The notes under the pieces are model-generated. The model worked only from the letters and a program-made list of their open reading frames with translations, was not told the origin of the DNA and ran no database searches. A stretch of DNA of 64,000 nt from Flavobacterium limnosediminis JC2902 (GTDB taxonomy: Bacteria > Bacteroidota > Bacteroidia > Flavobacteriales > Flavobacteriaceae): assembly GCF_000498535.1 (NCBI RefSeq), contig NZ_AVGG01000002.1, positions 310,001-374,000 of the forward strand, written 5' to 3'. How positions within the stretch are numbered: the stretch's first letter is position 1; each line of letters begins with the position of its first letter. Positions 1 to 64,000 of this stretch are shown piece by piece. A program made the translations under genes and the position numbers.

Positions 1-136
1 AAATATACATTTTACTACAATGTATACAAATAAAATATAATTGATTTTCAGTTATTTAAAAAACACTACTAAAGAAAACGCAATTATAACTGACAAAGTA
101 TTTATTTTTACATCCTATTTAAACAACCCACAAACA

Positions 137-1303
137 ATGCAAAAGAAAATATTACTGTTAGGTTCCGGCGAACTCGGAAAGGAATTTGTCATCGCTGCAC
201 AACGAATAGGACAAATCGTGATTGCTGTTGATAGCTATGAAAATGCTCCAGCCATGCAGGTAGCTCACGGATTTGAAGTCATCAATATGTTGGACGGCGC
301 CGAACTGGATCGCATCGTGGCCAAACACCAGCCCGATTTTATTGTGCCCGAAATCGAAGCCATCCGAACCGAACGTTTTTACGATTATGAAAAACAAGGA
401 ATTACCGTGGTCCCATCCGCGAAAGCTGCCAACTTTACCATGAACCGAAAAGCGATTCGCGATTTGGCTGCTAAAGAGTTAGGACTAAAAACTGCCAATT
501 ACAGATATGCTACCTCAGCCGAAGAATTACAGAAAGCGGTATCCGAAGTCGGCATGCCTTGTGTGGTAAAACCATTGATGTCGTCCTCCGGAAAAGGGCA
601 ATCGACCATAAAAACCGAATCCGATATTGAAAAAGCATGGAAATACGCCGTTGAAGGTTCCCGTGGTGACGTGGTGGAAGTAATTGTGGAAGCGTTTGTA
701 AACTTCAATTCGGAAATCACATTACTGACCGTTACCCAAAACAACAATCACACTTTATATTGTGCGCCAATCGGACACAGGCAAGAACGTGGCGATTATC
801 AGGAAAGCTGGCAACCAGCAAGAGTTTCTCAAAAAGATATTGAAGAAGCACAAGACATGGCTCGTAAAGTAACCGAAGCTTTGGGCGGCGCCGGACTTTT
901 TGGCGTGGAATTTTTCCTGACCGACGAAGGTGTCTATTTCTCAGAATTATCCCCTCGACCACACGATACCGGAATGGTAACATTAGCCGGAACTCAGAAT
1001 TTCAACGAATTTGAATTGCATCTGCGTGCTATTTTAAGTCTGCCGATTGCCGAAATCACTTTGGAGAAAGTGGGTGCCAGTGCCGTAATTTTAGCTTCTG
1101 AAAATTCAGACAACCCAACCTATACCGGTATCGAAAAAGTGGCCGGTCTATCCAAAACCGATTTCAGAATCTTCGGAAAACCCACCTCCCGACCTTACAG
1201 ACGAATGGGCGTGATACTATCAAATGATACTATGGATACACCTGTGGAAGAAGTGGTGGAACGCGCTAAAAAAACGGCTGGTTTAGTAACTGTAAATGTA
1301 TAA
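137..1303 (+). CDS. purT: PurT, formate-dependent GAR formyltransferase
   Basis: Cytosolic enzyme of purine synthesis that makes formyl-GAR from GAR, formate and ATP, the folate-independent alternative to PurN. The protein has an N-terminal nucleotide-binding fold ([12 protein letters not shown] near residues 5-16), a central ATP-grasp domain ([27 protein letters not shown]) and the metal-binding end of that fold ([18 protein letters not shown]). At 388 aa it is close to the length of E. coli PurT. An in-frame TTG at 41 would add 32 residues, but the family begins at the internal ATG ([14 protein letters not shown]), so 137 is chosen. No purine-gene neighbours are present; the gene seems monocistronic. 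Confidence 0.96.
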
Positions 1304-1317
1304 ATCAAGCTTTCTGA

Positions 1318-1340
1318 CAGTCTCCGTTTTCAGTCACAGT
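1318..1340. repeat. Dispersed CAGTC...TTTTCAGTC repeat, copy 1
   Basis: A 23-base sequence of the form CAGTCnCnGTTTTCAGTC. The same pattern occurs at 6699-6720 and, inverted, at 6771-6788. It lies just after purT. The function is unknown; it looks like a small mobile or slippage-prone intergenic repeat. Confidence 0.5.
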
Positions 1341-1372
1341 GGTAAAACTTTAGAAACCGAAACCTATTCCAT

Positions 1373-1693
1373 ATGAAAAACATTTTCGTTACACTTCTAT
1401 TTCTTTCAACAGCCGCACTATCAGCTCAGGAAAAGAAAGAAAAACCAAAAACACAAATCGTGGAGGCTTCCTGCGGCCAATGTCAATTCGGAATGAAAGC
1501 CAAAGGTTGTGATTTGGCCGTACGGATTAATGGAAAAACCTATTTCGTTGACGGAACCACTATAGACCAACACGGCGATGCCCACGCCGAGGACGGCTTC
1601 TGCAATACCATACACAAAGCAGAAGTTTCCGGAGTTATTAAAAACGACCGTTTTAAAGTTACTACCTTCAGATTAGTGGAAGAAAAAAAATAA
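1373..1693 (+). CDS. Secreted DUF6370 family protein
   Basis: A 106-aa protein with a clear Sec signal peptide (MKNIFVTLLFLSTAALSAQ), so mature in the periplasm. The rest carries a conserved pattern with CGQCQFGMKAKGCDLAVRI and, later, a single Cys in DGFCNTI; the four Cys could form disulfides or bind metal. I recognise it as the DUF6370 family of Bacteroidota, whose function is unknown. It is followed by a strong terminator and is probably transcribed alone. The cysteine-role statement is inference. Confidence 0.85.
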   Translation: MKNIFVTLLFLSTAALSAQEKKEKPKTQIVEASCGQCQFGMKAKGCDLAVRINGKTYFVDGTTIDQHGDAHAEDGFCNTIHKAEVSGVIKNDRFKVTTFRLVEEKK

Positions 1694-1715
1694 TTTATCC
1701 TACAAAAAATCTCTA

Positions 1716-1761
1716 CAAAAGCACGCTCTTGTCATAAACGACAAAAGATCGTGCTTTTTTC
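1716..1761 (+). terminator. Rho-independent terminator after DUF6370 gene
   Basis: Stem with arms AAAAGCACG and CGTGCTTTT, extended by TCTTGTC/GACAAAAGA, then a run of T. The rest of the 390-base gap to the next gene holds no open frame I can support, only AT-rich sequence with possible -7 elements at 1956-1963 and 2041-2048. Confidence 0.85.
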
Positions 1762-2040
1762 TTTCCAACAAAAAACAACCTGCTCAAATTCAGGGTTTTA
1801 TATCTAAATTCTCCTGATCTGAATCCAACACCCCTTAAAAAGATCACCCTTAACAAAATAAAACACTTTGCACCAGACAATCACCGAAAAAAAAAATCAC
1901 AATATCCTATATTTATAACAAAATCAGGTGAATTATACAAAAATAAATGTAGTACTAAATTTGTTAAATTTTAAATCTTACAGATAGTAGACTTTTTATG
2001 CATTTCATCGGATTTATTCACCCTCCTGAATACGCCGAAA

Positions 2041-2048
2041 TATCTTTG
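2041..2048 (+). promoter_or_regulatory. Bacteroidota -7 element TATCTTTG
   Basis: Matches the TAnnTTTG consensus 36 bases before the start of the T9SS cargo gene. I see no TTG at the -33 position. A second match, TAAATTTG, lies at 1956-1963. Confidence 0.55.
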
Positions 2049-2084
2049 TTAAGAATTGCACCCAGATAATTTAAAACAAATACC

Positions 2085-4919
2085 ATGAAAAAAAATCTAC
2101 TATTGCTAATCACTGTCATCTTGTTTGCTTTTGACAGTACTGCTCAATGTACCATTTCAGGAACAACGGTAAACGCAAGTAGTATTACTTGCACTACATT
2201 TAATGGCTGCTCTACGGTTTACATTGGTAACGGAACTGACGCGACTACTTTGGTAATGAACGCAAATTTAAGTTTTCCATGCTTAGGCGCTATTACTTTC
2301 GTAATCCGAAACAATGCCTCCATTGATTTTTCCGACAACAATAAAGACTTAACATTGCCAGCCGGTTCGTCACTTATAGTTGAAAACGGAGGAAGCATAG
2401 GTGCTTCGGGAAACTGTAGTGCCTCCGATTTAATTAAAATCGGAACTACCAGCATAGCCTCATGCAATGGCGGCGGTAGTGGAGTATCAACTACCTTCCC
2501 AGTACTCGTAACCAACGGGGGATATAATGTTGTTACTGCGAGTGCTACTTCAATTTGTGGCACAGGGGCTTCTACGATTACAGCGTCAATGTACCCGGCG
2601 CCAACAGCAGCGACAACATACAAGTTGTATACTGATGCTAGTGGAGGTACTGCTTTATCAACAACAAATTCTACAGCGACACCTTATTCAGCAACATTTA
2701 CAACATCAGTTCTATCATCATCTACCACATATTATGTTGAAGCTATTACAGGTGCCTTTACAACGCAAAGAAAACCGGTTACAGTTGTTGTAAACAACAC
2801 CCCATCAACACCAACGGTGACTACAACACAGCCAAACTGCTCAACTGCATCAGGGGCAATTACTATTACCGCTCCTACAGGTTCAGGAATAACATACAGT
2901 ATTAACGGATCTGATTACACCAATACCACAGGAGTTTTCAATTTATTATCATCTGGAACATATAACGTAACAGCAAAAAATTCTGCAGGATGTATTTCAG
3001 CAGCAAATAGTGTTACTATCAATACCCAACCAACAGCACCAGTAACACCAACATTGGGAACTGTAATTCAGCCGACATGCGCGACAGCCAACGGGAGCTT
3101 TTCCATAAGCAATTACAATGCTGCTTATACTTATGCTGTAACTCCATCAACAGGAGTAACCGTTTCAGGATCTACAGTTACGGCTCCAGTAGGTACCTAC
3201 ACCGTTACAGCGACATCAGGGTCATGTACATCAACAGCATCTTTAAGCGCAACGTTTAATCCGGTTGTAACCAATACCTGGAACGGCTCAACTTGGTCAA
3301 CAGGAGTTCCTCCTACAGCGAATGATAAAATAATTTTTGCCGGCAACTATTCATCTTCTTCTGATATTACAGGATGTTCTTGCCAAATAAATTCTGGTAA
3401 TATTGTTATAAATTCCGGCAATACTTTAACAGTAACCAATGATATCAATGTTTCAGGAGGTTCATTAACATTTGAAGATTCAAGTAGTTTACTTCAGATT
3501 AGCGAAACCGCTGTAAACACAGGAAACATAATCTATAAAAGAACAACAACACCGTTAAAACAATACGACTACACCTACTGGTCGTCTCCGGTAGCCAATG
3601 CCACCTTAGCGCAACTTGCTACTAATTCCTTATTTTATTCCTATACCGCAATTAGCAACAATTGGGTAAGACAATACGCAGGTGACGCAATGGTTAAGGG
3701 AAAAGGTTACATAGGAAGAGCTCCAAGCGGACTTAATTACAGCACTACGCAAATAGTTCAGACAAATTTCATTGGTACACCTAACAACGGAACCATCACA
3801 ACACCTTTCTCAAAAGGAGCAGGCATTCTTAATTTAATAGGAAACCCTTATCCTTCCGCAATTGATATTGATTTATTCCTTACTGATCCTGCCAATGCCG
3901 GAATCGTAAACGGAACTATTTACCTTTGGACACACAATACCGCAATCAGCAGTAGCATCCCGGGAAACCACACGTACAACTACACTGTAAACGATTATGC
4001 AAAATACAATCTTACAGGTGGCACCAAAACTGCTTCGTCAGCAACTACGGGAGATTATCCTGTAGTCCCAACCGGAAAAATAGCTGCAGGACAAGGATTC
4101 TTTATCGATGCCCATACCGCTATGGCTAACGGAACACAAAGTGTAACGTTCAAAAATTCAATGCGCGTACAAAGTAACAACACGCAGTTTTTCAGAACCA
4201 ATCAAACGGAAAACAACACCAATTCCACACCGGTTTCACTTGAAAAACACCGCGTTTGGATTTCGTTAAGTAACACTCAAGGTGGTTATAACGAAGCGCT
4301 TGTGGGATATATCCAGGAAGCAACAAATGAAATGGACAGACTGTTTGACGGAAAAACACTTCCTTCTGAAAATGTGATCTCAGTTTACTCTATGCTGTCA
4401 AACGACAAATTATCCATTCAGGGACGCAGTTTGCCGTTCGCAGCCACAGACATTGTTCCTTTAGGATATACAACTACTCTTAACGGACAAATGAGCATCA
4501 CTTTGGAGAATTTCGACGGACTTTTCGCAAATCAGGACATTTACCTATGGGACAGAACAACAGGGATTTATCACGATTTAAAAGCCAGCGCATTTACCTT
4601 CACAACAACCAGCGGAACATTCAACAACCGTTTTGAGTTACGCTTTACAACAGAAACATTGGGTATTGATGCTCCGCTTGATAACAGCAACGCTATCCGA
4701 GTAATTGCGAAACAAAATCAAATTACTGTATTGTCTGGTCTTTCAAACATCACTAGCATCGAAGTACACGATTTAACAGGTAAATCAGTATACTCCAAAA
4801 AAGGGATTAATACTAATGAATTCAACACTGATGCTATTCCAGCATCATCACAGATGTTGATCGTAAAAGTAACTTTAGACAACAAACAAACTTTAACAAA
4901 AAAAGTTTTAATACCGTAG
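2085..4919 (+). CDS. Large secreted protein with T9SS C-terminal sorting domain
   Basis: A 944-aa surface or secreted protein. It has a signal peptide (residues 1-20, ending FDSTAQ), a Thr/Ser/Asn-rich N-terminal half with Ig-like or SprB-like modules (for example the segments around residues 140-235 and 240-410, with repeated TPTVTTTQPNCSTASG and PVTPTLGTVIQPTCATANG starts), and a C-terminal half shared by many Flavobacterium adhesin-like proteins (TYWSSPVANA, GNPYPSAIDID). The last ~75 residues (LGID... VHDLTGKSVYSKKG... TLTKKVLIP) fit the type C T9SS sorting signal. Likely exported by type IX secretion, whose components are not in this window apart from a PorP/SprF protein at 54.4 kb. Ligand unknown. 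Confidence 0.85.
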   Translation: MKKNLLLLITVILFAFDSTAQCTISGTTVNASSITCTTFNGCSTVYIGNGTDATTLVMNANLSFPCLGAITFVIRNNASIDFSDNNKDLTLPAGSSLIVENGGSIGASGNCSASDLIKIGTTSIASCNGGGSGVSTTFPVLVTNGGYNVVTASATSICGTGASTITASMYPAPTAATTYKLYTDASGGTALSTTNSTATPYSATFTTSVLSSSTTYYVEAITGAFTTQRKPVTVVVNNTPSTPTVTTTQPNCSTASGAITITAPTGSGITYSINGSDYTNTTGVFNLLSSGTYNVTAKNSAGCISAANSVTINTQPTAPVTPTLGTVIQPTCATANGSFSISNYNAAYTYAVTPSTGVTVSGSTVTAPVGTYTVTATSGSCTSTASLSATFNPVVTNTWNGSTWSTGVPPTANDKIIFAGNYSSSSDITGCSCQINSGNIVINSGNTLTVTNDINVSGGSLTFEDSSSLLQISETAVNTGNIIYKRTTTPLKQYDYTYWSSPVANATLAQLATNSLFYSYTAISNNWVRQYAGDAMVKGKGYIGRAPSGLNYSTTQIVQTNFIGTPNNGTITTPFSKGAGILNLIGNPYPSAIDIDLFLTDPANAGIVNGTIYLWTHNTAISSSIPGNHTYNYTVNDYAKYNLTGGTKTASSATTGDYPVVPTGKIAAGQGFFIDAHTAMANGTQSVTFKNSMRVQSNNTQFFRTNQTENNTNSTPVSLEKHRVWISLSNTQGGYNEALVGYIQEATNEMDRLFDGKTLPSENVISVYSMLSNDKLSIQGRSLPFAATDIVPLGYTTTLNGQMSITLENFDGLFANQDIYLWDRTTGIYHDLKASAFTFTTTSGTFNNRFELRFTTETLGIDAPLDNSNAIRVIAKQNQITVLSGLSNITSIEVHDLTGKSVYSKKGINTNEFNTDAIPASSQMLIVKVTLDNKQTLTKKVLIP

Positions 4920-4974
4920 CCTGAAAAGAAGACAACTGCTAAACAATAGTAAACAAACTACAACCAAAACCCCG

Positions 4975-5011
4975 GCCCCGTCTCATTTTGATATGAAACG
5001 GGGCTTTTTTT
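4975..5011 (+). terminator. Terminator of T9SS cargo gene
   Basis: Arms GCCCCGTCTCAT and ATGAAACGGGGC (one mismatch) around a TTTGAT loop, followed by seven T. Confidence 0.85.
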
Positions 5012-5134
5012 GACTGCTTCAAAAACAGAAAATGAATCAGCGGAATGAAGATTTCGTCCCTCAGCCCATAAAACAATTCCTCATTTCAAAAAAAGAAAGG
5101 TTTTAATCATCCGAAATCATAGTGACTTTTTCAT

Positions 5135-5142
5135 TACATTTG
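5135..5142 (+). promoter_or_regulatory. -7 element TACATTTG before crp/fnr gene
   Basis: Exact TAnnTTTG match 11 bases before the ATG, so the transcript would be nearly leaderless. No copy of the CTTAATC palindrome found upstream of the two following genes is present here. Confidence 0.5.
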
Positions 5143-5153
5143 AAGACCTCTCA

Positions 5154-5729
5154 ATGAAGACTCTATTAGAAAATATCGCAAAACATGTTTCGCTCACCAC
5201 TGAAGAGCAGGAACTCGTTTTGACTTTAGTGCAGACCGAACACTACAAAGCAAAAACCATACTTTTAAAAGAAGGACAAATCTGCACGCATTCCTTTTTC
5301 ATTCTCAAAGGCATCCTCAGAAGTTATACCGTTGACCAAAACGGCGTGGAACATGTGGTGAGTTTTGCGTGCCCGGGTTGGTGGATTGCCGATATGTACA
5401 GTTATCTTTCGCAACGACCGGGACAACTTTTTATCGAAACCAATGAAGAGGCCGAAGTCATGTTACTATCCAAAGAAAATCAGGAGAAATTATACCTTCA
5501 GGTTCCGAAACTGGAACGTTTTTTCCGCATACTGATCGAAAACTCACTGGTAGCCAACCAACAACGACTCATTGACAACATGAGTTTTACCACCGAAGCA
5601 CGATACGACAAATTCTCCAAAAAATATCCGGAATTGGTGAACTGTCTTCCGCAAAAACAAATCGCTTCTTATATTGGTGTTACCCCGGAATTTTTCAGTA
5701 AAATGAAAGCACGTCTTTTAAAAAAATAA
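5154..5729 (+). CDS. Crp/Fnr family transcriptional regulator
   Basis: A 191-aa regulator with an N-terminal cyclic-nucleotide-binding-type beta-roll (about residues 15-120, with ILLKEGQICTHSFFILKG) and a C-terminal winged helix (QKQIASYIGVTPEFFSKMKARL, about 168-189). There is no N-terminal Cys cluster of the FNR type, so no Fe-S sensing is apparent; the effector is unknown. It stands alone, directly upstream of the pirin gene. Pirin and YceI genes downstream share a palindrome at the position where class II Crp-like activators bind, so this protein is the obvious candidate to bind it (inference). Confidence 0.9.
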   Translation: MKTLLENIAKHVSLTTEEQELVLTLVQTEHYKAKTILLKEGQICTHSFFILKGILRSYTVDQNGVEHVVSFACPGWWIADMYSYLSQRPGQLFIETNEEAEVMLLSKENQEKLYLQVPKLERFFRILIENSLVANQQRLIDNMSFTTEARYDKFSKKYPELVNCLPQKQIASYIGVTPEFFSKMKARLLKK

Positions 5730-5771
5730 CAACCTCAGCTACTTAGTGCCTTAGCACCTCCAAAATCATTT

Positions 5772-5817
5772 CTTAATCCAGATTAAGTGCTTCTGCAATA
5801 AGCATACCGTAACTTTG
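5772..5817 (+). promoter_or_regulatory. Palindromic operator plus -7 element before pirin gene
   Basis: Perfect inverted repeat CTTAATC-CA-GATTAAG at 5772-5787, 22 bases, then the -7 element TAACTTTG at 5810-5817. If the -7 element covers about -11 to -4, the palindrome centre is near -41.5, typical of class II Crp/Fnr activation. No TTG is seen at -33. The same arrangement is found before yceI at 6821-6866. Confidence 0.75.
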
Positions 5818-5836
5818 TCCTATCAAAATAAAAGTT

Positions 5837-6697
5837 ATGAACCGAAAAGATTTTATCCGGAAAACAATTTTAGGTGGAGGCGCCGTAATAACCGGAACCG
5901 CCTTAGCCAACAGTACTTCTGAAAAGACAGAAGAGGTTGTTGGATTCAATCATATTCAAAACACCAATTCAAAGATTATGGAAAACAGCATTTTACACAA
6001 AGCCGATACACGAGGAAAAGCAAACCACGGTTGGCTACAAAGTTTTCACACCTTCAGTTTTGCCAATTATCACAATCCGGAACGCATGAATTTCGGAGTA
6101 CTTCGCGTATTGAATGACGATACCGTTTCTGCCGGAATGGGCTTTGGAAAGCATCCGCACCAAGATATGGAAATTATCAGTATTCCGTTGGAAGGCGACT
6201 TGGAACACCAAGACAGCATGGGCAACAAAACCGTGATTCGAAACGGAGACATTCAGGTAATGAGTGCCGGAACTGGAGTACAACACAGCGAGTACAACAA
6301 AAATGAAGACGAACAAGTGAAGTTTTTACAAATCTGGGTCATTCCAAACAAAAGAGGCGTAACCCCACGATACGATCAGATTACGCTGAATAAAGATGAC
6401 AGAAAAAACAAATTGCAACAGATACTGTCACCCAATCCGGAAGATGCCGGCGTATGGATTCATCAGGACGCGTGGTTTCATTTGGGTAAATTCGATCAGG
6501 ATGTATCAACCGAATACAATTTCAAAAAAACAGGCAACGGATTGTATGTTTTTGTACTGAGTGGAGACCTTACGGTAAACAACCAGGAGCTGAATACCAG
6601 GGACGGTTTCGGAATCTGGGATACCGATACTGTTACGATTAAAGCGAACTCGGAAACCGAATTCCTGTTGATGGAAGTTCCGATGCAGATTCAGTAA
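5837..6697 (+). CDS. Pirin family protein with an N-terminal export-like leader
   Basis: A 286-aa bicupin. The pirin metal ligands are all present: H106 and H108 (GKHPHQDME), H150 and E152 (GVQHSEY), so quercetinase-like Fe-dependent dioxygenase activity is possible, as known for E. coli YhhW. Residues 1-25 (NRKDFIRKTILGGGAVITG) look like a Tat-type leader in which one Arg of the pair is Lys; this is unusual since most pirins are cytosolic. An internal ATG at residue 48 (MENSILHKADTRGK) would give a leaderless pirin of normal length, so two products or a different start are possible. Preceded by the CTTAATC operator shared with yceI. Confidence 0.9.
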   Translation: MNRKDFIRKTILGGGAVITGTALANSTSEKTEEVVGFNHIQNTNSKIMENSILHKADTRGKANHGWLQSFHTFSFANYHNPERMNFGVLRVLNDDTVSAGMGFGKHPHQDMEIISIPLEGDLEHQDSMGNKTVIRNGDIQVMSAGTGVQHSEYNKNEDEQVKFLQIWVIPNKRGVTPRYDQITLNKDDRKNKLQQILSPNPEDAGVWIHQDAWFHLGKFDQDVSTEYNFKKTGNGLYVFVLSGDLTVNNQELNTRDGFGIWDTDTVTIKANSETEFLLMEVPMQIQ

Positions 6698-6698
6698 G

Positions 6699-6813
6699 CA
6701 GTCGCAGTTTTCAGTCGCAGTTGACACTTGACAGTCACGGCAAACAACTCGATACTCAGATTAAAACTAAGACTGAAAACCGTGACTGAAAACTGAGACT
6801 GAAACTGAAAACT
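6699..6813. repeat. Intergenic repeat block with inverted CAGTC motifs
   Basis: Holds CAGTCGCAGTTTTCAGTCGC at the left (6699-6720) and its inverted form at 6771-6788, followed by further GACTGAAAACTG units. The two arms could pair into a long hairpin between the pirin and yceI genes, possibly acting as a terminator. Same family as the repeat at 1318-1340. Confidence 0.55.
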
Positions 6814-6820
6814 AAAATTT

Positions 6821-6866
6821 CTTAATCCAGATTAAGTACCTGAACCCCAACCCCGACGTAACTTTG
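6821..6866 (+). promoter_or_regulatory. Palindromic operator plus -7 element before yceI
   Basis: CTTAATC-CA-GATTAAG at 6821-6836 and TAACTTTG at 6859-6866, again exactly 22 bases apart. The 20 bases around the palindrome (TTTCTTAATCCAGATTAAGT) and the start of the transcript (CCTATCAAA) are identical to the pirin promoter, while the DNA in between differs, which argues for selection on these parts. Confidence 0.75.
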
Positions 6867-6908
6867 ACCTATCAAATTACAACACAACATTTAACAGAAT
6901 AAAAAATT

Positions 6909-7439
6909 ATGGCAACAACAAAATGGGCAATCGACCCGACACACTCAGAAATTGGATTTAAAGTAAAACACATGATGTTCACCAACGTATCCGGAAAATT
7001 TGAAAATTACGATGCAAACATTATCACCGAAGGCGATGATTTCAGCAAAGCAATTATCGAATTCACAGCTGATATTAATTCGGTAGACACCCGAAACGCC
7101 GACAGGGACAATCACTTAAAAAGTGCTGATTTCTTTGACGCTGAAAACCACCCGAAAATGACATTCAAAGCGTCTTCGTTCACGAAAGTGGATGACGAAA
7201 ATTATGAATTGGCCGGTGATTTAACCATGAGAGGCGTTACCAAATTCGTAACACTTCCGGCAGAATTCAGCGGACTGATGACAGATCCTTGGGGAAATAC
7301 CAAAGCGGGCCTCAACATTTCCGGAAAAGTGAATCGTAAAGACTGGGGACTGAACTGGAACTCGGCTTTGGAAACCGGTGGCGTTTTGGTAAGTGAAGAT
7401 GTGAAACTGAACATTGAATTACAACTTTTAAAACAATAA
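6909..7439 (+). CDS. YceI family protein
   Basis: A 176-aa lipocalin-like beta-barrel of the YceI family, which binds polyisoprenoid-type lipids. The N-terminus WAIDPTHSEIGFKVKHMM and the end (NWNSALETGGVLVSEDVKLNIELQ) are typical. There is no signal peptide, so this copy is predicted cytosolic, unlike E. coli YceI. It probably belongs to one regulon with the pirin gene and the Crp/Fnr regulator upstream, because its promoter carries the same operator; the physiological role (redox or acid stress in other bacteria) is inference. Confidence 0.92.
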   Translation: MATTKWAIDPTHSEIGFKVKHMMFTNVSGKFENYDANIITEGDDFSKAIIEFTADINSVDTRNADRDNHLKSADFFDAENHPKMTFKASSFTKVDDENYELAGDLTMRGVTKFVTLPAEFSGLMTDPWGNTKAGLNISGKVNRKDWGLNWNSALETGGVLVSEDVKLNIELQLLKQ

Positions 7440-7477
7440 TGCCTTCCTAATAATTAGTTTTTGATTAATGATGAAAG

Positions 7478-7510
7478 AACCTGTAATTCGTTATGAATTG
7501 CAGGTTTTTT
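7478..7510 (+). terminator. Terminator of yceI
   Basis: Arms AACCTGTAATTC and GAATTGCAGGTT with a GTTAT loop, followed by TTTTTTG. Confidence 0.85.
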
Positions 7511-7535
7511 GTTTACCGACACAAAACAACCCTTC

Positions 7536-7625
7536 CTCCTAGCCCCGATGGGACGGAAATCCTGTCATTGCGAGATTGTTTTGCAATCCCGCAATGACAG
7601 ATTGGAGGGACAGCGGGAACGACGA
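7536..7625. repeat. REP-like intergenic element with long hairpin
   Basis: A 90-base block beginning AGCCCCGATGGGACGGAAAT and ending with GGGACAGCGGGAACG. Its centre is a hairpin: CTGTCATTGCG (7562-7572) with CGCAATGACAG (7590-7600), and inside that GATTG/CAATC around a TTTTG loop. From memory the outer AGCCCCGAT...GGAAATCC...AGCGGGA frame is a repeat found many times between genes in Flavobacterium genomes. No gene lies here. Confidence 0.65.
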
Positions 7626-7644
7626 CACCAAAAATGCCCTAAAG

Positions 7645-7673
7645 TTGGCGCTTCAAAAAAATCACTATTTTTG
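7645..7673 (+). promoter_or_regulatory. Promoter of fabD
   Basis: TTG at 7645-7647, an 18-base spacer, then TATTTTTG at 7666-7673: a good Bacteroidota -33/-7 pair, 26 bases before the ATG. Confidence 0.7.
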
Positions 7674-7699
7674 CATCACAAAACTAAATCAATAAAAAG

Positions 7700-8572
7700 A
7701 TGAAAGCATATGTATTCCCGGGTCAGGGTGCGCAATTCACCGGAATGGGTAAAGATTTATATGAGAATTCGGCAGTAGCCAAAGAGTTGTTTGAAAAAGC
7801 GAACGAAATATTAGGCTTCCGTATCACCGACATTATGTTTGAAGGTACGGCGGAACAATTGAAAGAAACCAAAGTTACGCAGCCGGCGGTATTTTTACAC
7901 TCGGTTATTTTAGCGAAAACATTGGAAGATTTCAAACCGGAAATGGTAGCAGGTCACTCTTTAGGAGAATTTTCGGCTTTAGTAGCCAATGGTGCTTTAT
8001 CGTTTGAAGATGGATTGAAATTAGTTTCCCAACGTGCTTTAGCCATGCAGAAAGCTTGCGAAATTACACCATCAACCATGGCAGCGGTATTGAATTTAGA
8101 AGATAAGATTGTAGAAGACATTTGTGCGTCTATCGACGGTGTTGTCGTTGCGGCCAACTACAACTGTCCGGGACAATTGGTGATTTCCGGTGAATTGAAA
8201 GCCGTGGAAGAAGCCTGCGAAAAAATGAAAGAAGCCGGAGCGAAACGCGCTTTGATTTTACCGGTTGGTGGTGCATTCCACTCACCAATGATGGAACCGG
8301 CCCGTGAGGAATTAGCTGCGGCTATCGAAGCAACTACTTTCAGCACACCGATTTGTCCTGTTTATCAGAACGTAACGGCAAGCGCGGTATCCGATGCGAC
8401 CGAAATCAAGAAAAACTTAATCATTCAATTAACTGCTCCGGTAAAATGGACGCAATCGGTACAGCAAATGATTGCTGACGGCGCAACTTCATTTACGGAA
8501 GTAGGTCCGGGGAAAGTATTGGTTGGATTGGTAAATAAAATCAATAAGGAAGTGGAAACTATTTCTGCTTAA
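7700..8572 (+). CDS. fabD: FabD, malonyl-CoA:ACP transacylase
   Basis: Cytosolic enzyme of fatty acid synthesis that moves malonyl from CoA to acyl carrier protein. The 290-aa protein has the N-terminal FPGQGAQ motif, the nucleophile elbow GHSLGEF with Ser87 and the catalytic His in GGAFHSPMM near residue 195. Length is usual for the family. It has its own promoter and terminator and no other fab gene next to it. Confidence 0.96.
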   Translation: MKAYVFPGQGAQFTGMGKDLYENSAVAKELFEKANEILGFRITDIMFEGTAEQLKETKVTQPAVFLHSVILAKTLEDFKPEMVAGHSLGEFSALVANGALSFEDGLKLVSQRALAMQKACEITPSTMAAVLNLEDKIVEDICASIDGVVVAANYNCPGQLVISGELKAVEEACEKMKEAGAKRALILPVGGAFHSPMMEPAREELAAAIEATTFSTPICPVYQNVTASAVSDATEIKKNLIIQLTAPVKWTQSVQQMIADGATSFTEVGPGKVLVGLVNKINKEVETISA

Positions 8573-8594
8573 TCCTTAAAAAGTTTACACTTGA

Positions 8595-8626
8595 AACTCC
8601 GTCGGTTGTCCGTCGGAGTTTTTTAT
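8595..8626 (+). terminator. Terminator of fabD
   Basis: Arms AACTCCGTCGG and CCGTCGGAGTT around TTGT, with one T-T mismatch, then six T. Confidence 0.85.
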
Positions 8627-8660
8627 TTTAATGATATCTTTGTGAAACAAGACGACAACT

Positions 8661-9452
8661 ATGAATCAGAATAATTTGCGAACCGTTACAGTGATGCGTT
8701 ATATTACGCCACTTCGGGAAGGCGGTTCTTTACCTGCTTTGGCAGAAGCCGATGACGATTTCAAATATGTTTTGAAATTTCGCGGTGCCGGTCATGGCGT
8801 AAAAGCATTAATTGCCGAATTGCTTGGCGGAGAAATTGCCCGTTTTTTAGGATTGCCGGTTCCGGAACTCGTTTTTGCCAACTTAGACGAGGCTTTCGGC
8901 AGGATGGAAGGCGATGAAGAAATTCAGGATTTATTGAAATTCAGTCAGGGCTTGAATTTAGGATTGCATTACCTTTCGGGAGCGATTACCTATGACGCCG
9001 CCGTGAATGATTGCGACGAACTCCTTGCTTCTAAAATCGTTTGGCTTGATGCTTTCATCACTAACGTTGATCGAACCTTCCGCAACACGAATCTATTGAT
9101 CTGGCATAAGGAACTTTGGCTGATTGATCACGGCGCTTCCTTTTATTTTCACCATTCCTGGGACAATTGGAAAGCGAATGCGGTGAGTCCTTTTGCACTG
9201 ATAAAAGATCATGTCTTGTTACCAAAAGCAACAAAAATGGAGGAAGTCCATGCAGAATTTACCCAAAAATTAAACGACACGGTACTGAAAGAGCTTGTAC
9301 ATTTAATTCCGGAAGATTGGTTGCAATGGGAAAATGGAGAAATAACTTCCGAAGAAATTAAAGACGTTTACTTTCATTTTTTGTCCTTACGACTGGCAAA
9401 CTCAGATAACTTTTTAAAACAAACACAAGATGCACGAAAAACACTTATATGA
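8661..9452 (+). CDS. HipA-like kinase (HipA_2 type)
   Basis: A 263-aa protein resembling the stand-alone kinase-like HipA family (HipA_2). Visible kinase features are YVLKFRG with a candidate ATP Lys39, a catalytic-loop-like FITNVDRTFRNTN with D137 and N144, and a metal-binding DHG (WLIDHGASF, D156). It lacks the HipA N-terminal domain and no HipB-type HTH partner is nearby. The next gene (DUF3037) overlaps its 3' end by 23 bases, the usual pairing for this family. A TATCTTTG -7 element is at 8635-8642. Substrate unknown; a toxin role is not established for this type. Confidence 0.8.
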   Translation: MNQNNLRTVTVMRYITPLREGGSLPALAEADDDFKYVLKFRGAGHGVKALIAELLGGEIARFLGLPVPELVFANLDEAFGRMEGDEEIQDLLKFSQGLNLGLHYLSGAITYDAAVNDCDELLASKIVWLDAFITNVDRTFRNTNLLIWHKELWLIDHGASFYFHHSWDNWKANAVSPFALIKDHVLLPKATKMEEVHAEFTQKLNDTVLKELVHLIPEDWLQWENGEITSEEIKDVYFHFLSLRLANSDNFLKQTQDARKTLI

Positions 9453-9813
9453 ATATGCCGTAATTCGTGTGGTACCTAAAGTAGAACGCGAAGAATTTAT
9501 CAATATCGGATTGATACTTTTCTGTAAGCAACAAAAATACCTGAAGATTGAGCATCAAATCCCTATGGAGAAAATAAAATTATGCTGTCCGGATTTTGAC
9601 GTGGAACAATTGGAAGAAAACATAACCTCGTTTACCAAAATTTGTTCCGGGAAGCAAGAAGGAGGCCCAATAGCAGAATTTGAAATAGCGGAACGCTTTC
9701 GTTGGCTCACAGCGGTGAGAAGTTCCAGCATACAAACCTCAAGACCACATCCTGGTTTTAGTACGAATCTGGACAAAACATTTGAAAAATTATATGCCGA
9801 ATTGGTTCTATAA
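9430..9813 (+). CDS. DUF3037 domain protein, partner of the HipA-like kinase
   Basis: A 127-aa protein matching DUF3037 by its start (YEYAVIRVVPKVEREEFINIGLILFC) and its C-terminal RFRWLTAVRSSSIQTSRPHPG. It starts inside the kinase gene, in another frame, so the two are translationally coupled and probably act together. The pairing is widespread in bacteria, but the biochemical role is unknown. Confidence 0.85.
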   Translation: MHEKHLYEYAVIRVVPKVEREEFINIGLILFCKQQKYLKIEHQIPMEKIKLCCPDFDVEQLEENITSFTKICSGKQEGGPIAEFEIAERFRWLTAVRSSSIQTSRPHPGFSTNLDKTFEKLYAELVL

Positions 9814-9939
9814 AACCCCTCTCTCGGAATAGTTTGTTTTACAACCTATTTTTTTTTTACCTGTTTTGTTTTTTATTAAAATTTTATTTTAACTTTATCC
9901 ATAAGTATAAATGATTATTAATTCTTAAAAAATCAACAA

Positions 9940-10191
9940 ATGAAAAAAACACTTTTAGCCTTAGCGTTCGTTGGAGCATTGATGGTTTCTTGTAAAGAAA
10001 AAACTGAAGAGAAAATGGAAGAAGCAACTGATGCTGCTGCAACTGAAATGGTTGAAACTGTAGACACTGCTGCTGCTGCAACAGAAGCTGCTGTAGACAC
10101 TGCTGCTGCTAAAGTAGAAGACGCTGCTGCTGCCGGTGCTGCTAAAGTAGAAGAAGCTGCAAAAGACGCTAAAGAAGCTGTTAAAAAGTAA
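9940..10191 (+). CDS. Small Ala/Glu-rich lipoprotein
   Basis: An 83-aa protein with a lipoprotein signal (lipobox MVSC, Cys18) followed by a Glu/Lys stretch and Ala-rich degenerate repeats (DTAAAATEAAVDTAAAKVE). It should be helical and anchored to a membrane. It is a paralogue in style of the protein at 16679-16915; both have KETx-rich starts and TEAxDTAAA units. Function unknown. A strong terminator follows immediately. Confidence 0.75.
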   Translation: MKKTLLALAFVGALMVSCKEKTEEKMEEATDAAATEMVETVDTAAAATEAAVDTAAAKVEDAAAAGAAKVEEAAKDAKEAVKK

Positions 10192-10195
10192 TTTT

Positions 10196-10221
10196 AAAGG
10201 CCGGTTCGCCGGCCTTTTTTT
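10196..10221 (+). terminator. Terminator with UUCG tetraloop
   Basis: AAAGGCCGG-TTCG-CCGGCCTTT followed by T: a very stable hairpin ending the small lipoprotein gene. Confidence 0.92.
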
Positions 10222-10248
10222 ATTTGCAAAACAACGTTACTTTATATA

Positions 10249-10282
10249 AAAACTCCCAAACCGTTACTGATTTGGGAGTTTT
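10249..10282 (-). terminator. Terminator of galE
   Basis: Perfect arms AAAACTCCCAAA and TTTGGGAGTTTT around a 10-base loop, directly after the galE stop on the minus strand. It could work in both directions. Confidence 0.85.
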
Positions 10283-10283
10283 A

Positions 10284-11309
10284 TTATTTAGCAAATACTT
10301 TTCTGATTTTCTGTTCCCATTTCCAGGCGCTGGCAAGGGATTCCTCTAACGTGGATTCGGCCTTCCATCCCAAAACCGCATTGGCTTTATCCGTATTGGC
10401 ATAGGCAATGGTAATGTCCCCTTCCCTTCTGCCTACTATCTTATAGGGTAACTTCTGATTACTGACCTTTTCGAAGGCATGAATCACTTCCAAAACAGAG
10501 CTTCCGGTTCCGGTTCCCACATTGAAAGTTTCGACTTTTTCAGAATTTTTCTTTTCGATTAAACGCTGTAATGCCACCACATGCGCTTTTGCCAAATCAA
10601 CCACATGAATGTAATCACGTATACAGGTTCCGTCCGGTGTGGGATAATCGTTTCCGAAAACGGATAATTCTGCCCGAAGACCCATTCCCGTCTGTGTGAT
10701 AAAAGGCACTAAATTTTGAGGAACGCCGATAGGCAATTCACCAATTTCAGCACTGGGATGCGCGCCGATCGGATTAAAATAACGCAGTAAAATGGCATTA
10801 ATGTCGGACACTTTCGCAACATCCTTAATGATCTCCTCACCTATTTGTTTTGTATTTCCGTAGGGCGACATTGCCTCCTGAACCGGTGCGTCTTCGGTAA
10901 TTGGCATTTTTTCGGCCTGACCGTAAACCGTACAGGAAGAACTGAAAATAAAACGGGCATCGTCTTTTTTCTCTAATTCCTGAAGCACGTAGATTAAGGA
11001 ACTAATGTTGTTTTCATAATACAGTAACGGATTTTCCACACTCTCTCCCACCGCTTTTGACGCTGCGAAATGAATCACTCCCGAAATATCGGAATGTCTT
11101 TTAAAAAAATCCTGAACGGCATTTTTCTCACGCAAATCCAGTTTTTCAAAAGCAGGAATTTTGCCGGTGATGCGGGATATCCCATCTAATACTTCCAGGG
11201 AAGAGTTCGACAAATCATCCACAATCACAACTTCAAAACCCTGATTTTGCAATTCCACCGCCGTATGCGACCCTATAAAACCCAAACCACCTGTAACGAG
11301 TATTTTCAT
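10284..11309 (-). CDS. galE: GalE, UDP-glucose 4-epimerase
   Basis: A 341-aa short-chain dehydrogenase/reductase that interconverts UDP-glucose and UDP-galactose (or the N-acetyl forms). It has the NAD-binding TGGLGFIGSHT at the start and the catalytic YGNTK (YxxxK) near residue 150, preceded by SSSCTVYG. It follows a sugar aminotransferase gene on the same strand with a 63-base gap, so both probably feed nucleotide sugars to polysaccharide or LPS synthesis. An 8-base inverted repeat (11324-11331 / 11346-11353) lies in the gap. Confidence 0.94.
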   Translation of the reverse strand: MKILVTGGLGFIGSHTAVELQNQGFEVVIVDDLSNSSLEVLDGISRITGKIPAFEKLDLREKNAVQDFFKRHSDISGVIHFAASKAVGESVENPLLYYENNISSLIYVLQELEKKDDARFIFSSSCTVYGQAEKMPITEDAPVQEAMSPYGNTKQIGEEIIKDVAKVSDINAILLRYFNPIGAHPSAEIGELPIGVPQNLVPFITQTGMGLRAELSVFGNDYPTPDGTCIRDYIHVVDLAKAHVVALQRLIEKKNSEKVETFNVGTGTGSSVLEVIHAFEKVSNQKLPYKIVGRREGDITIAYANTDKANAVLGWKAESTLEESLASAWKWEQKIRKVFAK

Positions 11310-11372
11310 TGATTGATTTTTAATTATAACAATTGCTTCTTTTGATGTTATAAAAATACAGTTTTTAAATGA

Positions 11373-12503
11373 CTAATTGAAAAATTCCAAGACAGAATCG
11401 ACAATAAACTTGATTTGCTCGTCATCTAACTCGGTATGCATCGGCAATGAGATTACTTCTTTTACCAATTGGTTGGTTACCGGAAAATCTTCTTCTTTAT
11501 ATCTGGTATCCAGGTACGCCTTCTGACTGTGTAACGGAATCGGGTAATAAATGGCACACGGAATTCCTTTCACCTGAAGATGTTCCATCAACGCATCTCG
11601 GTTTGCATCAACGATACGCAAGGTATATTGGTGAAAAACATGATAATCACATTCATCAGGTATAGTTGGCGTTATGATATTTTTATGCCCTTCAAATCCT
11701 TTCGAATATTTTCGGGCTGCGTTTTGTCTTGCTTCATTATACAAATCCAATAATGGCAACTTGGCATTCAGAACAGCTGCCTGAACACTGTCTAAACGTG
11801 AATTTACACCGACAACATCGTGATGGTAACGCACATACATTCCGTGATTCACGATACCGCGAAGTGTGTGCGCCAAAGTATCATCATTGGTAAAAATCGC
11901 TCCCCCATCTCCGTAACAACCTAAGTTTTTAGACGGGAAGAATGACGTTGCCCCTACATGGCCAATAGTCCCAACTTTTCGTTTAACACCGTCTCTTCCG
12001 GTAAAATCAGCACCAATAGCCTGCGCATTATCCTCAATCACATATAAATTATGTTCTTTAGCAATATCCATGATCGCATCCATGTTAGCCGCACGACCAA
12101 ACAAATGCACCGGAACTATCGCTTTCGTTTTTGGTGTAATAGCCTTTTTAATCGCTTCGATCGAAATGTTCATATTGTCCATTTCCACATCCACCAGTAC
12201 AGGCGTTAACCTTAACAACGCAATCACTTCAACAGTTGCCGCGAAAGTAAAATCGGCAGTAATAACTTCATCACCAGGTTCCAATCCCAATCCCATCATC
12301 GCGATTTGCAGAGCATCGGTTCCATTAGCGCACGGAATCACGTGCTTCACACCCAAATAATCTTCAAGACTCTTCTGGAATTGTTGCACTTGCGGTCCGT
12401 TAATATAGGTATTGCTATCTAAAACCTCCTGGATAGAAGCGTTTACGGTATCTTTTATTTTTTCGTATTGACTTTTCAGGTCAACCATTTGTAACTTTCT
12501 CAT
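11373..12503 (-). CDS. DegT/DnrJ/EryC1/StrS family aminotransferase
   Basis: A 376-aa PLP enzyme of the sugar aminotransferase family, which transfers an amino group to a nucleotide-linked keto sugar for surface polysaccharide or LPS. The Schiff-base Lys is K192 in SFFPSKNLG; GTDALQIAM and EDNAQAIGA contribute to the PLP site. It resembles the WbpE/WlbC/FdtB-like branch, but I cannot fix the substrate by eye. Start ATG at 12503 (MRKLQMVDLKSQY) is standard. It is divergent from kdtA and followed by galE. Confidence 0.9.
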   Translation of the reverse strand: MRKLQMVDLKSQYEKIKDTVNASIQEVLDSNTYINGPQVQQFQKSLEDYLGVKHVIPCANGTDALQIAMMGLGLEPGDEVITADFTFAATVEVIALLRLTPVLVDVEMDNMNISIEAIKKAITPKTKAIVPVHLFGRAANMDAIMDIAKEHNLYVIEDNAQAIGADFTGRDGVKRKVGTIGHVGATSFFPSKNLGCYGDGGAIFTNDDTLAHTLRGIVNHGMYVRYHHDVVGVNSRLDSVQAAVLNAKLPLLDLYNEARQNAARKYSKGFEGHKNIITPTIPDECDYHVFHQYTLRIVDANRDALMEHLQVKGIPCAIYYPIPLHSQKAYLDTRYKEEDFPVTNQLVKEVISLPMHTELDDEQIKFIVDSVLEFFN

Positions 12504-12603
12504 TTGAAAAACGATTTTTTAAACACGCAAAAGTACGAATTAAACCAGAATGATTTAAGGATAATAAAAAGAAACCGTATTTTAGCGCGACAAAAGGAAC
12601 GTT

Positions 12604-13836
12604 ATGTTTTTTCTCTACAATTTAGTGGTTCAGATTGCGGGATTTCTCCTGAAAACAGTGGCTTTATTCAGTCCGAAAATAAAATTGTTTGTTGATGGAC
12701 GGAAGTCGGTTTTCAGCACATTATCCGATAAAATTTCAGCTTCCGACAAAACCATTTGGTTCCATGCCGCCTCGCTAGGCGAATACGAACAGGGACTTCC
12801 GGTGATGGAACAAATCAGGGAAAAATTTCCGACCCATAAAATTGTGGTGACGTTCTTTTCGCCATCCGGATATGAAGTCCGCAAAAATAATACGGTTGCC
12901 GATGTGACCGTTTACCTTCCGTTGGACACTAAAAAAAATGCACAAACCTTTTTAAAGCTGGTGCATCCCGAGATGGTTTTTTTCATCAAATACGAATTCT
13001 GGCCCAACTACCTGAACGAACTTAAAAATCAAAACATCAAAACCTATCTGATTTCAGGAATTTTCAGGGAAAAGCAAAGTTTCTTTAAATGGTACGGCGG
13101 TTTTTACCGAAACGCACTGAAAAACATTAATTACTTTTTTGTTCAGAATGAAAATTCAAAGAAACTTTTGCAAAATATCGGCTTCCATAATGTAAAAGTA
13201 TCCGGTGACACCCGTTTCGATCGTGTGGTTTCCATTTTGGACCGTGACAATTCATTGGATTTTATCGAACAATTCAGAAACGACACTACCACTATTGTCA
13301 TCGGAAGTTCGTGGCCGAAAGACGAATCTTTATTGATAAATTACATCAATCAATCGGATGACAATCTCAAATTCATCATTGCGCCGCACAACATCAAACC
13401 GGAACAGATTCAGCAATTAAAAAGTGGGATTGCAAAGAAAACGGTTTTGTTTTCGGAAAAAGAGAATATTAATTTAGCCGACTATCAGGTTTTCATCATA
13501 GACACCATCGGTATTCTGACCAAAATTTACAGTTATGCCGACATCGCTTATGTGGGTGGCGGTTTCGGAAATCCAGGCGTACACAATCTGCTGGAACCGG
13601 CGACTTTCGGAATCCCGATTGTGATTGGCCCGAATTATTCCCATTTCGCAGAAGCCACGGCGTTGGTAAATATTAAAGGTTGTATTTCGATTGCGAATCA
13701 GAACAAACTGAATCAGGCTTTTGATCTGCTGACACAAAACGAAGATGAACGTTACGAAAAAGGACATATCTGCGGCACTTTTGTTCAGATGAATAAAGGC
13801 GCTACGAATACGATTCTGAAACACATTCTTACCTAA
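12604..13836 (+). CDS. kdtA: KdtA/WaaA, Kdo transferase
   Basis: Inner-membrane glycosyltransferase that adds 3-deoxy-manno-octulosonate to the lipid A precursor. The 410-aa protein has the N-terminal hydrophobic anchor, the HAASLGEYEQG motif with the catalytic Glu, FIKYEFWPN, SGDTRFDR and the C-terminal VGGGFGNPGVHNLLEPA nucleotide-sugar site, all typical. The next gene starts one base after its stop. Confidence 0.95.
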   Translation: MFFLYNLVVQIAGFLLKTVALFSPKIKLFVDGRKSVFSTLSDKISASDKTIWFHAASLGEYEQGLPVMEQIREKFPTHKIVVTFFSPSGYEVRKNNTVADVTVYLPLDTKKNAQTFLKLVHPEMVFFIKYEFWPNYLNELKNQNIKTYLISGIFREKQSFFKWYGGFYRNALKNINYFFVQNENSKKLLQNIGFHNVKVSGDTRFDRVVSILDRDNSLDFIEQFRNDTTTIVIGSSWPKDESLLINYINQSDDNLKFIIAPHNIKPEQIQQLKSGIAKKTVLFSEKENINLADYQVFIIDTIGILTKIYSYADIAYVGGGFGNPGVHNLLEPATFGIPIVIGPNYSHFAEATALVNIKGCISIANQNKLNQAFDLLTQNEDERYEKGHICGTFVQMNKGATNTILKHILT

Positions 13837-13837
13837 G

Positions 13838-14302
13838 ATGAATCCGGAAACAACATTCAAAACCCTTACCTTATCAGACATCGACACGATTGTTCCTCTG
13901 ATGCAGGAATTTTATGCCATCGATAATTATCCGATCAACATTGAAAAATCGAAAGTACTTTTTAAGGAATTTATCGAAAATAAACATTTGGGACGAGCTT
14001 GGCTGATTTACCATAACAATACGAATGTCGGCTACGTAATTCTGACGTTTGTTTTCAGTTTTGAATACGGCGGAACCATAGCTTTTCTGGACGAATTGTA
14101 TCTTTCTGAAAACGCACGGGGCAAGGGAATCGGAAAAAAAGCTATTCAGTTTATTCAGACAGAAGCTCTTAAATTAAAGTTAAAAACAATCTACCTCGAA
14201 GCGGAAGAGCACAATGAAAATGCACAAAAATTGTATCTTGCCTGCGATTTTACCATACATCATCGTAAAATAATGAAATACATAGTACAAAAACACCCTT
14301 AA
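13838..14302 (+). CDS. GNAT family N-acetyltransferase
   Basis: A 154-aa acetyltransferase with the acetyl-CoA loop in ENARGKGIGKKAIQ (about residues 91-104) and the C-terminal NENAQKLYLACDF pattern. The substrate is not evident. It follows kdtA by one base and precedes the S46 peptidase by 11, so the three may be cotranscribed. Confidence 0.9.
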   Translation: MNPETTFKTLTLSDIDTIVPLMQEFYAIDNYPINIEKSKVLFKEFIENKHLGRAWLIYHNNTNVGYVILTFVFSFEYGGTIAFLDELYLSENARGKGIGKKAIQFIQTEALKLKLKTIYLEAEEHNENAQKLYLACDFTIHHRKIMKYIVQKHP

Positions 14303-14313
14303 CAAATAACACA

Positions 14314-16470
14314 ATGAAATTTCTAAGACTCCTTATTATTTTATTCGTTCTTCCTATATACGCCCAACAAGGCGGGATGTGGGTTCCTTCTTTATTGAAA
14401 GGAATGAACGAAACTGAAATGAAAAATCTGGGAATGAAAATCAGCGCCGATGATATTTACGCCGTGAACCATTCCAGTTTAAAAGATGCCGTTCCTCATT
14501 TTGACGGAGGTTGTACTGCCGAAGTGATTTCCCCGAAAGGATTAATCCTGACCAACCACCACTGCGGATTTGACAACATCCAAAGCCATTCTTCGGTAGA
14601 ACACGATTACCTGACCAATGGTTTCTGGGCCTATAAAATGGAAGAGGAATTACCCAATAAAGACCTGTTCGTAACTTTTATCGTTCGCATCGAAGACGTA
14701 ACCAATAAGGTTATGGAAAGTGTTGCCAATCTTCCGACAGAAGCGGAAAAACAAAAGAAAATTCAGGAGAACATCGCGATGCTGAACAAAACCCTTCCAA
14801 AAGAATCTTGGCAGGAAAACAGCATCAAAACTTTTTATGACGGAAACCAATACCTTTTATTTGTAACCGAAACATTCAAAGACATTCGTTTGGTGGGCGC
14901 TCCGCCGTCTTCAATCGGGAAATTCGGTTCGGATACCGACAACTGGGTTTGGCCGCGTCATACCGGCGATTTCTCTTTGTTCCGAATTTATGCGGGGAAA
15001 GACAACCGTCCGGCAGAATACTCCAAAGACAACGTACCCTATGTACCGAAACATTTCTTCCCGGTTTCCATAAAAGGCGTTAAGGAAAATGATTTCACGA
15101 TGGTAATGGGTTACCCGGGCAGAACTCAGGAGTATTTGCCTTCGTATGCCGTGGAGCAAATCGTTAACTCATTGAACCCGGCTAAAATTGAAATTCGTGA
15201 CCGTGCCTTAAAAACACAGGACGGTTTCATGAGAAAAGACAACGCTATCAAAATCCAATACGCGGCTAAATATGCACAAGTGGCCAATTACTGGAAAAAA
15301 TGGATTGGCGAATCAAAAGGTCTGAAAAAATCGGATGCGGTTACCATCAAGCAAAAATTCGAAAAAGACTTAACGGACAAAATCAATAAAGCCGGAAAAC
15401 AGGCAGAATACGGCAATTTATTAGCTGATTTCAAAACCAATTATGAAGCCATTGCTTCTTACGCTTTAGCGAGAGATTACTTTTCGGAAGTTGTTTTAAG
15501 AAATACCGAAATCTTAAACTTCGGTTACCGCTTGTACCAATTGGAACAAGTTTACAATACCAAAGGCGAACAAGCTTTTAACGACAAGAAAGCCAACCTG
15601 ATTGCAGGATTCGAACCTTTATATAAAGATTTCAACGCTAATGTGGATGAGAAAGTGTACGAACAACTGATTGCCTTGTATTCTAAAAAATCACCGCAGC
15701 AGTTTTTACCGGAATCGATTAAAAACATCAACCCGGAAACGAGTGCCAAAACGATTTTCACTACTTCAAAACTGACTTCTTATAACGGATTGAAAGAATT
15801 ATTGCAAGGTGACGCAAAATCAGTGATTGAAAAAATGAATCAGGATCCGGCATTCCAACTGGTAAAAACAATTGCAGACGCTTATAATAAGAATGTAGCT
15901 CCGAAATACGACGAGTTAAACCTGAAAAACATCGCATTACAACGTACGTATATGAAAGCCATTTTGGAATTGAGTCCGAAATCGGCACGTATTTTCCCGG
16001 ATGCCAACAGCACGCTTCGTGTGACTTACGGAAAAGTGAAAGGCTACAATCCAAGTGATGCCGTAAGCTATGCTCCGATGACCTATCTTGACGGATTGAT
16101 GGAAAAATACATTCCGGGCGACTATGAGTTCGACGTTCCTCAAAAACTGATAGACCTGTATAATGCGAAAGATTATGGACAGTATGCAGATAAAAACGGC
16201 AAAATGCCGGTAGCGTTTATCGCAACCAATCATACCACAGGAGGTAACTCTGGCAGTCCCGCATTAGACGCGAACGGCAACCTAATCGGACTGAATTTTG
16301 ACCGCGTTTGGGAAGGCACTATGAGCGACATTCACTACGACCCATCCATATGTAGGAATATTATGGTTGATATGCGTTACGTTTTATTCGTAATTGACAA
16401 ATATGCAGGTGCAAAAAACCTGATTGACGAGATGAAATTGGTTACACCTTCAAAAAAGAAGAAAAAATAA
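14314..16470 (+). CDS. S46 family dipeptidyl-peptidase, DPP11-like
   Basis: A 718-aa periplasmic serine exopeptidase that removes N-terminal dipeptides. It has a signal peptide (residues 1-18), the catalytic His in TNHHCGF (about 82-83) and the Ser in GGNSGSPA (Ser646). Arg664, 18 residues after the Ser (GLNFDRVWEG), sits where DPP11 has the Arg that selects Asp/Glu at P1 and DPP7 has Gly, so Asp/Glu specificity is expected (family knowledge applied to a hand alignment). The enzyme suits a proteolytic bacterium that lives on peptides. Confidence 0.93.
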   Translation: MKFLRLLIILFVLPIYAQQGGMWVPSLLKGMNETEMKNLGMKISADDIYAVNHSSLKDAVPHFDGGCTAEVISPKGLILTNHHCGFDNIQSHSSVEHDYLTNGFWAYKMEEELPNKDLFVTFIVRIEDVTNKVMESVANLPTEAEKQKKIQENIAMLNKTLPKESWQENSIKTFYDGNQYLLFVTETFKDIRLVGAPPSSIGKFGSDTDNWVWPRHTGDFSLFRIYAGKDNRPAEYSKDNVPYVPKHFFPVSIKGVKENDFTMVMGYPGRTQEYLPSYAVEQIVNSLNPAKIEIRDRALKTQDGFMRKDNAIKIQYAAKYAQVANYWKKWIGESKGLKKSDAVTIKQKFEKDLTDKINKAGKQAEYGNLLADFKTNYEAIASYALARDYFSEVVLRNTEILNFGYRLYQLEQVYNTKGEQAFNDKKANLIAGFEPLYKDFNANVDEKVYEQLIALYSKKSPQQFLPESIKNINPETSAKTIFTTSKLTSYNGLKELLQGDAKSVIEKMNQDPAFQLVKTIADAYNKNVAPKYDELNLKNIALQRTYMKAILELSPKSARIFPDANSTLRVTYGKVKGYNPSDAVSYAPMTYLDGLMEKYIPGDYEFDVPQKLIDLYNAKDYGQYADKNGKMPVAFIATNHTTGGNSGSPALDANGNLIGLNFDRVWEGTMSDIHYDPSICRNIMVDMRYVLFVIDKYAGAKNLIDEMKLVTPSKKKKK

Positions 16471-16634
16471 CATAAAACTGTAAATCAAACAGATACAAAA
16501 AAGCAAAAGAAAATTTCACTTACAAATTCAATTTGTTTTTTATGGCACGAAATTTGTTTTATAGCTGTGGGTTCCAATGGAATATATTTTTTTGAAAAAA
16601 TGAAAAAAATTATTTTATCATATCAAAAAATTTA

Positions 16635-16642
16635 TATCTTTG
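16635..16642 (+). promoter_or_regulatory. -7 element TATCTTTG
   Basis: Exact TAnnTTTG match 36 bases before the small lipoprotein gene at 16679. No clear -33 TTG. The rest of the 200-base gap is AT-rich with nothing else I can name. Confidence 0.5.
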
Positions 16643-16678
16643 CCCCGAATTAATAATTAACCTTTATAATTTAGTAAG

Positions 16679-16915
16679 ATGAAAAAAGTTGTTTTAAGCT
16701 TAGCTTTAGTAGCTATGATGAGTGTTTCTTTCGTATCATGTAAAGAAACTGCAAAAGAAGAAACTGTAACTGAAGAAGTTGCTCCTGCTGCTGAAGAGGC
16801 TGTTGAAGCTACAACTGAAGCTGTTGATACTGCTGCTGCTACTACTGAAGCTGCTCCTGCTACTGAAGCTGCACCTGCTGCTGCTCCAGCTGCTGAAGCT
16901 CCAGCTGCTCACTAG
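16679..16915 (+). CDS. Small Ala/Glu/Pro-rich lipoprotein
   Basis: A 78-aa protein with a lipoprotein signal (VSFVSC, Cys21), then KETAKEE and low-complexity EAVEATTEAVDTAAATTEAA ending in Ala-Pro-rich sequence. It is similar in design to the 83-aa protein at 9940-10191 and likely a paralogue. The gene has its own -7 element and terminator, so it is probably well expressed. Function unknown. Confidence 0.75.
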   Translation: MKKVVLSLALVAMMSVSFVSCKETAKEETVTEEVAPAAEEAVEATTEAVDTAAATTEAAPATEAAPAAAPAAEAPAAH

Positions 16916-16942
16916 TATTTTAAATACAGTAAGAAAAAAAAT

Positions 16943-16970
16943 AGTCCTGCTTTTAGCAGGACTTTTTTTT
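16943..16970. terminator. Bidirectional terminator
   Basis: AGTCCTGC-TTTTA-GCAGGACT followed by T on the plus strand and by T on the minus strand as well. It ends the lipoprotein gene from the left and the GH3/42-aa lipoprotein pair from the right. Confidence 0.85.
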
Positions 16971-16986
16971 TACACCAATATAAGGT

Positions 16987-17115
16987 TTAACAAGGCTTTA
17001 CCAAGGCTTTTTGAGGTTTCACCACTTCACATCTTCCCGGACCGCACCCCAATCTTCTCGGACCACAAGACGCCAACACCCCCATTAACATTCCAAAAAT
17101 CAATACCTTTCTCAT
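16987..17115 (-). CDS. 42-aa Cys-rich small lipoprotein
   Basis: A short frame starting with ATG at 17115. The protein begins MRKVLIFGMLMGVLASC, a lipoprotein signal with lipobox LASC (Cys17), and continues GPRRLGCGPGRCEVV with two more Cys, then a Cys at the C-terminus. It starts three bases after the GH3 stop and ends just before a hairpin, so it is probably the second gene of a GH3 operon. From memory, similar tiny lipoproteins accompany GH3 genes in Flavobacteriaceae. Function unknown. Confidence 0.7.
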   Translation of the reverse strand: MRKVLIFGMLMGVLASCGPRRLGCGPGRCEVVKPQKALVKPC

Positions 17116-17118
17116 AAT

Positions 17119-18645
17119 TTAAACTGTTTCAGAAAACTGTAACGCTTTCAATTGCTCCAAATAATCCCTCTGATTTGACAGCCTCGGAATCTTATGCTGT
17201 CCGCCCAATTTATCCTGCTCTTTCAGCCAATCGTAAAACAAATTGGTACGCGCTACATTCAAAACCAACGGGTTTAATGTCATATTATTGTATCGTTTCG
17301 CTTCATAATCCGAATTCACTTCCTGTAAACATTCGTCCAGCAATTTACCAAAGACTTCCATATCAGCAGGTTTTCTTCTGAACTCCACCATCCATTCATG
17401 CGCTCCTTTTTCTTTTCCTTCCATAAAAATCGGTGCCACCGTATAATCAATTACCTCACAATTCAGTTGCTGACAAGCTTTTGCCAAAGCCATATCGGTA
17501 TTTTCAACCATCAACTCCTCCCCAAACACATTGATATGATGCTTTGTTCGTCCGGTCACGCGAATGCGGTACGGATTTAAAGAGGTAAAACGAATCGTAT
17601 CTCCAATCAGATAACGCCACAATCCCGAATTAGTAGTTATTACCACCGCATAATTTTTATCTACCTCGACTTCCGCAAGACGTATTACACGTTGATTCAG
17701 CGTCCCGAAAGTGTCCATCGGAATGAATTCATAGAAAATACCGTAATCCAGCATCAGCAATAAATCACTTGAATTGTTAAGATCCTGAATCGCAAAGAAT
17801 CCTTCGGAGGCATTATAAATTTCATAAAATTTAAAATCCGGATTCGGCAAAATCTTCTTATACTGCTCACGATACGGTTCGAAACTCACCCCTCCGTGAA
17901 AATAGACTTCCAAATTCGGCCATATTTCCAATAGATTTTCTTTTCCGGTTTCTTCCAGCATTTTATTCAGCAATACCAGCATCCATGACGGCACACCTGC
18001 AAAACTCGTTACATTTTCATTTCTGGTCTCGTTAATGATGGCCTGAATTTTTGTTTCCCACTCGCTCATCAGCGACACCTTATTACTTGGCGTGCTGCTG
18101 AATTCAGCCCAAAAAGGCATGTTATCAATCAGAATCGCCGACAGATCCCCGAAAAAGGTATTATTATCCTCATACAACTGTTTACTTCCTCCCAAACGAA
18201 GGCTTTTTCCCGTAAACAACTCCGACTCCTCATTATTATTCAGATACAGGCACAACAGATCCTTACTCGCCTTGTAATGACAATCTTCCAAAGCCTCGTT
18301 ACTTACCGGTATGAATTTACTCTTTGCATTGGTCGTACCGCTAGACTTGGCAAACCACTTAATAGGCGTGCCCCAAAAAACATTCTGTTCGCCTTTACGG
18401 GTAAGTTCAATCAGAGGCTCGAGTTCTTCGTAAGTTGACACTGGAAGCCGTTCGGAAAAGGTTTTATAACTTTTGATGGTTGAAAACTCATATTTCCTGC
18501 CAAGCACGGTTCCTTCCGCCGAACGAATTAAATTGAACAGTAATTCTTCCTGCACCTCATTGGGATACTTTAAAAACAATTCCATCTGATGAATTCGTTT
18601 TTTTAAAATCCAGGTAGCAATCGAATTTATAATGGTTAATGGCAT
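17119..18645 (-). CDS. GH3 family adenylate-forming protein
   Basis: A 508-aa member of the GH3 family (named after plant auxin-amido synthetases; ANL-type acyl-adenylating fold). Visible motifs include FAKSSGTTNAKSKFIPVS (ATP-binding P-loop-like, near residue 95), YNASEGFFA and GLWRYLIGDTIRFTS. The bacterial substrate is unknown; the fold implies carboxylate activation with ATP. Downstream lies the 42-aa lipoprotein. It is divergent from the DUF2797 gene. Confidence 0.92.
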   Translation of the reverse strand: MPLTIINSIATWILKKRIHQMELFLKYPNEVQEELLFNLIRSAEGTVLGRKYEFSTIKSYKTFSERLPVSTYEELEPLIELTRKGEQNVFWGTPIKWFAKSSGTTNAKSKFIPVSNEALEDCHYKASKDLLCLYLNNNEESELFTGKSLRLGGSKQLYEDNNTFFGDLSAILIDNMPFWAEFSSTPSNKVSLMSEWETKIQAIINETRNENVTSFAGVPSWMLVLLNKMLEETGKENLLEIWPNLEVYFHGGVSFEPYREQYKKILPNPDFKFYEIYNASEGFFAIQDLNNSSDLLLMLDYGIFYEFIPMDTFGTLNQRVIRLAEVEVDKNYAVVITTNSGLWRYLIGDTIRFTSLNPYRIRVTGRTKHHINVFGEELMVENTDMALAKACQQLNCEVIDYTVAPIFMEGKEKGAHEWMVEFRRKPADMEVFGKLLDECLQEVNSDYEAKRYNNMTLNPLVLNVARTNLFYDWLKEQDKLGGQHKIPRLSNQRDYLEQLKALQFSETV

Positions 18646-18766
18646 TTTTTCGTAATTATGAATTGTAAATTATGATTTATAACTTTACGGTTTTACCAAA
18701 AATAACAAAATTTAGCGATAATTTTGCCTGCCGAACCTAATTCCTGAATTTTCAAATCCTAAAAAA

Positions 18767-19564
18767 ATGACATACGAAGGCGTACTGACGAAAATGCAAA
18801 CCGAATTCGGAAACCCGATTCAGTATTATCTTGTTTTTGAAAACAGCTTTTTAAACATTAACCAACTGCTTAACAAAGAATTGGAAATTACCTTTCAGGG
18901 CTACCAATGTTTAAACTGCGGTAAGAAGAAGAAAATTTTCCGTCAGGGATTTTGTTACGATTGTTTCATGTCGAGTGCCTCGGCAGGAGATTGGATCATG
19001 AAACCGGAATTAAGCACGGCACATCTGGATATTGAAGACCGCGACCTGGAATACGAAAAACGAGTACAGTTACAACCTCATATCGTTTATCTGGCTTTAT
19101 CCAGTGAAGTAAAAGTCGGCGTAACACGAAAAACTCAGGTCCCGACACGTTGGATTGATCAGGGTGCGATTCAGGCGGTGCCGATTGTGGAAGTACCGAA
19201 TCGCTATTTGGCCGGGATTACCGAAGTCGCTTTAAAAAATCATTATGCCGACAAAACCAACTGGCAGAAAATGCTTAAAAACGACATTCCCAATGTGGAT
19301 ATCGTTGCCGAAAGAAACAGTTTAGGCAATCTCATTCCGGAAGAAGTCCAACCCTATTTTACGGCTGTTCCTGAAAAAAGATATGATTTAGTCTATCCCG
19401 TTTTGGAATATCCGAAAAAAGTAAACAGTTTAAACCTGGACAAAACACCTCATTTTTCAGGAAAACTTTCCGGCGTAAAAGGACAATACCTCATCTTTGA
19501 AGACGGTACGGTTTTTAATGTGCGGACTTTTGAAGGCTATGTGGTTAAAATCAATGTATCCTAA
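18767..19564 (+). CDS. DUF2797 family protein
   Basis: A 265-aa protein matching DUF2797. It has an N-terminal zinc-ribbon-like pattern (CLNCGKKKKIFRQGFCYDC, about residues 45-65) followed by HIVYLALSSEVKVGVTR and WIDQGA, a GIY-YIG-like layout. Biochemical function unknown. A TAATTTTG -7 element is at 18719-18726. Confidence 0.85.
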   Translation: MTYEGVLTKMQTEFGNPIQYYLVFENSFLNINQLLNKELEITFQGYQCLNCGKKKKIFRQGFCYDCFMSSASAGDWIMKPELSTAHLDIEDRDLEYEKRVQLQPHIVYLALSSEVKVGVTRKTQVPTRWIDQGAIQAVPIVEVPNRYLAGITEVALKNHYADKTNWQKMLKNDIPNVDIVAERNSLGNLIPEEVQPYFTAVPEKRYDLVYPVLEYPKKVNSLNLDKTPHFSGKLSGVKGQYLIFEDGTVFNVRTFEGYVVKINVS

Positions 19565-19597
19565 GAAAATACAACTATTGATACTCCGATCATAAAA

Positions 19598-19656
19598 AAC
19601 ACAGATTTCACAAATCCACACGAGTCAGTCTGTGCAAAATTTGTGAAATCTGTGTT
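19598..19656. terminator. Long inverted repeat between convergent genes
   Basis: Perfect 18-base arms AACACAGATTTCACAAAT (19598-19615) and ATTTGTGAAATCTGTGTT (19639-19656) around 23 bases. It sits between DUF2797 and asmA, which converge, and probably ends both transcripts. The CAGATTTCACAAAT word is also familiar as a common intergenic repeat of Flavobacteria, so it may be a repeat element used as a terminator. Confidence 0.7.
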
Positions 19657-19707
19657 ATAAATATTCTGCCTGTTATTTTTTCAGACACCAACACCAATTG
19701 AGATTTT

Positions 19708-22323
19708 TTAAGGCGTTTGCGGCTTCGGCTCTTCTTTTTTCTTCTTACCTCCCAACAAACCTCTTATGGCGCTTTCAGCAGCCGATTTCACATCCGGTTT
19801 TGGTGTCGCCGTTTTGGTTGTATCCTTTGGAGTCGAAGTATTCCCTTTTGTACCGCCAAGCAAATTCCCTAATGCAGACGTTCCCTGATTGATCAACTTG
19901 TTTTTCTGATAATTCACCAATTGCGTGGTAACATTAGTCACCGCCTGCTTCATATCAGTAGTGACTTTAGGACTTTTAAAACTTCCCGTCATGGTTGCAT
20001 TTACCGGAACATTTTCGAGTTTACCCTGTTCTGCCGGTGTTAGTTTTGACAACAACTTACCCACTTCCGGCCCTAAATATTTCGCAGGAACATCAAATTT
20101 CAGGTTGTAATTCATCGATTGGTCAAAACCGTGCGTTCCGCCTACCGTTACTTTAACATCCTGATATTTCAGGTCAATGGGCTTCACATTTACCCTTCCG
20201 TTATCAAAAGCCAAAGCCACTTTCACATCATTCAGATTCAGTTTATTCACATCAATAAATTTCACATTCGATGCCAACGAAGACAATAACTGTGAATTCT
20301 GCGCATTTACCCTGGTACTTAGTAATTGCCCGAACAAATCTCCCGAAATGGTTTTCAGATCCGGTGTCATTTCCATAGCATCCAGATTCCCGGAAAGCTT
20401 GATGGTGGAGTTCAGTTTTCCGTCAATTACCCCGGCAATCGGAGCAATCGATTTCAGCATATCCAACTGTGTGAAGGATTTGGCGATATCCACTTTATTC
20501 AGTCCTAAATTCATTTTAAACGTCGGTACTTTTCCTTTGGTGGAAACTACACCGTCCACACCGATTACCCCGTCAAAAATACTGGTTTTTAAATTCTGCA
20601 GTGTTACCGCTTCGTCGCGGATGATCATTTTTCCGGACACATCTTTCAGTGTCAGATTATCGTACACAACGGTATTCACCTTAGCAGTAACTGCGCAATC
20701 CAGGAAAGCCGGAATTTTAACCGCTTCTTTCTTAGCCGATCCTTCTGTAGTCGGAGCGGAAGGCGTCATAAAATCGGAAACCAAAAACTGATTCGAATTC
20801 ATATTGAAATTGGCTTTCAGAATCTGATTTCTGAATACGAATCCGTAGAAATTATCCAACGTTCCCGTAAGATGCACATCTGATTTTCCGGTCTTCAGAT
20901 CCAATTGATTCAGACGAATCTGGTTCGGGTTAAACGCCACAACCGCCTGTGAAATCTGAACCGGTTTTGCCATTTCCGGACCTGTATAATTAAATCCGCT
21001 CAACGCTATATTTCCCGAATTCTGAATGTTCTGATACTGACTGGTTTCCACCGATTTCATATCGAATTTCGTTACCACATCGGCTTTCAAAATTCCGGAA
21101 AGCGGTTTGTCCAATTTCACGGGATATGCCTTAGTCACGTTAGCCAAATTGATTACTCCTTTCAGCTCGGCATTCACTAACGCATTTTCACTTATGTTTC
21201 TGATGTTTGCTTTCGCGTTGAAAACGTCCTGATCGATTCGGAATGACAATTTATCCAGATTCACATAAGTATCGTTCATCAGACCGGTTTCGTTGATAAT
21301 CTTAGTGTCAATTACGATATTCTGAACCGATTTCGGCAAATCAGGATATTGAAACGATGCATTATTGGACGCGATAGCGATATTGAATTTTGGAATTGTC
21401 GTATCGGTCAAGTTCCCTTTTACGGTTCCATCCACCCTAAACTCACCCGTTGTTTTCACCGTATTGATATTACCCGCATAAGCTGCCGGAATCAATCCTA
21501 AGAAATTTTTAAAATCGGAAGTCGGTGTTTTGAATTTCAGATCGTAAACCTGACCTTTTTCGACCATCTGAATGAATCCGTCGAATTCCAACGGCAATTG
21601 GTTGATTAACGCCTTATTATTTCGGAAGGTATATTTCTGGTTTTTCATGTCAATCCCCAAAACGGCATCCAAAGACAAAGCCACATTGTTCATGTAGTTC
21701 ATTTTATCCATGTCCAACGACAGTTTTGCGGTTGATTTCGTTTTTAAGTCTAAGTTGTCTGCGGCTAAATCACCGGTTCCTTCATGGTTTAAGCTATCGA
21801 TAACCATTTTGATTTTCGATTTCTCATCCGTATAACGAAAACGCAGATTCTCCACTGAATACTTCTGAATACTCATGGCAAAAGGCTTACTTTTTGATTC
21901 GTCTTCAGGCTTATCATCTTTCAAAGCGATATCAAAATTACCGATACCGTCTTTGTTGAAAATGATATTCACCAGTCCGTCTTTTGAAGAAAAACCTTCA
22001 ATGTTCATGGCCTCACCTTCTCCTTTGAACAATTCTTTCACCGACATTTTCAGATTGACCTCACCGGCATAAAAAAGCGTATCTCCTTCAAAAGGTGCTT
22101 TGTTAATAATGCTCAGTTTATCAATGGTAACACTGGCGTTGGGAAAATTTTTAAACAGACTCAATCCGACATCTTCAAATGCTACTTTGGCGTCTACATT
22201 TTCATTTATGGATTTGGCCACCAACTCTTTTATCTTGTTTTTAAACAAAAAAGGTGTCGCCGCCAAAGCAACAACAATAACCAACAGGGAAACACCCGTA
22301 ATCTTTAAAATCTTCTTTACCAT
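19708..22323 (-). CDS. AsmA family protein
   Basis: An 871-aa protein with one N-terminal membrane helix (ILKITGVSLLVIVVALAATPFLF) and a long beta-rich periplasmic region of the AsmA/TamB-like superfamily, which is implicated in phospholipid transport to the outer membrane and in outer-membrane assembly. The C-terminus is a Lys/Pro/Thr-rich tail (GKKKKEEPKPQTP). It follows sppA on the same strand after a terminator, so it is likely separately transcribed. Confidence 0.9.
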   Translation of the reverse strand: MVKKILKITGVSLLVIVVALAATPFLFKNKIKELVAKSINENVDAKVAFEDVGLSLFKNFPNASVTIDKLSIINKAPFEGDTLFYAGEVNLKMSVKELFKGEGEAMNIEGFSSKDGLVNIIFNKDGIGNFDIALKDDKPEDESKSKPFAMSIQKYSVENLRFRYTDEKSKIKMVIDSLNHEGTGDLAADNLDLKTKSTAKLSLDMDKMNYMNNVALSLDAVLGIDMKNQKYTFRNNKALINQLPLEFDGFIQMVEKGQVYDLKFKTPTSDFKNFLGLIPAAYAGNINTVKTTGEFRVDGTVKGNLTDTTIPKFNIAIASNNASFQYPDLPKSVQNIVIDTKIINETGLMNDTYVNLDKLSFRIDQDVFNAKANIRNISENALVNAELKGVINLANVTKAYPVKLDKPLSGILKADVVTKFDMKSVETSQYQNIQNSGNIALSGFNYTGPEMAKPVQISQAVVAFNPNQIRLNQLDLKTGKSDVHLTGTLDNFYGFVFRNQILKANFNMNSNQFLVSDFMTPSAPTTEGSAKKEAVKIPAFLDCAVTAKVNTVVYDNLTLKDVSGKMIIRDEAVTLQNLKTSIFDGVIGVDGVVSTKGKVPTFKMNLGLNKVDIAKSFTQLDMLKSIAPIAGVIDGKLNSTIKLSGNLDAMEMTPDLKTISGDLFGQLLSTRVNAQNSQLLSSLASNVKFIDVNKLNLNDVKVALAFDNGRVNVKPIDLKYQDVKVTVGGTHGFDQSMNYNLKFDVPAKYLGPEVGKLLSKLTPAEQGKLENVPVNATMTGSFKSPKVTTDMKQAVTNVTTQLVNYQKNKLINQGTSALGNLLGGTKGNTSTPKDTTKTATPKPDVKSAAESAIRGLLGGKKKKEEPKPQTP

Positions 22324-22354
22324 GTCTGAAATTATTTATCTCACGAAATTAACA

Positions 22355-22401
22355 CAAAAATCAAACCAACTTATTAATGAAAACATAAATAAGTTGGTTT
22401 G
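22355..22401 (-). terminator. Terminator of sppA
   Basis: Perfect 14-base arms CAAACCAACTTATT and AATAAGTTGGTTTG, followed on the minus strand by ATTTTTG. Confidence 0.85.
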
Positions 22402-22422
22402 GTCAGTAATGTCAAGGATTTT

Positions 22423-24189
22423 TTACTGAATGTTTAACTCGAAAGGCATTACAGCCTGAACACCTCTTCGTTCGTTCACTTTTCGGATTCGGTCTAAAAC
22501 CTGATAGTTTTCTTCTCCGATTTCTTCTTTTATCAGCGCTTCTTTGGATTGGAACATCGAGATACCTCCTAAACTTCGAAGCAAATCTTCAAAGGTTTTT
22601 TCGTATTCCGGATAATCTTCTGTTCTGTATTCTTTAACTTTTGCCAATTTTGCCGCATGTTTGATGGCTGCATCCATTCCGCCAATTTTATCCACCAAAC
22701 CTAATTTTAAAGCATCGGCTCCTGTCCAGACACGCCCCTGAGCGATAGAATCCACCTGAGCAACAGTCATTTTTCGGCCATCCGCTACACGTTTCAGAAA
22801 GGTTGTGTAAATGGTTTCGATACTTTCCGTCACCACTTCTTTAAACTTATTGTCAATAGGCTCAAAAACACTGTATCCCGATGCATTCTGATGCGTTCTT
22901 ACCTGTTCGGCATTAATCCCCAATTTCGTCGCCAAAGGATGGAAGTTAGGCAGGGCGCCGAAAACACCGATGGAACCGGTAATCGTACTGGATTCCGCAA
23001 AAATAGTGTTGGCATTACACGAAATGTAGTAACCGCCGGAAGCCGCTAAATTCCCCATGGAAACCACAACAGGCTTCACTTTTTTGGTCAGTTCGATTTC
23101 CCTCCAGATCAGTTCAGAGGTTAATGCGCTTCCTCCCGGAGAATCCACACGTAAAACCACCGCTTTCACTTTGTCGTCGTTACGCGCCTCTTCTAAAGAA
23201 CGACGCATCGAACCTTCTCCTATATAAGTCACATCACCTTCGCCCGACTGTATCTCTCCCTGAGCATAAATGATGGCAATCTTGTCTTTTTTACCGTAAC
23301 CCAAATTGGTTCTGGCTACATTTTCGGCATAATCCAAAATGCTTATTTTATGATACTCTTCAGCCTTATCCACTTTCAAAGCTTTTCGGATACCGTTGTG
23401 GTACTCGTCTTCATATGCAATCCTGTCGATCAGGCGTTTTTGTTTAGCTAGTTCGGGAGTTCTTGCCCCAAGCGAATTAGCTATCGCATTCAGACTGTCT
23501 ACCGGAATATCTCTGCTTTTGGAAATATCGGTCACCACAGAACTCCAAATCGAGTTTAATAAAGCACTCATTTGTTCGCGATTGGCCGAACTCATTTCGT
23601 TTTCTAGAAAAGGCTCCACAGCACTTTTGTATTTTCCGTGACGGATTACCTCCATTTTAACCCCGGATTTATCTTCAAAATCTTTAAAGAAGAGTATTTC
23701 CGCTGCTATCCCTTTGAAATCCAGTTCTCCTACCGGATTCAGGTAAACCGTATCCGCTACGGAATTCAGATAATATTCCTTTTGCGAAAAAGCATTGGCA
23801 TACGCCACCACGAATTTTCCTGACTTCTTAAATTCCTCCAGTTTTCGTCGAATGGCTTTACTCTGTGCCAATCCAATCCTGGATTCATTATTCAGAATAG
23901 AAATCCCTTTAATCTTATCATCGGTTTTGGCCGCTTCTATAGCATTTAAAACATCCGAAACCCCATCGTGTTTGGTTTCAAAATAATCGAAATCGGTAAA
24001 TTTGAATTGCCCTCCGTAATCCTGAGTCACCTCTTTCAGATCCAATTCGATGACCGAATCAGCTTTCACTTTCACATGATCCCCGTCACCGCCGAAAACA
24101 ACGCTAACCAGGACAATCCCAAAGAAGAGAATCATAAAAAACACAAACAATCCAACGATTGTAGCCAGTACATTTCCTAAAAATTTCAT
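22423..24189 (-). CDS. sppA: SppA, signal peptide peptidase (67K type)
   Basis: A 588-aa membrane-anchored serine protease of family S49 that degrades cleaved signal peptides. It has an N-terminal membrane helix (residues 5-32) and two tandem S49 domains. The catalytic pair is visible: K188 in GKYKSAVEP in the first domain and S384 in NLAASGGYYIS in the second, as in E. coli SppA. Divergent from folK across a 126-base gap. Confidence 0.94.
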   Translation of the reverse strand: MKFLGNVLATIVGLFVFFMILFFGIVLVSVVFGGDGDHVKVKADSVIELDLKEVTQDYGGQFKFTDFDYFETKHDGVSDVLNAIEAAKTDDKIKGISILNNESRIGLAQSKAIRRKLEEFKKSGKFVVAYANAFSQKEYYLNSVADTVYLNPVGELDFKGIAAEILFFKDFEDKSGVKMEVIRHGKYKSAVEPFLENEMSSANREQMSALLNSIWSSVVTDISKSRDIPVDSLNAIANSLGARTPELAKQKRLIDRIAYEDEYHNGIRKALKVDKAEEYHKISILDYAENVARTNLGYGKKDKIAIIYAQGEIQSGEGDVTYIGEGSMRRSLEEARNDDKVKAVVLRVDSPGGSALTSELIWREIELTKKVKPVVVSMGNLAASGGYYISCNANTIFAESSTITGSIGVFGALPNFHPLATKLGINAEQVRTHQNASGYSVFEPIDNKFKEVVTESIETIYTTFLKRVADGRKMTVAQVDSIAQGRVWTGADALKLGLVDKIGGMDAAIKHAAKLAKVKEYRTEDYPEYEKTFEDLLRSLGGISMFQSKEALIKEEIGEENYQVLDRIRKVNERRGVQAVMPFELNIQ

Positions 24190-24315
24190 CGTAATTCTAT
24201 TTTTAAGATAAGTAGCTGAAATGTTAAAATTGTTACACTAAAGGCCAACAAATAAGTTATCAACAGTGCGCACAAAAACACTTCATTTGTAAAATACTTT
24301 TAGTTATTTTGTTTT

Positions 24316-25443
24316 ATGGACTGTCAGCATCAAGTTGTTTTATCGCTAGGAAGTAATCAGGGAAATCGCCTGGAGAACATCCAAACCTGTATCTCCTTAA
24401 TCCACAAAACCATAGGCACTGTTATTCGTGTATCTAAAGTTTACGAAACGCCTTCCTGGGGATTTAAAAGCGATGCTTTTTACAACTGCGCTTTATTGCT
24501 GCACACGGCTTTTTCCGCGGATAAAATTTTGAGCAAAATTCTGGAGGCCGAAAAACATCTGGGAAGAATCCGAAGTGAACAGCAAGGCTATCAGGCCAGG
24601 ATTATTGATATTGACATTATTTCTTTTGACGAACTCGTTCTGGAAACCGAAACGTTACACATTCCGCATCCGCAGATGCAAAACCGATTGTTCGTTTTAT
24701 TACCGATGCATGATTTGGATTCCGGCTGGCTCCATCCGAAGACAAACCAATCAATAGCCGAACTGATAAAAGCAACAGAAGACAAAAGCGAATGTGTCGC
24801 AGTAGATAATCTGAGTACGCCTCTGGAAAATCACAACTTCCAACAGTACAACTACATCGCCATTGAAGGTAATATCGGCGCAGGAAAAACAACGTTATCT
24901 GCCAAAATTTCAGAAGATTTCAATGCCAAACTGGTTTTGGAACGTTTTGCTGACAATCCGTTTTTACCAAAATTCTACAAGGATCAGAACCGGTACGCGT
25001 TTCCGTTGGAAATGTCGTTTTTAGCCGACCGTTACCAACAATTGTCAGATGATTTGGCGCAATTTGATTTATTCAGGGATTTCATTGTGGCCGATTACCA
25101 TATTTTCAAATCGCTTATTTTTGCCAAAGTCACGTTGGCCGAAGACGAATACAGACTCTATAAAACCATGTTTGACATTATCCACAAGGAAATGCCCAAA
25201 CCGGATTTGTATGTGTATTTATATCAGAACACCGAACGTCTTCTTGATCAGATCAGACAACGCGGACGTTCTTACGAACAGGAAATCCCTGCTGAATATC
25301 TGGAAAAAATCAATCAGGGCTATCTGGATTACATCAAAACCCAGACCGATTTAAACATTCTAATTATTGATATTTCCGATATGGATTTTGTGGAAAACCA
25401 GGAAGATTATCTGAAAATACTTGAAAAGATAAGCTCCAAATAA
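24316..25443 (+). CDS. folK: FolK-deoxynucleoside kinase fusion
   Basis: A 375-aa two-domain protein. Residues ~5-135 are 6-hydroxymethyl-7,8-dihydropterin pyrophosphokinase (LSLGSNQGNR, YETPSWGF, RIIDIDIISFD, IPHPQMQNRLFVLLP), a step of folate synthesis. From ~178 on it is a deoxynucleoside kinase: P-loop GNIGAGKT at 185-192, then DRYQ/RQRGRSYEQEI of the dNK family, so it would phosphorylate salvaged deoxynucleosides. Such fusions are known in Bacteroidota. The 16-base convergent gap to the next gene leaves no room for a separate terminator. Confidence 0.93.
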   Translation: MDCQHQVVLSLGSNQGNRLENIQTCISLIHKTIGTVIRVSKVYETPSWGFKSDAFYNCALLLHTAFSADKILSKILEAEKHLGRIRSEQQGYQARIIDIDIISFDELVLETETLHIPHPQMQNRLFVLLPMHDLDSGWLHPKTNQSIAELIKATEDKSECVAVDNLSTPLENHNFQQYNYIAIEGNIGAGKTTLSAKISEDFNAKLVLERFADNPFLPKFYKDQNRYAFPLEMSFLADRYQQLSDDLAQFDLFRDFIVADYHIFKSLIFAKVTLAEDEYRLYKTMFDIIHKEMPKPDLYVYLYQNTERLLDQIRQRGRSYEQEIPAEYLEKINQGYLDYIKTQTDLNILIIDISDMDFVENQEDYLKILEKISSK

Positions 25444-25459
25444 TTTTCAAATATTCAAA

Positions 25460-26002
25460 TTACTCCATTTTCAAATTAGCTATTTTCTGAAACAAATCCC
25501 AAACCACGATGCCCGCACTTACCGAAATATTCAGTGAGTGTTTGGTTCCCAACTGCGGAATTTCAATCACACCGTCGCTCAGATGAATCGCTTCCTGCGC
25601 CACTCCTTTGACTTCGTTTCCGAAAACCAGGGCGTATTTTTGATTTTCCTGCAGCTGAAAATCATTCAGCATCACCGAATTCTCAACCTGTTCAATGGCA
25701 TAAACAGCGACATTTTCTTTTTTCAGATTTCCGATAACTTCCAGAACATCTTTTGCATATTCCCACGTTACCGTATCCGTGGCACCCAAAGCCGTTTTAT
25801 GAATCTCCTTATTGGGAGGTGTGGCGGTTATTCCGCACAGGTAAATTTTCTCAATCAGGAAAGCATCGGCCGTCCTGAACACCGAACCGATGTTATGCAG
25901 GCTTCTGATATCGTCCAGAATGATGATTAGCGGCGTTTTGGCAGCTTGCTTAAACTCTTCTATATTTTTGCGTTCCAATTCGCTGTTGGCAAGTTTTCTC
26001 AT
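25460..26002 (-). CDS. TrmH/SpoU family RNA methyltransferase
   Basis: A 180-aa SPOUT-class methyltransferase that puts a methyl group on the ribose of tRNA or rRNA using SAM. The three motifs are present: LDDIRSLHNIGSVFRTADA, FGNEVKGV and IPQLGTKHSLNISVSAGI. It lacks an N-terminal RNA-binding domain, so the target is not clear; a tRNA 2'-O-methyltransferase is likely. Confidence 0.9.
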   Translation of the reverse strand: MRKLANSELERKNIEEFKQAAKTPLIIILDDIRSLHNIGSVFRTADAFLIEKIYLCGITATPPNKEIHKTALGATDTVTWEYAKDVLEVIGNLKKENVAVYAIEQVENSVMLNDFQLQENQKYALVFGNEVKGVAQEAIHLSDGVIEIPQLGTKHSLNISVSAGIVVWDLFQKIANLKME

Positions 26003-26015
26003 TTTGTTGCATTAA

Positions 26016-26048
26016 AAAAGCCTCCAAAAATAAACATTTTGAAGGCTT
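26016..26048 (-). terminator. Terminator of DUF1573 gene
   Basis: On the minus strand GGAAGCCTTCAAAATG pairs with CATTT..TTGGAGGCTT, then TTTTTAAT. It separates the DUF1573 gene from the SPOUT gene. Confidence 0.75.
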
Positions 26049-26069
26049 CCTATGTATTTTTTATAAAAA

Positions 26070-26603
26070 TTAGCTTTTCACTTCCTGAGCAGGAACCGGA
26101 GTTACCGGAGTCTGAGCCGGAGCCGGAGTTGCAGGAACTGGATTTGCTTTCACATCACCCTTAATCGTTAACAACTTAGGAGTTTCCGAAACATTTGAGG
26201 TAATCGTAACATTTTTCTGAAACGTACCTACTCTGTTCGTATCGTATTTTACTTTAATAACTCCTTTAGCACCCGGAGCAATTGGTTCTTTCGGAGCCTC
26301 AGGCACTGTACAACCACAAGATCCCTGTGCACTCTTGATGATTAGAGGTTGGTCTCCATTGTTTGTAAACACGAATTCTCTTTGACCATCCGCATTTTGG
26401 TTAATCGTTCCGTAATCGATAGTTTCATTTTCAAAAACCATACCCGGTCCTTTAACTTCAGGAGCAGTAACTTTTTTAGACTTCTTGGTCTTTTTAGTTT
26501 TCTTTACTTCAGTTGTAACTTTTTTTGTTGCAGCAATTTCCTGTGCGGTAGCCGCTGTAAGACCAAACACGAAGAACGCACCTAATAGTAATATTTTTTT
26601 CAT
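26070..26603 (-). CDS. Secreted DUF1573 protein
   Basis: A 177-aa exported protein: signal peptide (residues 1-20), a Thr/Lys-rich linker (KKTKKTKKSKKV), then one DUF1573 Ig-like domain with FTNNGDQPLIIKSAQGSCGCTVP and a typical GTFQKNVTITSN end. The C-terminal tail is Pro/Ala/Val-rich. These domains are common in Bacteroidota envelope proteins; role unknown. Confidence 0.88.
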   Translation of the reverse strand: MKKILLLGAFFVFGLTAATAQEIAATKKVTTEVKKTKKTKKSKKVTAPEVKGPGMVFENETIDYGTINQNADGQREFVFTNNGDQPLIIKSAQGSCGCTVPEAPKEPIAPGAKGVIKVKYDTNRVGTFQKNVTITSNVSETPKLLTIKGDVKANPVPATPAPAQTPVTPVPAQEVKS

Positions 26604-26747
26604 AACCTTTTGTATTTAAACATTTAGAAGGCAAATCTATTAAAAAAGATGTTTCGATTTTCAGTAAAGTCACAATTTTAATTAATTTTTAAGACTAAGG
26701 TTCTTGAGATAAAGTCTTCATGTATATTTGCAAACAAACCCGTTACT

Positions 26748-29354
26748 ATGTCAACAAAAGAAAAAACACCGAAGGAAACCCCGTTAATGAAGCAGTACAA
26801 CGAGATAAAAAACAAATATCCCGATGCCTGTCTGCTCTTCCGTGTAGGCGATTTCTACGAAACTTTTGGTGACGACGCGGTACGTGCTGCAGGAATTTTA
26901 GGAATTACCTTAACCAAAAGAGGAGCCGGTTCCGATTCTGAAACCGCTCTGGCCGGATTCCCGCACCATTCCCTGAACACTTATTTGCCGAAACTGGTAA
27001 AAGCCGGACTACGTGTAGCAATTTGTGATCAGTTGGAAGATCCGAAAATGACCAAAACCATTGTAAAACGAGGAGTGACCGAATTGGTAACGCCGGGTGT
27101 TGCGATGAATGACGAAGTTTTACATTCCAAATCAAATAACTTCTTAGCTTCCATTCACTTTGGCAAAAAAAATATCGGGGTGGCTTTTCTGGATGTTTCC
27201 ACAGGCGAATTTTTAACAGCGCAGGGCAATGACGAATACATTGACAAATTACTTCAGAACTTCAATCCGAGTGAAGTTTTGGTTCAGAAACATTATAAAA
27301 GTCAATTTAAAGACAGTTTTGGCGAAGATTTCCATTCGTTCTTTCTGGAAGACTGGATCTACAAAGAAGACTACGCTTTTGAACGCCTGACAAATCATTT
27401 CCAGACCAATTCACTGAAAGGATTCGGGATCGAAGAATTGCAAGAAGGCGTTATTGCCTCGGGAGCGATTTTATATTATTTATCGGAAACACAACACAAT
27501 AAAATCCAGCACATCACCAACATCCATCGTATTGCCGAAGACGCTTACGTTTGGATGGATAAATTCACCATCCGCAATCTGGAATTGTATCATAGTTACA
27601 ATCCGAATGCGGTTACGTTACTGGATGTCATCGACCGCACACTTTCCCCGATGGGAAGCCGTTTATTAAAACGCTGGCTGGCATTGCCGTTGAAAGACGC
27701 TAAGAAAATTCAGGGCCGTCATGAAGTGGTGGACTATCTGAAAACCAACAAGGACGTACTGCACAACATGCAACACCAGATTAAACAGATTTCCGATCTG
27801 GAGCGTCTGATTTCAAAAATTGCCACCGGAAAAGTGAGTCCGCGTGAAGTGGTATATCTGTGTAATTCACTCGATGCCATCATCCCGATGAAAGCGCAGG
27901 CTCTGGAAAGCGCCAATGAAGCTTTAAAAACCATAGGCGACAGTTTGCATTCCTGCGACTTGTTACGTGAAAAAATAAAAACGACTTTAAATCCGGATGC
28001 CCCAGTGGCCATAAGCAAAGGAAATGCGATTGCAAAAGGAATCCATCCTGAACTGGACGAATTGCGTTCCATCGCTTTTTCCGGAAAAGAATATCTGGAA
28101 GCCATGGAAGCCCGTGAAAGTGAAAAAACCGGTATTCCGTCGTTAAAAATATCGTTTAATAACGTTTTCGGTTATTATATTGAAATCCGAAATACCCATA
28201 AAGACAAAGTTCCGACCGAATGGATCCGTAAGCAAACCTTAGTGAATGCTGAACGCTATATTACCGAAGAACTGAAAGAATACGAAACCAAGATTTTAGG
28301 CGCCGAAGAAAAAATCCACAAACTGGAATCGGAATTGTTTGAACAACTGGTGCTTTGGATTTCGACGTACATCAAACCTGTACAACTGAATGCAAACCTG
28401 GTAGCGCAATTAGACTGTTTGTGTTCGTTTACGCAATTGGCTGTCGAGAACAATTACGTTCGCCCCGAAATCGATGAAAGTTTCGATCTGGATATTAAAA
28501 ACGGTCGCCATCCCGTGATTGAAAAACAATTGCCGGTAGGAGTACCCTATATTGCGAATGATGTTTTTCTGGACAACGAAACCCAGCAGATCATTATGAT
28601 TACCGGTCCGAACATGTCGGGTAAATCAGCCATTCTGCGACAAACCGCCCTGATTGTCCTTTTGGGGCAGATGGGAAGTTTTGTTCCAGCAGAAAGCGTT
28701 CGTATGGGCATTGTGGATAAAATCTTTACCCGTGTGGGTGCCAGCGATAACATTTCGATGGGGGAATCCACTTTTATGGTGGAGATGAATGAAACCGCTT
28801 CCATTCTAAATAATATTTCCAACCGAAGCTTAGTCTTATTGGACGAAATCGGTCGGGGAACCTCAACCTATGACGGAATTTCGATTGCCTGGGCCATTGC
28901 GGAATATTTGCACGAACATCCAAACAAACCTAAAACGCTTTTTGCTACCCACTATCATGAACTGAACGAAATGGAAATTACTTTTGAACGCGTTCAGAAT
29001 TTCAATGTTTCGGTAAAAGAAATGAAAGACACCGTTCTTTTCATCCGTAAACTGGTTAAGGGTGGAAGTGCGCACAGTTTCGGTATTCATGTGGCTAAGA
29101 TGGCCGGAATGCCACAAACGGTTATTCTGAAAGCCCAAAAACTTCTTAAAAAACTCGAAAAGGATCATTCCAGCGAAGCGCTAGCAGGAATTAAGTCGGA
29201 TAAAGAAGAATTACAATTGAGCATTTTCAATTTAGACGACCCGCTTTTGGAAGAAATCAAAGAGGAAATCCTGAATTTGGACATCAATACCCTGACTCCG
29301 GTGGAAGCCTTAATGAAGCTGAATGAAATCAAGCGTATGTTAACCAAAAAATAA
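26748..29354 (+). CDS. mutS: MutS, DNA mismatch repair protein
   Basis: Recognises mismatches and starts repair in the cytosol. The 868-aa protein has the N-terminal mismatch motif [11 protein letters not shown] with the Phe-x-Glu pair (about residues 34-40), the connector and lever domains, and the ATPase with Walker A GPNMSGKS at 620-627, [12 protein letters not shown] and FATHYHEL. The length is usual for MutS1. A TATATTTG element is at 26723-26730. Confidence 0.97.
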
Positions 29355-29419
29355 TACAATTGTAAAACAAACGGTATCAAAGAATTAAAAAAAAGTTTTA
29401 TTTTTTTCTCCTCAAATGC

Positions 29420-29449
29420 TTGCAGAATTGAATTTATGTTTTACATTTG
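29420..29449 (+). promoter_or_regulatory. Promoter of the tRNA pair
   Basis: TTG (29420-29422), 19 bases, TACATTTG (29442-29449), 45 bases before tRNA-Gly: a textbook Bacteroidota promoter. Confidence 0.75.
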
Positions 29450-29494
29450 CACTCGCAATACGAAAGTAACGCGGTTCTTTAAAAACATGAAAAT

Positions 29495-29567
29495 GCGAAA
29501 ATAGCTCAGCTGGTAGAGCGCAACCTTGCCAAGGTTGAGGTCGCGGGTTCGAACCCCGTTTTTCGCT
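29495..29567 (+). tRNA. tRNA-Gly (GCC)
   Basis: 73 bases that fold as a cloverleaf: acceptor GCGAAAA/TTTTCGC, D arm GCTC..GAGC, anticodon stem CAACC/GGTTG with loop TTGCCAA (anticodon GCC), T arm with TTCGAAC loop. CCA is not encoded. Confidence 0.97.
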
Positions 29568-29583
29568 CTACTACCAATATAAT

Positions 29584-29667
29584 GCTCGAGTGGTGGAATC
29601 GGTAGACACGCTGGACTTAAAATCCAGTGGACATTAGTCCGTGCGGGTTCAAGTCCCGCCTTGAGTA
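29584..29667 (+). tRNA. tRNA-Leu (UAA), integration target
   Basis: 84-base class II tRNA: acceptor GCTCGAG/CTTGAGT with G-T wobbles, anticodon stem TGGAC/..CCA with loop containing TAA, a long variable arm, T loop TTCAAGT. CCA is not encoded. Its last 20 bases plus three downstream are repeated at 36250-36272, so the element at 29671-36272 is integrated here and supplied the present 3' end. Confidence 0.95.
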
Positions 29668-29670
29668 CAA
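29648..29670. repeat. Left attachment core (attL) in tRNA-Leu
   Basis: 23 bases from the T loop to three bases past the tRNA end, identical to 36250-36272. The bases on either side differ between the two copies. Confidence 0.88.
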
Positions 29671-29671
29671 G

Positions 29672-29720
29672 AAAAAACCGTAATATACTTTAAATTAAGT
29701 ATTTACGGTTTTTCTTTTTT
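29672..29720 (+). terminator. Element-borne terminator after tRNA-Leu
   Basis: ACCGTAA..TACTT pairs with AAGTA..TTACGGT, followed by TTTTTCTTTTTT. It replaces the native terminator, which now lies right of the element at 36271-36304. Confidence 0.75.
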
Positions 29721-29726
29721 ACATTC

Positions 29727-29749
29727 CTCCCACATATCTCCCACATTTT
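29727..29749. repeat. Left tandem repeats CTCCCACAT
   Basis: CTCCCACAT at 29727-29735 and 29738-29746, period 11 bases. The same pair in the same orientation and period is at the right end (36087-36108). They are candidate arm-type binding sites for the integrase. Confidence 0.6.
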
Positions 29750-29775
29750 AGAAAACACTTCCAAAATTACCTTTC

Positions 29776-29928
29776 TTAAACATTTTTATCTTCACCCTTC
29801 TCCATTTTCACCGCCTGTTTTTCCTTGAAGTTCTTGTGTGCCTGAAGTGCTGCTTTCTGATTGTCCGTTAATTTGTCGAAGTCTGTCCAATCTATTTTCA
29901 GATTTGTTTCTTTTTTGTCCTGTTCCAT
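29776..29928 (-). CDS. 50-aa hypothetical protein of the element
   Basis: A short frame, ATG at 29928, encoding a charged, helical peptide (MEQDKKETNLKIDWTDFDKL..., ending MEKGEDKNV). The amino-acid content looks like a real cytosolic protein rather than a random AT-rich frame. It is the leftmost gene in the element. No family recognised; function unknown. Confidence 0.5.
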   Translation of the reverse strand: MEQDKKETNLKIDWTDFDKLTDNQKAALQAHKNFKEKQAVKMEKGEDKNV

Positions 29929-29940
29929 AAATGATTTATT

Positions 29941-30501
29941 AAGTGATTCAATATCTTTTCCATTTCTGCCTCACGCGCAAACTCAGATTATAGTTTTTTA
30001 AAGATTTTGAGTTTTATAGATTGTATAAATGTTTGATACAAAGAATATTCGCGTGGGGTTTATTTACGTTGTATAAATGTACTACTTTTCAACCTGCTCT
30101 ATGTTTTGGATAGGGTAAAAAATTTTGTATATATCTTCAAGGTTGGTTCCCTACCCCCTATATAAACCGTTTGGGGCATTTCGGAAACTCGGATTTTTTA
30201 GGGGTATAGGGGTTGAATTATCTCGGTCAAAAAATATTTTTCCGTTTTTTTTATTGAGGCGGTTTGCATGGCTCTACTGTTTTTGTAATCCTACTTAGGT
30301 CACACGTAAAACTTGTAAAGTCGCACCAATAAAGGAAACTTTTATTTCACTGCTATTTTTTCCCAACCGTTTGCACAATCACACTATTTACACTGTTTTT
30401 TCCGTAGTGTATTATGAAAGAAAAACCTATATTTGGTTTAATACCTATAAAGGTTTCAGACTGCAGTTTGTAAAAAAGGAACTTAAATCGTATTTAAAAT
30501 T
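29941..30501. other. Noncoding segment of the element, possible origin or control region
   Basis: About 560 bases with no supportable gene. It contains a 12-base direct repeat TTGTATAAATGT (30021-30032, 30069-30080), an inverted repeat CCCCTATA/TATAGGGG (30155-30162, 30205-30212) flanking T- and G-rich DNA, and three CCGTTTG/CGGTTTG words near 30166, 30254 and 30366. At 30428-30435 there is a TATATTTG -7 element that could serve the gene at 30502. Given the replication-initiator-like gene nearby, this is the best place for an origin, but I see no nick-site motif I can name. Confidence 0.4.
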
Positions 30502-30768
30502 ATGCTTAGAAAACTACTATTGTATTTAGAAACGAAAACCGTTTTATTTTTGGTTGTGTATTGTGTCTTTTCAATCTTATATACTTTTGTAATTGAAAGT
30601 ATAACTTATAAAAATAACTCATTGAGCCCGCATCTACTTGAAGTTACCGGAGAACAGATGCTAAGTCGAGGGTTGTTGGTTTTTATGATTTTTGTTTTTT
30701 CATTCTGCTGTTTTGAAATAAAAGAAGGCAAGATTAAAATACGTCCAGAAACCAGACATAGAACTTGA
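30502..30768 (+). CDS. 88-aa protein with two membrane helices
   Basis: A small inner-membrane protein: hydrophobic segments at about residues 13-31 (VLFLVVYCVFSILYTFVI) and 55-72 (GLLVFMIFVFSFCCFEI), with a charged Lys/Arg/Glu tail. It is the only gene of the element read rightward, opposite to and facing the 87-aa gene (19-base gap). A -7 element is 66 bases upstream. No family recognised; a holin-like, immunity or anchoring role would be a guess. Confidence 0.55.
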   Translation: MLRKLLLYLETKTVLFLVVYCVFSILYTFVIESITYKNNSLSPHLLEVTGEQMLSRGLLVFMIFVFSFCCFEIKEGKIKIRPETRHRT

Positions 30769-30787
30769 TTTTTTCAACACAAATAAA

Positions 30788-31051
30788 CTATCCAAATATT
30801 GTTTTAAGTAAGTCGTTAACATACTTTTCTACGTCCTGAGTATCATATTGTAATTCGACGTCCCTTCTCCCCCTTAAATCAAAACCTCTTACTTGTTTCT
30901 TCATTTGCTCGACGTTAAAAACTTTATTTGTAATGTAATTTATCAAGAGTGATTCGATTTTGTCCTTATCGCTCTTACTTATAAATTCCTTAACGCCTTT
31001 TTTAATTAATTTGTTTGCTATCTCGGTTAATTCTCTTTCTATTACTATCAT
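30788..31051 (-). CDS. 87-aa hypothetical protein
   Basis: A charged, mostly helical protein (MIVIERELTEIANKLIKKGV..., KIESLLINYITNKVFN, RGFDLRGRRDVELQYD) without signal or membrane segment. It starts 16 bases after the replication-initiator-like gene ends, so it should be in the same transcript. Function unknown; a size and position like a replication accessory protein is only suggestive. Confidence 0.65.
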   Translation of the reverse strand: MIVIERELTEIANKLIKKGVKEFISKSDKDKIESLLINYITNKVFNVEQMKKQVRGFDLRGRRDVELQYDTQDVEKYVNDLLKTIFG

Positions 31052-31067
31052 TGTTTGAGTGTTTTTT

Positions 31068-32384
31068 TTAATTGGTTAGTAATGTGGTTAATAAATTAGT
31101 TTGTCCTGAAGGGTAAAGTCTGTTTTGCTTTATTCTTTGGTTGCTGTCGGTGTTTCTAATATTGTGAGCGATCTCTTTTATTTGCATTTTGTAATCTGAG
31201 AAAACCCACTTGCCGGACAAATACCGTCTTTTGATTTGCTCAAATGTTTTTTTGTCGGTTAGATAATAATATTTCAATCCGGTATGTGATAGTAAAAGAC
31301 TGTTTTCTTTCTGCATCGAAATATCTAATCCAGTCACTTTGCAAACTGATTTTTCAGAAGGTGTTGAAGAAACCAACTCCACCTTTTTTGACAGTATATT
31401 TAAAGTGTCAATTTGGGTGGTGTTGAAGTTTAAAAAATCCACCTTTTGACTAATTACTTCAGTAATGTTTTTTTGAATATTGTTTGAATACGTTTTTGTT
31501 ATTTCTTTAAACTGCTTTCGGTGGGTTTTAAAGTTCTCTGTTTGATTATTCGACAACAACCCACTCCAATAATTTGGATTTGAATATTCCAACATTCTAT
31601 ATTTAAGTTTTGTACTTAAAGTGTCAATTTGGGTGGTGTTGTCATAAAACAATACATTTTCCCATTCGGTTATCAATTCATTTTTGAAGTTATGAAGTCC
31701 GTAATTTATTAAGTCAAATAGCGTGAATATACCCTTCTTATTTAATTTTTCCATTCTAGTATATTTAATCTCGAAACGCATTATTTCGCTGTCAATTTCA
31801 AAACCTTTTGATTTGTAGTGCAATGCCTTATTATATGCCTTAATTATATACTGCGAATGTTCAACTTGCTTGTATTTTCCCTCCTCTGAATTTTTTTGAT
31901 ACTCAAAAAGTTTTGTTTTATGCAGTAGGCAGTTATTTAAAATCTCGTTTGTTGGTTCCGGCGGCGTGATATTAACACCTACTTCCAAACACTTTAAAAT
32001 ACATTGCTGAGGTGTTATATTGAATTTATCGTTTAAATCATTTAAAACCAACAAAACAGCCTTTAAATCAAAATTGTTATAATTATGCGCTCCGTTGTTC
32101 CAATACTTATGCAGACTTCCTTTAAAAAAAACGGTTCCCGTATCATAAATTACAAATTCAATTCCTTTGTAATATGCATGTTTGTATGGTGTTATTGCAT
32201 ATCCGTAACGATTGACTGTTTTTATTTCTCCGGTTGTCACGCTTGCCTTTCTTTCAAAATCTAATAAGGTGTTACCTTCCAATTCGGATGGATCTAAATC
32301 CTTGATTAATATTTTTACAAAGTCTATCAATTGATTATATTTGTTGAAGTTTTGACATTGCCTGTTAAAACGACTTTTGAACAA
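31068..32384 (-). CDS. Putative replication initiation protein (phage gene II/X-like)
   Basis: About 438 aa. The motif FFKGSLHKYWNNGAHNYN, followed by CLEVGVNITPP, QYIIKAYNKALHYKSKG and IMRFEIKYTRMEKL, follows the order seen in phage/plasmid replication proteins of the gene II/X family, which nick and join DNA in rolling-circle replication. This is recognition by motif pattern, not a search. There is no in-frame ATG near the 5' end: the frame opens at a TTG (32384), while the ATG right after the preceding stop (32418) is in another frame, so the real start is uncertain. A hairpin lies between. Confidence 0.5.
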   Translation of the reverse strand: MFKSRFNRQCQNFNKYNQLIDFVKILIKDLDPSELEGNTLLDFERKASVTTGEIKTVNRYGYAITPYKHAYYKGIEFVIYDTGTVFFKGSLHKYWNNGAHNYNNFDLKAVLLVLNDLNDKFNITPQQCILKCLEVGVNITPPEPTNEILNNCLLHKTKLFEYQKNSEEGKYKQVEHSQYIIKAYNKALHYKSKGFEIDSEIMRFEIKYTRMEKLNKKGIFTLFDLINYGLHNFKNELITEWENVLFYDNTTQIDTLSTKLKYRMLEYSNPNYWSGLLSNNQTENFKTHRKQFKEITKTYSNNIQKNITEVISQKVDFLNFNTTQIDTLNILSKKVELVSSTPSEKSVCKVTGLDISMQKENSLLLSHTGLKYYYLTDKKTFEQIKRRYLSGKWVFSDYKMQIKEIAHNIRNTDSNQRIKQNRLYPSGQTNLLTTLLTN

Positions 32385-32387
32385 AAT

Positions 32388-32412
32388 AAAGGGAGCCTGA
32401 ACAACTCCCTTT
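32388..32412 (-). promoter_or_regulatory. Hairpin before the replication-initiator-like gene
   Basis: Arms AAAGGGAG and CTCCCTTT around nine bases, followed on the minus strand by ATTTTG. It lies just upstream of the TTG start and contains the only purine-rich SD-like stretch, so it could be an attenuator or a weak terminator that limits expression. Confidence 0.5.
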
Positions 32413-32418
32413 TTTCAT

Positions 32419-32862
32419 TTATTCCGTTTTGTAGGTATTAATTATTTGCGCTAAAATTTTTGGGGTTGCCGGATAGAATGAAAAATAAACGTCAATTATT
32501 AGCCATATTTCCGGCTCTTGGGTTATAAAGTTTTTACCCTCCGTAAAGTGGAATATTAAAAGACTCTTCTTTTCGCCTTTTCTCTTATCTCCGTAGTAAA
32601 TGTTTTTTATTCCTGTTGGCCTTAATCCGGTAACTGCCTCTGATGTTTTCCAGCTATTTGTGTTTCTTATTCTCAAATACTTTGTAATACCTGAAGATTT
32701 AGATTTTTCTTGATAAGGCTCTATTCTAATTAGTTCCTCAAAATGATTAAACCCGCCTTTTAACCCTATTAGTCGGTAAACTGTATATGATTTGGTTTTG
32801 TTTAAAACCCCGTAGACGTGCCTATGAAATTCGGGAGTTTTGAAATTGCCTGTCTTTTCCAT
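32419..32862 (-). CDS. 147-aa hypothetical protein
   Basis: A cytosolic protein with many aromatic and Lys residues (MEKTGNFKTPEFHRHVYGVL, YTVYRLIGLKGGFNHFEEL, IWLIIDVYFSFYPATPKIL). It starts two bases after the HTH gene stop and ends just before the replication-initiator-like gene, so the three form one operon. No family recognised. Confidence 0.7.
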   Translation of the reverse strand: MEKTGNFKTPEFHRHVYGVLNKTKSYTVYRLIGLKGGFNHFEELIRIEPYQEKSKSSGITKYLRIRNTNSWKTSEAVTGLRPTGIKNIYYGDKRKGEKKSLLIFHFTEGKNFITQEPEIWLIIDVYFSFYPATPKILAQIINTYKTE

Positions 32863-32864
32863 AA

Positions 32865-33143
32865 TCAGCCATTTAAAGGGGTTAAACTTTTTTCAATGTC
32901 TGATTTTAGGAAATAAACTCTTGCCCCGATTCCGTAAGGCGTGAGTTTGCCTGATTTGCACCAGTTGTGAACGGTGGATATATCTACCTTAAAAAGTCCT
33001 GCGACTTCTTGGCGTGACAGATATTCTTCCGGCTGTTTTGGTTTGAAGTGTTTAAGAAATTCGTCTAAATGACTTTTTACACTCTCTGCGATTTTGTTTT
33101 GTAGTTCGTCAGGGCTAACGGAAATGAATTGAATTGCACTCAT
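32865..33143 (-). CDS. Small helix-turn-helix protein, excisionase-like
   Basis: A 92-aa DNA-binding protein. The C-terminal half, YLSRQEVAGLFKVDISTVHNWCKSGKLTPYGIGARVYFLKSDIE, is a MerR/excisionase-type HTH_17 domain; the N-terminal part is helical. The ATG at 33143 (MSAIQFISVSPDELQ) is chosen over an upstream TTG at 33176 because that is the usual protein start. It heads the HTH-147aa-Rep operon, with hexamer repeats upstream at 33182-33221. It may be the Xis or the regulator of the element. Confidence 0.82.
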   Translation of the reverse strand: MSAIQFISVSPDELQNKIAESVKSHLDEFLKHFKPKQPEEYLSRQEVAGLFKVDISTVHNWCKSGKLTPYGIGARVYFLKSDIEKSLTPLNG

Positions 33144-33181
33144 AAGTTTTTTATTTATTGTTAAACTTGAGTACAAATCTC

Positions 33182-33221
33182 AATCGGTTTCATTTCCGAT
33201 TCATGGTAGTTTTTTCCGATT
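33182..33221. promoter_or_regulatory. Hexamer repeats upstream of the HTH gene
   Basis: AATCGG (33182-33187) inverted to CCGATT (33196-33201), and a second CCGATT at 33216-33221, exactly 20 bases after the first. They lie 40-80 bases upstream of the HTH gene start, with a -7-like GAGATTTG (minus strand) between. Possible operator for the HTH protein. Confidence 0.4.
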
Positions 33222-33243
33222 CTCGGGGATCCGTTTTATTGTA

Positions 33244-34191
33244 TTATTTCAGCTCGAAAATCTCTTTTACTATTAAGTTGTAATTATTTTCTCTTCCTGC
33301 TGACGAATATTTGGTGCTAAAACTCTCTTTATTTAAAAATTCTTGATGTGTTTTTTCGCTTATAAAATCGTTTTCAAATAACCATTCCATTAGTTTTGAA
33401 TGTGTTATAGGAATAATTCTTTCTTCCTTTTTCATTTTTTGAATTAAAAAACTATAATCCGCATACCTATCAATAATGTATCTTTCTGAGTAAATTTTAA
33501 ATAACAAATAATTTTTTTCGTCTGCACCACAAAATACTTTAGGGAACGGATTTTCATTCACAGATACTTCTTTTTGAATTTCAAAAGTCCTTTCTTTTAT
33601 AGTATTCAAATATTTTATTTCTCCTCTATAATCAATATCTTCTAAATATTCTTTCCCACTTAAATCGTTTATAATTTTACCTATTACCTGAACTCTGGTA
33701 TCTCCTGGTATTGTGTTAATTCCATTTAAAAAAACAGACTTTTTGAAAAAAGTTTCTATTTCATCAATGTTTGTGTAAATACTGTTTTCCAACTCAGTAT
33801 AAATTATCAATTCTTCTGTTTTGATTCCGGTTCCTGATAAAGTCTTTAGAAAACAATCATATTTTATAAATACAGATAAGTAGTAAGAGCGAATTCTAAC
33901 TGATAATTCGGCCGGAGCATTATTATGAATCAACACTCTTTCTAGTAATTCGAGTTTATCGAAATTATCTAAAATTGTACTTATGTCTTTTTTAAACAGT
34001 TTGAATGTGGATATATACAACTCTTGACTTGTAATTTCTTTTACAATATCTGCTATCAACATCAATCTAACATAATTAGGTATTTCTTTGCCCCTATATG
34101 TCAAATCGTCGTTATTAAGTAGTTTCTTGATTACTTTGTAGATAATGTCGTTTGAATATTTCGATTGAGTATTTTCAATTTTTATAATCAT
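33244..34191 (-). CDS. 315-aa unrecognised protein of the element
   Basis: A cytosolic, helical, Ile/Lys/Asn/Glu-rich protein, starting MIIKIENTQSKYSNDIIYKV, with a later HSKLMEWLFENDFISEKTHQ stretch that looks like a small helical module. No catalytic motif, signal peptide or membrane helix is evident. It stands between the HTH operon and the 86-aa gene with 43 and 100-base gaps. No family recognised. Its place in a small element, where replication and integration genes are accounted for, makes it the main candidate for cargo (for example phage resistance or host interaction), but that is speculation. Confidence 0.7.
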   Translation of the reverse strand: MIIKIENTQSKYSNDIIYKVIKKLLNNDDLTYRGKEIPNYVRLMLIADIVKEITSQELYISTFKLFKKDISTILDNFDKLELLERVLIHNNAPAELSVRIRSYYLSVFIKYDCFLKTLSGTGIKTEELIIYTELENSIYTNIDEIETFFKKSVFLNGINTIPGDTRVQVIGKIINDLSGKEYLEDIDYRGEIKYLNTIKERTFEIQKEVSVNENPFPKVFCGADEKNYLLFKIYSERYIIDRYADYSFLIQKMKKEERIIPITHSKLMEWLFENDFISEKTHQEFLNKESFSTKYSSAGRENNYNLIVKEIFELK

Positions 34192-34234
34192 GCCTATTTG
34201 AACTTTTGAACTTTAATTTTGTTAGTTACACCAA

Positions 34235-34495
34235 CTACTTACTTAGTCGGGCTTCCTCAATATAATCAAACATATTATCTAAAATTTTAATGTTCTTCAT
34301 TAAGGCTTTAAAGTCAGTTTCTGTCATTTCGTTATTTGTTTCCGGTGTGGTTGAAAGTTTATACAAATGACTCGTTACCGCATCATTCAAAAACCTTTTT
34401 AGGTTTGATACTCCGTTTTCTTCTTCACCCATTTCTAAACATCTTGTTAGACCTAAAATTTCTAATTCTGGCTGCGTAAAATTAAAATTATCCAT
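34235..34495 (-). CDS. 86-aa hypothetical protein
   Basis: A soluble, acidic helical protein (MDNFNFTQPELEILGLTRCLEM..., ending NMFDYIEEARLSK) with no recognised family. It lies 43 bases upstream of the 315-aa gene and six bases downstream of the 54-aa membrane peptide gene, probably one transcript. Confidence 0.6.
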   Translation of the reverse strand: MDNFNFTQPELEILGLTRCLEMGEEENGVSNLKRFLNDAVTSHLYKLSTTPETNNEMTETDFKALMKNIKILDNMFDYIEEARLSK

Positions 34496-34501
34496 ATTTT
34501 T

Positions 34502-34666
34502 TTATTTATTAACCTCAACTATTTCTAATTCACCAGTCCACCTATCCAACAGCAAAGCATTATCATAATTACTCTTGATTACTTTGTATCTACTCATTAC
34601 AGCTAAAACAATGATACCAAAAAAGAGTACTATTGCTAACTTGTTTTTATTGAAAAATTCTTTCAT
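34502..34666 (-). CDS. 54-aa single-pass membrane peptide
   Basis: A short frame with ATG at 34666. The protein starts MKEFFNKNK, has one membrane helix (LAIVLFFGIIVLAVM, residues 10-24), then RYKVIKS and NALLLDRWTGELEIV. The final NALxLDRWTGE pattern resembles the end of many small bacterial membrane-anchored peptides with a short outside domain. It sits between the integrase and the 86-aa gene. Function unknown. Confidence 0.6.
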   Translation of the reverse strand: MKEFFNKNKLAIVLFFGIIVLAVMSRYKVIKSNYDNALLLDRWTGELEIVEVNK

Positions 34667-34699
34667 AATATTTATCAAAAATTTTTAAAGGTTGGCTTA

Positions 34700-36031
34700 C
34701 TATTGTGCGTTTCTAATTACTGTCATTCCAGGCTCCTTATCTTTGTTCAATCGCTCGTAAAACTGCATAAATAAATCTGCGTTAGCATCTTTATCTTCCC
34801 TTTGATTTATGTAGTTCAAAAACAAACTTTCTTTTGAGTGTCCGGTTATCTGAATTAATACGGCCGTTGGTATTTTTTTGTAATAATTTGATGCAAACGA
34901 ACGTCTAAAACTATGTGTCGTTATTAATTCCCATTTAGGGTAAAAATTTTGTATTTTACGCATTGTTTCCGGCTTGTTTTTCTTTGCCTCAGGGTTTAAT
35001 TTTTTACCTTCTACTTTCTCATTTATTTCCGCAATCTCGCAAACTTTTTTAATGTGTTCATTCAGTTTTTGAGTACTTACCTTATATGGAAATTCGTTTT
35101 TCATTATGTCGACAACATAAGGATTAATTATTCCAATCGTTACTGATTTTTTTGTTTTCCGTTGTATAACGTCCAAATACATTCGTCCGCCTTTATACCG
35201 AATATCCTCTTTTGTAATATTCAATAAATCACTTGCACGCTGTCCAATCTCACAACCTATTAAGATCCATTTACGGGCGTTTAAATGGGCATCATTTGTA
35301 ATTTTATTGCAAGTTCTAATTTGTTCCAATTCATCAAATGACAAAGTAACTATAAAACGTTCCTCGTTTGATTCTGCAAAACCTTCTATTTGCTTAATAT
35401 ATGGGTTTGTTTTTATCTCTAATTTTTCAGCATCCAAACAAACAGTTTTTAAATTATCTAACTGCTTACCGGAGTAGTTTTTGGAATAGTTTCTTGTGTT
35501 AATTAACCAGTTCGTAAACTTATCTACAAAGGTTTTATTAATATCTAAGAAGTGAATTTGTTTTTTGATTGCTGTCTTTTGATAGTCTTCAATTATTTTT
35601 TTAAAAGTTTCGTAACCCTTAACCCTACTTTTTGAAATTCCTATCTGATTACGTCCGGAAACTTTGCGGGTGTTAGCGTTATCAATAATGAACTGAATAT
35701 GATTTGCAAGTATTCCAGTATCCTTTTTTTCAACCCTCTCAAAACATTCATTGATTTGATTTGATAGCCAAAATTTATCAATAACGGTAGAATCGGTTAA
35801 GGCTTCATTATAACGGTCTTCTAAAAAACTTTGCAACTTCAATAACGACTTATGAAGTAATTTATTAACGTCGTTATTTTTCTTTGGTAGGTTTGTTTCT
35901 GTCCAGTCTTTTTCATTTATTGAAAATCCGGTGTTTGCGGTTACGTCTGTTTTTCTACCTACTTTAAACCTTACCGAGATAGGTTTTTTCTCTTTTGTAC
36001 TGCTTTGCAGTCTAAACTGAATATTTGCCAT
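34700..36031 (-). CDS. Tyrosine recombinase / integrase
   Basis: A 443-aa site-specific recombinase that would integrate and excise the element at tRNA-Leu. The N-terminus is the arm-binding domain typical of Bacteroidota integrases (MANIQFRLQSSTKEKKPISVRF), then a core-binding SAM-like domain, then the catalytic domain with Arg in GQRASDLL, HSFRR, GHS and the nucleophile Tyr in FLNYIN. The ATG at 36031 is preferred; the longer frame from a GTG at 36094 would run through tandem repeats at 36087-36108. It is adjacent to attR, reading inward. Confidence 0.93.
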   Translation of the reverse strand: MANIQFRLQSSTKEKKPISVRFKVGRKTDVTANTGFSINEKDWTETNLPKKNNDVNKLLHKSLLKLQSFLEDRYNEALTDSTVIDKFWLSNQINECFERVEKKDTGILANHIQFIIDNANTRKVSGRNQIGISKSRVKGYETFKKIIEDYQKTAIKKQIHFLDINKTFVDKFTNWLINTRNYSKNYSGKQLDNLKTVCLDAEKLEIKTNPYIKQIEGFAESNEERFIVTLSFDELEQIRTCNKITNDAHLNARKWILIGCEIGQRASDLLNITKEDIRYKGGRMYLDVIQRKTKKSVTIGIINPYVVDIMKNEFPYKVSTQKLNEHIKKVCEIAEINEKVEGKKLNPEAKKNKPETMRKIQNFYPKWELITTHSFRRSFASNYYKKIPTAVLIQITGHSKESLFLNYINQREDKDANADLFMQFYERLNKDKEPGMTVIRNAQ

Positions 36032-36086
36032 GTTTGAACTTTTGAACAACTCAAAGGTAAGGCTTTGTTTTTCAATTACAAGTTTT

Positions 36087-36108
36087 ACTCCCACATTACT
36101 CCCACATT
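36087..36108. repeat. Right tandem repeats ACTCCCACATT
   Basis: Two perfect 11-base copies (36087-36097, 36098-36108) between the integrase gene and attR, matching the pair at the left end. Nearby, TTTCATT occurs at 36116, 36126 and 36136, a 10-base period. Candidate integrase arm sites or integrase-promoter operators. Confidence 0.6.
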
Positions 36109-36249
36109 TCTACTATTTCATTCCATTTCATTAGTTTTCATTCTATCATTAAAGGCAATAAAAAAACTTTAAACAATAGCATTTACAAGAGTTCAAGGTT
36201 CATTTATACGATTTTTAAAGACATTACAAAAAACACAAAACAGACAGGT

Positions 36250-36272
36250 TTCAAGTCCCGCCTTGAGTACAA
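36250..36272. repeat. Right attachment core (attR)
   Basis: Exact 23-base copy of the tRNA-Leu 3' end at 29648-29670. The native chromosome resumes after it. Confidence 0.88.
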
Positions 36273-36304
36273 AAGCTTCAAATTAACGTTTGAAGCTTTT
36301 TTTA
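36271..36304 (+). terminator. Original terminator of the tRNA-Leu transcript
   Basis: AAAAGCTTCAAA-TTAACG-TTTGAAGCTTTT followed by T. It directly follows attR, which fits the terminator of the tRNA gene before the element inserted. Confidence 0.8.
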
Positions 36305-36447
36305 TTTCCAGCCATCATCAGTTTTGTTCCGAATAAAGTTTTACTCAGTTAAGCACAATCCATGCACCTGAAACCGCAAAACGAGACATATAAAATCGGG
36401 CGCTGCACAAAAAAACTAAACACACGGCGTTTCCCAAATAAAAACCC

Positions 36448-36476
36448 TTGAATATATCGAGACTTTTATATTTTTG
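36448..36476 (+). promoter_or_regulatory. Promoter of the DUF1508 gene
   Basis: TTG at 36448-36450, 18 bases, TATTTTTG at 36469-36476, 24 bases before the ATG at 36501. Confidence 0.7.
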
Positions 36477-36500
36477 CAGCCTTTAAAAACAAACACTCCA

Positions 36501-36842
36501 ATGGGAACTTTCGCCATCAGCAAAAAAGAGAACGGACTAATTAAATTCGAATTCAATTCCCGAAAAGGAAAAACCCTTTTAACGAGTCAGAGCTACAAAA
36601 GCAAGGAAGAGTGCGAAAAGGATATTTTGTACCTAAAAGAACGTGTCGAGAACGTTTCGTTTTTAAAATTCAAAACACCCGCAGGTAAATTTTTCTTTAA
36701 ATTGATTCATGACGGACACATTCACGGCATCAGCAGAAAATTCACCACCGAATTACTTTTAGCCAAAGGACTGGACGAGATGAAGAACAACTTTTCAGAA
36801 TCAGAAATACTCGACTTCTCCGAGGATATCTTTTTCGATTAA
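36501..36842 (+). CDS. DUF1508 (YegP-like) protein
   Basis: A 113-aa cytosolic protein with two DUF1508 repeats (FAISKKENGLIKFEFNSRKGKTLLTSQSY and FFFKLIHDGHIHGIS). YegP-type proteins have unknown function. The ATG at 36501 (MGTFAISKKENG) is chosen because a TTG at 36474 would lie inside the -7 element. Confidence 0.88.
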   Translation: MGTFAISKKENGLIKFEFNSRKGKTLLTSQSYKSKEECEKDILYLKERVENVSFLKFKTPAGKFFFKLIHDGHIHGISRKFTTELLLAKGLDEMKNNFSESEILDFSEDIFFD

Positions 36843-36848
36843 GACATA

Positions 36849-36876
36849 AAAAAATCCCGAACAATCGGGATTTTTT
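36849..36876. terminator. Bidirectional terminator
   Basis: AAAAAATCCCGA-ACAA-TCGGGATTTTTT, between DUF1508 and clpX, which converge. Confidence 0.9.
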
Positions 36877-36880
36877 ATAT

Positions 36881-38113
36881 TTAAGAAGCTGCCTGTAAAC
36901 GTTGCAGTAAATTTTTACTCAGCGAATGTTCCGCATACTCTCTATCGATAAACAATGATGTTTCATCAGAACTTGGCAAATCGTACATCGCATCGGTTAA
37001 AATCGCTTCACAAAGCGATCGCAATCCTCGTGCCCCTAATTTGTATTCCAAGGCCTTATCAACTATAAAATCCAAAGCATCGTCCGAAATAGTAAATTCC
37101 ACATCGTCCATTGCGAATAACTTCTTGTATTGCTTCACCAAAGCGTTTTTAGGTTCGGTTAAAATCGCACGCAAGGTTTCTTTATCCAAAGGATCCATGT
37201 GTGTCAATACCGGAAGACGTCCAATAATCTCAGGAATCAACCCGAAGTCCTTAATATCTTTCGGAATAATATACTGTAACAGATTGTCCTTGTCGATGGC
37301 ATCGGAGTTTTTAGACGTACCGTATCCCACCGCCTGACGGTTCAATCGTTTGGAGATGATTCGCTCAACCCCATCAAAAGCCCCACCGGCAATAAACAGA
37401 ATATTCTGCGTATTTACCTCAACGAATTTCTGATCCGGGTGCTTACGACCTCCTTTTGGCGGCACATTCACAACCGTCCCTTCCAATAACTTCAACAAAG
37501 CCTGCTGCACACCTTCTCCCGAAACATCTCGTGTAATAGAAGGATTATCACTCTTACGAGCAATTTTATCAATCTCATCGATAAAAACGATTCCTCTTTC
37601 GGCTTTAGCCACATCATAATCGGCGGCCTGCAATAATCGGGTTAAAATACTTTCTACATCTTCCCCTACATATCCTGCTTCAGTTAACACTGTCGCATCT
37701 ACGATAGCCAAAGGAACGTTCAGCATTTTGGCAATTGTTTTGGCCACCAGAGTTTTTCCGGTTCCGGTTTGCCCTACCATTATGATATTACTTTTTTCGA
37801 TTTCCACCTCATCGTCGAATTGCTTTTGCAGCAAACGCTTATAGTGGTTATACACCGCTACGGACATCACTTTTTTGGTCTGATCCTGTCCGATAACATA
37901 CTGATCTAAAAAGGCGCGTATTTCCTTCGGCTTACTTAACACTAAATCAGCAAGCAATCCTGAACTTCCGTTTTGTTTTAATTCTTCCAATACGATGCCG
38001 TGTGCCTGCTCAATACACTTATCACAAATGTGCGCGTTGATGCCGGCAATCAGCAGATTGGTTTCTGGCTTTTTCCTTCCACAAAAAGAACACTCTAAAA
38101 CTTCTTTAGCCAT
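36881..38113 (-). CDS. clpX: ClpX, ATP-dependent protease unfoldase
   Basis: Hexameric AAA+ unfoldase that feeds proteins to ClpP. The 410-aa protein has the N-terminal zinc finger (C8, C11, C30, C33), Walker [17 protein letters not shown] (Walker B), the ClpP-binding IGF-like loop region and GARGLR sensor 2. Co-oriented with clpP 73 bases upstream and tig further upstream, the usual tig-clpP-clpX order. Confidence 0.97.
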
Positions 38114-38186
38114 ATTTTTATTTTTGTTGCAAAGTTACAAAGTATAAAGCTGACTTTACCACCTTTAACTTTTGACTCTCATTAAT

Positions 38187-38846
38187 TTAACTTCTTCTCA
38201 ATACTTCATCAATCATACCGTATTCTTTCGCCTCATCGGCTTTCATCCAGTAATCTCTTTCACTGTCCTTAAACACTTTATCGTACGGCTGTTTCGAATG
38301 TTTCGAAATGATCTCATACAATTCCTCTTTCAGCTTCAACATCTCTCTCAGATTGATTTCCATATCCGTTGCAACACCCTGAGCCCCTCCTGAAGGCTGA
38401 TGAATCATCACACGGGAATGCGGTAACGCCGAACGTTTTCCTTCAGCCCCAGCGCACAATAAAACCGCACCCATCGAAGCCGCCATTCCTGTACAGATGG
38501 TCGCCACATCCGGTTTCACAAACTGCATGGTATCGTAAATTCCCAAACCGGCATACACGCTTCCGCCCGGGGAATTGATATAAATGCTGATATCTTTTGA
38601 AGCATCCACACTTTCAAGGAATAACAACTGTGCCTGAATAATATTAGCCACATAATCATCCACACCGGTTCCCATAAAAATGATCCTGTCCATCATCAAA
38701 CGTGAGAACACATCCATGGAGGCCACATTTAACTGACGTTCTTCAATAATATACGGAGTCATGCTTCCTACGATTTTATCGTAATACATACTGTTTACTC
38801 CGTGATGCTTCGTGGCATATTTTTTAAATTCTTTTCCGTAGTTCAT
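38187..38846 (-). CDS. clpP: ClpP, ATP-dependent protease subunit
   Basis: Serine protease of the ClpXP complex. It has the Ser in TGMAASMGAV, the His in MIHQPSGG and the oligomer-interface SINSPGG-type turn. The ATG at 38846 (MNYGKEFKKYATKHHG) is used; the extended frame to 38885 begins within the tig terminator. 219 aa, including a propeptide-like N-terminus. Confidence 0.96.
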   Translation of the reverse strand: MNYGKEFKKYATKHHGVNSMYYDKIVGSMTPYIIEERQLNVASMDVFSRLMMDRIIFMGTGVDDYVANIIQAQLLFLESVDASKDISIYINSPGGSVYAGLGIYDTMQFVKPDVATICTGMAASMGAVLLCAGAEGKRSALPHSRVMIHQPSGGAQGVATDMEINLREMLKLKEELYEIISKHSKQPYDKVFKDSERDYWMKADEAKEYGMIDEVLRRS

Positions 38847-38871
38847 AGGGGTATATTTAGTTTGTAAGATT

Positions 38872-38903
38872 AAAAAAAGCGTCAAACAAAATGTCTGACG
38901 CTC
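38872..38903 (-). terminator. Terminator of tig
   Basis: Minus strand GAGCGTCAGACATTTTGTTT-type stem: GCGTCA pairs with TGACGC, followed by CTTTTTTTA. Separates tig from clpP. Confidence 0.75.
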
Positions 38904-38929
38904 AAATATACTTATTTTTTTAAGAAAAA

Positions 38930-40255
38930 TTATTCTCCGTACATTTCTTTAATAAAGTCTTGATAAGAAACTTCTTTTGCCTTAGCCGAAACTTTTTCTT
39001 TAAACAGATTCACCATCTTCTCACTCATGATTTGTTCCGAAAGACGTTTAACCTCTTCTTGGTTTGACAATACTCTTGCCACGATACCATCAACATCAGC
39101 ATCTGTAGGGTTCATTTGACCGAACTGTGCCATTTGTTTTTTGATCAGTTCCGCAGTATATCCTTTTAATTCTTCAAAAGTTGTCTGCAAATTGTTTTCC
39201 ACAATCACTTTTCCTTCGATTAACTGATAACGCAATCCGTTTTCTGATTTTGCGTATTCTTCTTCAGCCTGCTCCGGAGTTAATGGGTTTTCGCCAACCG
39301 TTTGAATCCATTTTTTAAGGAACGTTGCCGGTAATTCGAATTTTGTGCTTTCGATTAAGAACTCGGTAACATCGTTTAAGAATTTCTGATCGGCTTGTGT
39401 AGCGAATTGCTGCTCTGCATCTTCTTTGATTTTCGCTTTCACTTCTTCAACAGAAGTTACATTTCCTTCTCCGAATAATTTATCGAACAACTCTTGATTT
39501 AATTCTGCTTTTTCAGAAGTGTTAATTTCTTCGATAGTGAAGTTTACTTCGATATCCAAACCGTGAACAGCATCATGATCTACTTTCAGATAGTCCATTA
39601 ATTTGTGATCGTCATCAAAAAGACCTTTTGTTCCCAAAGTCACTACATCACCAACTTTTTTACCAATGAATTTCTTAACATCCGTTTTTCTTTTGAAAAT
39701 ATCAAGGTTGATAGTAACCGGGTTGTTGATTCCGTTTTCTTCATTAGAGAATGTTCCGCTGATATCGTCACCTTCTTCAACTTTCTCTTTAGAAATCATT
39801 TTCCCGTATTGTTTTTGAATACGCTCCACTTGCTCGTCCAACATTTTATCGTCGGCAACAATGGTATATTTCGTGATTTTATTTTTTGCAGCTAAATCCA
39901 CTTTGAATTCCGGAGCCAAACCTAATTCGAATTCGAATTTATAGTTATCGGTATCCCAATTGAAATCTTCTGTCATTTTAGGAAGCGGATTCCCAAGAAT
40001 ATCCAATTTCTCTTCTACAAGATAGTTATTCAATGAATTTTGCAACAATTTGTTAACTTCATCCAAAAGAACCGCTTTACCGTATTGTTTCTGAATTAAA
40101 CTCATTGGCACAGCTCCTTTTCTAAACCCAGGAATACTGGCATTTTTACGGTAACCTGCTAAAACTTTTTCAACCTGACCTGCATAATCTTCTTTAGTAA
40201 CCTCAACAGTTACAATCGCATTTAATGCATCTACATTGCTTCTTGTAATATTCAT
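38930..40255 (-). CDS. tig: Tig, trigger factor
   Basis: Ribosome-bound chaperone for nascent chains. The 441-aa protein has the ribosome-binding domain with the signature IPGFRKGAVP (about residues 41-50), a short, divergent middle region in place of the FKBP peptidyl-prolyl isomerase domain, and the C-terminal chaperone arms. A TAATTTTG element on the minus strand (40289-40296) is a likely promoter. Confidence 0.95.
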   Translation of the reverse strand: MNITRSNVDALNAIVTVEVTKEDYAGQVEKVLAGYRKNASIPGFRKGAVPMSLIQKQYGKAVLLDEVNKLLQNSLNNYLVEEKLDILGNPLPKMTEDFNWDTDNYKFEFELGLAPEFKVDLAAKNKITKYTIVADDKMLDEQVERIQKQYGKMISKEKVEEGDDISGTFSNEENGINNPVTINLDIFKRKTDVKKFIGKKVGDVVTLGTKGLFDDDHKLMDYLKVDHDAVHGLDIEVNFTIEEINTSEKAELNQELFDKLFGEGNVTSVEEVKAKIKEDAEQQFATQADQKFLNDVTEFLIESTKFELPATFLKKWIQTVGENPLTPEQAEEEYAKSENGLRYQLIEGKVIVENNLQTTFEELKGYTAELIKKQMAQFGQMNPTDADVDGIVARVLSNQEEVKRLSEQIMSEKMVNLFKEKVSAKAKEVSYQDFIKEMYGE

Positions 40256-40461
40256 TATTTTGATTTTTTACATACTAAAATTGGGTTGCAAAATTATATA
40301 TTTTTTACAACCCAACCAAGTTTTTAACCTATTGTATTTCATTCGATTATAATTATTTGCTTTTCCGCAGTCCGAAGACACTCAAAAACCGACAAATATC
40401 TGCACTGTTTTCACAAAACATGGACCAGTTCTTAACAACCGGAAAAGCAATTCCTCCGAAC

Positions 40462-40803
40462 TTAATCCTTCACAAACAGATTCAAAACCCACTGACTTAC
40501 TGACAATACCACACTGAATACTAGCGCATTCAAAAACGTATCCACTGTAAATTCATCAATCAGGTAATCCGCCAGCAATACCATTCCGGCATTGATAATC
40601 AAAAGAAACAGACCCAATGTAAATAGTGTAATCGGCAAGGTAAAGAAAACCAAAACGGGTTTTAAAAACGTATTGAGCAATCCCAATACCACCGCAACTA
40701 TCAATGCGGCTTTTATGGTCGCCAAGTGAATTCCCGGAAGAAAATACGACAAAACCACAATCAGAACAGTTGTCAGCAAAAGCCGGACAAGTAAATTTTT
40801 CAT
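40462..40803 (-). CDS. Small membrane protein of the phage-holin-like DUF family
   Basis: A 113-aa protein with three to four hydrophobic helices, of the PF04020 type often annotated as phage holin family protein. No prophage genes surround it, so it is an ordinary chromosomal membrane protein of unknown function, not evidence of a phage. Confidence 0.85.
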   Translation of the reverse strand: MKNLLVRLLLTTVLIVVLSYFLPGIHLATIKAALIVAVVLGLLNTFLKPVLVFFTLPITLFTLGLFLLIINAGMVLLADYLIDEFTVDTFLNALVFSVVLSVSQWVLNLFVKD

Positions 40804-40827
40804 GATAACATTTTTTTTGCAAAAGTA

Positions 40828-40857
40828 AAAAAGCGCTGAAAAATCAGCGCTTTTTTT
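40828..40857 (-). terminator. Terminator of the SGNH lipase operon
   Basis: AAAAAAGCGCTGA-AAAA-TCAGCGCTTTTTTT, with T runs on both strands. Confidence 0.9.
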
Positions 40858-40872
40858 AAAACTATATTTTTT

Positions 40873-42480
40873 TTAGTTGGAACCCAATACGGTTACACCA
40901 GGGAAACCGCCCACTTCGTAAATTGGCAATTTCGCTTTATAATGCGAATTAATCACCTTGATGATTTCATTAGCAATCACCGCATATCCTCTTGGATTTG
41001 GATGCACTCCATCCAATGAGAACAATACTGTACTAAGATTAGAGGCACCTGCAAAATAATCCGCCGTGTAAATCTGACCGTCTTCCAATCGCAATCCGTT
41101 TACTAAGCGATTCATAATTGCATTCATATCCGCAACAGCTAAATTTTGGGCAGCCGCGATAGATTTAATTGTATTATTGTAAGACGCCGTAGCATTCGCA
41201 ATGGCTGTTTTCTCCGTTGGAATTAAGATGTGTTTATCTTCTAACGGATAAGTGATACCGTATTTATCCAATGGAGCAGGAACCCCTACAGGAGCTGTTC
41301 CGATAGCCAATCTCGTAGTCAAAAGAACTAAATCCTGAGAAGTAGCCTGTCTTGCCTGACCGAATACCTGACCGTAAAATGCAGCTGTAGCCGCACCAAG
41401 TGTTGGTGTAAATGCCGCTGTTAATTGGGCTGATAAATTCGTTAACGATTCGTCTTTAATCAACAACGGATTACTGGCTGTTGTAGACAATAAGTTAATT
41501 CTGTTTCCGGCTCCAAAAACAGTTAAAGCCTGTTTTAACGGACCGTACAACTGGGCATTTAAAGCATTGATAGTCGCCTCACCCACAGCATCATTCCCTT
41601 GTCCAAGTACTGATTTAGTCAATGGATTATATGGAACTGTTGTAAAGAAAGGTATAGAAGTAACACTTGGAATTGTAGCAACAACTCCTTTAGCTCCATT
41701 TGATGTTAATCCTGTAATCGGGCCCAACACCGGGTGTGTACCTCCGTTAACAATTAGATTATAAGTTCCTGCAAAAACCTGAGGATCCGTAATATCATTT
41801 CCGCCATAAGTCGACGGATCAAAATTTCCGGTTTGGTCTACCCCGATCCCACCGGAAGTCGCATAAGACAACACATCGTTGGATCCAATCCAGTTGGTGA
41901 AGAACGTCGGATTTTTAGACATCGCATCCCCCAAAACAGTCGCATTGGCACTTGTAGCATGTCTTACAAAATAAGGATTTGCCGTCCCTAAAGCCACACC
42001 GCCAAGATTACCGTAACCCGGTGTTAGCAAATGAAATGATTTTGCCCCAGGAACTCCCATATTATTATAAGCAGTAGCCTGAAGATTTGAAACTTCAACA
42101 GTTGGCGTTCCAACTATAGGTTCAGGCCCTCCGGCAGCAAAATCGATAACCAATCGTGTTCCTCCTATCTGGACTCCGCCCAACATCAAACCTCCCAGAT
42201 TATTAACATCATCAGCAAAGGAAGGTTGTGTAAACGCACCCCCTCCAACAATTGCAAATTTTTGCGCTAAAAGGTTAGGATAAGAATATGCCTGACCTCC
42301 GCGGAAAACCGTTCCATCCATGTAACCGGCAGTTAAGGAATTCCCGACTGCCACATACGAAGAGAAATCAGCCTCTCCGGCTGAGTAGGACGCATCATTA
42401 ACTTCTGTCTCAAATTCAGGCTCACAAGAAGCAAGACCCAAAGCTGCTATTACAGCAATATATATATATTTATTTTTCAT
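40873..42480 (-). CDS. SGNH/GDSL hydrolase lipoprotein
   Basis: A 535-aa outer-membrane-type lipoprotein (LASC lipobox, Cys19) with a SGNH esterase/lipase fold: nucleophile Ser48 in YVAVGNSLTAGY, oxyanion residues in MGVPGA and IGSNDVL, and the Asp-His block DGVHPNPRGYA near the C-terminus. It follows the FadL-type porin by 17 bases, so the two likely release and import fatty acids or other hydrophobic products (inference). Confidence 0.9.
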   Translation of the reverse strand: MKNKYIYIAVIAALGLASCEPEFETEVNDASYSAGEADFSSYVAVGNSLTAGYMDGTVFRGGQAYSYPNLLAQKFAIVGGGAFTQPSFADDVNNLGGLMLGGVQIGGTRLVIDFAAGGPEPIVGTPTVEVSNLQATAYNNMGVPGAKSFHLLTPGYGNLGGVALGTANPYFVRHATSANATVLGDAMSKNPTFFTNWIGSNDVLSYATSGGIGVDQTGNFDPSTYGGNDITDPQVFAGTYNLIVNGGTHPVLGPITGLTSNGAKGVVATIPSVTSIPFFTTVPYNPLTKSVLGQGNDAVGEATINALNAQLYGPLKQALTVFGAGNRINLLSTTASNPLLIKDESLTNLSAQLTAAFTPTLGAATAAFYGQVFGQARQATSQDLVLLTTRLAIGTAPVGVPAPLDKYGITYPLEDKHILIPTEKTAIANATASYNNTIKSIAAAQNLAVADMNAIMNRLVNGLRLEDGQIYTADYFAGASNLSTVLFSLDGVHPNPRGYAVIANEIIKVINSHYKAKLPIYEVGGFPGVTVLGSN

Positions 42481-42497
42481 CTCGATTTTATTTTAAA

Positions 42498-43742
42498 TTA
42501 GAAGCTATACGTTAAACCAACACCTGGAGAAAAAACAGTCGATTTGTAAGTACCTCCAAACGGAATTGTCTGACCATTTTCCTGATAATGATCGTAAGAC
42601 GCGTCAACCTCATCAAAATGCAAGTATAAGAAAGATGCATCAACTCCTAATTTCTTATTGATCTGGTATGTTAAACCTCCCGTATACCCCATAGAATCGT
42701 TACGAGGTGTTTCCGGAGCAAAATAACCCGAAGAAATTGGGCTTTCGTCTTTATACCAACCTGCTCTGAATGTAAATTTATCAGTGGCTTTGTACTGGGT
42801 TCCTACACGGTATGTATTTGTATCGTGGTAGTTTCTCGGGTTTACCGAAGTTGGCACGCTGTTATCGAAATCAACATTCAAAGACTCATAAGCACGCCAC
42901 ATGGTTCTGTTGTAATCGAAAGCGATCATCCACTTATCGGTCACATTAAATGATAATCCTGCCGTTAATTCAGCCGGCAATGGCAAATCGGCATTGAAAG
43001 TGGTAGTTGAATATGTCCCTTGAGCAAAAGCCGGAACATCATTAAAAGTAGCATCACCACCTCGGGCTTCCATAATGATTTCGGAACGGTAGTTCACCCC
43101 TAAGCGAATTTCTTTACATGGATTAAACATGAATCCGGCCGTATATCCCCAAGCCGTGATTCCTTTGGCTTCCAAATTCACATCGGTTCGGTTTTCGGCC
43201 TCATTTGCCAAGCTTCTGTTTAAATTTCTGTCAAACGATACGGAACCAGTTACGTAAATCGGCCCACCACCAATAGCAAACTCATCGCTTACTTTCAATG
43301 AAATGGTTGGCTGAATGTAAATTGCCTGCAAATCAATATTATTCACAAGATGAGAGCCCTGCCAGTCGCGATCCCACTCCACTTCACTTCCATACGGGGT
43401 GTAGACTGCAATACCGGCTGACAACCAATTATTTATCTTATAAGAAGCGTACACATTAAAAGGCGTCCCCATGTTGTCAGTTGAATTCTGCCAGTTATAC
43501 GTTTCATTCTGGAATTTTGTTTTTGCAAAAAGAGCGTTTGCTCCCACTGAAGCATTGAACTTATCTTCCAGGAAAGACATTCCAGCAGGATTGAAAAACA
43601 TAACTTCAGCACTGTTTACAACGGCCACACCCGTGTGACCCATCGCAAGCTGTTTTTGCCCCTGTAAACTCACACGGTATCCACCTGCAAACGCAGATGT
43701 ACCCGCCAGAGCCAATAATGTCATAGATAATAGTTTTCTCAT
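42498..43742 (-). CDS. OmpP1/FadL/TodX family outer-membrane transporter
   Basis: A 414-aa beta-barrel with a signal peptide and the typical start GGYRVSLQGQKQLAMGHTGVA, NPAGMSF, and barrel strands throughout, ending GVGLTYSF. This family carries long-chain fatty acids or aromatic compounds across the outer membrane. First gene of an operon with the SGNH lipoprotein. Confidence 0.93.
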   Translation of the reverse strand: MRKLLSMTLLALAGTSAFAGGYRVSLQGQKQLAMGHTGVAVVNSAEVMFFNPAGMSFLEDKFNASVGANALFAKTKFQNETYNWQNSTDNMGTPFNVYASYKINNWLSAGIAVYTPYGSEVEWDRDWQGSHLVNNIDLQAIYIQPTISLKVSDEFAIGGGPIYVTGSVSFDRNLNRSLANEAENRTDVNLEAKGITAWGYTAGFMFNPCKEIRLGVNYRSEIIMEARGGDATFNDVPAFAQGTYSTTTFNADLPLPAELTAGLSFNVTDKWMIAFDYNRTMWRAYESLNVDFDNSVPTSVNPRNYHDTNTYRVGTQYKATDKFTFRAGWYKDESPISSGYFAPETPRNDSMGYTGGLTYQINKKLGVDASFLYLHFDEVDASYDHYQENGQTIPFGGTYKSTVFSPGVGLTYSF

Positions 43743-43790
43743 AGTGTTAAAAAGTGTTAGTTTTTATCATTTTTTTTCAAATGATGAATC

Positions 43791-43820
43791 CAAATTTATA
43801 ACAAAATATGGATTTTACAA
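43791..43820 (-). promoter_or_regulatory. Promoter of the fadL-like operon
   Basis: On the minus strand TTG (43820-43818), 19 bases, TAAATTTG (43798-43791), 48 bases before the start. Confidence 0.65.
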
Positions 43821-43877
43821 TTTTTTTAAGAAAAATGTTATGCACTCATACTACTTTAACAACCCTATTACCAAAAA

Positions 43878-44651
43878 TCATTCGGATTTCAACAGAAAAT
43901 CCAAAACCGCATCATAAAAATCCTTTGGATTCTCCGCATGCAGCCAGTGGCCGGCATTTTTAATCGTTACTATTTCTGCATCTGAAAAATGATGTCTTAT
44001 GGTCTCAAAATCGGCATCTAAAATATAATCGGATTTATCTCCGCGAAGAAACAAAGTGGGTTTTTCATAATGATTTTCGAACGGCAAGGCATTACCGATG
44101 GTTTCAATCTTCCTATTGAAGACATCGAGATTAAACCTGAAACCCAACTGGCCCGGCGTAACCCAATACAGGCTTTTCAGGAGAAACTGGCGCGTTCCGG
44201 AGTCTTTTATAAATTGCGAAACCGTTTCTTCCACTTCTGCCCGGCTTGGCTGTGCTGAGAAATCCACGGCATTCAAACCAGCTAATATTGTCTGATGATG
44301 TGGCGCGTAGTATTTCGGACCAATATCGGCCACTATGAGTTTCTCGACTTTCTCAGGATAGCTTGTCGCGAAAAGCATCGCAATCTTCCCTCCCATCGAA
44401 TGTCCCAAAAGACATATCTTGTCCAATTGATGCAGTTTGCAGTAGTCGCACACATCCTGCGCCATTATTTCATAGGTGAAATCTTCAGAATGCTGACTTT
44501 TCCCGTGGTTGCGCATATCAAGCATATGCACCTGAAATCCTTGTTGCGCAAACTGGCTACCCAAGGTTTTCCAGTTGTCGGACATTCCTAAAAAACCATG
44601 AATAATCAATAGTGGCTTTCCTTCGCCTTCAATTCGTGAGTGTAATTCCAT
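43878..44651 (-). CDS. Alpha/beta-fold hydrolase (YbfF-like)
   Basis: A 257-aa esterase-like hydrolase. It has IHGFLGMSDNW (oxyanion), the nucleophile elbow LLGHSMGGKIA and the catalytic His in NAGHWLHAE near the C-terminus. The ATG overlaps the pdxJ stop by one base, so they form an operon. Natural substrate unknown. Confidence 0.92.
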   Translation of the reverse strand: MELHSRIEGEGKPLLIIHGFLGMSDNWKTLGSQFAQQGFQVHMLDMRNHGKSQHSEDFTYEIMAQDVCDYCKLHQLDKICLLGHSMGGKIAMLFATSYPEKVEKLIVADIGPKYYAPHHQTILAGLNAVDFSAQPSRAEVEETVSQFIKDSGTRQFLLKSLYWVTPGQLGFRFNLDVFNRKIETIGNALPFENHYEKPTLFLRGDKSDYILDADFETIRHHFSDAEIVTIKNAGHWLHAENPKDFYDAVLDFLLKSE

Positions 44652-45364
44652 TATTTTAAGCGTTGCAGATACATATTAACAACATTTTCCAATCCAAGAT
44701 AAAGCGATTCCGAAATTAAGGCGTGCCCAATCGAAACTTCCAAAAGTCCCGGAATGTTCTCTTTAAAGAATTTAATATTATCCAGACTCAAATCGTGCCC
44801 GGCATTGATCCCTAAGCCCAATTCATTTGCTAGAACAGCGGATGCCGTGTACGGTTCAATTCCTTTCTTATTCCCCAAGCCGTACTGATGCGCGAAAGCC
44901 TCGGTATACAATTCGATGCGATCCGTTCCGGTTTCCTTCGCCCCTTCAATCATTTCCAAAACCGGATCGACAAAAATGGAAGTACGGATGCCGTTGCTTT
45001 TAAATTCGGTGATGACCTCTTTTAAATAAGCTTGGTTTTTTACCGTATCCCAACCCGCATTGGAAGTCAATGCCCCAATCGCATCGGGAACCAATGTTAC
45101 CTGCGTAGGCTTGCATTCCAAAACCAGATCAATAAAATTATGCTGCGGATTTCCTTCAATATTATATTCCGTATAAACTACAGAAACCAAATCCCTGGCA
45201 TCCTGATACCGAATATGTCTTTCGTCCGGTCGCGGATGTACGGTTATACCTTCAGCCCCGAAACGCTGAATATCGGTTGCAACCTGAAGTAGATTAGGCA
45301 CATTGCCCCCGCGGGAATTTCGCAATGTGGCTATTTTATTTATGTTTACGGATAATTTTGTCAT
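44651..45364 (-). CDS. pdxJ: PdxJ, pyridoxine 5'-phosphate synthase
   Basis: Condenses 1-deoxyxylulose 5-phosphate with 3-amino-1-hydroxyacetone phosphate in vitamin B6 synthesis. The 237-aa TIM barrel has VNINKIATLRNSRGGNVP, ITVHPRPDERHI and GINAGHDLS, all family-typical. The ATG at 45364 (MTKLSVNINK) is preferred over one seven codons upstream. TATTTTTG and TTACTTTG elements lie just upstream on the minus strand (45383-45398). Confidence 0.96.
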   Translation of the reverse strand: MTKLSVNINKIATLRNSRGGNVPNLLQVATDIQRFGAEGITVHPRPDERHIRYQDARDLVSVVYTEYNIEGNPQHNFIDLVLECKPTQVTLVPDAIGALTSNAGWDTVKNQAYLKEVITEFKSNGIRTSIFVDPVLEMIEGAKETGTDRIELYTEAFAHQYGLGNKKGIEPYTASAVLANELGLGINAGHDLSLDNIKFFKENIPGLLEVSIGHALISESLYLGLENVVNMYLQRLK

Positions 45365-45457
45365 GCTAAAACGATTTTCCCACAAAAATACAAAGTAAAA
45401 TTAAGGTAGAATGTCCTAATTTTTGATTATTTTGCAGTCGATTTCGATATTTACACT

Positions 45458-46117
45458 ATGACTGAAATTAGCGAATACATCAACAAAGAGGTCGATCCGA
45501 TCCATATTGAGGATTCGATCGAATCGGTTCAGGACTTATTCCTTGAATTTCCTTACAGCCATTTTCCGGTTTTGGAGGACGGTGTATATATTGGTTGCGC
45601 GAGTGCGGATGATGTGGAACTTCTGGATAGTGACCGAAAGATTGGCGAGTTCCGCTATACTTTTGAGCGCTTTTTCGCCAGAGACACGATGATTTGGCTG
45701 GATGTTTTGGAAATTTTCGCCAAGAACGAAACCAATGTGGTTCCCATTCTCGACAAGACCAACGCTTACATTGGCTACTATGAAATTGCCGATGTGATAA
45801 AATGCTTTCACGAAACCCCTTTTCTAAAAGAAGACGGCGGTATTCTTGTTGTGGAGAAAGGCATCAAGGATTACAGCATGGCTGAGATTGCGCAAATCGT
45901 GGAAAACAACAACGCCAGACTGCTGGGTCTTTTCATTTCTCATTCCGATTTGGAAAAAATACAGGTCACTTTAAAGTTAAGCCTTGGAGGAATGAACGAA
46001 ATCATCCAGACGTTTCGACGTTACAATTATGAAATCATCAGCGAACATCAGGAAGACGCTTATCTGAACAACCTGAAGGACAGATCGGATTATCTTGACA
46101 AATATTTAAACATCTAA
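45458..46117 (+). CDS. CBS-domain protein
   Basis: A 219-aa protein with a pair of CBS modules in the N-terminal half (FSYSHFPVLEDGVYIGCAS-type and NVVPILDKTNAYIGYYE) and a C-terminal extension that may be an ACT-like helix-strand domain. CBS pairs bind adenosyl ligands. It lies 15 bases before nadK and is likely in the same transcript; a regulatory role is inferred from that only. Confidence 0.85.
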   Translation: MTEISEYINKEVDPIHIEDSIESVQDLFLEFPYSHFPVLEDGVYIGCASADDVELLDSDRKIGEFRYTFERFFARDTMIWLDVLEIFAKNETNVVPILDKTNAYIGYYEIADVIKCFHETPFLKEDGGILVVEKGIKDYSMAEIAQIVENNNARLLGLFISHSDLEKIQVTLKLSLGGMNEIIQTFRRYNYEIISEHQEDAYLNNLKDRSDYLDKYLNI

Positions 46118-46132
46118 TCAGCATACCATTCC

Positions 46133-47017
46133 ATGAAGTTAGCGATTTACGGACAAACTTACCAGCAAAACACCAAAGACATCATCGACAGAATTTTGGC
46201 GGTTACCCAAAAAAACAACGCTGAAGTGGTTTTCGAAGCTAATTATCATGCCATCTTATCCGAGAACAACGTTTTCGAAAAAGAAATGCTGACTTTTTCA
46301 AGCCATACGGAACTTAACGACGGTTATGATTTTTTTATCAGCATCGGCGGTGACGGCACCATGCTTCGCGCGACTACTTTCGTAAAAAGCAAAAACATCC
46401 CCATTGTAGGAATTAATGCCGGACGTCTGGGTTTTCTGGCGAATGTTCAGCAGGAATCAATAGAAAAACTACTCCCCTTTTTATTTGAAGGCAACTACAA
46501 AGTTTCGGAAAGAACATTGCTGAGCCTGGAATGCTATCCCGATCCCTGCGACATTTATGATCTGAATTTTGCCCTAAACGAAATAACCGTTTCCCGTAAA
46601 AACACCACTTCGATGATTACCATCGAAACCTGTCTGAACGGTGAATACCTCACTTCCTTTTGGGCGGACGGACTGATTATTTCAACACCAACAGGTTCAA
46701 CCGGATACAATTTAAGCTGCGGAGGCCCGGTCATCACACCCGAATCGAAATGCCTTGTAATTACCCCCATAGCGCCACACAATCTGAATGTTCGACCATT
46801 AGTAATTTGCGACGAAACCGAGATAAAACTCAAAGTTTCAGGCCGTGAACCTCAATTTCTGGTTTCATTGGATTCTGGAACAAAAGCGATTGACAACGAA
46901 AATGAAATTCACATAAAAAAAGCGCCATTTACCATCAATATGGTAGATTTTCCCGAAGAAGGTTTCTTAAAAACACTCCGAAACAAACTTCTTTGGGGAG
47001 AAGACAAACGCAATTAA
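46133..47017 (+). CDS. nadK: NadK, NAD kinase
   Basis: Phosphorylates NAD to NADP using ATP. The 294-aa protein has the GGDGTMLR motif (about residues 64-73), GINAGRLGFLANV and TGSTGYNLSCGGP, all diagnostic. Part of the CBS-nadK pair upstream of the envelope cluster. Confidence 0.96.
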   Translation: MKLAIYGQTYQQNTKDIIDRILAVTQKNNAEVVFEANYHAILSENNVFEKEMLTFSSHTELNDGYDFFISIGGDGTMLRATTFVKSKNIPIVGINAGRLGFLANVQQESIEKLLPFLFEGNYKVSERTLLSLECYPDPCDIYDLNFALNEITVSRKNTTSMITIETCLNGEYLTSFWADGLIISTPTGSTGYNLSCGGPVITPESKCLVITPIAPHNLNVRPLVICDETEIKLKVSGREPQFLVSLDSGTKAIDNENEIHIKKAPFTINMVDFPEEGFLKTLRNKLLWGEDKRN

Positions 47018-47144
47018 GAGAATTTCAACCTGGCATTTATACTACAAAGCCCACAAATCCCGTTAGGTAAAGATTAATTTAAGTTTTATTACTTTTAACT
47101 TCGTGAAAATGCTGCAATAAGGATGGTTTAGAAATCAATATTGT

Positions 47145-47152
47145 TATATTTG
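47145..47152 (+). promoter_or_regulatory. -7 element before the envelope gene cluster
   Basis: TATATTTG, 17 bases before the DUF6089 gene. It may serve the whole run DUF6089-uppS-bamA-ompH-ompH. Confidence 0.5.
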
Positions 47153-47169
47153 CACACTATTTTAACAAA

Positions 47170-47853
47170 ATGAAGAGAATCTTTACAGCAATATTCTTTC
47201 TTCTGCTCTGCACACAAACCAAGGCACAAATCAATGAATTGGGTGTCTTTCTGGGCGGAAGCAACTACATTGGAGATGTAGGTCCGACGACATATATTGC
47301 TCCAAAGGATTTCAGCTTCGGAATTTTGTACAAATGGAACCGAAGTGTGCGACATGCTTATCGCTTTTCGTACACTCAGGGAAAAATATCATCCAACGAC
47401 TCGGATTCGGATGTACCGGCAAGAATGAAACGCGGCTACAGTTTTGAAAATGAGATTAAGGAACTTTCGGCGGGACTGGAATTTAATTTTTTCGATTTCG
47501 ATTTACACGACAGCGGCTTTTTGATTACGCCTTACGTACATACGGGACTGACTGTTTTTCGCTATGATGAACTCTATGTGCTGAACGGGGAGACAAAAAT
47601 CGACGAAAGCAAATATTCCTTTGCCATTCCGATGACTTTGGGGATAAAAACACGGATTACGGATAACTTTATAATAGGATTGGAAAGCAGCGTAAAATAT
47701 AGTTTCACGGATAATTTGGATGGAAGCAATCCTGAAAATCCGGAATACACCGCTTTACAATTTGGAAATTTAAACAGCAATGACTGGTACGTTTTCACAG
47801 GAGTAACACTAACGTATACTTTTGGACAAAACCCTTGTTTTTGCGCAGAATAA
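47170..47853 (+). CDS. DUF6089 outer-membrane beta-barrel protein
   Basis: A 227-aa protein with a signal peptide (residues 1-19) and strand-rich sequence typical of an outer-membrane barrel (ELGVFLGGSNYIGDVGPT, WYVFTGVTLTYTFG). It belongs to the DUF6089 family, usually located directly before uppS and bamA in Flavobacteria, so it may support envelope assembly (inference). Its stop is one base before the uppS start. Confidence 0.85.
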   Translation: MKRIFTAIFFLLLCTQTKAQINELGVFLGGSNYIGDVGPTTYIAPKDFSFGILYKWNRSVRHAYRFSYTQGKISSNDSDSDVPARMKRGYSFENEIKELSAGLEFNFFDFDLHDSGFLITPYVHTGLTVFRYDELYVLNGETKIDESKYSFAIPMTLGIKTRITDNFIIGLESSVKYSFTDNLDGSNPENPEYTALQFGNLNSNDWYVFTGVTLTYTFGQNPCFCAE

Positions 47854-47854
47854 G

Positions 47855-48595
47855 ATGAGTTTACAGGAGAATATCAATAAGGACAATTTACCCAAACACC
47901 TGGCCATAATCATGGACGGCAACGGTCGTTGGGCAAAACAAAAAGGAATGCTTCGTGCTTTTGGTCACGAAAGCGGAACAAAATCGGTTCGCGTAGTGGT
48001 TGAAACCTGCGCAAAACTGGGCATAGAAAACCTGACCCTTTATGCCTTTTCGACTGAAAACTGGAACCGTCCGAAACTTGAGGTGGACACCCTGATGAAA
48101 CTTTTGATTTCTTCCCTGAAAGGAGAATTGAAAACCCTTGTAAAAAACGACATCCGCTTAAATTCCATCGGAAATCTGGAAAACCTTCCTGCTTCGGTAA
48201 AAAAGGAATTACTCGAAGTAATCGAAAAAACAAAAAACAACAAAAGAATGACTTTAACGCTGGCGTTAAGCTACGGCTCCCGTGAGGAAATACTAACGGC
48301 TGTCCGAAAAATAAGCGATAAAGTTAAAAATAATATAATTTCAGCGACTGATATTGATGAATCGATTATTAATCAGCATCTTTACACGCATAATCTACCC
48401 GACGTGGATTTAGTAATCAGAACCAGTGGTGAGCACCGTATCAGCAACTTTTTGCTGTGGCAGATCGCTTACGCCGAGTTCTATTTTACTGATGTGTTAT
48501 GGCCTGACTTTAGAGAAAAAGATTTATATGACGCGATTATCAGTTATCAAAAAAGAGAACGAAGATTTGGAAAAACAAGTGAACAAATTAAATAA
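47855..48595 (+). CDS. uppS: UppS, isoprenyl transferase
   Basis: Makes undecaprenyl diphosphate, the lipid carrier for peptidoglycan and LPS, from farnesyl diphosphate and isopentenyl diphosphate. The 246-aa protein has the signature MDGNGRWA near residue 20, and FSTENWNRP, with IRTSGEHRISNFLLWQ near the end. ATG 47855 (MSLQENINK) is chosen; the frame extends upstream inside DUF6089. Confidence 0.95.
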   Translation: MSLQENINKDNLPKHLAIIMDGNGRWAKQKGMLRAFGHESGTKSVRVVVETCAKLGIENLTLYAFSTENWNRPKLEVDTLMKLLISSLKGELKTLVKNDIRLNSIGNLENLPASVKKELLEVIEKTKNNKRMTLTLALSYGSREEILTAVRKISDKVKNNIISATDIDESIINQHLYTHNLPDVDLVIRTSGEHRISNFLLWQIAYAEFYFTDVLWPDFREKDLYDAIISYQKRERRFGKTSEQIK

Positions 48596-48602
48596 CTCAA
48601 AA

Positions 48603-51272
48603 ATGTTTCAGAAAACTATAAAATTAGTTTTTTCAATTATATTTTTAGGAAGTATTTCCACCGTAAACGCCCAAGAAAGCAACATCCCGGAAGCAGGAAA
48701 AAAATACGTTCTTGCCAACGTTGATGTTACCGGTAAGATAACTTACAATCAGCAAACCGTTGTTACCTTTTCCGGTCTGGAAAAAGGACAAATAATCACC
48801 GTTCCCGGAGACGAAATCAGCAGTGCCATCAAGAAATTGTGGAAACTGGGGCTTTTCAATGACATTAACTTTTATGTGAATAAAATCCAAAACGACAGTA
48901 TCTTCCTTGAACTGAACATCAATGAATTACCAAAACTTAACGAGGTTAAATTTAAAGGTGTAAAAAAAGGAAAAGTAGAGGAATTAACTAAAGACACCGA
49001 TCTTAAAAAAGACAAGGTAGTTAACGAAAACCTACTGACAACGACTAAAAATTACATCGAAAACAAATACAAAAAAGACGGTTTTTACAACACGAAAGTT
49101 TCCATCAACACCATCCCTGATTCTACCGAAAACAGGGTAAACATGGTCGTTAATATTGATCGCGGAAAAAAAGTAAAAATCAGAACTATTGACTTCTCAG
49201 GAAACTCTCAGCTAAAAACAGGAGAACTTAAAAGCGCATTATCCAATACTAAAGAAAAGAGCCTGATCAATCCTTTCCGTATTTTCAAATCCTCCAAGTT
49301 CATCAAAGACAAATACAATGAAGACCTTATTGCGGTTGTGGACAAATACAAAGAAAACGGATATCGTGACGCAAGAATTACCAGTGAAACGGTTACTTAC
49401 AACGACAAAAAAAACACCGTAGACATTAAAATCAACCTCGAAGAGGGTAAAAAATATTATTTCGGTGACATCCGCTATTTGGGGAATACCGTATACAACA
49501 CCCAATACTTAGAACAAATCTTAGGCATCAAAAAGGGTGATGTGTATAACGGTAAATTGCTTCAGGAACGAATCGCCGACAAATCAAAACCTGATGGTAA
49601 TGACCTTACCAATGAATACCAGAACAACGGTTATCTGTTCTCCAACATAAATGCAGTAGAGGTAAAAACAGCAAACGACACCATCGATTTCGAAATTCGT
49701 ATTACAGAAGGACCAATCGCTTACTTCAACAAAGTAACCGTTACAGGAAACGACAAAACAAACGACCACGTAATTTACCGCGAACTACGCACCAAACCGG
49801 GCGACAAATGGAGCAAAGAGAACCTTATGCGAAGTCTTCGCGAATTAGGACAATTAGGCTACTTTGACCCCGAAGCTCTTAAACCGGATATCAAACCAAA
49901 CGGTGCAGACGGAACTGTAGACATCAATTACAACGTGGTTGAAAAAGGATCCAGCCAGGTAGAATTACAAGGTGGGTATGGCGGAGGAGGTTTCATAGGA
50001 ACGTTGGGACTTTCCTTTAACAACTTCTCTATAAGAAACATATTTAACAAAGAAGCCTACAATCCACTTCCAATGGGAGATGGCCAGAAAATGGCATTGC
50101 GCTTACAGGGGAGCAGCTATTTCCAGACATACAGTTTATCATTCACCGAACCGTGGTTTGGAGGTAAAAAACCAGTGAGTTTTTCAACCTCATTATCACA
50201 TAGTAAACAATACTTATACAATTACTCTACCCGTGATGTAACCAGAGAACAAAGTTTTACAATTTCTTCCATTTCAGTAGGAATGGCAAAAAGGCTGAAA
50301 GTTCCGGATGATTATTTTATTTTATCGCAATCCGTAGCTTACCAGTACTATAATCTGAATAATTATTTCACCGGTCTTTTTACTTTTGGTAATGGTGATT
50401 CACGAAACTTGACTTATACTATCGGACTTACAAGAAGCAGTAAAGGACTTAACCCGATTTACCCAACCTATGGTTCAGAATTTTCCCTTACCGGCAAATT
50501 CACCCTTCCATATTCACTATTTAATGGTGTAGATTACGGAAATTTAGGTAATTTAGAGGAAAACAAAATGGTTAGCCAACCAGGCGACGGACTTCCTCCG
50601 GGAACCTATTTGGATGAAGATGGAAATCCGATTTATGAAAGTGATGGAATGACCCCTTCAACTGATTACACGCAAGCTGCAGCAGATCCGGCTAAAGTCG
50701 ATCAGGTACGTTTTAACTGGCTGGAATATTATAAAATTAAATTTAAGGCAGATTGGTATACCAAAGTATATGATAAATTTGTTTTACGCACCTTAGGAGA
50801 ATTCGGATTTCTTGGTGCATACAATCAGGAAAGAGGCTTAGTACCTTTCGAACGATTTTATCTGGGTGGTGATGGACTGGCAAACTTCTCTATGGACGGC
50901 CGCGAGGTAATTCAGTTGAGAGGTTATCCGAATCAGTCATTAGCCCCTATCATTGAAGAAGGCCCGAAAAAAGGACAACAGATTGGAGCGACGGTATACA
51001 ATAAATTCTCATTGGAATTGCGTTATCCGATAACGTTGGCTCAGTCGGCCTCAATTTACGCCCTCACCTTTGCGGAAGCAGGTGCATCCTTCGATTCGTT
51101 TAAGAACTACAGTCCGTTCTCATTAAAACGATCCGCAGGATTTGGTTTAAGAGTATTTATGCCTGCCTTTGGTTTATTGGGTATTGATTTTGCTCACGGA
51201 TTCGACGCCGTTCCGGGAGAAACCCAAAAAAGCGGATGGCAAACCCATTTCATCATTGGCCAACAATTCTAA
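48603..51272 (+). CDS. bamA: BamA, outer membrane assembly factor
   Basis: Core of the complex that inserts beta-barrels into the outer membrane. The 889-aa protein has a signal peptide (ending NAQ), POTRA repeats (about residues 35-420) and a C-terminal 16-strand barrel with the GGYGGGGFIG, the RGYPNQSLAP-type loop and the final FIIGQQF with aromatic terminus. ATG 48603 is chosen because the longer frame is inside uppS. Adjacent to two OmpH/Skp periplasmic chaperones. Confidence 0.96.
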   Translation: MFQKTIKLVFSIIFLGSISTVNAQESNIPEAGKKYVLANVDVTGKITYNQQTVVTFSGLEKGQIITVPGDEISSAIKKLWKLGLFNDINFYVNKIQNDSIFLELNINELPKLNEVKFKGVKKGKVEELTKDTDLKKDKVVNENLLTTTKNYIENKYKKDGFYNTKVSINTIPDSTENRVNMVVNIDRGKKVKIRTIDFSGNSQLKTGELKSALSNTKEKSLINPFRIFKSSKFIKDKYNEDLIAVVDKYKENGYRDARITSETVTYNDKKNTVDIKINLEEGKKYYFGDIRYLGNTVYNTQYLEQILGIKKGDVYNGKLLQERIADKSKPDGNDLTNEYQNNGYLFSNINAVEVKTANDTIDFEIRITEGPIAYFNKVTVTGNDKTNDHVIYRELRTKPGDKWSKENLMRSLRELGQLGYFDPEALKPDIKPNGADGTVDINYNVVEKGSSQVELQGGYGGGGFIGTLGLSFNNFSIRNIFNKEAYNPLPMGDGQKMALRLQGSSYFQTYSLSFTEPWFGGKKPVSFSTSLSHSKQYLYNYSTRDVTREQSFTISSISVGMAKRLKVPDDYFILSQSVAYQYYNLNNYFTGLFTFGNGDSRNLTYTIGLTRSSKGLNPIYPTYGSEFSLTGKFTLPYSLFNGVDYGNLGNLEENKMVSQPGDGLPPGTYLDEDGNPIYESDGMTPSTDYTQAAADPAKVDQVRFNWLEYYKIKFKADWYTKVYDKFVLRTLGEFGFLGAYNQERGLVPFERFYLGGDGLANFSMDGREVIQLRGYPNQSLAPIIEEGPKKGQQIGATVYNKFSLELRYPITLAQSASIYALTFAEAGASFDSFKNYSPFSLKRSAGFGLRVFMPAFGLLGIDFAHGFDAVPGETQKSGWQTHFIIGQQF

Positions 51273-51310
51273 AGTTTGGCATGATAGTTGGAATTAACTT
51301 AATCAACATT

Positions 51311-52405
51311 ATGAGAAAACATTTTTTAATTGTACTTGTAAGCTTGGCTTTTTTAACTGCAAACGCCCAGGGAAAAGGTGTTAAGGTAGGGTATATTGAT
51401 ATGGATTATATTCTGGAGAAAGCCCCAGACTATGCCGAAGCAAAAAACCAACTGGAACAAAAAGCACAACTCTGGAAACAGGAGATTGAGGTTAAGAAGA
51501 ACGAAATTAACAAACTAAAAGAAAGTTTAAAAACCGAAAAAGTACTTTTAACCAAAGAGCTTATTGCAGAAAGAGAAGATGCAATAGCGTTCCTTGAAAA
51601 AGAACTATTGGAATACCAACAAAAAAGATTCGGCCCTAACGGTGACTTAATGATTCAGAAAGCCACACTAATAAAGCCGATACAGGACCAGGTGTTCACA
51701 GCGGTTCAGGATATTGCCGCGGCACAGAAATATGATTTCATTTTCGACAAGTCATCCGACTTAACCATGCTTTTTGCAGCTCAGCGTTTCGATTTGAGCG
51801 ACAGGGTGTTGCGGGTTTTAATGCGCGCTCAAAAGAAAGAGCAGATGACAAAGAAACAAATTAAAGAGCAGGAAAAACAGGACGCTTTAGACGCTATGGC
51901 TGCTGAGAATCCGGATCAGATAGAAAGACAGAAAAAAATAGACGCGAAAAAAGCCGAAAGAGAAAAGCTTATTGAAGAGAGAAAACAGGCCATTGAAGAA
52001 AAGAAAAAAGCGGCAGAAGAGCGAAGAAAGCAACTCTTAGAAGAACGAAAAAAGAAACAGGGAAAAACAACTGAAGAAAGTAAAACGGAAAAAACTTCCG
52101 ATTTGTTTCCCGAAAAAAATACTGACGGCAAAACCGAAGACGGCAAAGCGACAGATGGTAAAACAGCAGAAGACAAACCTACAGAAAAAACAGCCGCCGA
52201 AATAAACGCCGATAAAAAAGCGGAAGCCGAAGCAAAGAAAAAAACAGCTGCCGAAGAACGTCAGAAACTATTGGAAGAAAGAAAAAAAATCCTGGAGGAA
52301 AAGCGTAAAAAAATTATCGAAGACAGGGAAAAAGCCAAAAAAGAAAAAGAAGAGGCTCTGAAAAAGAAAACAGAGGAAAATAAAACCGGAGAAAACAAAA
52401 ATTAA
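51311..52405 (+). CDS. OmpH/Skp family chaperone with long charged tail
   Basis: A 364-aa periplasmic protein with a signal peptide (MRKHFLIVLVSLAFLTANAQG), a Skp-like domain (VGYIDMDYILEKAPDYAEAKNQL... RFDLSDRVLRVL, about residues 23-180) and then a long low-complexity Lys/Glu/Arg coiled coil of about 180 residues. The second half is unusual in length compared with the neighbouring OmpH (169 aa). The ATG at 51311 is chosen because the upstream frame overlaps bamA. Confidence 0.9.
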   Translation: MRKHFLIVLVSLAFLTANAQGKGVKVGYIDMDYILEKAPDYAEAKNQLEQKAQLWKQEIEVKKNEINKLKESLKTEKVLLTKELIAEREDAIAFLEKELLEYQQKRFGPNGDLMIQKATLIKPIQDQVFTAVQDIAAAQKYDFIFDKSSDLTMLFAAQRFDLSDRVLRVLMRAQKKEQMTKKQIKEQEKQDALDAMAAENPDQIERQKKIDAKKAEREKLIEERKQAIEEKKKAAEERRKQLLEERKKKQGKTTEESKTEKTSDLFPEKNTDGKTEDGKATDGKTAEDKPTEKTAAEINADKKAEAEAKKKTAAEERQKLLEERKKILEEKRKKIIEDREKAKKEKEEALKKKTEENKTGENKN

Positions 52406-52428
52406 AATCATTAACAACTATTTCAACC

Positions 52429-52938
52429 ATGAAACAATTAAAAACTTTACTTATCGCTGCTGCACTTTTCATCGGTGCTAACCAAACCATTTCCGCTCAG
52501 GCAAAAGTAGCCCACATTGATGTTCAAGAACTAATGACTACCATGCCGGAAATGAAAACAGCTCAGGCTCAGGTTAAAAAAATAAGTGAGACTTATGACA
52601 ACGAATACAAAACCATGGTAACTGAGTACCAAAACAAAATGAAAAAGTACGAATCCGAGGCTACAACTGTGACTGAGGTAGTTAACGAAACCCGTGCTAA
52701 AGAAATGCAGGACATGGGACAGCGTATCCAACAGTACAGAGACACGGCGCAAAAAGAATTGCAGCAAAAAGAAATGGATCTTGTAAAACCAATCATGGAT
52801 AAAGCAAAAACTGCGATTCAAAAAGTAGCGAAAGCAAAAGGATACCAATACGTACTTGACGCTACCAGCGGAAGCGGAGTTATCGTTGCAGACGGTCCGA
52901 ACTTATTAGCAGATGTTAAGAAAGAATTGGGTTTCTAA
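52429..52938 (+). CDS. OmpH/Skp family chaperone
   Basis: A 169-aa periplasmic chaperone with signal peptide and a helical hairpin coiled coil (VAHIDVQELMTTMPEMKTAQ to VLDATSGSGVIVADGPN), which holds unfolded outer-membrane proteins. Second of two ompH genes after bamA, followed by a terminator. Confidence 0.93.
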   Translation: MKQLKTLLIAAALFIGANQTISAQAKVAHIDVQELMTTMPEMKTAQAQVKKISETYDNEYKTMVTEYQNKMKKYESEATTVTEVVNETRAKEMQDMGQRIQQYRDTAQKELQQKEMDLVKPIMDKAKTAIQKVAKAKGYQYVLDATSGSGVIVADGPNLLADVKKELGF

Positions 52939-52956
52939 TAAATTCCCTCTAAATAC

Positions 52957-52997
52957 AAAAAACTGTCTCGTTCTGAAAAACGAGACAGTTTTTTTTT
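52957..52997 (+). terminator. Terminator of the bamA-ompH cluster
   Basis: AAAAAACTGTCTCG-TT-CTGAA-AA-CGAGACAGTTTTTTTT. Confidence 0.92.
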
Positions 52998-53009
52998 AAA
53001 TTTGTTTTT

Positions 53010-53789
53010 ATGAGCAGCAACAACCCCATAGGCATCTTCGACTCAGGCATAGGCGGAACTTCGATTTGGAAAGAAATTCATCAACTTTTACCGGGTGAAA
53101 ACACCATTTACCTCGCTGACAGTAAAAATGCTCCTTACGGACAAAAATCTAAGGAGGAAATAATTGCCTTAAGTTGTAAAAACACGGAGCTACTATTAGC
53201 TCAAAACTGCAAGCTGATTGTGGTGGCCTGCAATACTGCCACAACAAATGCCATAAAAGAACTGCGTGCCAAATACGACGTGCCCTTCATCGGAATTGAA
53301 CCGGCCATCAAACCGGCTGCAAACCAATCCAAAACCGCAACCATTGGCATATTAGCCACAAAAGGGACTCTCAACAGCGAACTCTTCAGCCGCGCCGTGC
53401 AAACACATCACTATGTCAAAATAATTGAACAGATCGGCCACGGACTTGTGCCACTAATCGAAGAAGGCAAAATAGTATCTGCTGAGATGACAGCACTATT
53501 AGAAGAATATCTCAAGCCTATGGTAGATGCGAATATCGATTACCTTGTTTTGGGCTGTACTCATTACCCTTATCTAATCCCACAAATCAAAAAAATTATT
53601 CCGGATCACATACAAATCATCGATTCTGGGCAAGCAGTAGCCAAACAAACCCAAAACGTCCTTAAAAAAAATAATCTGCTCAATAGTTCCGATGAAACTA
53701 AAAAGCAGATTTTCTATACAAACAGCGATTCCAAAGTCCTGAAAGATATTCTAGGATTCACTGAAAACGTTTATGAAAAGGAATTCTAA
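53010..53789 (+). CDS. murI: MurI, glutamate racemase
   Basis: Makes D-glutamate for peptidoglycan. The 259-aa protein has GIFDSGIGG, and the two catalytic Cys in VVACNTATTNA and LGCTHYPYL. It starts after a terminator, and the last 4 bases overlap the convergent carbonic anhydrase gene. Confidence 0.95.
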   Translation: MSSNNPIGIFDSGIGGTSIWKEIHQLLPGENTIYLADSKNAPYGQKSKEEIIALSCKNTELLLAQNCKLIVVACNTATTNAIKELRAKYDVPFIGIEPAIKPAANQSKTATIGILATKGTLNSELFSRAVQTHHYVKIIEQIGHGLVPLIEEGKIVSAEMTALLEEYLKPMVDANIDYLVLGCTHYPYLIPQIKKIIPDHIQIIDSGQAVAKQTQNVLKKNNLLNSSDETKKQIFYTNSDSKVLKDILGFTENVYEKEF

Positions 53790-54304
53790 TCCTCTTTAAA
53801 CCAACTCGAATACATAACGTAATTATTCGATATACGCTCGATTTCGCCGGCAAAATCCGAAGCATTGATATCTTTAACCTTCTTAGCAGGAATCCCCGCA
53901 TAAATAGCCCCGGATTCAACCACGGTATTTTGCGTAACCACCGAACCGGCTCCAATGATGGAATTACTGTTAATAATACAATTATCCATCACAATAGCCC
54001 CCATCCCGATTAAAACATTGTCGTGTACAGTACAACCGTGAACAATGGCATTGTGACCTATGGAAACGTTATTTCCGATAACCGTCGGATGTTTTTGATA
54101 GGTACAGTGGATTACCGCACCATCCTGAATATTTACTTTGTTTCCGATAGTAATGGAATGTACATCGCCACGAACCACGGCGTTAAACCAAACACTACAG
54201 GATGTTCCGAAAGTAACATCCCCCACAATAGTAGCATTTTCAGCTACATAACAATCCTCCGGAATCTGAGGATATTTCCCTTTTACTTCTTTAATTAGCG
54301 CCAT
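53786..54304 (-). CDS. Gamma-class carbonic anhydrase family protein
   Basis: A 172-aa left-handed beta-helix protein with hexapeptide repeats and the three metal His of the gamma-CA fold (one in AVIHC, two in IGHNAIVHGC). It may hydrate CO2 or be a structural homologue (PaaY/YrdA type). The ATG at 54304 (MALIKEVKGKYP) is preferred. The stop overlaps the murI stop. Confidence 0.92.
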   Translation of the reverse strand: MALIKEVKGKYPQIPEDCYVAENATIVGDVTFGTSCSVWFNAVVRGDVHSITIGNKVNIQDGAVIHCTYQKHPTVIGNNVSIGHNAIVHGCTVHDNVLIGMGAIVMDNCIINSNSIIGAGSVVTQNTVVESGAIYAGIPAKKVKDINASDFAGEIERISNNYVMYSSWFKED

Positions 54305-54310
54305 AAATAT

Positions 54311-54340
54311 CAAAAAAAAGTCCCGATAAATCGGGACATA
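54311..54340 (-). terminator. Terminator of porP/sprF gene
   Basis: GTCCCGA-TAAA-TCGGGAC with eight T on the minus strand. Confidence 0.85.
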
Positions 54341-54351
54341 TTAAATCTTAA

Positions 54352-55350
54352 TTAGTTAACTGCAGGACAGTTACAGTGGTAAGGCTCACGTTTACAGTTG
54401 AAGTTGATACCTAATGTAATTTGATGAAAACCACTATTATCGAATTTAACAGCCTGTGACAAATAAGTATAAGTATAAGCAAACATAAAGTTCTTATAGT
54501 TAAGACCTACAATAGGTGTCCAATATTGCAAACTTTGCTCGTCAACAGTACCACCACTATAATACTGGGTTGCATCAAAACTTCTTCTGTAAGACAGTCC
54601 ACCCCAAATTTTACCGAAATCTTCCATGTTCTTGTAAAGTTTCAGGTTGATATCAATCGTTTTCTCTTTGGTTTGTTCAACCGATTGGAACATCACAGAA
54701 GGTTCCCATAAAATCCCTTCATCATTACCAAATGTATATCCGGCAGAAAAAATGTATTTTCTCAAATTGTCTATCTCAATATCAGTATAGATTTCACGTT
54801 TCGTTTCAATTGCGTTTTTCACCGTGAAATGGGTGTAAAAATCAACAAAATGATATGACATCCCCAAATCAACATTGAAATAACCGTATTGTGGCTTCCC
54901 GTCTCCAACAGCAGGGTCAAAACCTTCGAATTCTGTTTGATCCAATACACTTTGAATAAGCCCTATGTTTGCTCCGAAAGACAACATGTTCAAATCATCA
55001 TTACCTTGTGAAAAACGGATATGGTGCGCGTAAGTCACTTTAATTCCTTTTTGTGAATGGTATCCATTGCGGTCATTGAATGCAATGGCTCCAACTGCAG
55101 AAGTCCCCTCATCACCTAAAGACGTATTAAAACTAAGGGTTTGCAGTGCCGGAGCATCCGTCTCACCAAACCATTGCTGACGCGCAGTCAATCTGACTTT
55201 TGCACAGTTTGCTGCTCCGGCCATAGACGGGTGAATTAAATAGTAGTTATCCGATAAATAATCAGAATAAACGGCAATACCTTCTTGTGAGAATGATAGT
55301 TGGGTCAAAAAGAAAGCTAGAATTAAAAGTCGCTTTTTCAGTATGTTCAT
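54352..55350 (-). CDS. PorP/SprF family type IX secretion membrane protein
   Basis: A 332-aa outer-membrane beta-barrel with signal peptide (ending LSFSQ). It fits the PorP/SprF family by the start (YSDYLSDNYYLIHPSMAGA, RQQWFG) and barrel strands. Members support secretion of T9SS cargo such as SprB. No adhesin gene is adjacent, so its cargo is elsewhere; the T9SS protein at 2.1 kb is a distant candidate. A TATATTTG element on the minus strand is at 55415-55422. Confidence 0.9.
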   Translation of the reverse strand: MNILKKRLLILAFFLTQLSFSQEGIAVYSDYLSDNYYLIHPSMAGAANCAKVRLTARQQWFGETDAPALQTLSFNTSLGDEGTSAVGAIAFNDRNGYHSQKGIKVTYAHHIRFSQGNDDLNMLSFGANIGLIQSVLDQTEFEGFDPAVGDGKPQYGYFNVDLGMSYHFVDFYTHFTVKNAIETKREIYTDIEIDNLRKYIFSAGYTFGNDEGILWEPSVMFQSVEQTKEKTIDINLKLYKNMEDFGKIWGGLSYRRSFDATQYYSGGTVDEQSLQYWTPIVGLNYKNFMFAYTYTYLSQAVKFDNSGFHQITLGINFNCKREPYHCNCPAVN

Positions 55351-55550
55351 ATTTCTTTATTATTGAAAATAAGGGTCGTTTTTATTAAAAAATAGCGGTA
55401 TTTTTCAAAGCCTCCAAATATATAAATTTTTAGATAAGAAAAACAACCAAAATTTTAATTTACACAATTTTAATGTAAAAAAATAAGCACCGATGTGTTA
55501 ATTTTTTCATTAAAAAGCCAAATATACTTATTCGTAGCATATAACTTCGT

Positions 55551-55558
55551 TAAATTTG
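55551..55558 (+). promoter_or_regulatory. -7 element TAAATTTG before nfu gene
   Basis: Exact TAnnTTTG match 18 bases before the ATG at 55577. Confidence 0.5.
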
Positions 55559-55576
55559 CAGAAAATCACAAATCGC

Positions 55577-56476
55577 ATGCAAAAAGTAACCATAAGAGAA
55601 ACTCAGAATCCGAGCATATTAAAGTTTGAATTCCAGGATTTCATCACCAAAAATCAGAATTTTGAGTTTAAAAACATAGATGAAACTGCCGCATCTCCAC
55701 TGGCAAAACAATTGTTCTTCCTTCCTTTCGTTAAAACTGTCTACATTTCCGGAAATTTTATCGCCATCGAGAAATTTTCCATTGTGGAATGGTCCGAAGT
55801 AAAAGAACTGGTAGCCGAACAGATAGAGACTTTCGTGGATAAAGGCGGTAAAATCCTGAACATAGAAGAATCGGAAAACAAAAAAGTTCCGGTAACCGTT
55901 TACAGCGAAACCACCCCGAACCCGTCGGTTATGAAATTTGTGGCCAGCAAAATGTTAACCAAGACAGCGGTGGAGTGCAAAAATATTGATGAAACAGCAG
56001 CATCGCCTTTAGCCAAGGAATTGTTCAAATTCCCATTCGTTAAAGAAGTGTTTATCGACGAAAATTACGTTTCCATTTCTAAATACGAAATTGCAGATTG
56101 GATGGAAATCACACAGGAAATCCGCTCCTTCATCAAAATCTATATCGAAGAAGGAAAAACGGTTATCGACGAAACACAAATCGTAAAAACGGCCAACCAC
56201 GAAAAACAACAGGAAGCCTATTTCGACAAACTGGACGCTACTTCACAGCAAATCATTAATATATTGGAAGAATATGTAAAACCGGCGGTACAGTCAGACG
56301 GCGGAAACATCGCTTTCCAGTCGTATGACGAAAAAGAAAAACGCGTAAAAGTAATTCTTCAGGGAGCCTGCAGCGGTTGTCCGTCTTCCACTTTCACCTT
56401 GAAAAGCGGAATCGAAAACATGCTGAAAGAGATGTTACACGATCAGGAAATCAAAGTAGAAGCCGTTAACGGATAA
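55577..56476 (+). CDS. NifU-like Fe-S scaffold with doubled Nfu N-domain
   Basis: A 299-aa iron-sulfur carrier. Two copies of the Nfu_N domain lie in tandem (about residues 5-90 and 105-190), each with the pattern NPSxxKF...ID-ETAASPLAK.LF.xPFVK. They are followed by the NifU C-terminal domain with the cluster-binding CSGC (GACSGCPSS, about 260-268). Most Nfu proteins have one N-domain; the duplication is known in Bacteroidota. The ATG at 55577 is preferred to one seven codons upstream. Confidence 0.92.
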   Translation: MQKVTIRETQNPSILKFEFQDFITKNQNFEFKNIDETAASPLAKQLFFLPFVKTVYISGNFIAIEKFSIVEWSEVKELVAEQIETFVDKGGKILNIEESENKKVPVTVYSETTPNPSVMKFVASKMLTKTAVECKNIDETAASPLAKELFKFPFVKEVFIDENYVSISKYEIADWMEITQEIRSFIKIYIEEGKTVIDETQIVKTANHEKQQEAYFDKLDATSQQIINILEEYVKPAVQSDGGNIAFQSYDEKEKRVKVILQGACSGCPSSTFTLKSGIENMLKEMLHDQEIKVEAVNG

Positions 56477-56569
56477 TTCTGCCTTTTGCTCTAAAACTTC
56501 GCATCTAAATTGTTTTTAAAAAAAATACCTTCTAATTTTAATAGGTAAAACACTTAAAAACAACACATT

Positions 56570-56773
56570 ATGGGAGTACTGAAAGTAATCGAGATTTTAT
56601 CCAGTTCGGATGTGAGCTGGGAAGAAGCAACCCGAAAAGGAGTGGCCGAGGCAGCAAAAACACTAAAACACATTCGTTCGGCTTACGTTCAGGAGCAAAG
56701 CGCTGTGGTAAATGACGAAGGCAAGGTCACCCTCTACAGAGTCAATCTGAAACTGTCTTTTGAAATCAAATAA
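56570..56773 (+). CDS. Dodecin
   Basis: A 67-aa flavin-storage protein that forms a hollow dodecamer. It has the family start MGVLKVIEILSSSDVSWEEA and VYLYRVNLKLSFE-type end. Single gene with its own terminator. Confidence 0.93.
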   Translation: MGVLKVIEILSSSDVSWEEATRKGVAEAAKTLKHIRSAYVQEQSAVVNDEGKVTLYRVNLKLSFEIK

Positions 56774-56796
56774 TTTTAAGAAATCACCGTATCTTT

Positions 56797-56825
56797 AAGC
56801 GTTCAATTTTGGACGCTTTTTTTAT
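56797..56825 (+). terminator. Terminator of dodecin gene
   Basis: AAGCGTTCA-ATTT-TGGACGCTT stem with one G-T pair, followed by seven T. Confidence 0.8.
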
Positions 56826-56833
56826 CTAGTATC

Positions 56834-58855
56834 ATGAACGAATTACAGCACGAAACCAGTCCGTATTTATTACAACACGCCAACAATCCCATCCACTGGA
56901 AAGCGTGGAGTGACCATTCCTTAGCTACGGCCAAAAACGAAAACAAACTCATTATTGTAAGTATCGGATATTCCGCCTGCCACTGGTGCCACGTTATGGA
57001 ACACGAAAGTTTCGAAGACGAGACGGTTGCACAAGTCATGAATTCCGATTTCATCTCCATAAAAGTTGACCGAGAAGAACGTCCCGATGTTGATGCCGTA
57101 TACATGAAAGCCGTTCAGCTGATGACAAAACAAGGCGGCTGGCCCTTAAATGTGGTTTGTCTTCCCGACGGGCGTCCAGTATGGGGTGGAACTTATTTCA
57201 AAAAAGACAATTGGATGGATACACTGCAACAACTTCAAACACTGTATTCCGAAAATCCGGAAAAGATGGTCGACTATGCCGAAAAATTACATCAGGGTAT
57301 TCAACTATTGGGACTCGTGGAAAAAAATCCGACAGAAGAAAAAATCGATCCAAACAATATAAAGGCGCTGGTTGAAAAATGGTCCAAAAGTTTCGATTGG
57401 GAATTTGGCGGTTATGCCAGAGCGCCTAAATTCATGATGCCCAACAACTATTTATTTTTACAACGATACGGCTATCAGAGCAAATCAAAAGACCTATTGG
57501 ATTTTGTGGATTTAACGCTTACGCGGATGGCTTACGGCGGTTTGTTCGACACCGTTGACGGAGGTTTTTCAAGATATTCGGTAGACATGCGCTGGCACGT
57601 GCCGCATTTCGAGAAGATGTTGTACGATAACGGGCAATTGATTTCACTATATTCCGAAGCTTATAAAAGAACACAAAATCCCCTGTACAAAGAAGTGATT
57701 GAAAAAACACTCACATTCATTGAACGCGAACTGCTGAATTCCGACAACGCTTTTTATTCGGCACTGGACGCGGACAGCATCAACGAAATCGGCGAATTGG
57801 AAGAAGGCGCTTTTTATGTATGGAAAAAAGAGGAACTACAAAAACTCCTGAAAGACGATTTCGAGATTTTTTCCGAGCTTTTCAATGTCACTGATTTCGG
57901 TTTTTGGGAACACGACAATTATGTTTTAATTCAAAGCCAGACAGTTGAAAATATCGCATCACAATTCGGCCTGACCGAAAACGATTTGCTTAAAAAAAAG
58001 AAAAACTGGGAGCGACTGCTTTTCACCGAAAGGAAAAAACGTCCGAAACCGCGGTTGGATGACAAATCACTGACTTCCTGGAACACCATTATGCTGAAAG
58101 GCTACACCGATGCTTATAAAGCATTGGGTAACGAACATTATTTGGCTGTAGCCGAGAAAAATGCAGCGTTTATTATTCAGAAACAGTGGACTGCCGATGG
58201 ATTTCTTTGGCATTCCTATAAAAACGGAAAAAGCACCATCCCTGGTTTTCTAGAAGATTACGCTTTCGTAATTGATGCTTTTATCGGATTGTACCAGGTC
58301 ACTTTCGAAGAAAAATACCTGATGCAGGCAAAACAACTGACGGATTATTGTCTGGAACATTTCTACGACGAAACCCAACAGTTTTTCGCTTTTACCGCCC
58401 GCACCGAAAAACAACTGATTGCGTCTCATTTTGAAACCGAAGACAATGTTATTCCGGCCTCCAATTCGGTAATGGCAAACAATTTATATACTTTATCGCT
58501 GTTGTATCACAATCCGTTTTATGAAAAAATTGCGTTACAGATGTTGCACCATATGATTCCACACATGGATTATGCTTCTGCCTATTCGAATTGGATGAAC
58601 CTGTGGCTGAATCAGTCTGAAGACAATAAGGAACTGGCCATTTGCGGTAAAGCGGCATTGGAAAGCCTGAAAAAAATCAATTTTGAATATTTGCCAAACG
58701 TAATAATCGCCGGAACCACAAAGCCATCCGACTTGCCTTTTTTAGCCAACCGGTTTGACGAAGAAAATCTTCTGTTCTATATTTGCCAAAATAAAAACTG
58801 CCTGTTACCCAACACTTCTTTAGAGGCAACGGTATCCGGATTAAAAATCAGCTAA
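56834..58855 (+). CDS. DUF255 thioredoxin-domain protein (YyaL-like)
   Basis: A 673-aa cytosolic protein: N-terminal thioredoxin-like DUF255 domain ([29 protein letters not shown]) followed by an (alpha/alpha)6 barrel of the N-acylglucosamine-2-epimerase type ([24 protein letters not shown]). The family has homologues from bacteria to human SPATA20; the reaction is unknown. Six bases separate it from mscS, so likely one transcript. Confidence 0.93.
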
Positions 58856-58860
58856 AAGCC

Positions 58861-59631
58861 ATGAGAGTAGAACAAATGAACAACTTTTTCGTGCATTATT
58901 TTAATGTATTAATCGATTTTTCACCAAGAGTAATTTCAGCGGTACTGGTGTTGCTTGCTGGTATCTGGGGAATTAAGATTTTCCGAAAAGTGGCGGAACG
59001 AATCATGATCAAACGTGAATTGGAGCCTACAGTAATCCAATTCATCTCCGACATTTTAATATGGGGTGGCCGAATATTGCTTTTCGTAACGGTTATTTCA
59101 CGCCTCGGAATCGAAACCACGTCGTTCGTAGCCATCTTTGGAGCCATTGGTTTGGCAGTGGGGATGTCGCTACAAGGATCTTTGTCCAATTTTGCAGGCG
59201 GAATGCTGATTATCATGTTCAAACCCTTTAAAGTGGGCGACACTATCGAAGCGCAGGGAGAAACCGGAAAAGTAATGGAAATTCAGATTTTCACCACGAA
59301 AGTCCTGACCGCACAAAACCACATAATTTATATTCCGAACGGTGTTTTATCCAATGGAAAAATCAAAAACCTTTCACAAAAAAGCACACGCCGCAGTGAC
59401 CTGATCGTTCGTACAAGTTATGATTCGGATATTAAAACTGTGAAAAGTGAACTGGAATCCATCGTGAAAAATCATCCGAAAGTATTAAAATCGCCCGCTC
59501 CGGAAGTTACCGTAAACGAATTGACCGATGCTACCGTGAATTTCGCTGTTCGTATATGGGTAAAAAATGCCGATTTACAAATGGTAAATTCAGACATTTT
59601 ACAACTGAGTAAAACCGTAGTTAGGATTTAG
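58861..59631 (+). CDS. MscS family mechanosensitive channel
   Basis: A 256-aa small-conductance mechanosensitive channel with three N-terminal membrane helices, the pore helix AIGLAVGMSLQGSLSNFAGG, and the cytoplasmic beta domain with FKPFKVGDTIEAQGETG. It opens under hypo-osmotic shock. It ends 11 bases inside the convergent tsaB gene. Confidence 0.94.
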   Translation: MRVEQMNNFFVHYFNVLIDFSPRVISAVLVLLAGIWGIKIFRKVAERIMIKRELEPTVIQFISDILIWGGRILLFVTVISRLGIETTSFVAIFGAIGLAVGMSLQGSLSNFAGGMLIIMFKPFKVGDTIEAQGETGKVMEIQIFTTKVLTAQNHIIYIPNGVLSNGKIKNLSQKSTRRSDLIVRTSYDSDIKTVKSELESIVKNHPKVLKSPAPEVTVNELTDATVNFAVRIWVKNADLQMVNSDILQLSKTVVRI

Positions 59632-60292
59632 CTTTGGTAGTCATCACAAAGTCTTTCAGATAAAAAGGTTCGAAATAAGCGACATCCACAAAGTCGCTTT
59701 TTTTGTACTTTTCAAAAGACATCGCGCTCATTTCGTTTGAGGACGGATAAATGATTTCGTCGTGATAAATAAAACGTTCAGAACTCAGCACTTCTTTGCA
59801 TTTTGACGCTCCGTCACCAACCAGATGAATTGTCCCCAAACTTTCGGAATAGCTGTTTTCATCGATAATCTCCGCCTTGGTTTCACGTACTTTCGTGTAG
59901 TCGTTATCAAAAAAAGCGGCAAAAACCTCCATGCGACGCGCATCAATCATCGGAACAATCCTTCCGCTTTCGATGGTGATTTTACGAGCTAAAGCTTCTA
60001 AGGTGTCAGTGGCAATCAACGGAATATTCAGAGAATAACACAATCCCTTCGCTGCGGAAACTCCGATACGCAATCCGGTATAGGAACCGGGGCCCTGACT
60101 CACGGCAATCGCTTTTAAATCCTGAAACGTTATTCCGGCCTGACGCAAAGCTTCTTCGAAAAAAAGATGCAGTTTTTCCGCGTGGGAATACCCTTCATCC
60201 GCTACTTCCAGACAAACGACAGTCTTCCCTTCGCTGGCAATGGTTACCGAACAGTTTTTTGTTGCCGTTTCAATATTTAAAATGTAAGCCAT
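59621..60292 (-). CDS. tsaB: TsaB, tRNA t6A synthesis protein
   Basis: Partner of TsaD in making threonylcarbamoyl-adenosine at position 37 of tRNAs. The 223-aa ASKHA-fold protein has ILNIETATKNCSV, HAEKLHLFFEE and the QGPGSYTGLRIGVSAAKGL signature. It overlaps mscS tail-to-tail by 11 bases. Confidence 0.94.
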   Translation of the reverse strand: MAYILNIETATKNCSVTIASEGKTVVCLEVADEGYSHAEKLHLFFEEALRQAGITFQDLKAIAVSQGPGSYTGLRIGVSAAKGLCYSLNIPLIATDTLEALARKITIESGRIVPMIDARRMEVFAAFFDNDYTKVRETKAEIIDENSYSESLGTIHLVGDGASKCKEVLSSERFIYHDEIIYPSSNEMSAMSFEKYKKSDFVDVAYFEPFYLKDFVMTTKAKS

Positions 60293-60329
60293 GAATTTGA
60301 AATTATTGGCAAAGATACATATTAGAATT

Positions 60330-60358
60330 AAAAAAGGCTTTCAGTTAAACCGAAAGCC
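60330..60358 (-). terminator. Terminator of the efflux adaptor operon
   Basis: GGCTTTC-GGTTTAACT-GAAAGCC on the minus strand, followed by TTTTTT. Confidence 0.85.
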
Positions 60359-60364
60359 ATCTCT

Positions 60365-61690
60365 TTATGCTTTTTTATCCTTATCCTTATCCTTTTCCTC
60401 TTCAGCCTCTTTTTTCTTAATGGTGACTTTATCGCCCGGGTTCAATTCTTTGGTCACGGTAGTATAAGGTCCGACGATGATCACGTCTCCCTTTTTCAGT
60501 CCGCTGATCACTTCGATATTGGTATCGTCCTGGATTCCGGTTTTTATAACTCGTAATTTTGCCTTATCCCCTTCTTTCACAAATACGCATTCGTATTTTT
60601 TATCGGTAGAACCTTTAATTTTCTCTTCCTGCTCTTTTTCCAGTTCTTCCACAATGTCTTTTTTGACAGCTGTTGTATCGGTTTTCATCACAACCGCACT
60701 GATCGGCACTGCTAGGATATTTTCTTTTCGGGTGGTAATGATATCAACCGTAGCGGTCATGCCCGGACGGAAAGGCGAAAAATTAGCCGGTTTCCCTTCG
60801 GTTAAATCTGCATACGATTCTTTTAAAATACGCACTTTCACTTTAAAATTGGTCACCTGATCCGCCGAGGTGGTTGCCACGGATGAGTTGGAAATACTGG
60901 TCACAATTCCTTTGAATTCTTTTTTCAGATAGGCATCCACTTCAATTTTAGCCTCATCACCAATGCTGATTTTCACGATGTCGTTTTCGTTCACATCGAC
61001 TTCCACTTCCATATTGTTCAGGTTGGCTACGCGAAGCAATTCGGTTCCGGCCATTTGTTGGGTACCTAAAACACGTTCGCCTAATTCCACATCCAGTTTT
61101 GAAATGGTTCCGTCTGCCGGAGCGTAAATGGTAGTTCTTCCCAAGTTATCCTGCGCTTCGGTTACGGTAGCCGAGGCACTTTTCACATTATAATACGCCG
61201 ATTGTTTGTTAGCCTGAGCCACTTCATACGCCGAAACCACTTTGTCCCATTCCGATTTTGAAATCACGCCTTTTTCGAACAATCGCTTGTTTCTGTCGTA
61301 ATTTGATTTTGCTTCCTTCAACTGCGCATCGGCCTGATTTAAACCTGCTTTTGTTGTAGACAACGATGCTACGGTACGGTTCACACCCGACTCATAAATA
61401 TCCGGATTGATTTTCACCAGCAAATCGCCTTTTTTAACGGTTTGACCTTCCTTAACCGGTAAGGAAATAATCTCGCCGGATACTTCCGAAGAGATCTTAA
61501 CTTCCACTTCGGGTTGTATTTTTCCGGTAGCCGAAACCGTTTCCACAATTGTGATTGCATCTGTTTTGGCGATTTCGACTTCTTTTCCTTCGTCTTTACT
61601 TCCGATAACGCCTTTTTGTTTTAGTACAACTAATATCGCCACTAAAGCAACAACACCTCCTAATAATAAAAATTTCGTTCTTTTTGTCAT
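60365..61690 (-). CDS. Efflux transporter periplasmic adaptor (HlyD/MFP family)
   Basis: A 441-aa periplasmic adaptor with one N-terminal membrane helix, a lipoyl/coiled-coil hairpin and beta-barrel domains (KISSEVSGEIISLPVKEGQTVKKGDLL, GRTTIYAPADGTISKLDVELGERV). A lysine/glutamate-rich tail ends the protein. It forms an operon with the TolC-like gene three bases upstream. The inner-membrane transporter is not in this window; it may be an ABC permease or an RND pump gene downstream of the window order, so substrate is unknown. Confidence 0.92.
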   Translation of the reverse strand: MTKRTKFLLLGGVVALVAILVVLKQKGVIGSKDEGKEVEIAKTDAITIVETVSATGKIQPEVEVKISSEVSGEIISLPVKEGQTVKKGDLLVKINPDIYESGVNRTVASLSTTKAGLNQADAQLKEAKSNYDRNKRLFEKGVISKSEWDKVVSAYEVAQANKQSAYYNVKSASATVTEAQDNLGRTTIYAPADGTISKLDVELGERVLGTQQMAGTELLRVANLNNMEVEVDVNENDIVKISIGDEAKIEVDAYLKKEFKGIVTSISNSSVATTSADQVTNFKVKVRILKESYADLTEGKPANFSPFRPGMTATVDIITTRKENILAVPISAVVMKTDTTAVKKDIVEELEKEQEEKIKGSTDKKYECVFVKEGDKAKLRVIKTGIQDDTNIEVISGLKKGDVIIVGPYTTVTKELNPGDKVTIKKKEAEEEKDKDKDKKA

Positions 61691-61693
61691 GAT

Positions 61694-63073
61694 CTATTTT
61701 GTTTGTACAATCGGGATTCCGAAGTAAAATTCTAATATTTTGGTTCTGAAAATATAATCGTATTTGGTTCGTAACACTTCTGATTGCGCGTTCACGTATA
61801 AGGTTTGTGCCTGATTAAAATCAAAAACATTCATCAGCCCTACTTCATAGCGTTCTTTGGCATAATTAAACGCCTGCTCTCTCGCCTCTAAAGTGGAAGC
61901 AGCCGCTTCATACGATTTCAAAGCCCCTTTTGTATCGGTATAGGCCGTATAAACCGTTCGTTCTAAATCCAAGCCGTTTTGTTCCAGATTAATTTTGGAA
62001 CGCTCCAAAGCTACTTTTGAGCGAGCCACGTTATTTCTGGCAGACAATCCGTTTAAAATTGGGATATTAAGCGACAAGCCAATATTTTGCCCTTTATTTT
62101 CATCGAACTGATCTAAAACCGGTTTCGGACCTGCTATTATAGGCGTGTTATCCTCTTCTACCCCCACTAACCTGTCAGAATACGAAGCACGGGTTGCGAA
62201 ACTGTAAAATCCTCTTAATGTAGGTTGATAGCCTCCACGTGCAATTTTCAGATCTTTTTCGGCAATATCAACGTTTGTTTCAGCCAACTTGATGTCGGTT
62301 CTTATTTCCTTCGCTTTATCAAAAATCGTTTTGGGTTCCTGCAATAATATACTGCTTTCCTGAACCGGTATTGATGTGTCTGCAATGTCAAATTCCTGAA
62401 AATTATCCAACTGAAGCAATTGTGCCAGACTCAGTTTTGAAATCAGTAAAGCATTTTCGGCAGCAATCATTCTTTGGGTTGTCGTGGCTACTGTTGCTTT
62501 CACATCCATCAGATCGCCTTTCGGCACTACACCGGCATCCACAAGATCCTGTGTGCGTTCCATTTGCTTGTTCTCATATTTCAACTGCTCCTGCTGTACT
62601 TTTAAATTTTCCTTGTTAAAAATAATCTGCAGATAGGCATTGACGACATTCAGTGAAACATCTTCTTGCATTTTGGTAAGCTGGTACTGTGTCGCAATAA
62701 TGGAAAGATTGGCTTTTCGCAACTGATTTTGATTCTGCAGCCCTTTATAAATATCAATTCCTACATCAACCCCGACATTGGTGTACTGCGTGGTTTGGTT
62801 TCGCAACAAACCCGTGGTGATATCCTGATTTAAACCAACATTCCAGGAATGGGAGGCCTGACCAATCATCGAGGGCAGGAAATTACCGTAAGCATCTTTT
62901 TTGGAAATATCCGAAAGCTCCTTATCCAAGGTGGTATTCCTGATGGATATGTTTTTTTCCATTGCATAATTTACACATTCTTCCAACGTCCATTTTTTAG
63001 ATTGGGCTTTGGACTGAAAGGAAATTAACAGCAATCCGAAAAACAATGTTTTAACTGTACTTGTTCTTTTCAT
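61694..63073 (-). CDS. TolC family outer-membrane efflux protein
   Basis: A 459-aa trimeric outer-membrane channel with signal peptide (ending SKAQS), then WTLEECVNYAMEKNISI and the two TolC coiled-coil repeats; the end YVNAQSEVLRTKYDYIFRTKILEFYFG is family-typical. The ATG at 63073 (MKRTSTVKTLFFG) is preferred over one eight codons upstream. First gene of the tripartite efflux operon. Confidence 0.93.
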   Translation of the reverse strand: MKRTSTVKTLFFGLLLISFQSKAQSKKWTLEECVNYAMEKNISIRNTTLDKELSDISKKDAYGNFLPSMIGQASHSWNVGLNQDITTGLLRNQTTQYTNVGVDVGIDIYKGLQNQNQLRKANLSIIATQYQLTKMQEDVSLNVVNAYLQIIFNKENLKVQQEQLKYENKQMERTQDLVDAGVVPKGDLMDVKATVATTTQRMIAAENALLISKLSLAQLLQLDNFQEFDIADTSIPVQESSILLQEPKTIFDKAKEIRTDIKLAETNVDIAEKDLKIARGGYQPTLRGFYSFATRASYSDRLVGVEEDNTPIIAGPKPVLDQFDENKGQNIGLSLNIPILNGLSARNNVARSKVALERSKINLEQNGLDLERTVYTAYTDTKGALKSYEAAASTLEAREQAFNYAKERYEVGLMNVFDFNQAQTLYVNAQSEVLRTKYDYIFRTKILEFYFGIPIVQTK

Positions 63074-63216
63074 ATACTTATTTTGAAAAGAGAGCATAAA
63101 ACTTTATCAGAAAGCACTCTCTTATTCATGAAAACATAAGACGCATTTCTTTACAAAAAGTTACAGCATGCAATGAATAAAAATTTTACTTTTACCGAGA
63201 TTTATTAAAATTCTCA

Positions 63217-64000
63217 TGAAGCTATTTTTCTCTTTTTTAGTTGTTTTTGCATTGTGTGCCCTTTTCATCGGCTGTTCTTCCACAAAAAAAATAGAAGCGA
63301 TGAAACCGATGCCGAGCGACAACACGCCGACTGTTTACAAAACCACTACCTCCTTCATCAATATGCCTGTAGAAATCCCGCTTAAGGAAATTGAGATCCA
63401 ACTCAACAAAGCCTTAACAGGATTAATCTACAACGACAGTATCCTAAACGACGATAAAACCGAAATGAAAATCTGGAAACAGGCCCCGATAAAACTAACC
63501 GAAAAAAACGGCAAAATACAATCAGTTATTCCGATGAAAATCTGGGCGAAGGTAAAATACGGAACGGATTATTTAGGATTGAATGATACCCGGGAAATCA
63601 ACCTGAACGGAACGGTTACCCTTTTAAGCGACGCTAAACTTTCAAACTGGAAACTAACAACTTCTTCCGAGATAGAAGATTTTGAATGGAGCGAAAGCCC
63701 ATCGATAGTCGTTGCAGGAAGAAATGTGCCGATTACCTATCTTGTGAATCCGACCCTACGCATTTTTAAATCGAAAATTGCCAGAAAAATCGACGACGCC
63801 ATTAACAAATCGGTGGATTTTAAGCCGATGGTTTTATCGGTTCTTGAGAAATTGAGCACTCCGTTTCAAACCAGCGAGCAATACGAAACCTGGTTTAAAC
63901 TGATACCGTCCGAATTGTACGTAACCGATGCCGTCTTATCAAAAAGCAAAATCACCATGGACATGGGATTGAAATGCAGCATGCAAACCATCGTGGGACA
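63217..64000 (+). CDS. DUF4403 lipoprotein (partial)
   Basis: The frame is open to the window end: 261 residues visible. It starts with a lipoprotein signal (FALCALFIGCSS, lipobox FIGC, Cys20) and continues with a beta-rich DUF4403 domain (SFINMPVEIPLKEIEIQLNK, IWAKVKYGTDYLGLN, EIEDFEWSESPSI). The family is related to lipid-binding barrel proteins; function unknown. It is divergent from the efflux operon. Confidence 0.85.

Follow-up and report, generated by a model that had tools for sequence, protein, structure and literature searches.

Analysis of a 64,000-nucleotide stretch of the Flavobacterium limnosediminis JC2902 genome (hereafter, the window) identified a 6,602-bp insert in a tRNA-Leu(UAA) gene, the borders of which are exact 23-bp direct repeats. 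We consider it likely that this insert is a site-specific integrative element, to all appearances intact, which can excise, replicates by rolling circle and depends on a helper for its transfer. A preliminary description of this DNA had proposed an element integrated in tRNA-Leu and carrying a replication-initiator-like gene, and the att repeats, the empty sites in related genomes and the predicted fold of a 438-aa protein uphold this proposal. The element belongs to a family of widespread small islands that is apparently undescribed.

The integration target, tRNA-Leu(UAA), was located at 29584-29668 on the + strand with ARAGORN and Rfam; the Rfam search returned two tRNAs and nothing else. 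The left repeat copy (29648-29670) constitutes the 3′ end of this tRNA and restores the gene, while the right copy is located at 36250-36272. Thus, the 23-base repeat claimed for both ends of the insert, with one copy being the end of the tRNA, was confirmed as two exact copies. Counted from 29645 and 36247, the repeat extends to 26 bp with one mismatch, and no third site resembling this 26-mer at 18 or more of the 26 positions was found elsewhere in the window. The GC content of the insert is 31.1%, compared with a mean of 40.1% (s.d. 0.7%, minimum 38.7%) in 221 overlapping flank segments, each of the insert's length. The element is present once in the host genome.

The comparison with genomes lacking the insert that had been suggested earlier was made for 29 related genomes, with the gene that follows the insert (36474-36842) as a right-flank marker. 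In 20 of them the site is empty, a homologue of this gene lying 58-549 bp after tRNA-Leu(UAA); the site was occupied in 3 (G000, which is the window's own genome, G010 and G077) and unreadable in 6 (G002, G023, G032, G037, G051 and G054). In G012, the sequence following the tRNA resembles the right junction of the insert downstream of the repeat. The exact repeats, the composition, the empty sites and the paired end motifs described below favour the reading of the insert as an integrative element.

The tyrosine recombinase and the small HTH protein previously noticed in the element are both borne out by open frames (464 and 103 aa) and Pfam matches. The recombinase (34700-36094, - strand) matched Phage_integrase (9.3e-12) and Phage_int_SAM_5 (5.3e-8). 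Across 22 integrases, K313, R397, H419 and Y428 are invariant, and R286 and H394 are present in at least 90%; we take these six residues to be the catalytic residues of the integrase. Two CTCCCACAT motifs, placed 11 bp apart, occur at the left end of the insert (29727-29746) and two more, with the same spacing, at its right end (36088-36107), and no such pair occurs in the rest of the window. Other paired repeats are found, likewise at both ends, in five relatives (L021, L025, L026, L097 and L106). Based on their position and on these different paired end repeats in relatives, the CTCCCACAT pairs are putative arm-type integrase sites. By comparison, the att repeats, the empty sites and the conserved catalytic residues show that the integrase recombines the 23-bp tRNA-Leu end, for which it would probably use the paired arm sites with their 11-bp spacing, and the excised form would be a 6,602-bp circle. 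The HTH_17 protein (32865-33176, - strand; HTH_17 match of 4.3e-11), which also matched a PHROG excisionase/regulator (5.5e-8) and has an HTH_17 match in 22 of 22 relatives, may act as an excision factor or regulator. That the insert is instead an immobile remnant is very unlikely; the single genomic copy and the plain decay of one relative (L032) are consistent with it, but the frames being open, the att repeats exact, the motifs at the ends paired and the catalytic residues conserved all argue against it.

The 438-aa protein, Rep (31068-32384, - strand), is predicted to be a rolling-circle initiator of the Rep_trans fold, and the crescent-shaped catalytic fold of Rep_trans is present in its model (pLDDT 80.8). 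The structure-based search proposed in the preliminary description recovered rolling-circle initiators: the model matched RepDE (4cwe) with a Z of 12.8 over 236 residues and RepSTK1 (4cij) with a Z of 12.2, while the next-best fold reached 6.4, and the six PDB matches below 1e-3 were all rolling-circle initiators. In BFVD, inovirus Rep proteins occupied ranks 1 and 3. Other families were not seen in the fold tables, which excludes none of them. At the sequence level, Rep showed no meaningful match to Pfam, NCBIfam or PHROG models, and 17 relatives showed none to Pfam; PF02486 was matched neither by the window Rep (E up to 0.5) nor by any of the 17 relatives (E up to 0.1), and searching PDB sequences with a profile of Rep gave one chance match and nothing else. 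Therefore, the likeness to gene II/X proteins noted earlier for the 438-aa protein holds at the level of the fold and not at that of the family.

The Rep_trans active-site pattern, as given in the available part of Carr 2016 (PMC4797284), is D, R-x-D, R-x-Y-x-K and R-x-E. The Rep pattern D21, C132-x-E134, K182-x-Y184-x-K186 and R203-x-E205 has the published order and spacing with several residues changed. Matched on this basis, two active-site residues are altered (Asp142 to Glu134 and Arg189 to Lys182), as are three conserved neighbours (Arg140 to Cys132, Ala144 to Gly136 and Asp146 to Asn138). Positions D21, E134, K182, Y184, K186, R203, E205 and W273 are invariant in the 17 Rep relatives. 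The PDB and BFVD fold matches, together with the residue order, favour Rep as an initiator; judging from the predicted fold and the alignment, Asp21, Glu134 and Glu205 would hold a metal at the active site, and Rep would nick one strand via Tyr184, leading to rolling-circle replication. No replication origin was found: when the region 29930-30500 was examined for hairpins, its folding did not exceed that of shuffled versions (z -0.52).

The fold match with inovirus Rep proteins also agrees with a filamentous-phage relic that retained only a gene II-like replication gene and an integrase. We rejected this reading as extremely improbable: none of the ten ORFs of the insert was recognised as a Zot-like, coat or adsorption gene, the frames and the catalytic residues appear undamaged, and this core is found again at 22 loci with no virion gene recognised by eye or in the proteins scanned. 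Decay would not be expected to give such a pattern.

The other genes of the preliminary description exist as open frames of the sizes given (50, 86, 87, 88, 147 and 315 aa, as does the 438-aa frame), except that its 54-aa gene, also open, measures 58 aa from a TTG start, 54 aa being the length from an inner ATG. The 315-aa protein (33244-34191, - strand), a possible regulator, occupies a variable slot before the HTH gene. Its C-terminal segment is common to the slot protein of L097 (E of 4e-10) and, weakly, to that of L035 (7e-4); a phage search with it gave no match, and among the slot proteins that of L023 alone matched RteC, below the cut-off. The 147-aa protein (32419-32862, - strand), between the HTH and rep genes, is kept in some relatives (five, 23-47% identical); its model is beta-rich (pLDDT 78.3), and its best fold match (Z of 5.4) was not above background. 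No meaningful family match was obtained for the 58-aa (34502-34678, - strand) and 86-aa (34235-34495, - strand) ORFs, or for those considered as cargo, of 87 aa (30788-31051, - strand), 88 aa (30502-30768, + strand) and 50 aa (29776-29928, - strand). A terminase small subunit among these small ORFs was considered and, without family support, not adopted. In agreement with the preliminary description, Pfam, NCBIfam and PHROG identified no structural, packaging or transfer gene in the set of ten ORFs. The remainder of the element would be a cargo slot, which in some relatives holds anti-phage candidates.

We collected 38 places that carry Rep, pieces of it or the ORF replacing it (the window, L021-L043 and L097-L110) and read 24 of them gene by gene, the other 14 being L034, L036, L038, L039, L043, L098, L100-L105, L108 and L110. 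Leaving aside L032 (decayed) and L033 (Rep replaced), the integrase, the HTH_17 protein and Rep are common to 22 of 22 loci in Bacteroidota; a lack of homologues in other small elements had been named as an argument against a recent mobile element, and these loci supply them. The Rep tallies include G044 (C-terminal domain match only) and G018 (fragments with stops). Repeats at tRNA or tmRNA ends were found at 14 of the 19 loci tested, and the five with no repeat at an RNA gene (L029, L033, L038, L041 and L042) weaken our preferred explanation. In L040 and L041, the integrase is at the opposite end, in reversed orientation, and in L037 and L106 the variable slot has no ORF of at least 80-85 aa. 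Anti-phage candidates are carried by four relatives.

At four loci (L033, L111, L112 and L116), a large unassigned ORF stands in Rep's place. L033 has an integrase, slot protein and HTH gene of the same kind, and its large ORF (869 aa) is unrelated to Rep except for a C-terminal domain in common, which we count in favour of our preferred explanation. The L033 replacement protein had no meaningful Pfam or PHROG match, and a profile of the four replacement ORFs gave nothing meaningful against PDB sequences. PF00476 missed these ORFs even at an E of 10; its one match per genome lay elsewhere in 6 of 6 genomes, in an open frame of 946-967 aa that, by place and frame, is the host polA. "Polymerase" is thus a candidate label for the ORF replacing Rep, from motif reading only. 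The 104-aa protein of L033 and the DUF5681 protein of L023 showed no convincing kinship. As a tentative reading, to which we give somewhat less than an even chance, these islands may form an unnamed, phylum-wide class of Bacteroidota hitchhikers with a fixed integration core, an exchangeable replication slot and an anti-phage cargo slot. The core would comprise the integrase with element-specific paired arm sites, the variable slot protein and HTH_17, while the replication slot would hold either a divergent initiator of the Rep_trans fold or a large replication protein unrelated to it, the two having a C-terminal domain in common in one variant element. If this is true, the unassigned small proteins of the window would be encoded by novel genes for defence or for exploiting a helper.

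Since no transfer or virion gene was recognised, the element would spread with a helper, either a conjugative element or a phage. In the first case, it would be an integrative mobilizable element (IME) whose 438-aa protein is mainly a MobT-like relaxase nicking an oriT, the strand being moved by a co-resident conjugative element; this alternative overlaps with our preferred explanation. The window Rep could be such a relaxase: its predicted fold is that of Rep_trans, the absence of own transfer genes is common in integrated elements of this size, and streptococcal elements that combine an integrase with a Rep_trans protein, formerly regarded as a replication initiator, proved to be IMEs in which this protein is needed for transfer, according to the available text of PMC7563843. 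Nevertheless, we regard this alternative as possible but rather doubtful, given that none of the ORFs of the element was recognised as a coupling or accessory transfer gene and that a large unrelated ORF in the Rep slot at four loci fits replication better than strand transfer. The TIGR03783 conjugation ATPase was also not found in the host genome, a weak test because the assembly is a 56-contig draft and every control genome also stayed below the cut-off.

In the second case, a phage satellite would excise and replicate on infection and be packaged by a helper phage. In its size, its tRNA site and its set of integrase, regulator and replication gene, as well as in the anti-phage candidates of its relatives, the element resembles known satellites, and weak small-terminase-like matches were seen in L031 (1.2e-4, with a DNA-binding family scoring better) and L023 (0.023). 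Against this, no packaging-related gene was recognised in the window, where seven ORFs have no assignment; the small proteins of L033 and L030 had no terminase support; two scans of viral contigs, reaching close relatives only, contained no Rep relative; and PF03237 terminase was absent from the host genome (6 of 14 controls were positive), indicating no resident helper phage of that kind. Therefore, we consider a satellite unlikely, and of the three options offered in the preliminary description, the integrated rolling-circle element is the best supported, the filamentous relic being disfavoured. In searches for a free form, a single record out of 72,556 from plasmids gave a remote match to Rep, and a single one out of 50,697 from phages gave a match. 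The rolling-circle element reading is weakened by the lack of a family-model match, the changed Rep residues, and the fact that neither an origin nor a free form was seen.

Little is known in general about the ways in which small islands lacking transfer genes spread in Bacteroidota. The fold of Rep and the residue pattern found in it provide a family marker for such islands and, together with the common gene order, the repeat-defined borders (14 loci) and the empty sites, make excision, replication and helper identity directly testable. This bears on whether Bacteroidota own a counterpart to the Rep_trans IMEs of Firmicutes or to phage satellites, and the cargo slot is a place to look for new anti-phage genes.

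Among known systems, the NBU1-type units are, like the window element, tyrosine recombinase elements of Bacteroidota that depend on a helper for transfer; NBU1 has a mobilization protein, whereas none was recognised in the window element. These Bacteroides mobilizable units use the IntN1 integrase, as cited in the available part of PMC6764341. The same text describes the Riemerella anatipestifer 10K island, the excised circle of which was seen by PCR; it is likewise from Flavobacteriales, adjacent to a tRNA (Arg), and has an IntN1-like integrase and direct repeats, but its repeat is 53 bp and its 12 ORFs are mostly hypothetical. As far as the available descriptions go, phage satellites such as PICIs share the size class, integration, a replication gene and, with some relatives, anti-phage cargo, but no packaging-related gene was recognised in the window. 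The TV-Pol mobile elements, reported from Bacteroidetes too, combine an integrase with a replication enzyme in the accessible text of PMC2579912, a likeness limited to L033, L111, L112 and L116 and to a motif reading there, PF00476 having no match. The streptococcal Rep_trans IMEs (IME_oriT type), as excerpted from PMC7563843, also have an integrase, direct repeats, a Rep_trans-fold protein and no transfer apparatus; however, they integrate mostly in the oriT of ICEs and their proteins have a PF02486 domain, whereas the window family is found at tRNA or tmRNA ends in Bacteroidota with a Rep matching no family model. Finally, the pT181-family and Geobacillus Rep_trans initiators (4cwe and 4cij; PMC4797284, in the part available) and the inovirus Reps share the fold and the order of active-site residues with the window Rep, which differs in having Glu for one metal-binding Asp, Lys for one Arg and other changed neighbours; here, the rep gene sits in an integrated element.

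The 6,602-bp insert in tRNA-Leu(UAA) (29584-29668) is bounded by the 23-base direct repeat that the preliminary description had placed at its ends; 29648-29670 and 36250-36272 are identical, and the 26-mer of the repeat has no further match of at least 18/26 anywhere in the window. Its right neighbour is a 122-aa gene starting at 36474, while mutS lies upstream of the insert and clpX and clpP downstream (names assigned by eye from translations). The insert has a GC content of 31.1%, and its flanks average 40.1% (s.d. 0.7%, minimum 38.7%; 221 overlapping windows of insert length). Inside each end, two copies of CTCCCACAT are located 11 bp apart (29727/29738 and 36088/36099); this 9-mer, expected by base composition in about 0.025 copies in the insert, has no other copy on either strand of the 64 kb. 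Five related loci (L025, L026, L021, L097 and L106) present paired repeats of different sequence at both ends, and we read the paired end motifs, by analogy, as putative arm-type integrase sites.

The empty site that the preliminary description proposed seeking in relatives is present in 20 of the 29 related genomes compared, where a homologue of the follow-on gene lies 58-549 bp from tRNA-Leu(UAA). In genome G012, the tRNA is followed by ACAAAAGCTTCAAATT, which is the sequence at the right junction of the insert. The site is filled in three genomes: the host itself (G000), G010, with a related element at the identical position (repeat spacing, 6,025 bp), and G077, with another such element (11,363 bp). 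The remaining six could not be judged, the follow-on gene being undetected or lying on a different contig or elsewhere. The host genome carries one copy each of the Rep and integrase of the element, whose integration is well supported.

The element belongs to a widespread family. Matches to its 438-aa protein, Rep, were obtained in 20 of 150 related genomes, a tally that takes in G044 (C-terminal domain match only) and G018 (fragments). Genomes sampled across the phylum gave matches in 23 of 395 (G000 counted in both sets), and four named contigs also have one: two from Flavobacterium, one from a Bacteroidia MAG and one from Sphingobacterium. Gene-by-gene reading of 22 loci with Rep showed HTH_17 and Phage_integrase in all of them, with the HTH gene before rep, either adjacent or separated by one or two genes of 90-202 aa. 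In 20 loci, an ORF of 205-502 aa occupies the slot preceding the HTH gene, and the integrase is upstream in the same direction, also in 20. Fourteen of the 19 places tested carry a repeated tRNA or tmRNA end, the copies 3.9-13.2 kb apart: at tRNA-Leu(UAA) (window, L025, L027, L097), tRNA-Leu(UAG) (L021, L026, the decayed L032, L040), tRNA-Leu(CAA) (L022), tRNA-Ala (L023), tmRNA (L028), tRNA-Phe (L037), tRNA-Cys (L106) and tRNA-Met (L109). Near one border of L040 (5979-6265), three tandem copies of a 99-nt unit with 94-bp spacing, each terminating in a tRNA-Leu-end-like sequence, perhaps reflect repeated integration events or att duplications. In L128 (4350-4652, 8440-8757, 9004-10176), a human-faecal scaffold filed, unverified, as phage (MT835707.1), a remote Rep relative (25% identity) stands behind a small HTH gene, near two tyrosine recombinases recognised by eye; the HTH-Rep pair may extend to gut elements. 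Among the matches listed in our literature searches (phage satellites, Flavobacterium/Bacteroidota, IMEs, Rep_trans, tRNA-Leu islands, TV-Pol), the family was not described, and we call it undescribed only within that scope, subscription papers being mostly outside it.

Rep (31068..32384, minus strand) gave nothing meaningful in Pfam, NCBIfam or PHROGs (best, DUF3860, E 0.021, below its cut-off), nor did 17 aligned relatives in Pfam. Nevertheless, Foldseek of its AlphaFold2 model (mean pLDDT 80.8) against the PDB returned six matches below 1e-3, all rolling-circle initiators of the Rep_trans family (4cwe, 4cwc and four 4cij chains), with low query-normalised TM-scores (0.23-0.37). VIA-align matched the model to 4cwe (Z 12.8, 236 residues, 3.9 A) and 4cij (Z 12.2, 223 residues, 4.2 A); the next fold was TBP (Z 6.4), and Carr et al. 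themselves remarked on the TBP-like sheet of these initiators (PMC4797284). Inovirus Rep proteins ranked first and third in BFVD. Carr et al. describe D46, D142 and E214 as metal ligands and Y191, within R189-x-Y191-x-K193, as the nucleophile, together with the pair R212-x-E214 and the motif R140-x-D142-x-A144-x-D146, and a like motif order in Phage_Cri (PMC4797284). Rep has, in the same order, D21, C132-x-E134-x-G136-x-N138, K182-x-Y184-x-K186 and R203-x-E205, an equivalence resting on order and spacing rather than superposition. D21, E134, K182, Y184, K186, R203, E205 and W273 are invariant in the 17 relatives, and G89, S90, N101, D104, G136 and N138 are kept in at least 90%. Because residues are changed and a family-model match is absent, we do not file Rep as a Rep_trans member.

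Within rep, two 29-bp direct repeats (31397-31425 and 31613-31641; 97% identical, 216 bp apart) encode NTTQIDTL twice and might be part of an intragenic origin; the origin of pT181 lies inside its rep gene. A candidate origin in L026 is intergenic, beside rep (8458-8760); it contains a pair of 56-nt repeats (79%) as well as, by eye, several ACGCG...GATAG-like motifs, to which a CACGCG motif at 29971-29976 of the window is possibly similar.

At locus L033, the integrase is followed by a Fic-like protein (by eye), a 277-aa protein, the HTH protein and an 869-aa ORF replacing Rep; an att-like repeat was sought there and not found. The end of this ORF matches the Rep C-terminal domain of the window (40-42% over 84 residues). 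Relatives of 798-800 aa without this domain (50-53% identity to the L033 ORF) stand behind an HTH gene, by eye, in L111, L112 and L116; L116 shows part of an integrase, and the other two sequences stop short of that point. All four ORFs share the invariant motifs DIKSAFPTF and RLHDA, which are reminiscent of palm polymerases such as TV-Pol (PMC2579912); no library searched supports a polymerase identity, and PF00476 does not detect these ORFs. Whatever the enzyme, an unrelated large protein in the slot of Rep speaks for a role in replication rather than strand transfer alone. A further relative in L126 (1-2424, 3' end open), behind an HTH-like gene, runs on into a P-loop helicase-like part (by eye), a possible polymerase-helicase fusion. 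The Fic-like protein (by eye) recurs between integrase and slot protein in L027 (11228-12307) and L033 (4442-5536), which otherwise differ, L027 having Rep and L033 the large ORF.

The ORFs preceding the HTH gene are highly variable (11-25% identity to the 315-aa protein of the window; 17 aligned), with a C-terminal segment common to the window and L097 (E 4e-10, single comparison). An RteC match of any kind was seen in one of 17, L023, just below cut-off; matches being so few, we only infer that these proteins, the 315-aa one included, are regulators. Five relatives of the 147-aa protein occupy the corresponding slot (that of L106 weak). When the 150 related genomes were searched with a profile built on the first five sequences, this protein was detected in 3, including G000; its model is beta-rich (pLDDT 78.3), with no fold match above background. 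Of ten proteins chosen by eye in four relatives with defined borders, seven matched a PADLOC model: PDC-M65A (E 6e-122), PDC-M65B (8e-250) and AbiH in L022, PDC-S33 in L027, PDC-S49 (1e-68) and PDC-S02 in L097, and a TIR effector in L109. The ten ORFs of the window gave no meaningful defence match; its HTH protein matches the HTH model mad1, which we take to reflect the common HTH only, and the 87-aa ORF matches Cas10 weakly (0.0043). In L107 (11461-13615), TIR/STING-like effector and nucleotidyltransferase genes (CBASS-like, by eye) lie beside the integrase end.

Pfam, NCBIfam and PHROG scans recognised no transfer, coupling or virion genes in the window, in agreement with the preliminary description, and two kinds of helper are suggested as carriers. 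Element size, cargo and weak small-terminase-like matches in two relatives would suit a phage, but two scans of viral contigs, reaching close relatives, found no Rep relative, and PF03237 is absent from the host genome. A conjugative helper is suggested by analogy with streptococcal elements, whose Rep_trans protein turned out to be a relaxase (PMC7563843), against which stands the absence of TIGR03783 from the host genome, a weak test in which 0 control genomes passed the cut-off. With both markers absent, no resident helper of those kinds is evident in the host genome. The element is real and intact-looking, and mobile to judge from the comparative signs tested; it probably excises and is probably replicated by Rep. 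It differs in kind from a marine element whose authors describe it as without a known replication protein (PMC12324425). The nearest case within the order of the host is the Riemerella 10K island, for which circle formation was seen by PCR (PMC6764341).
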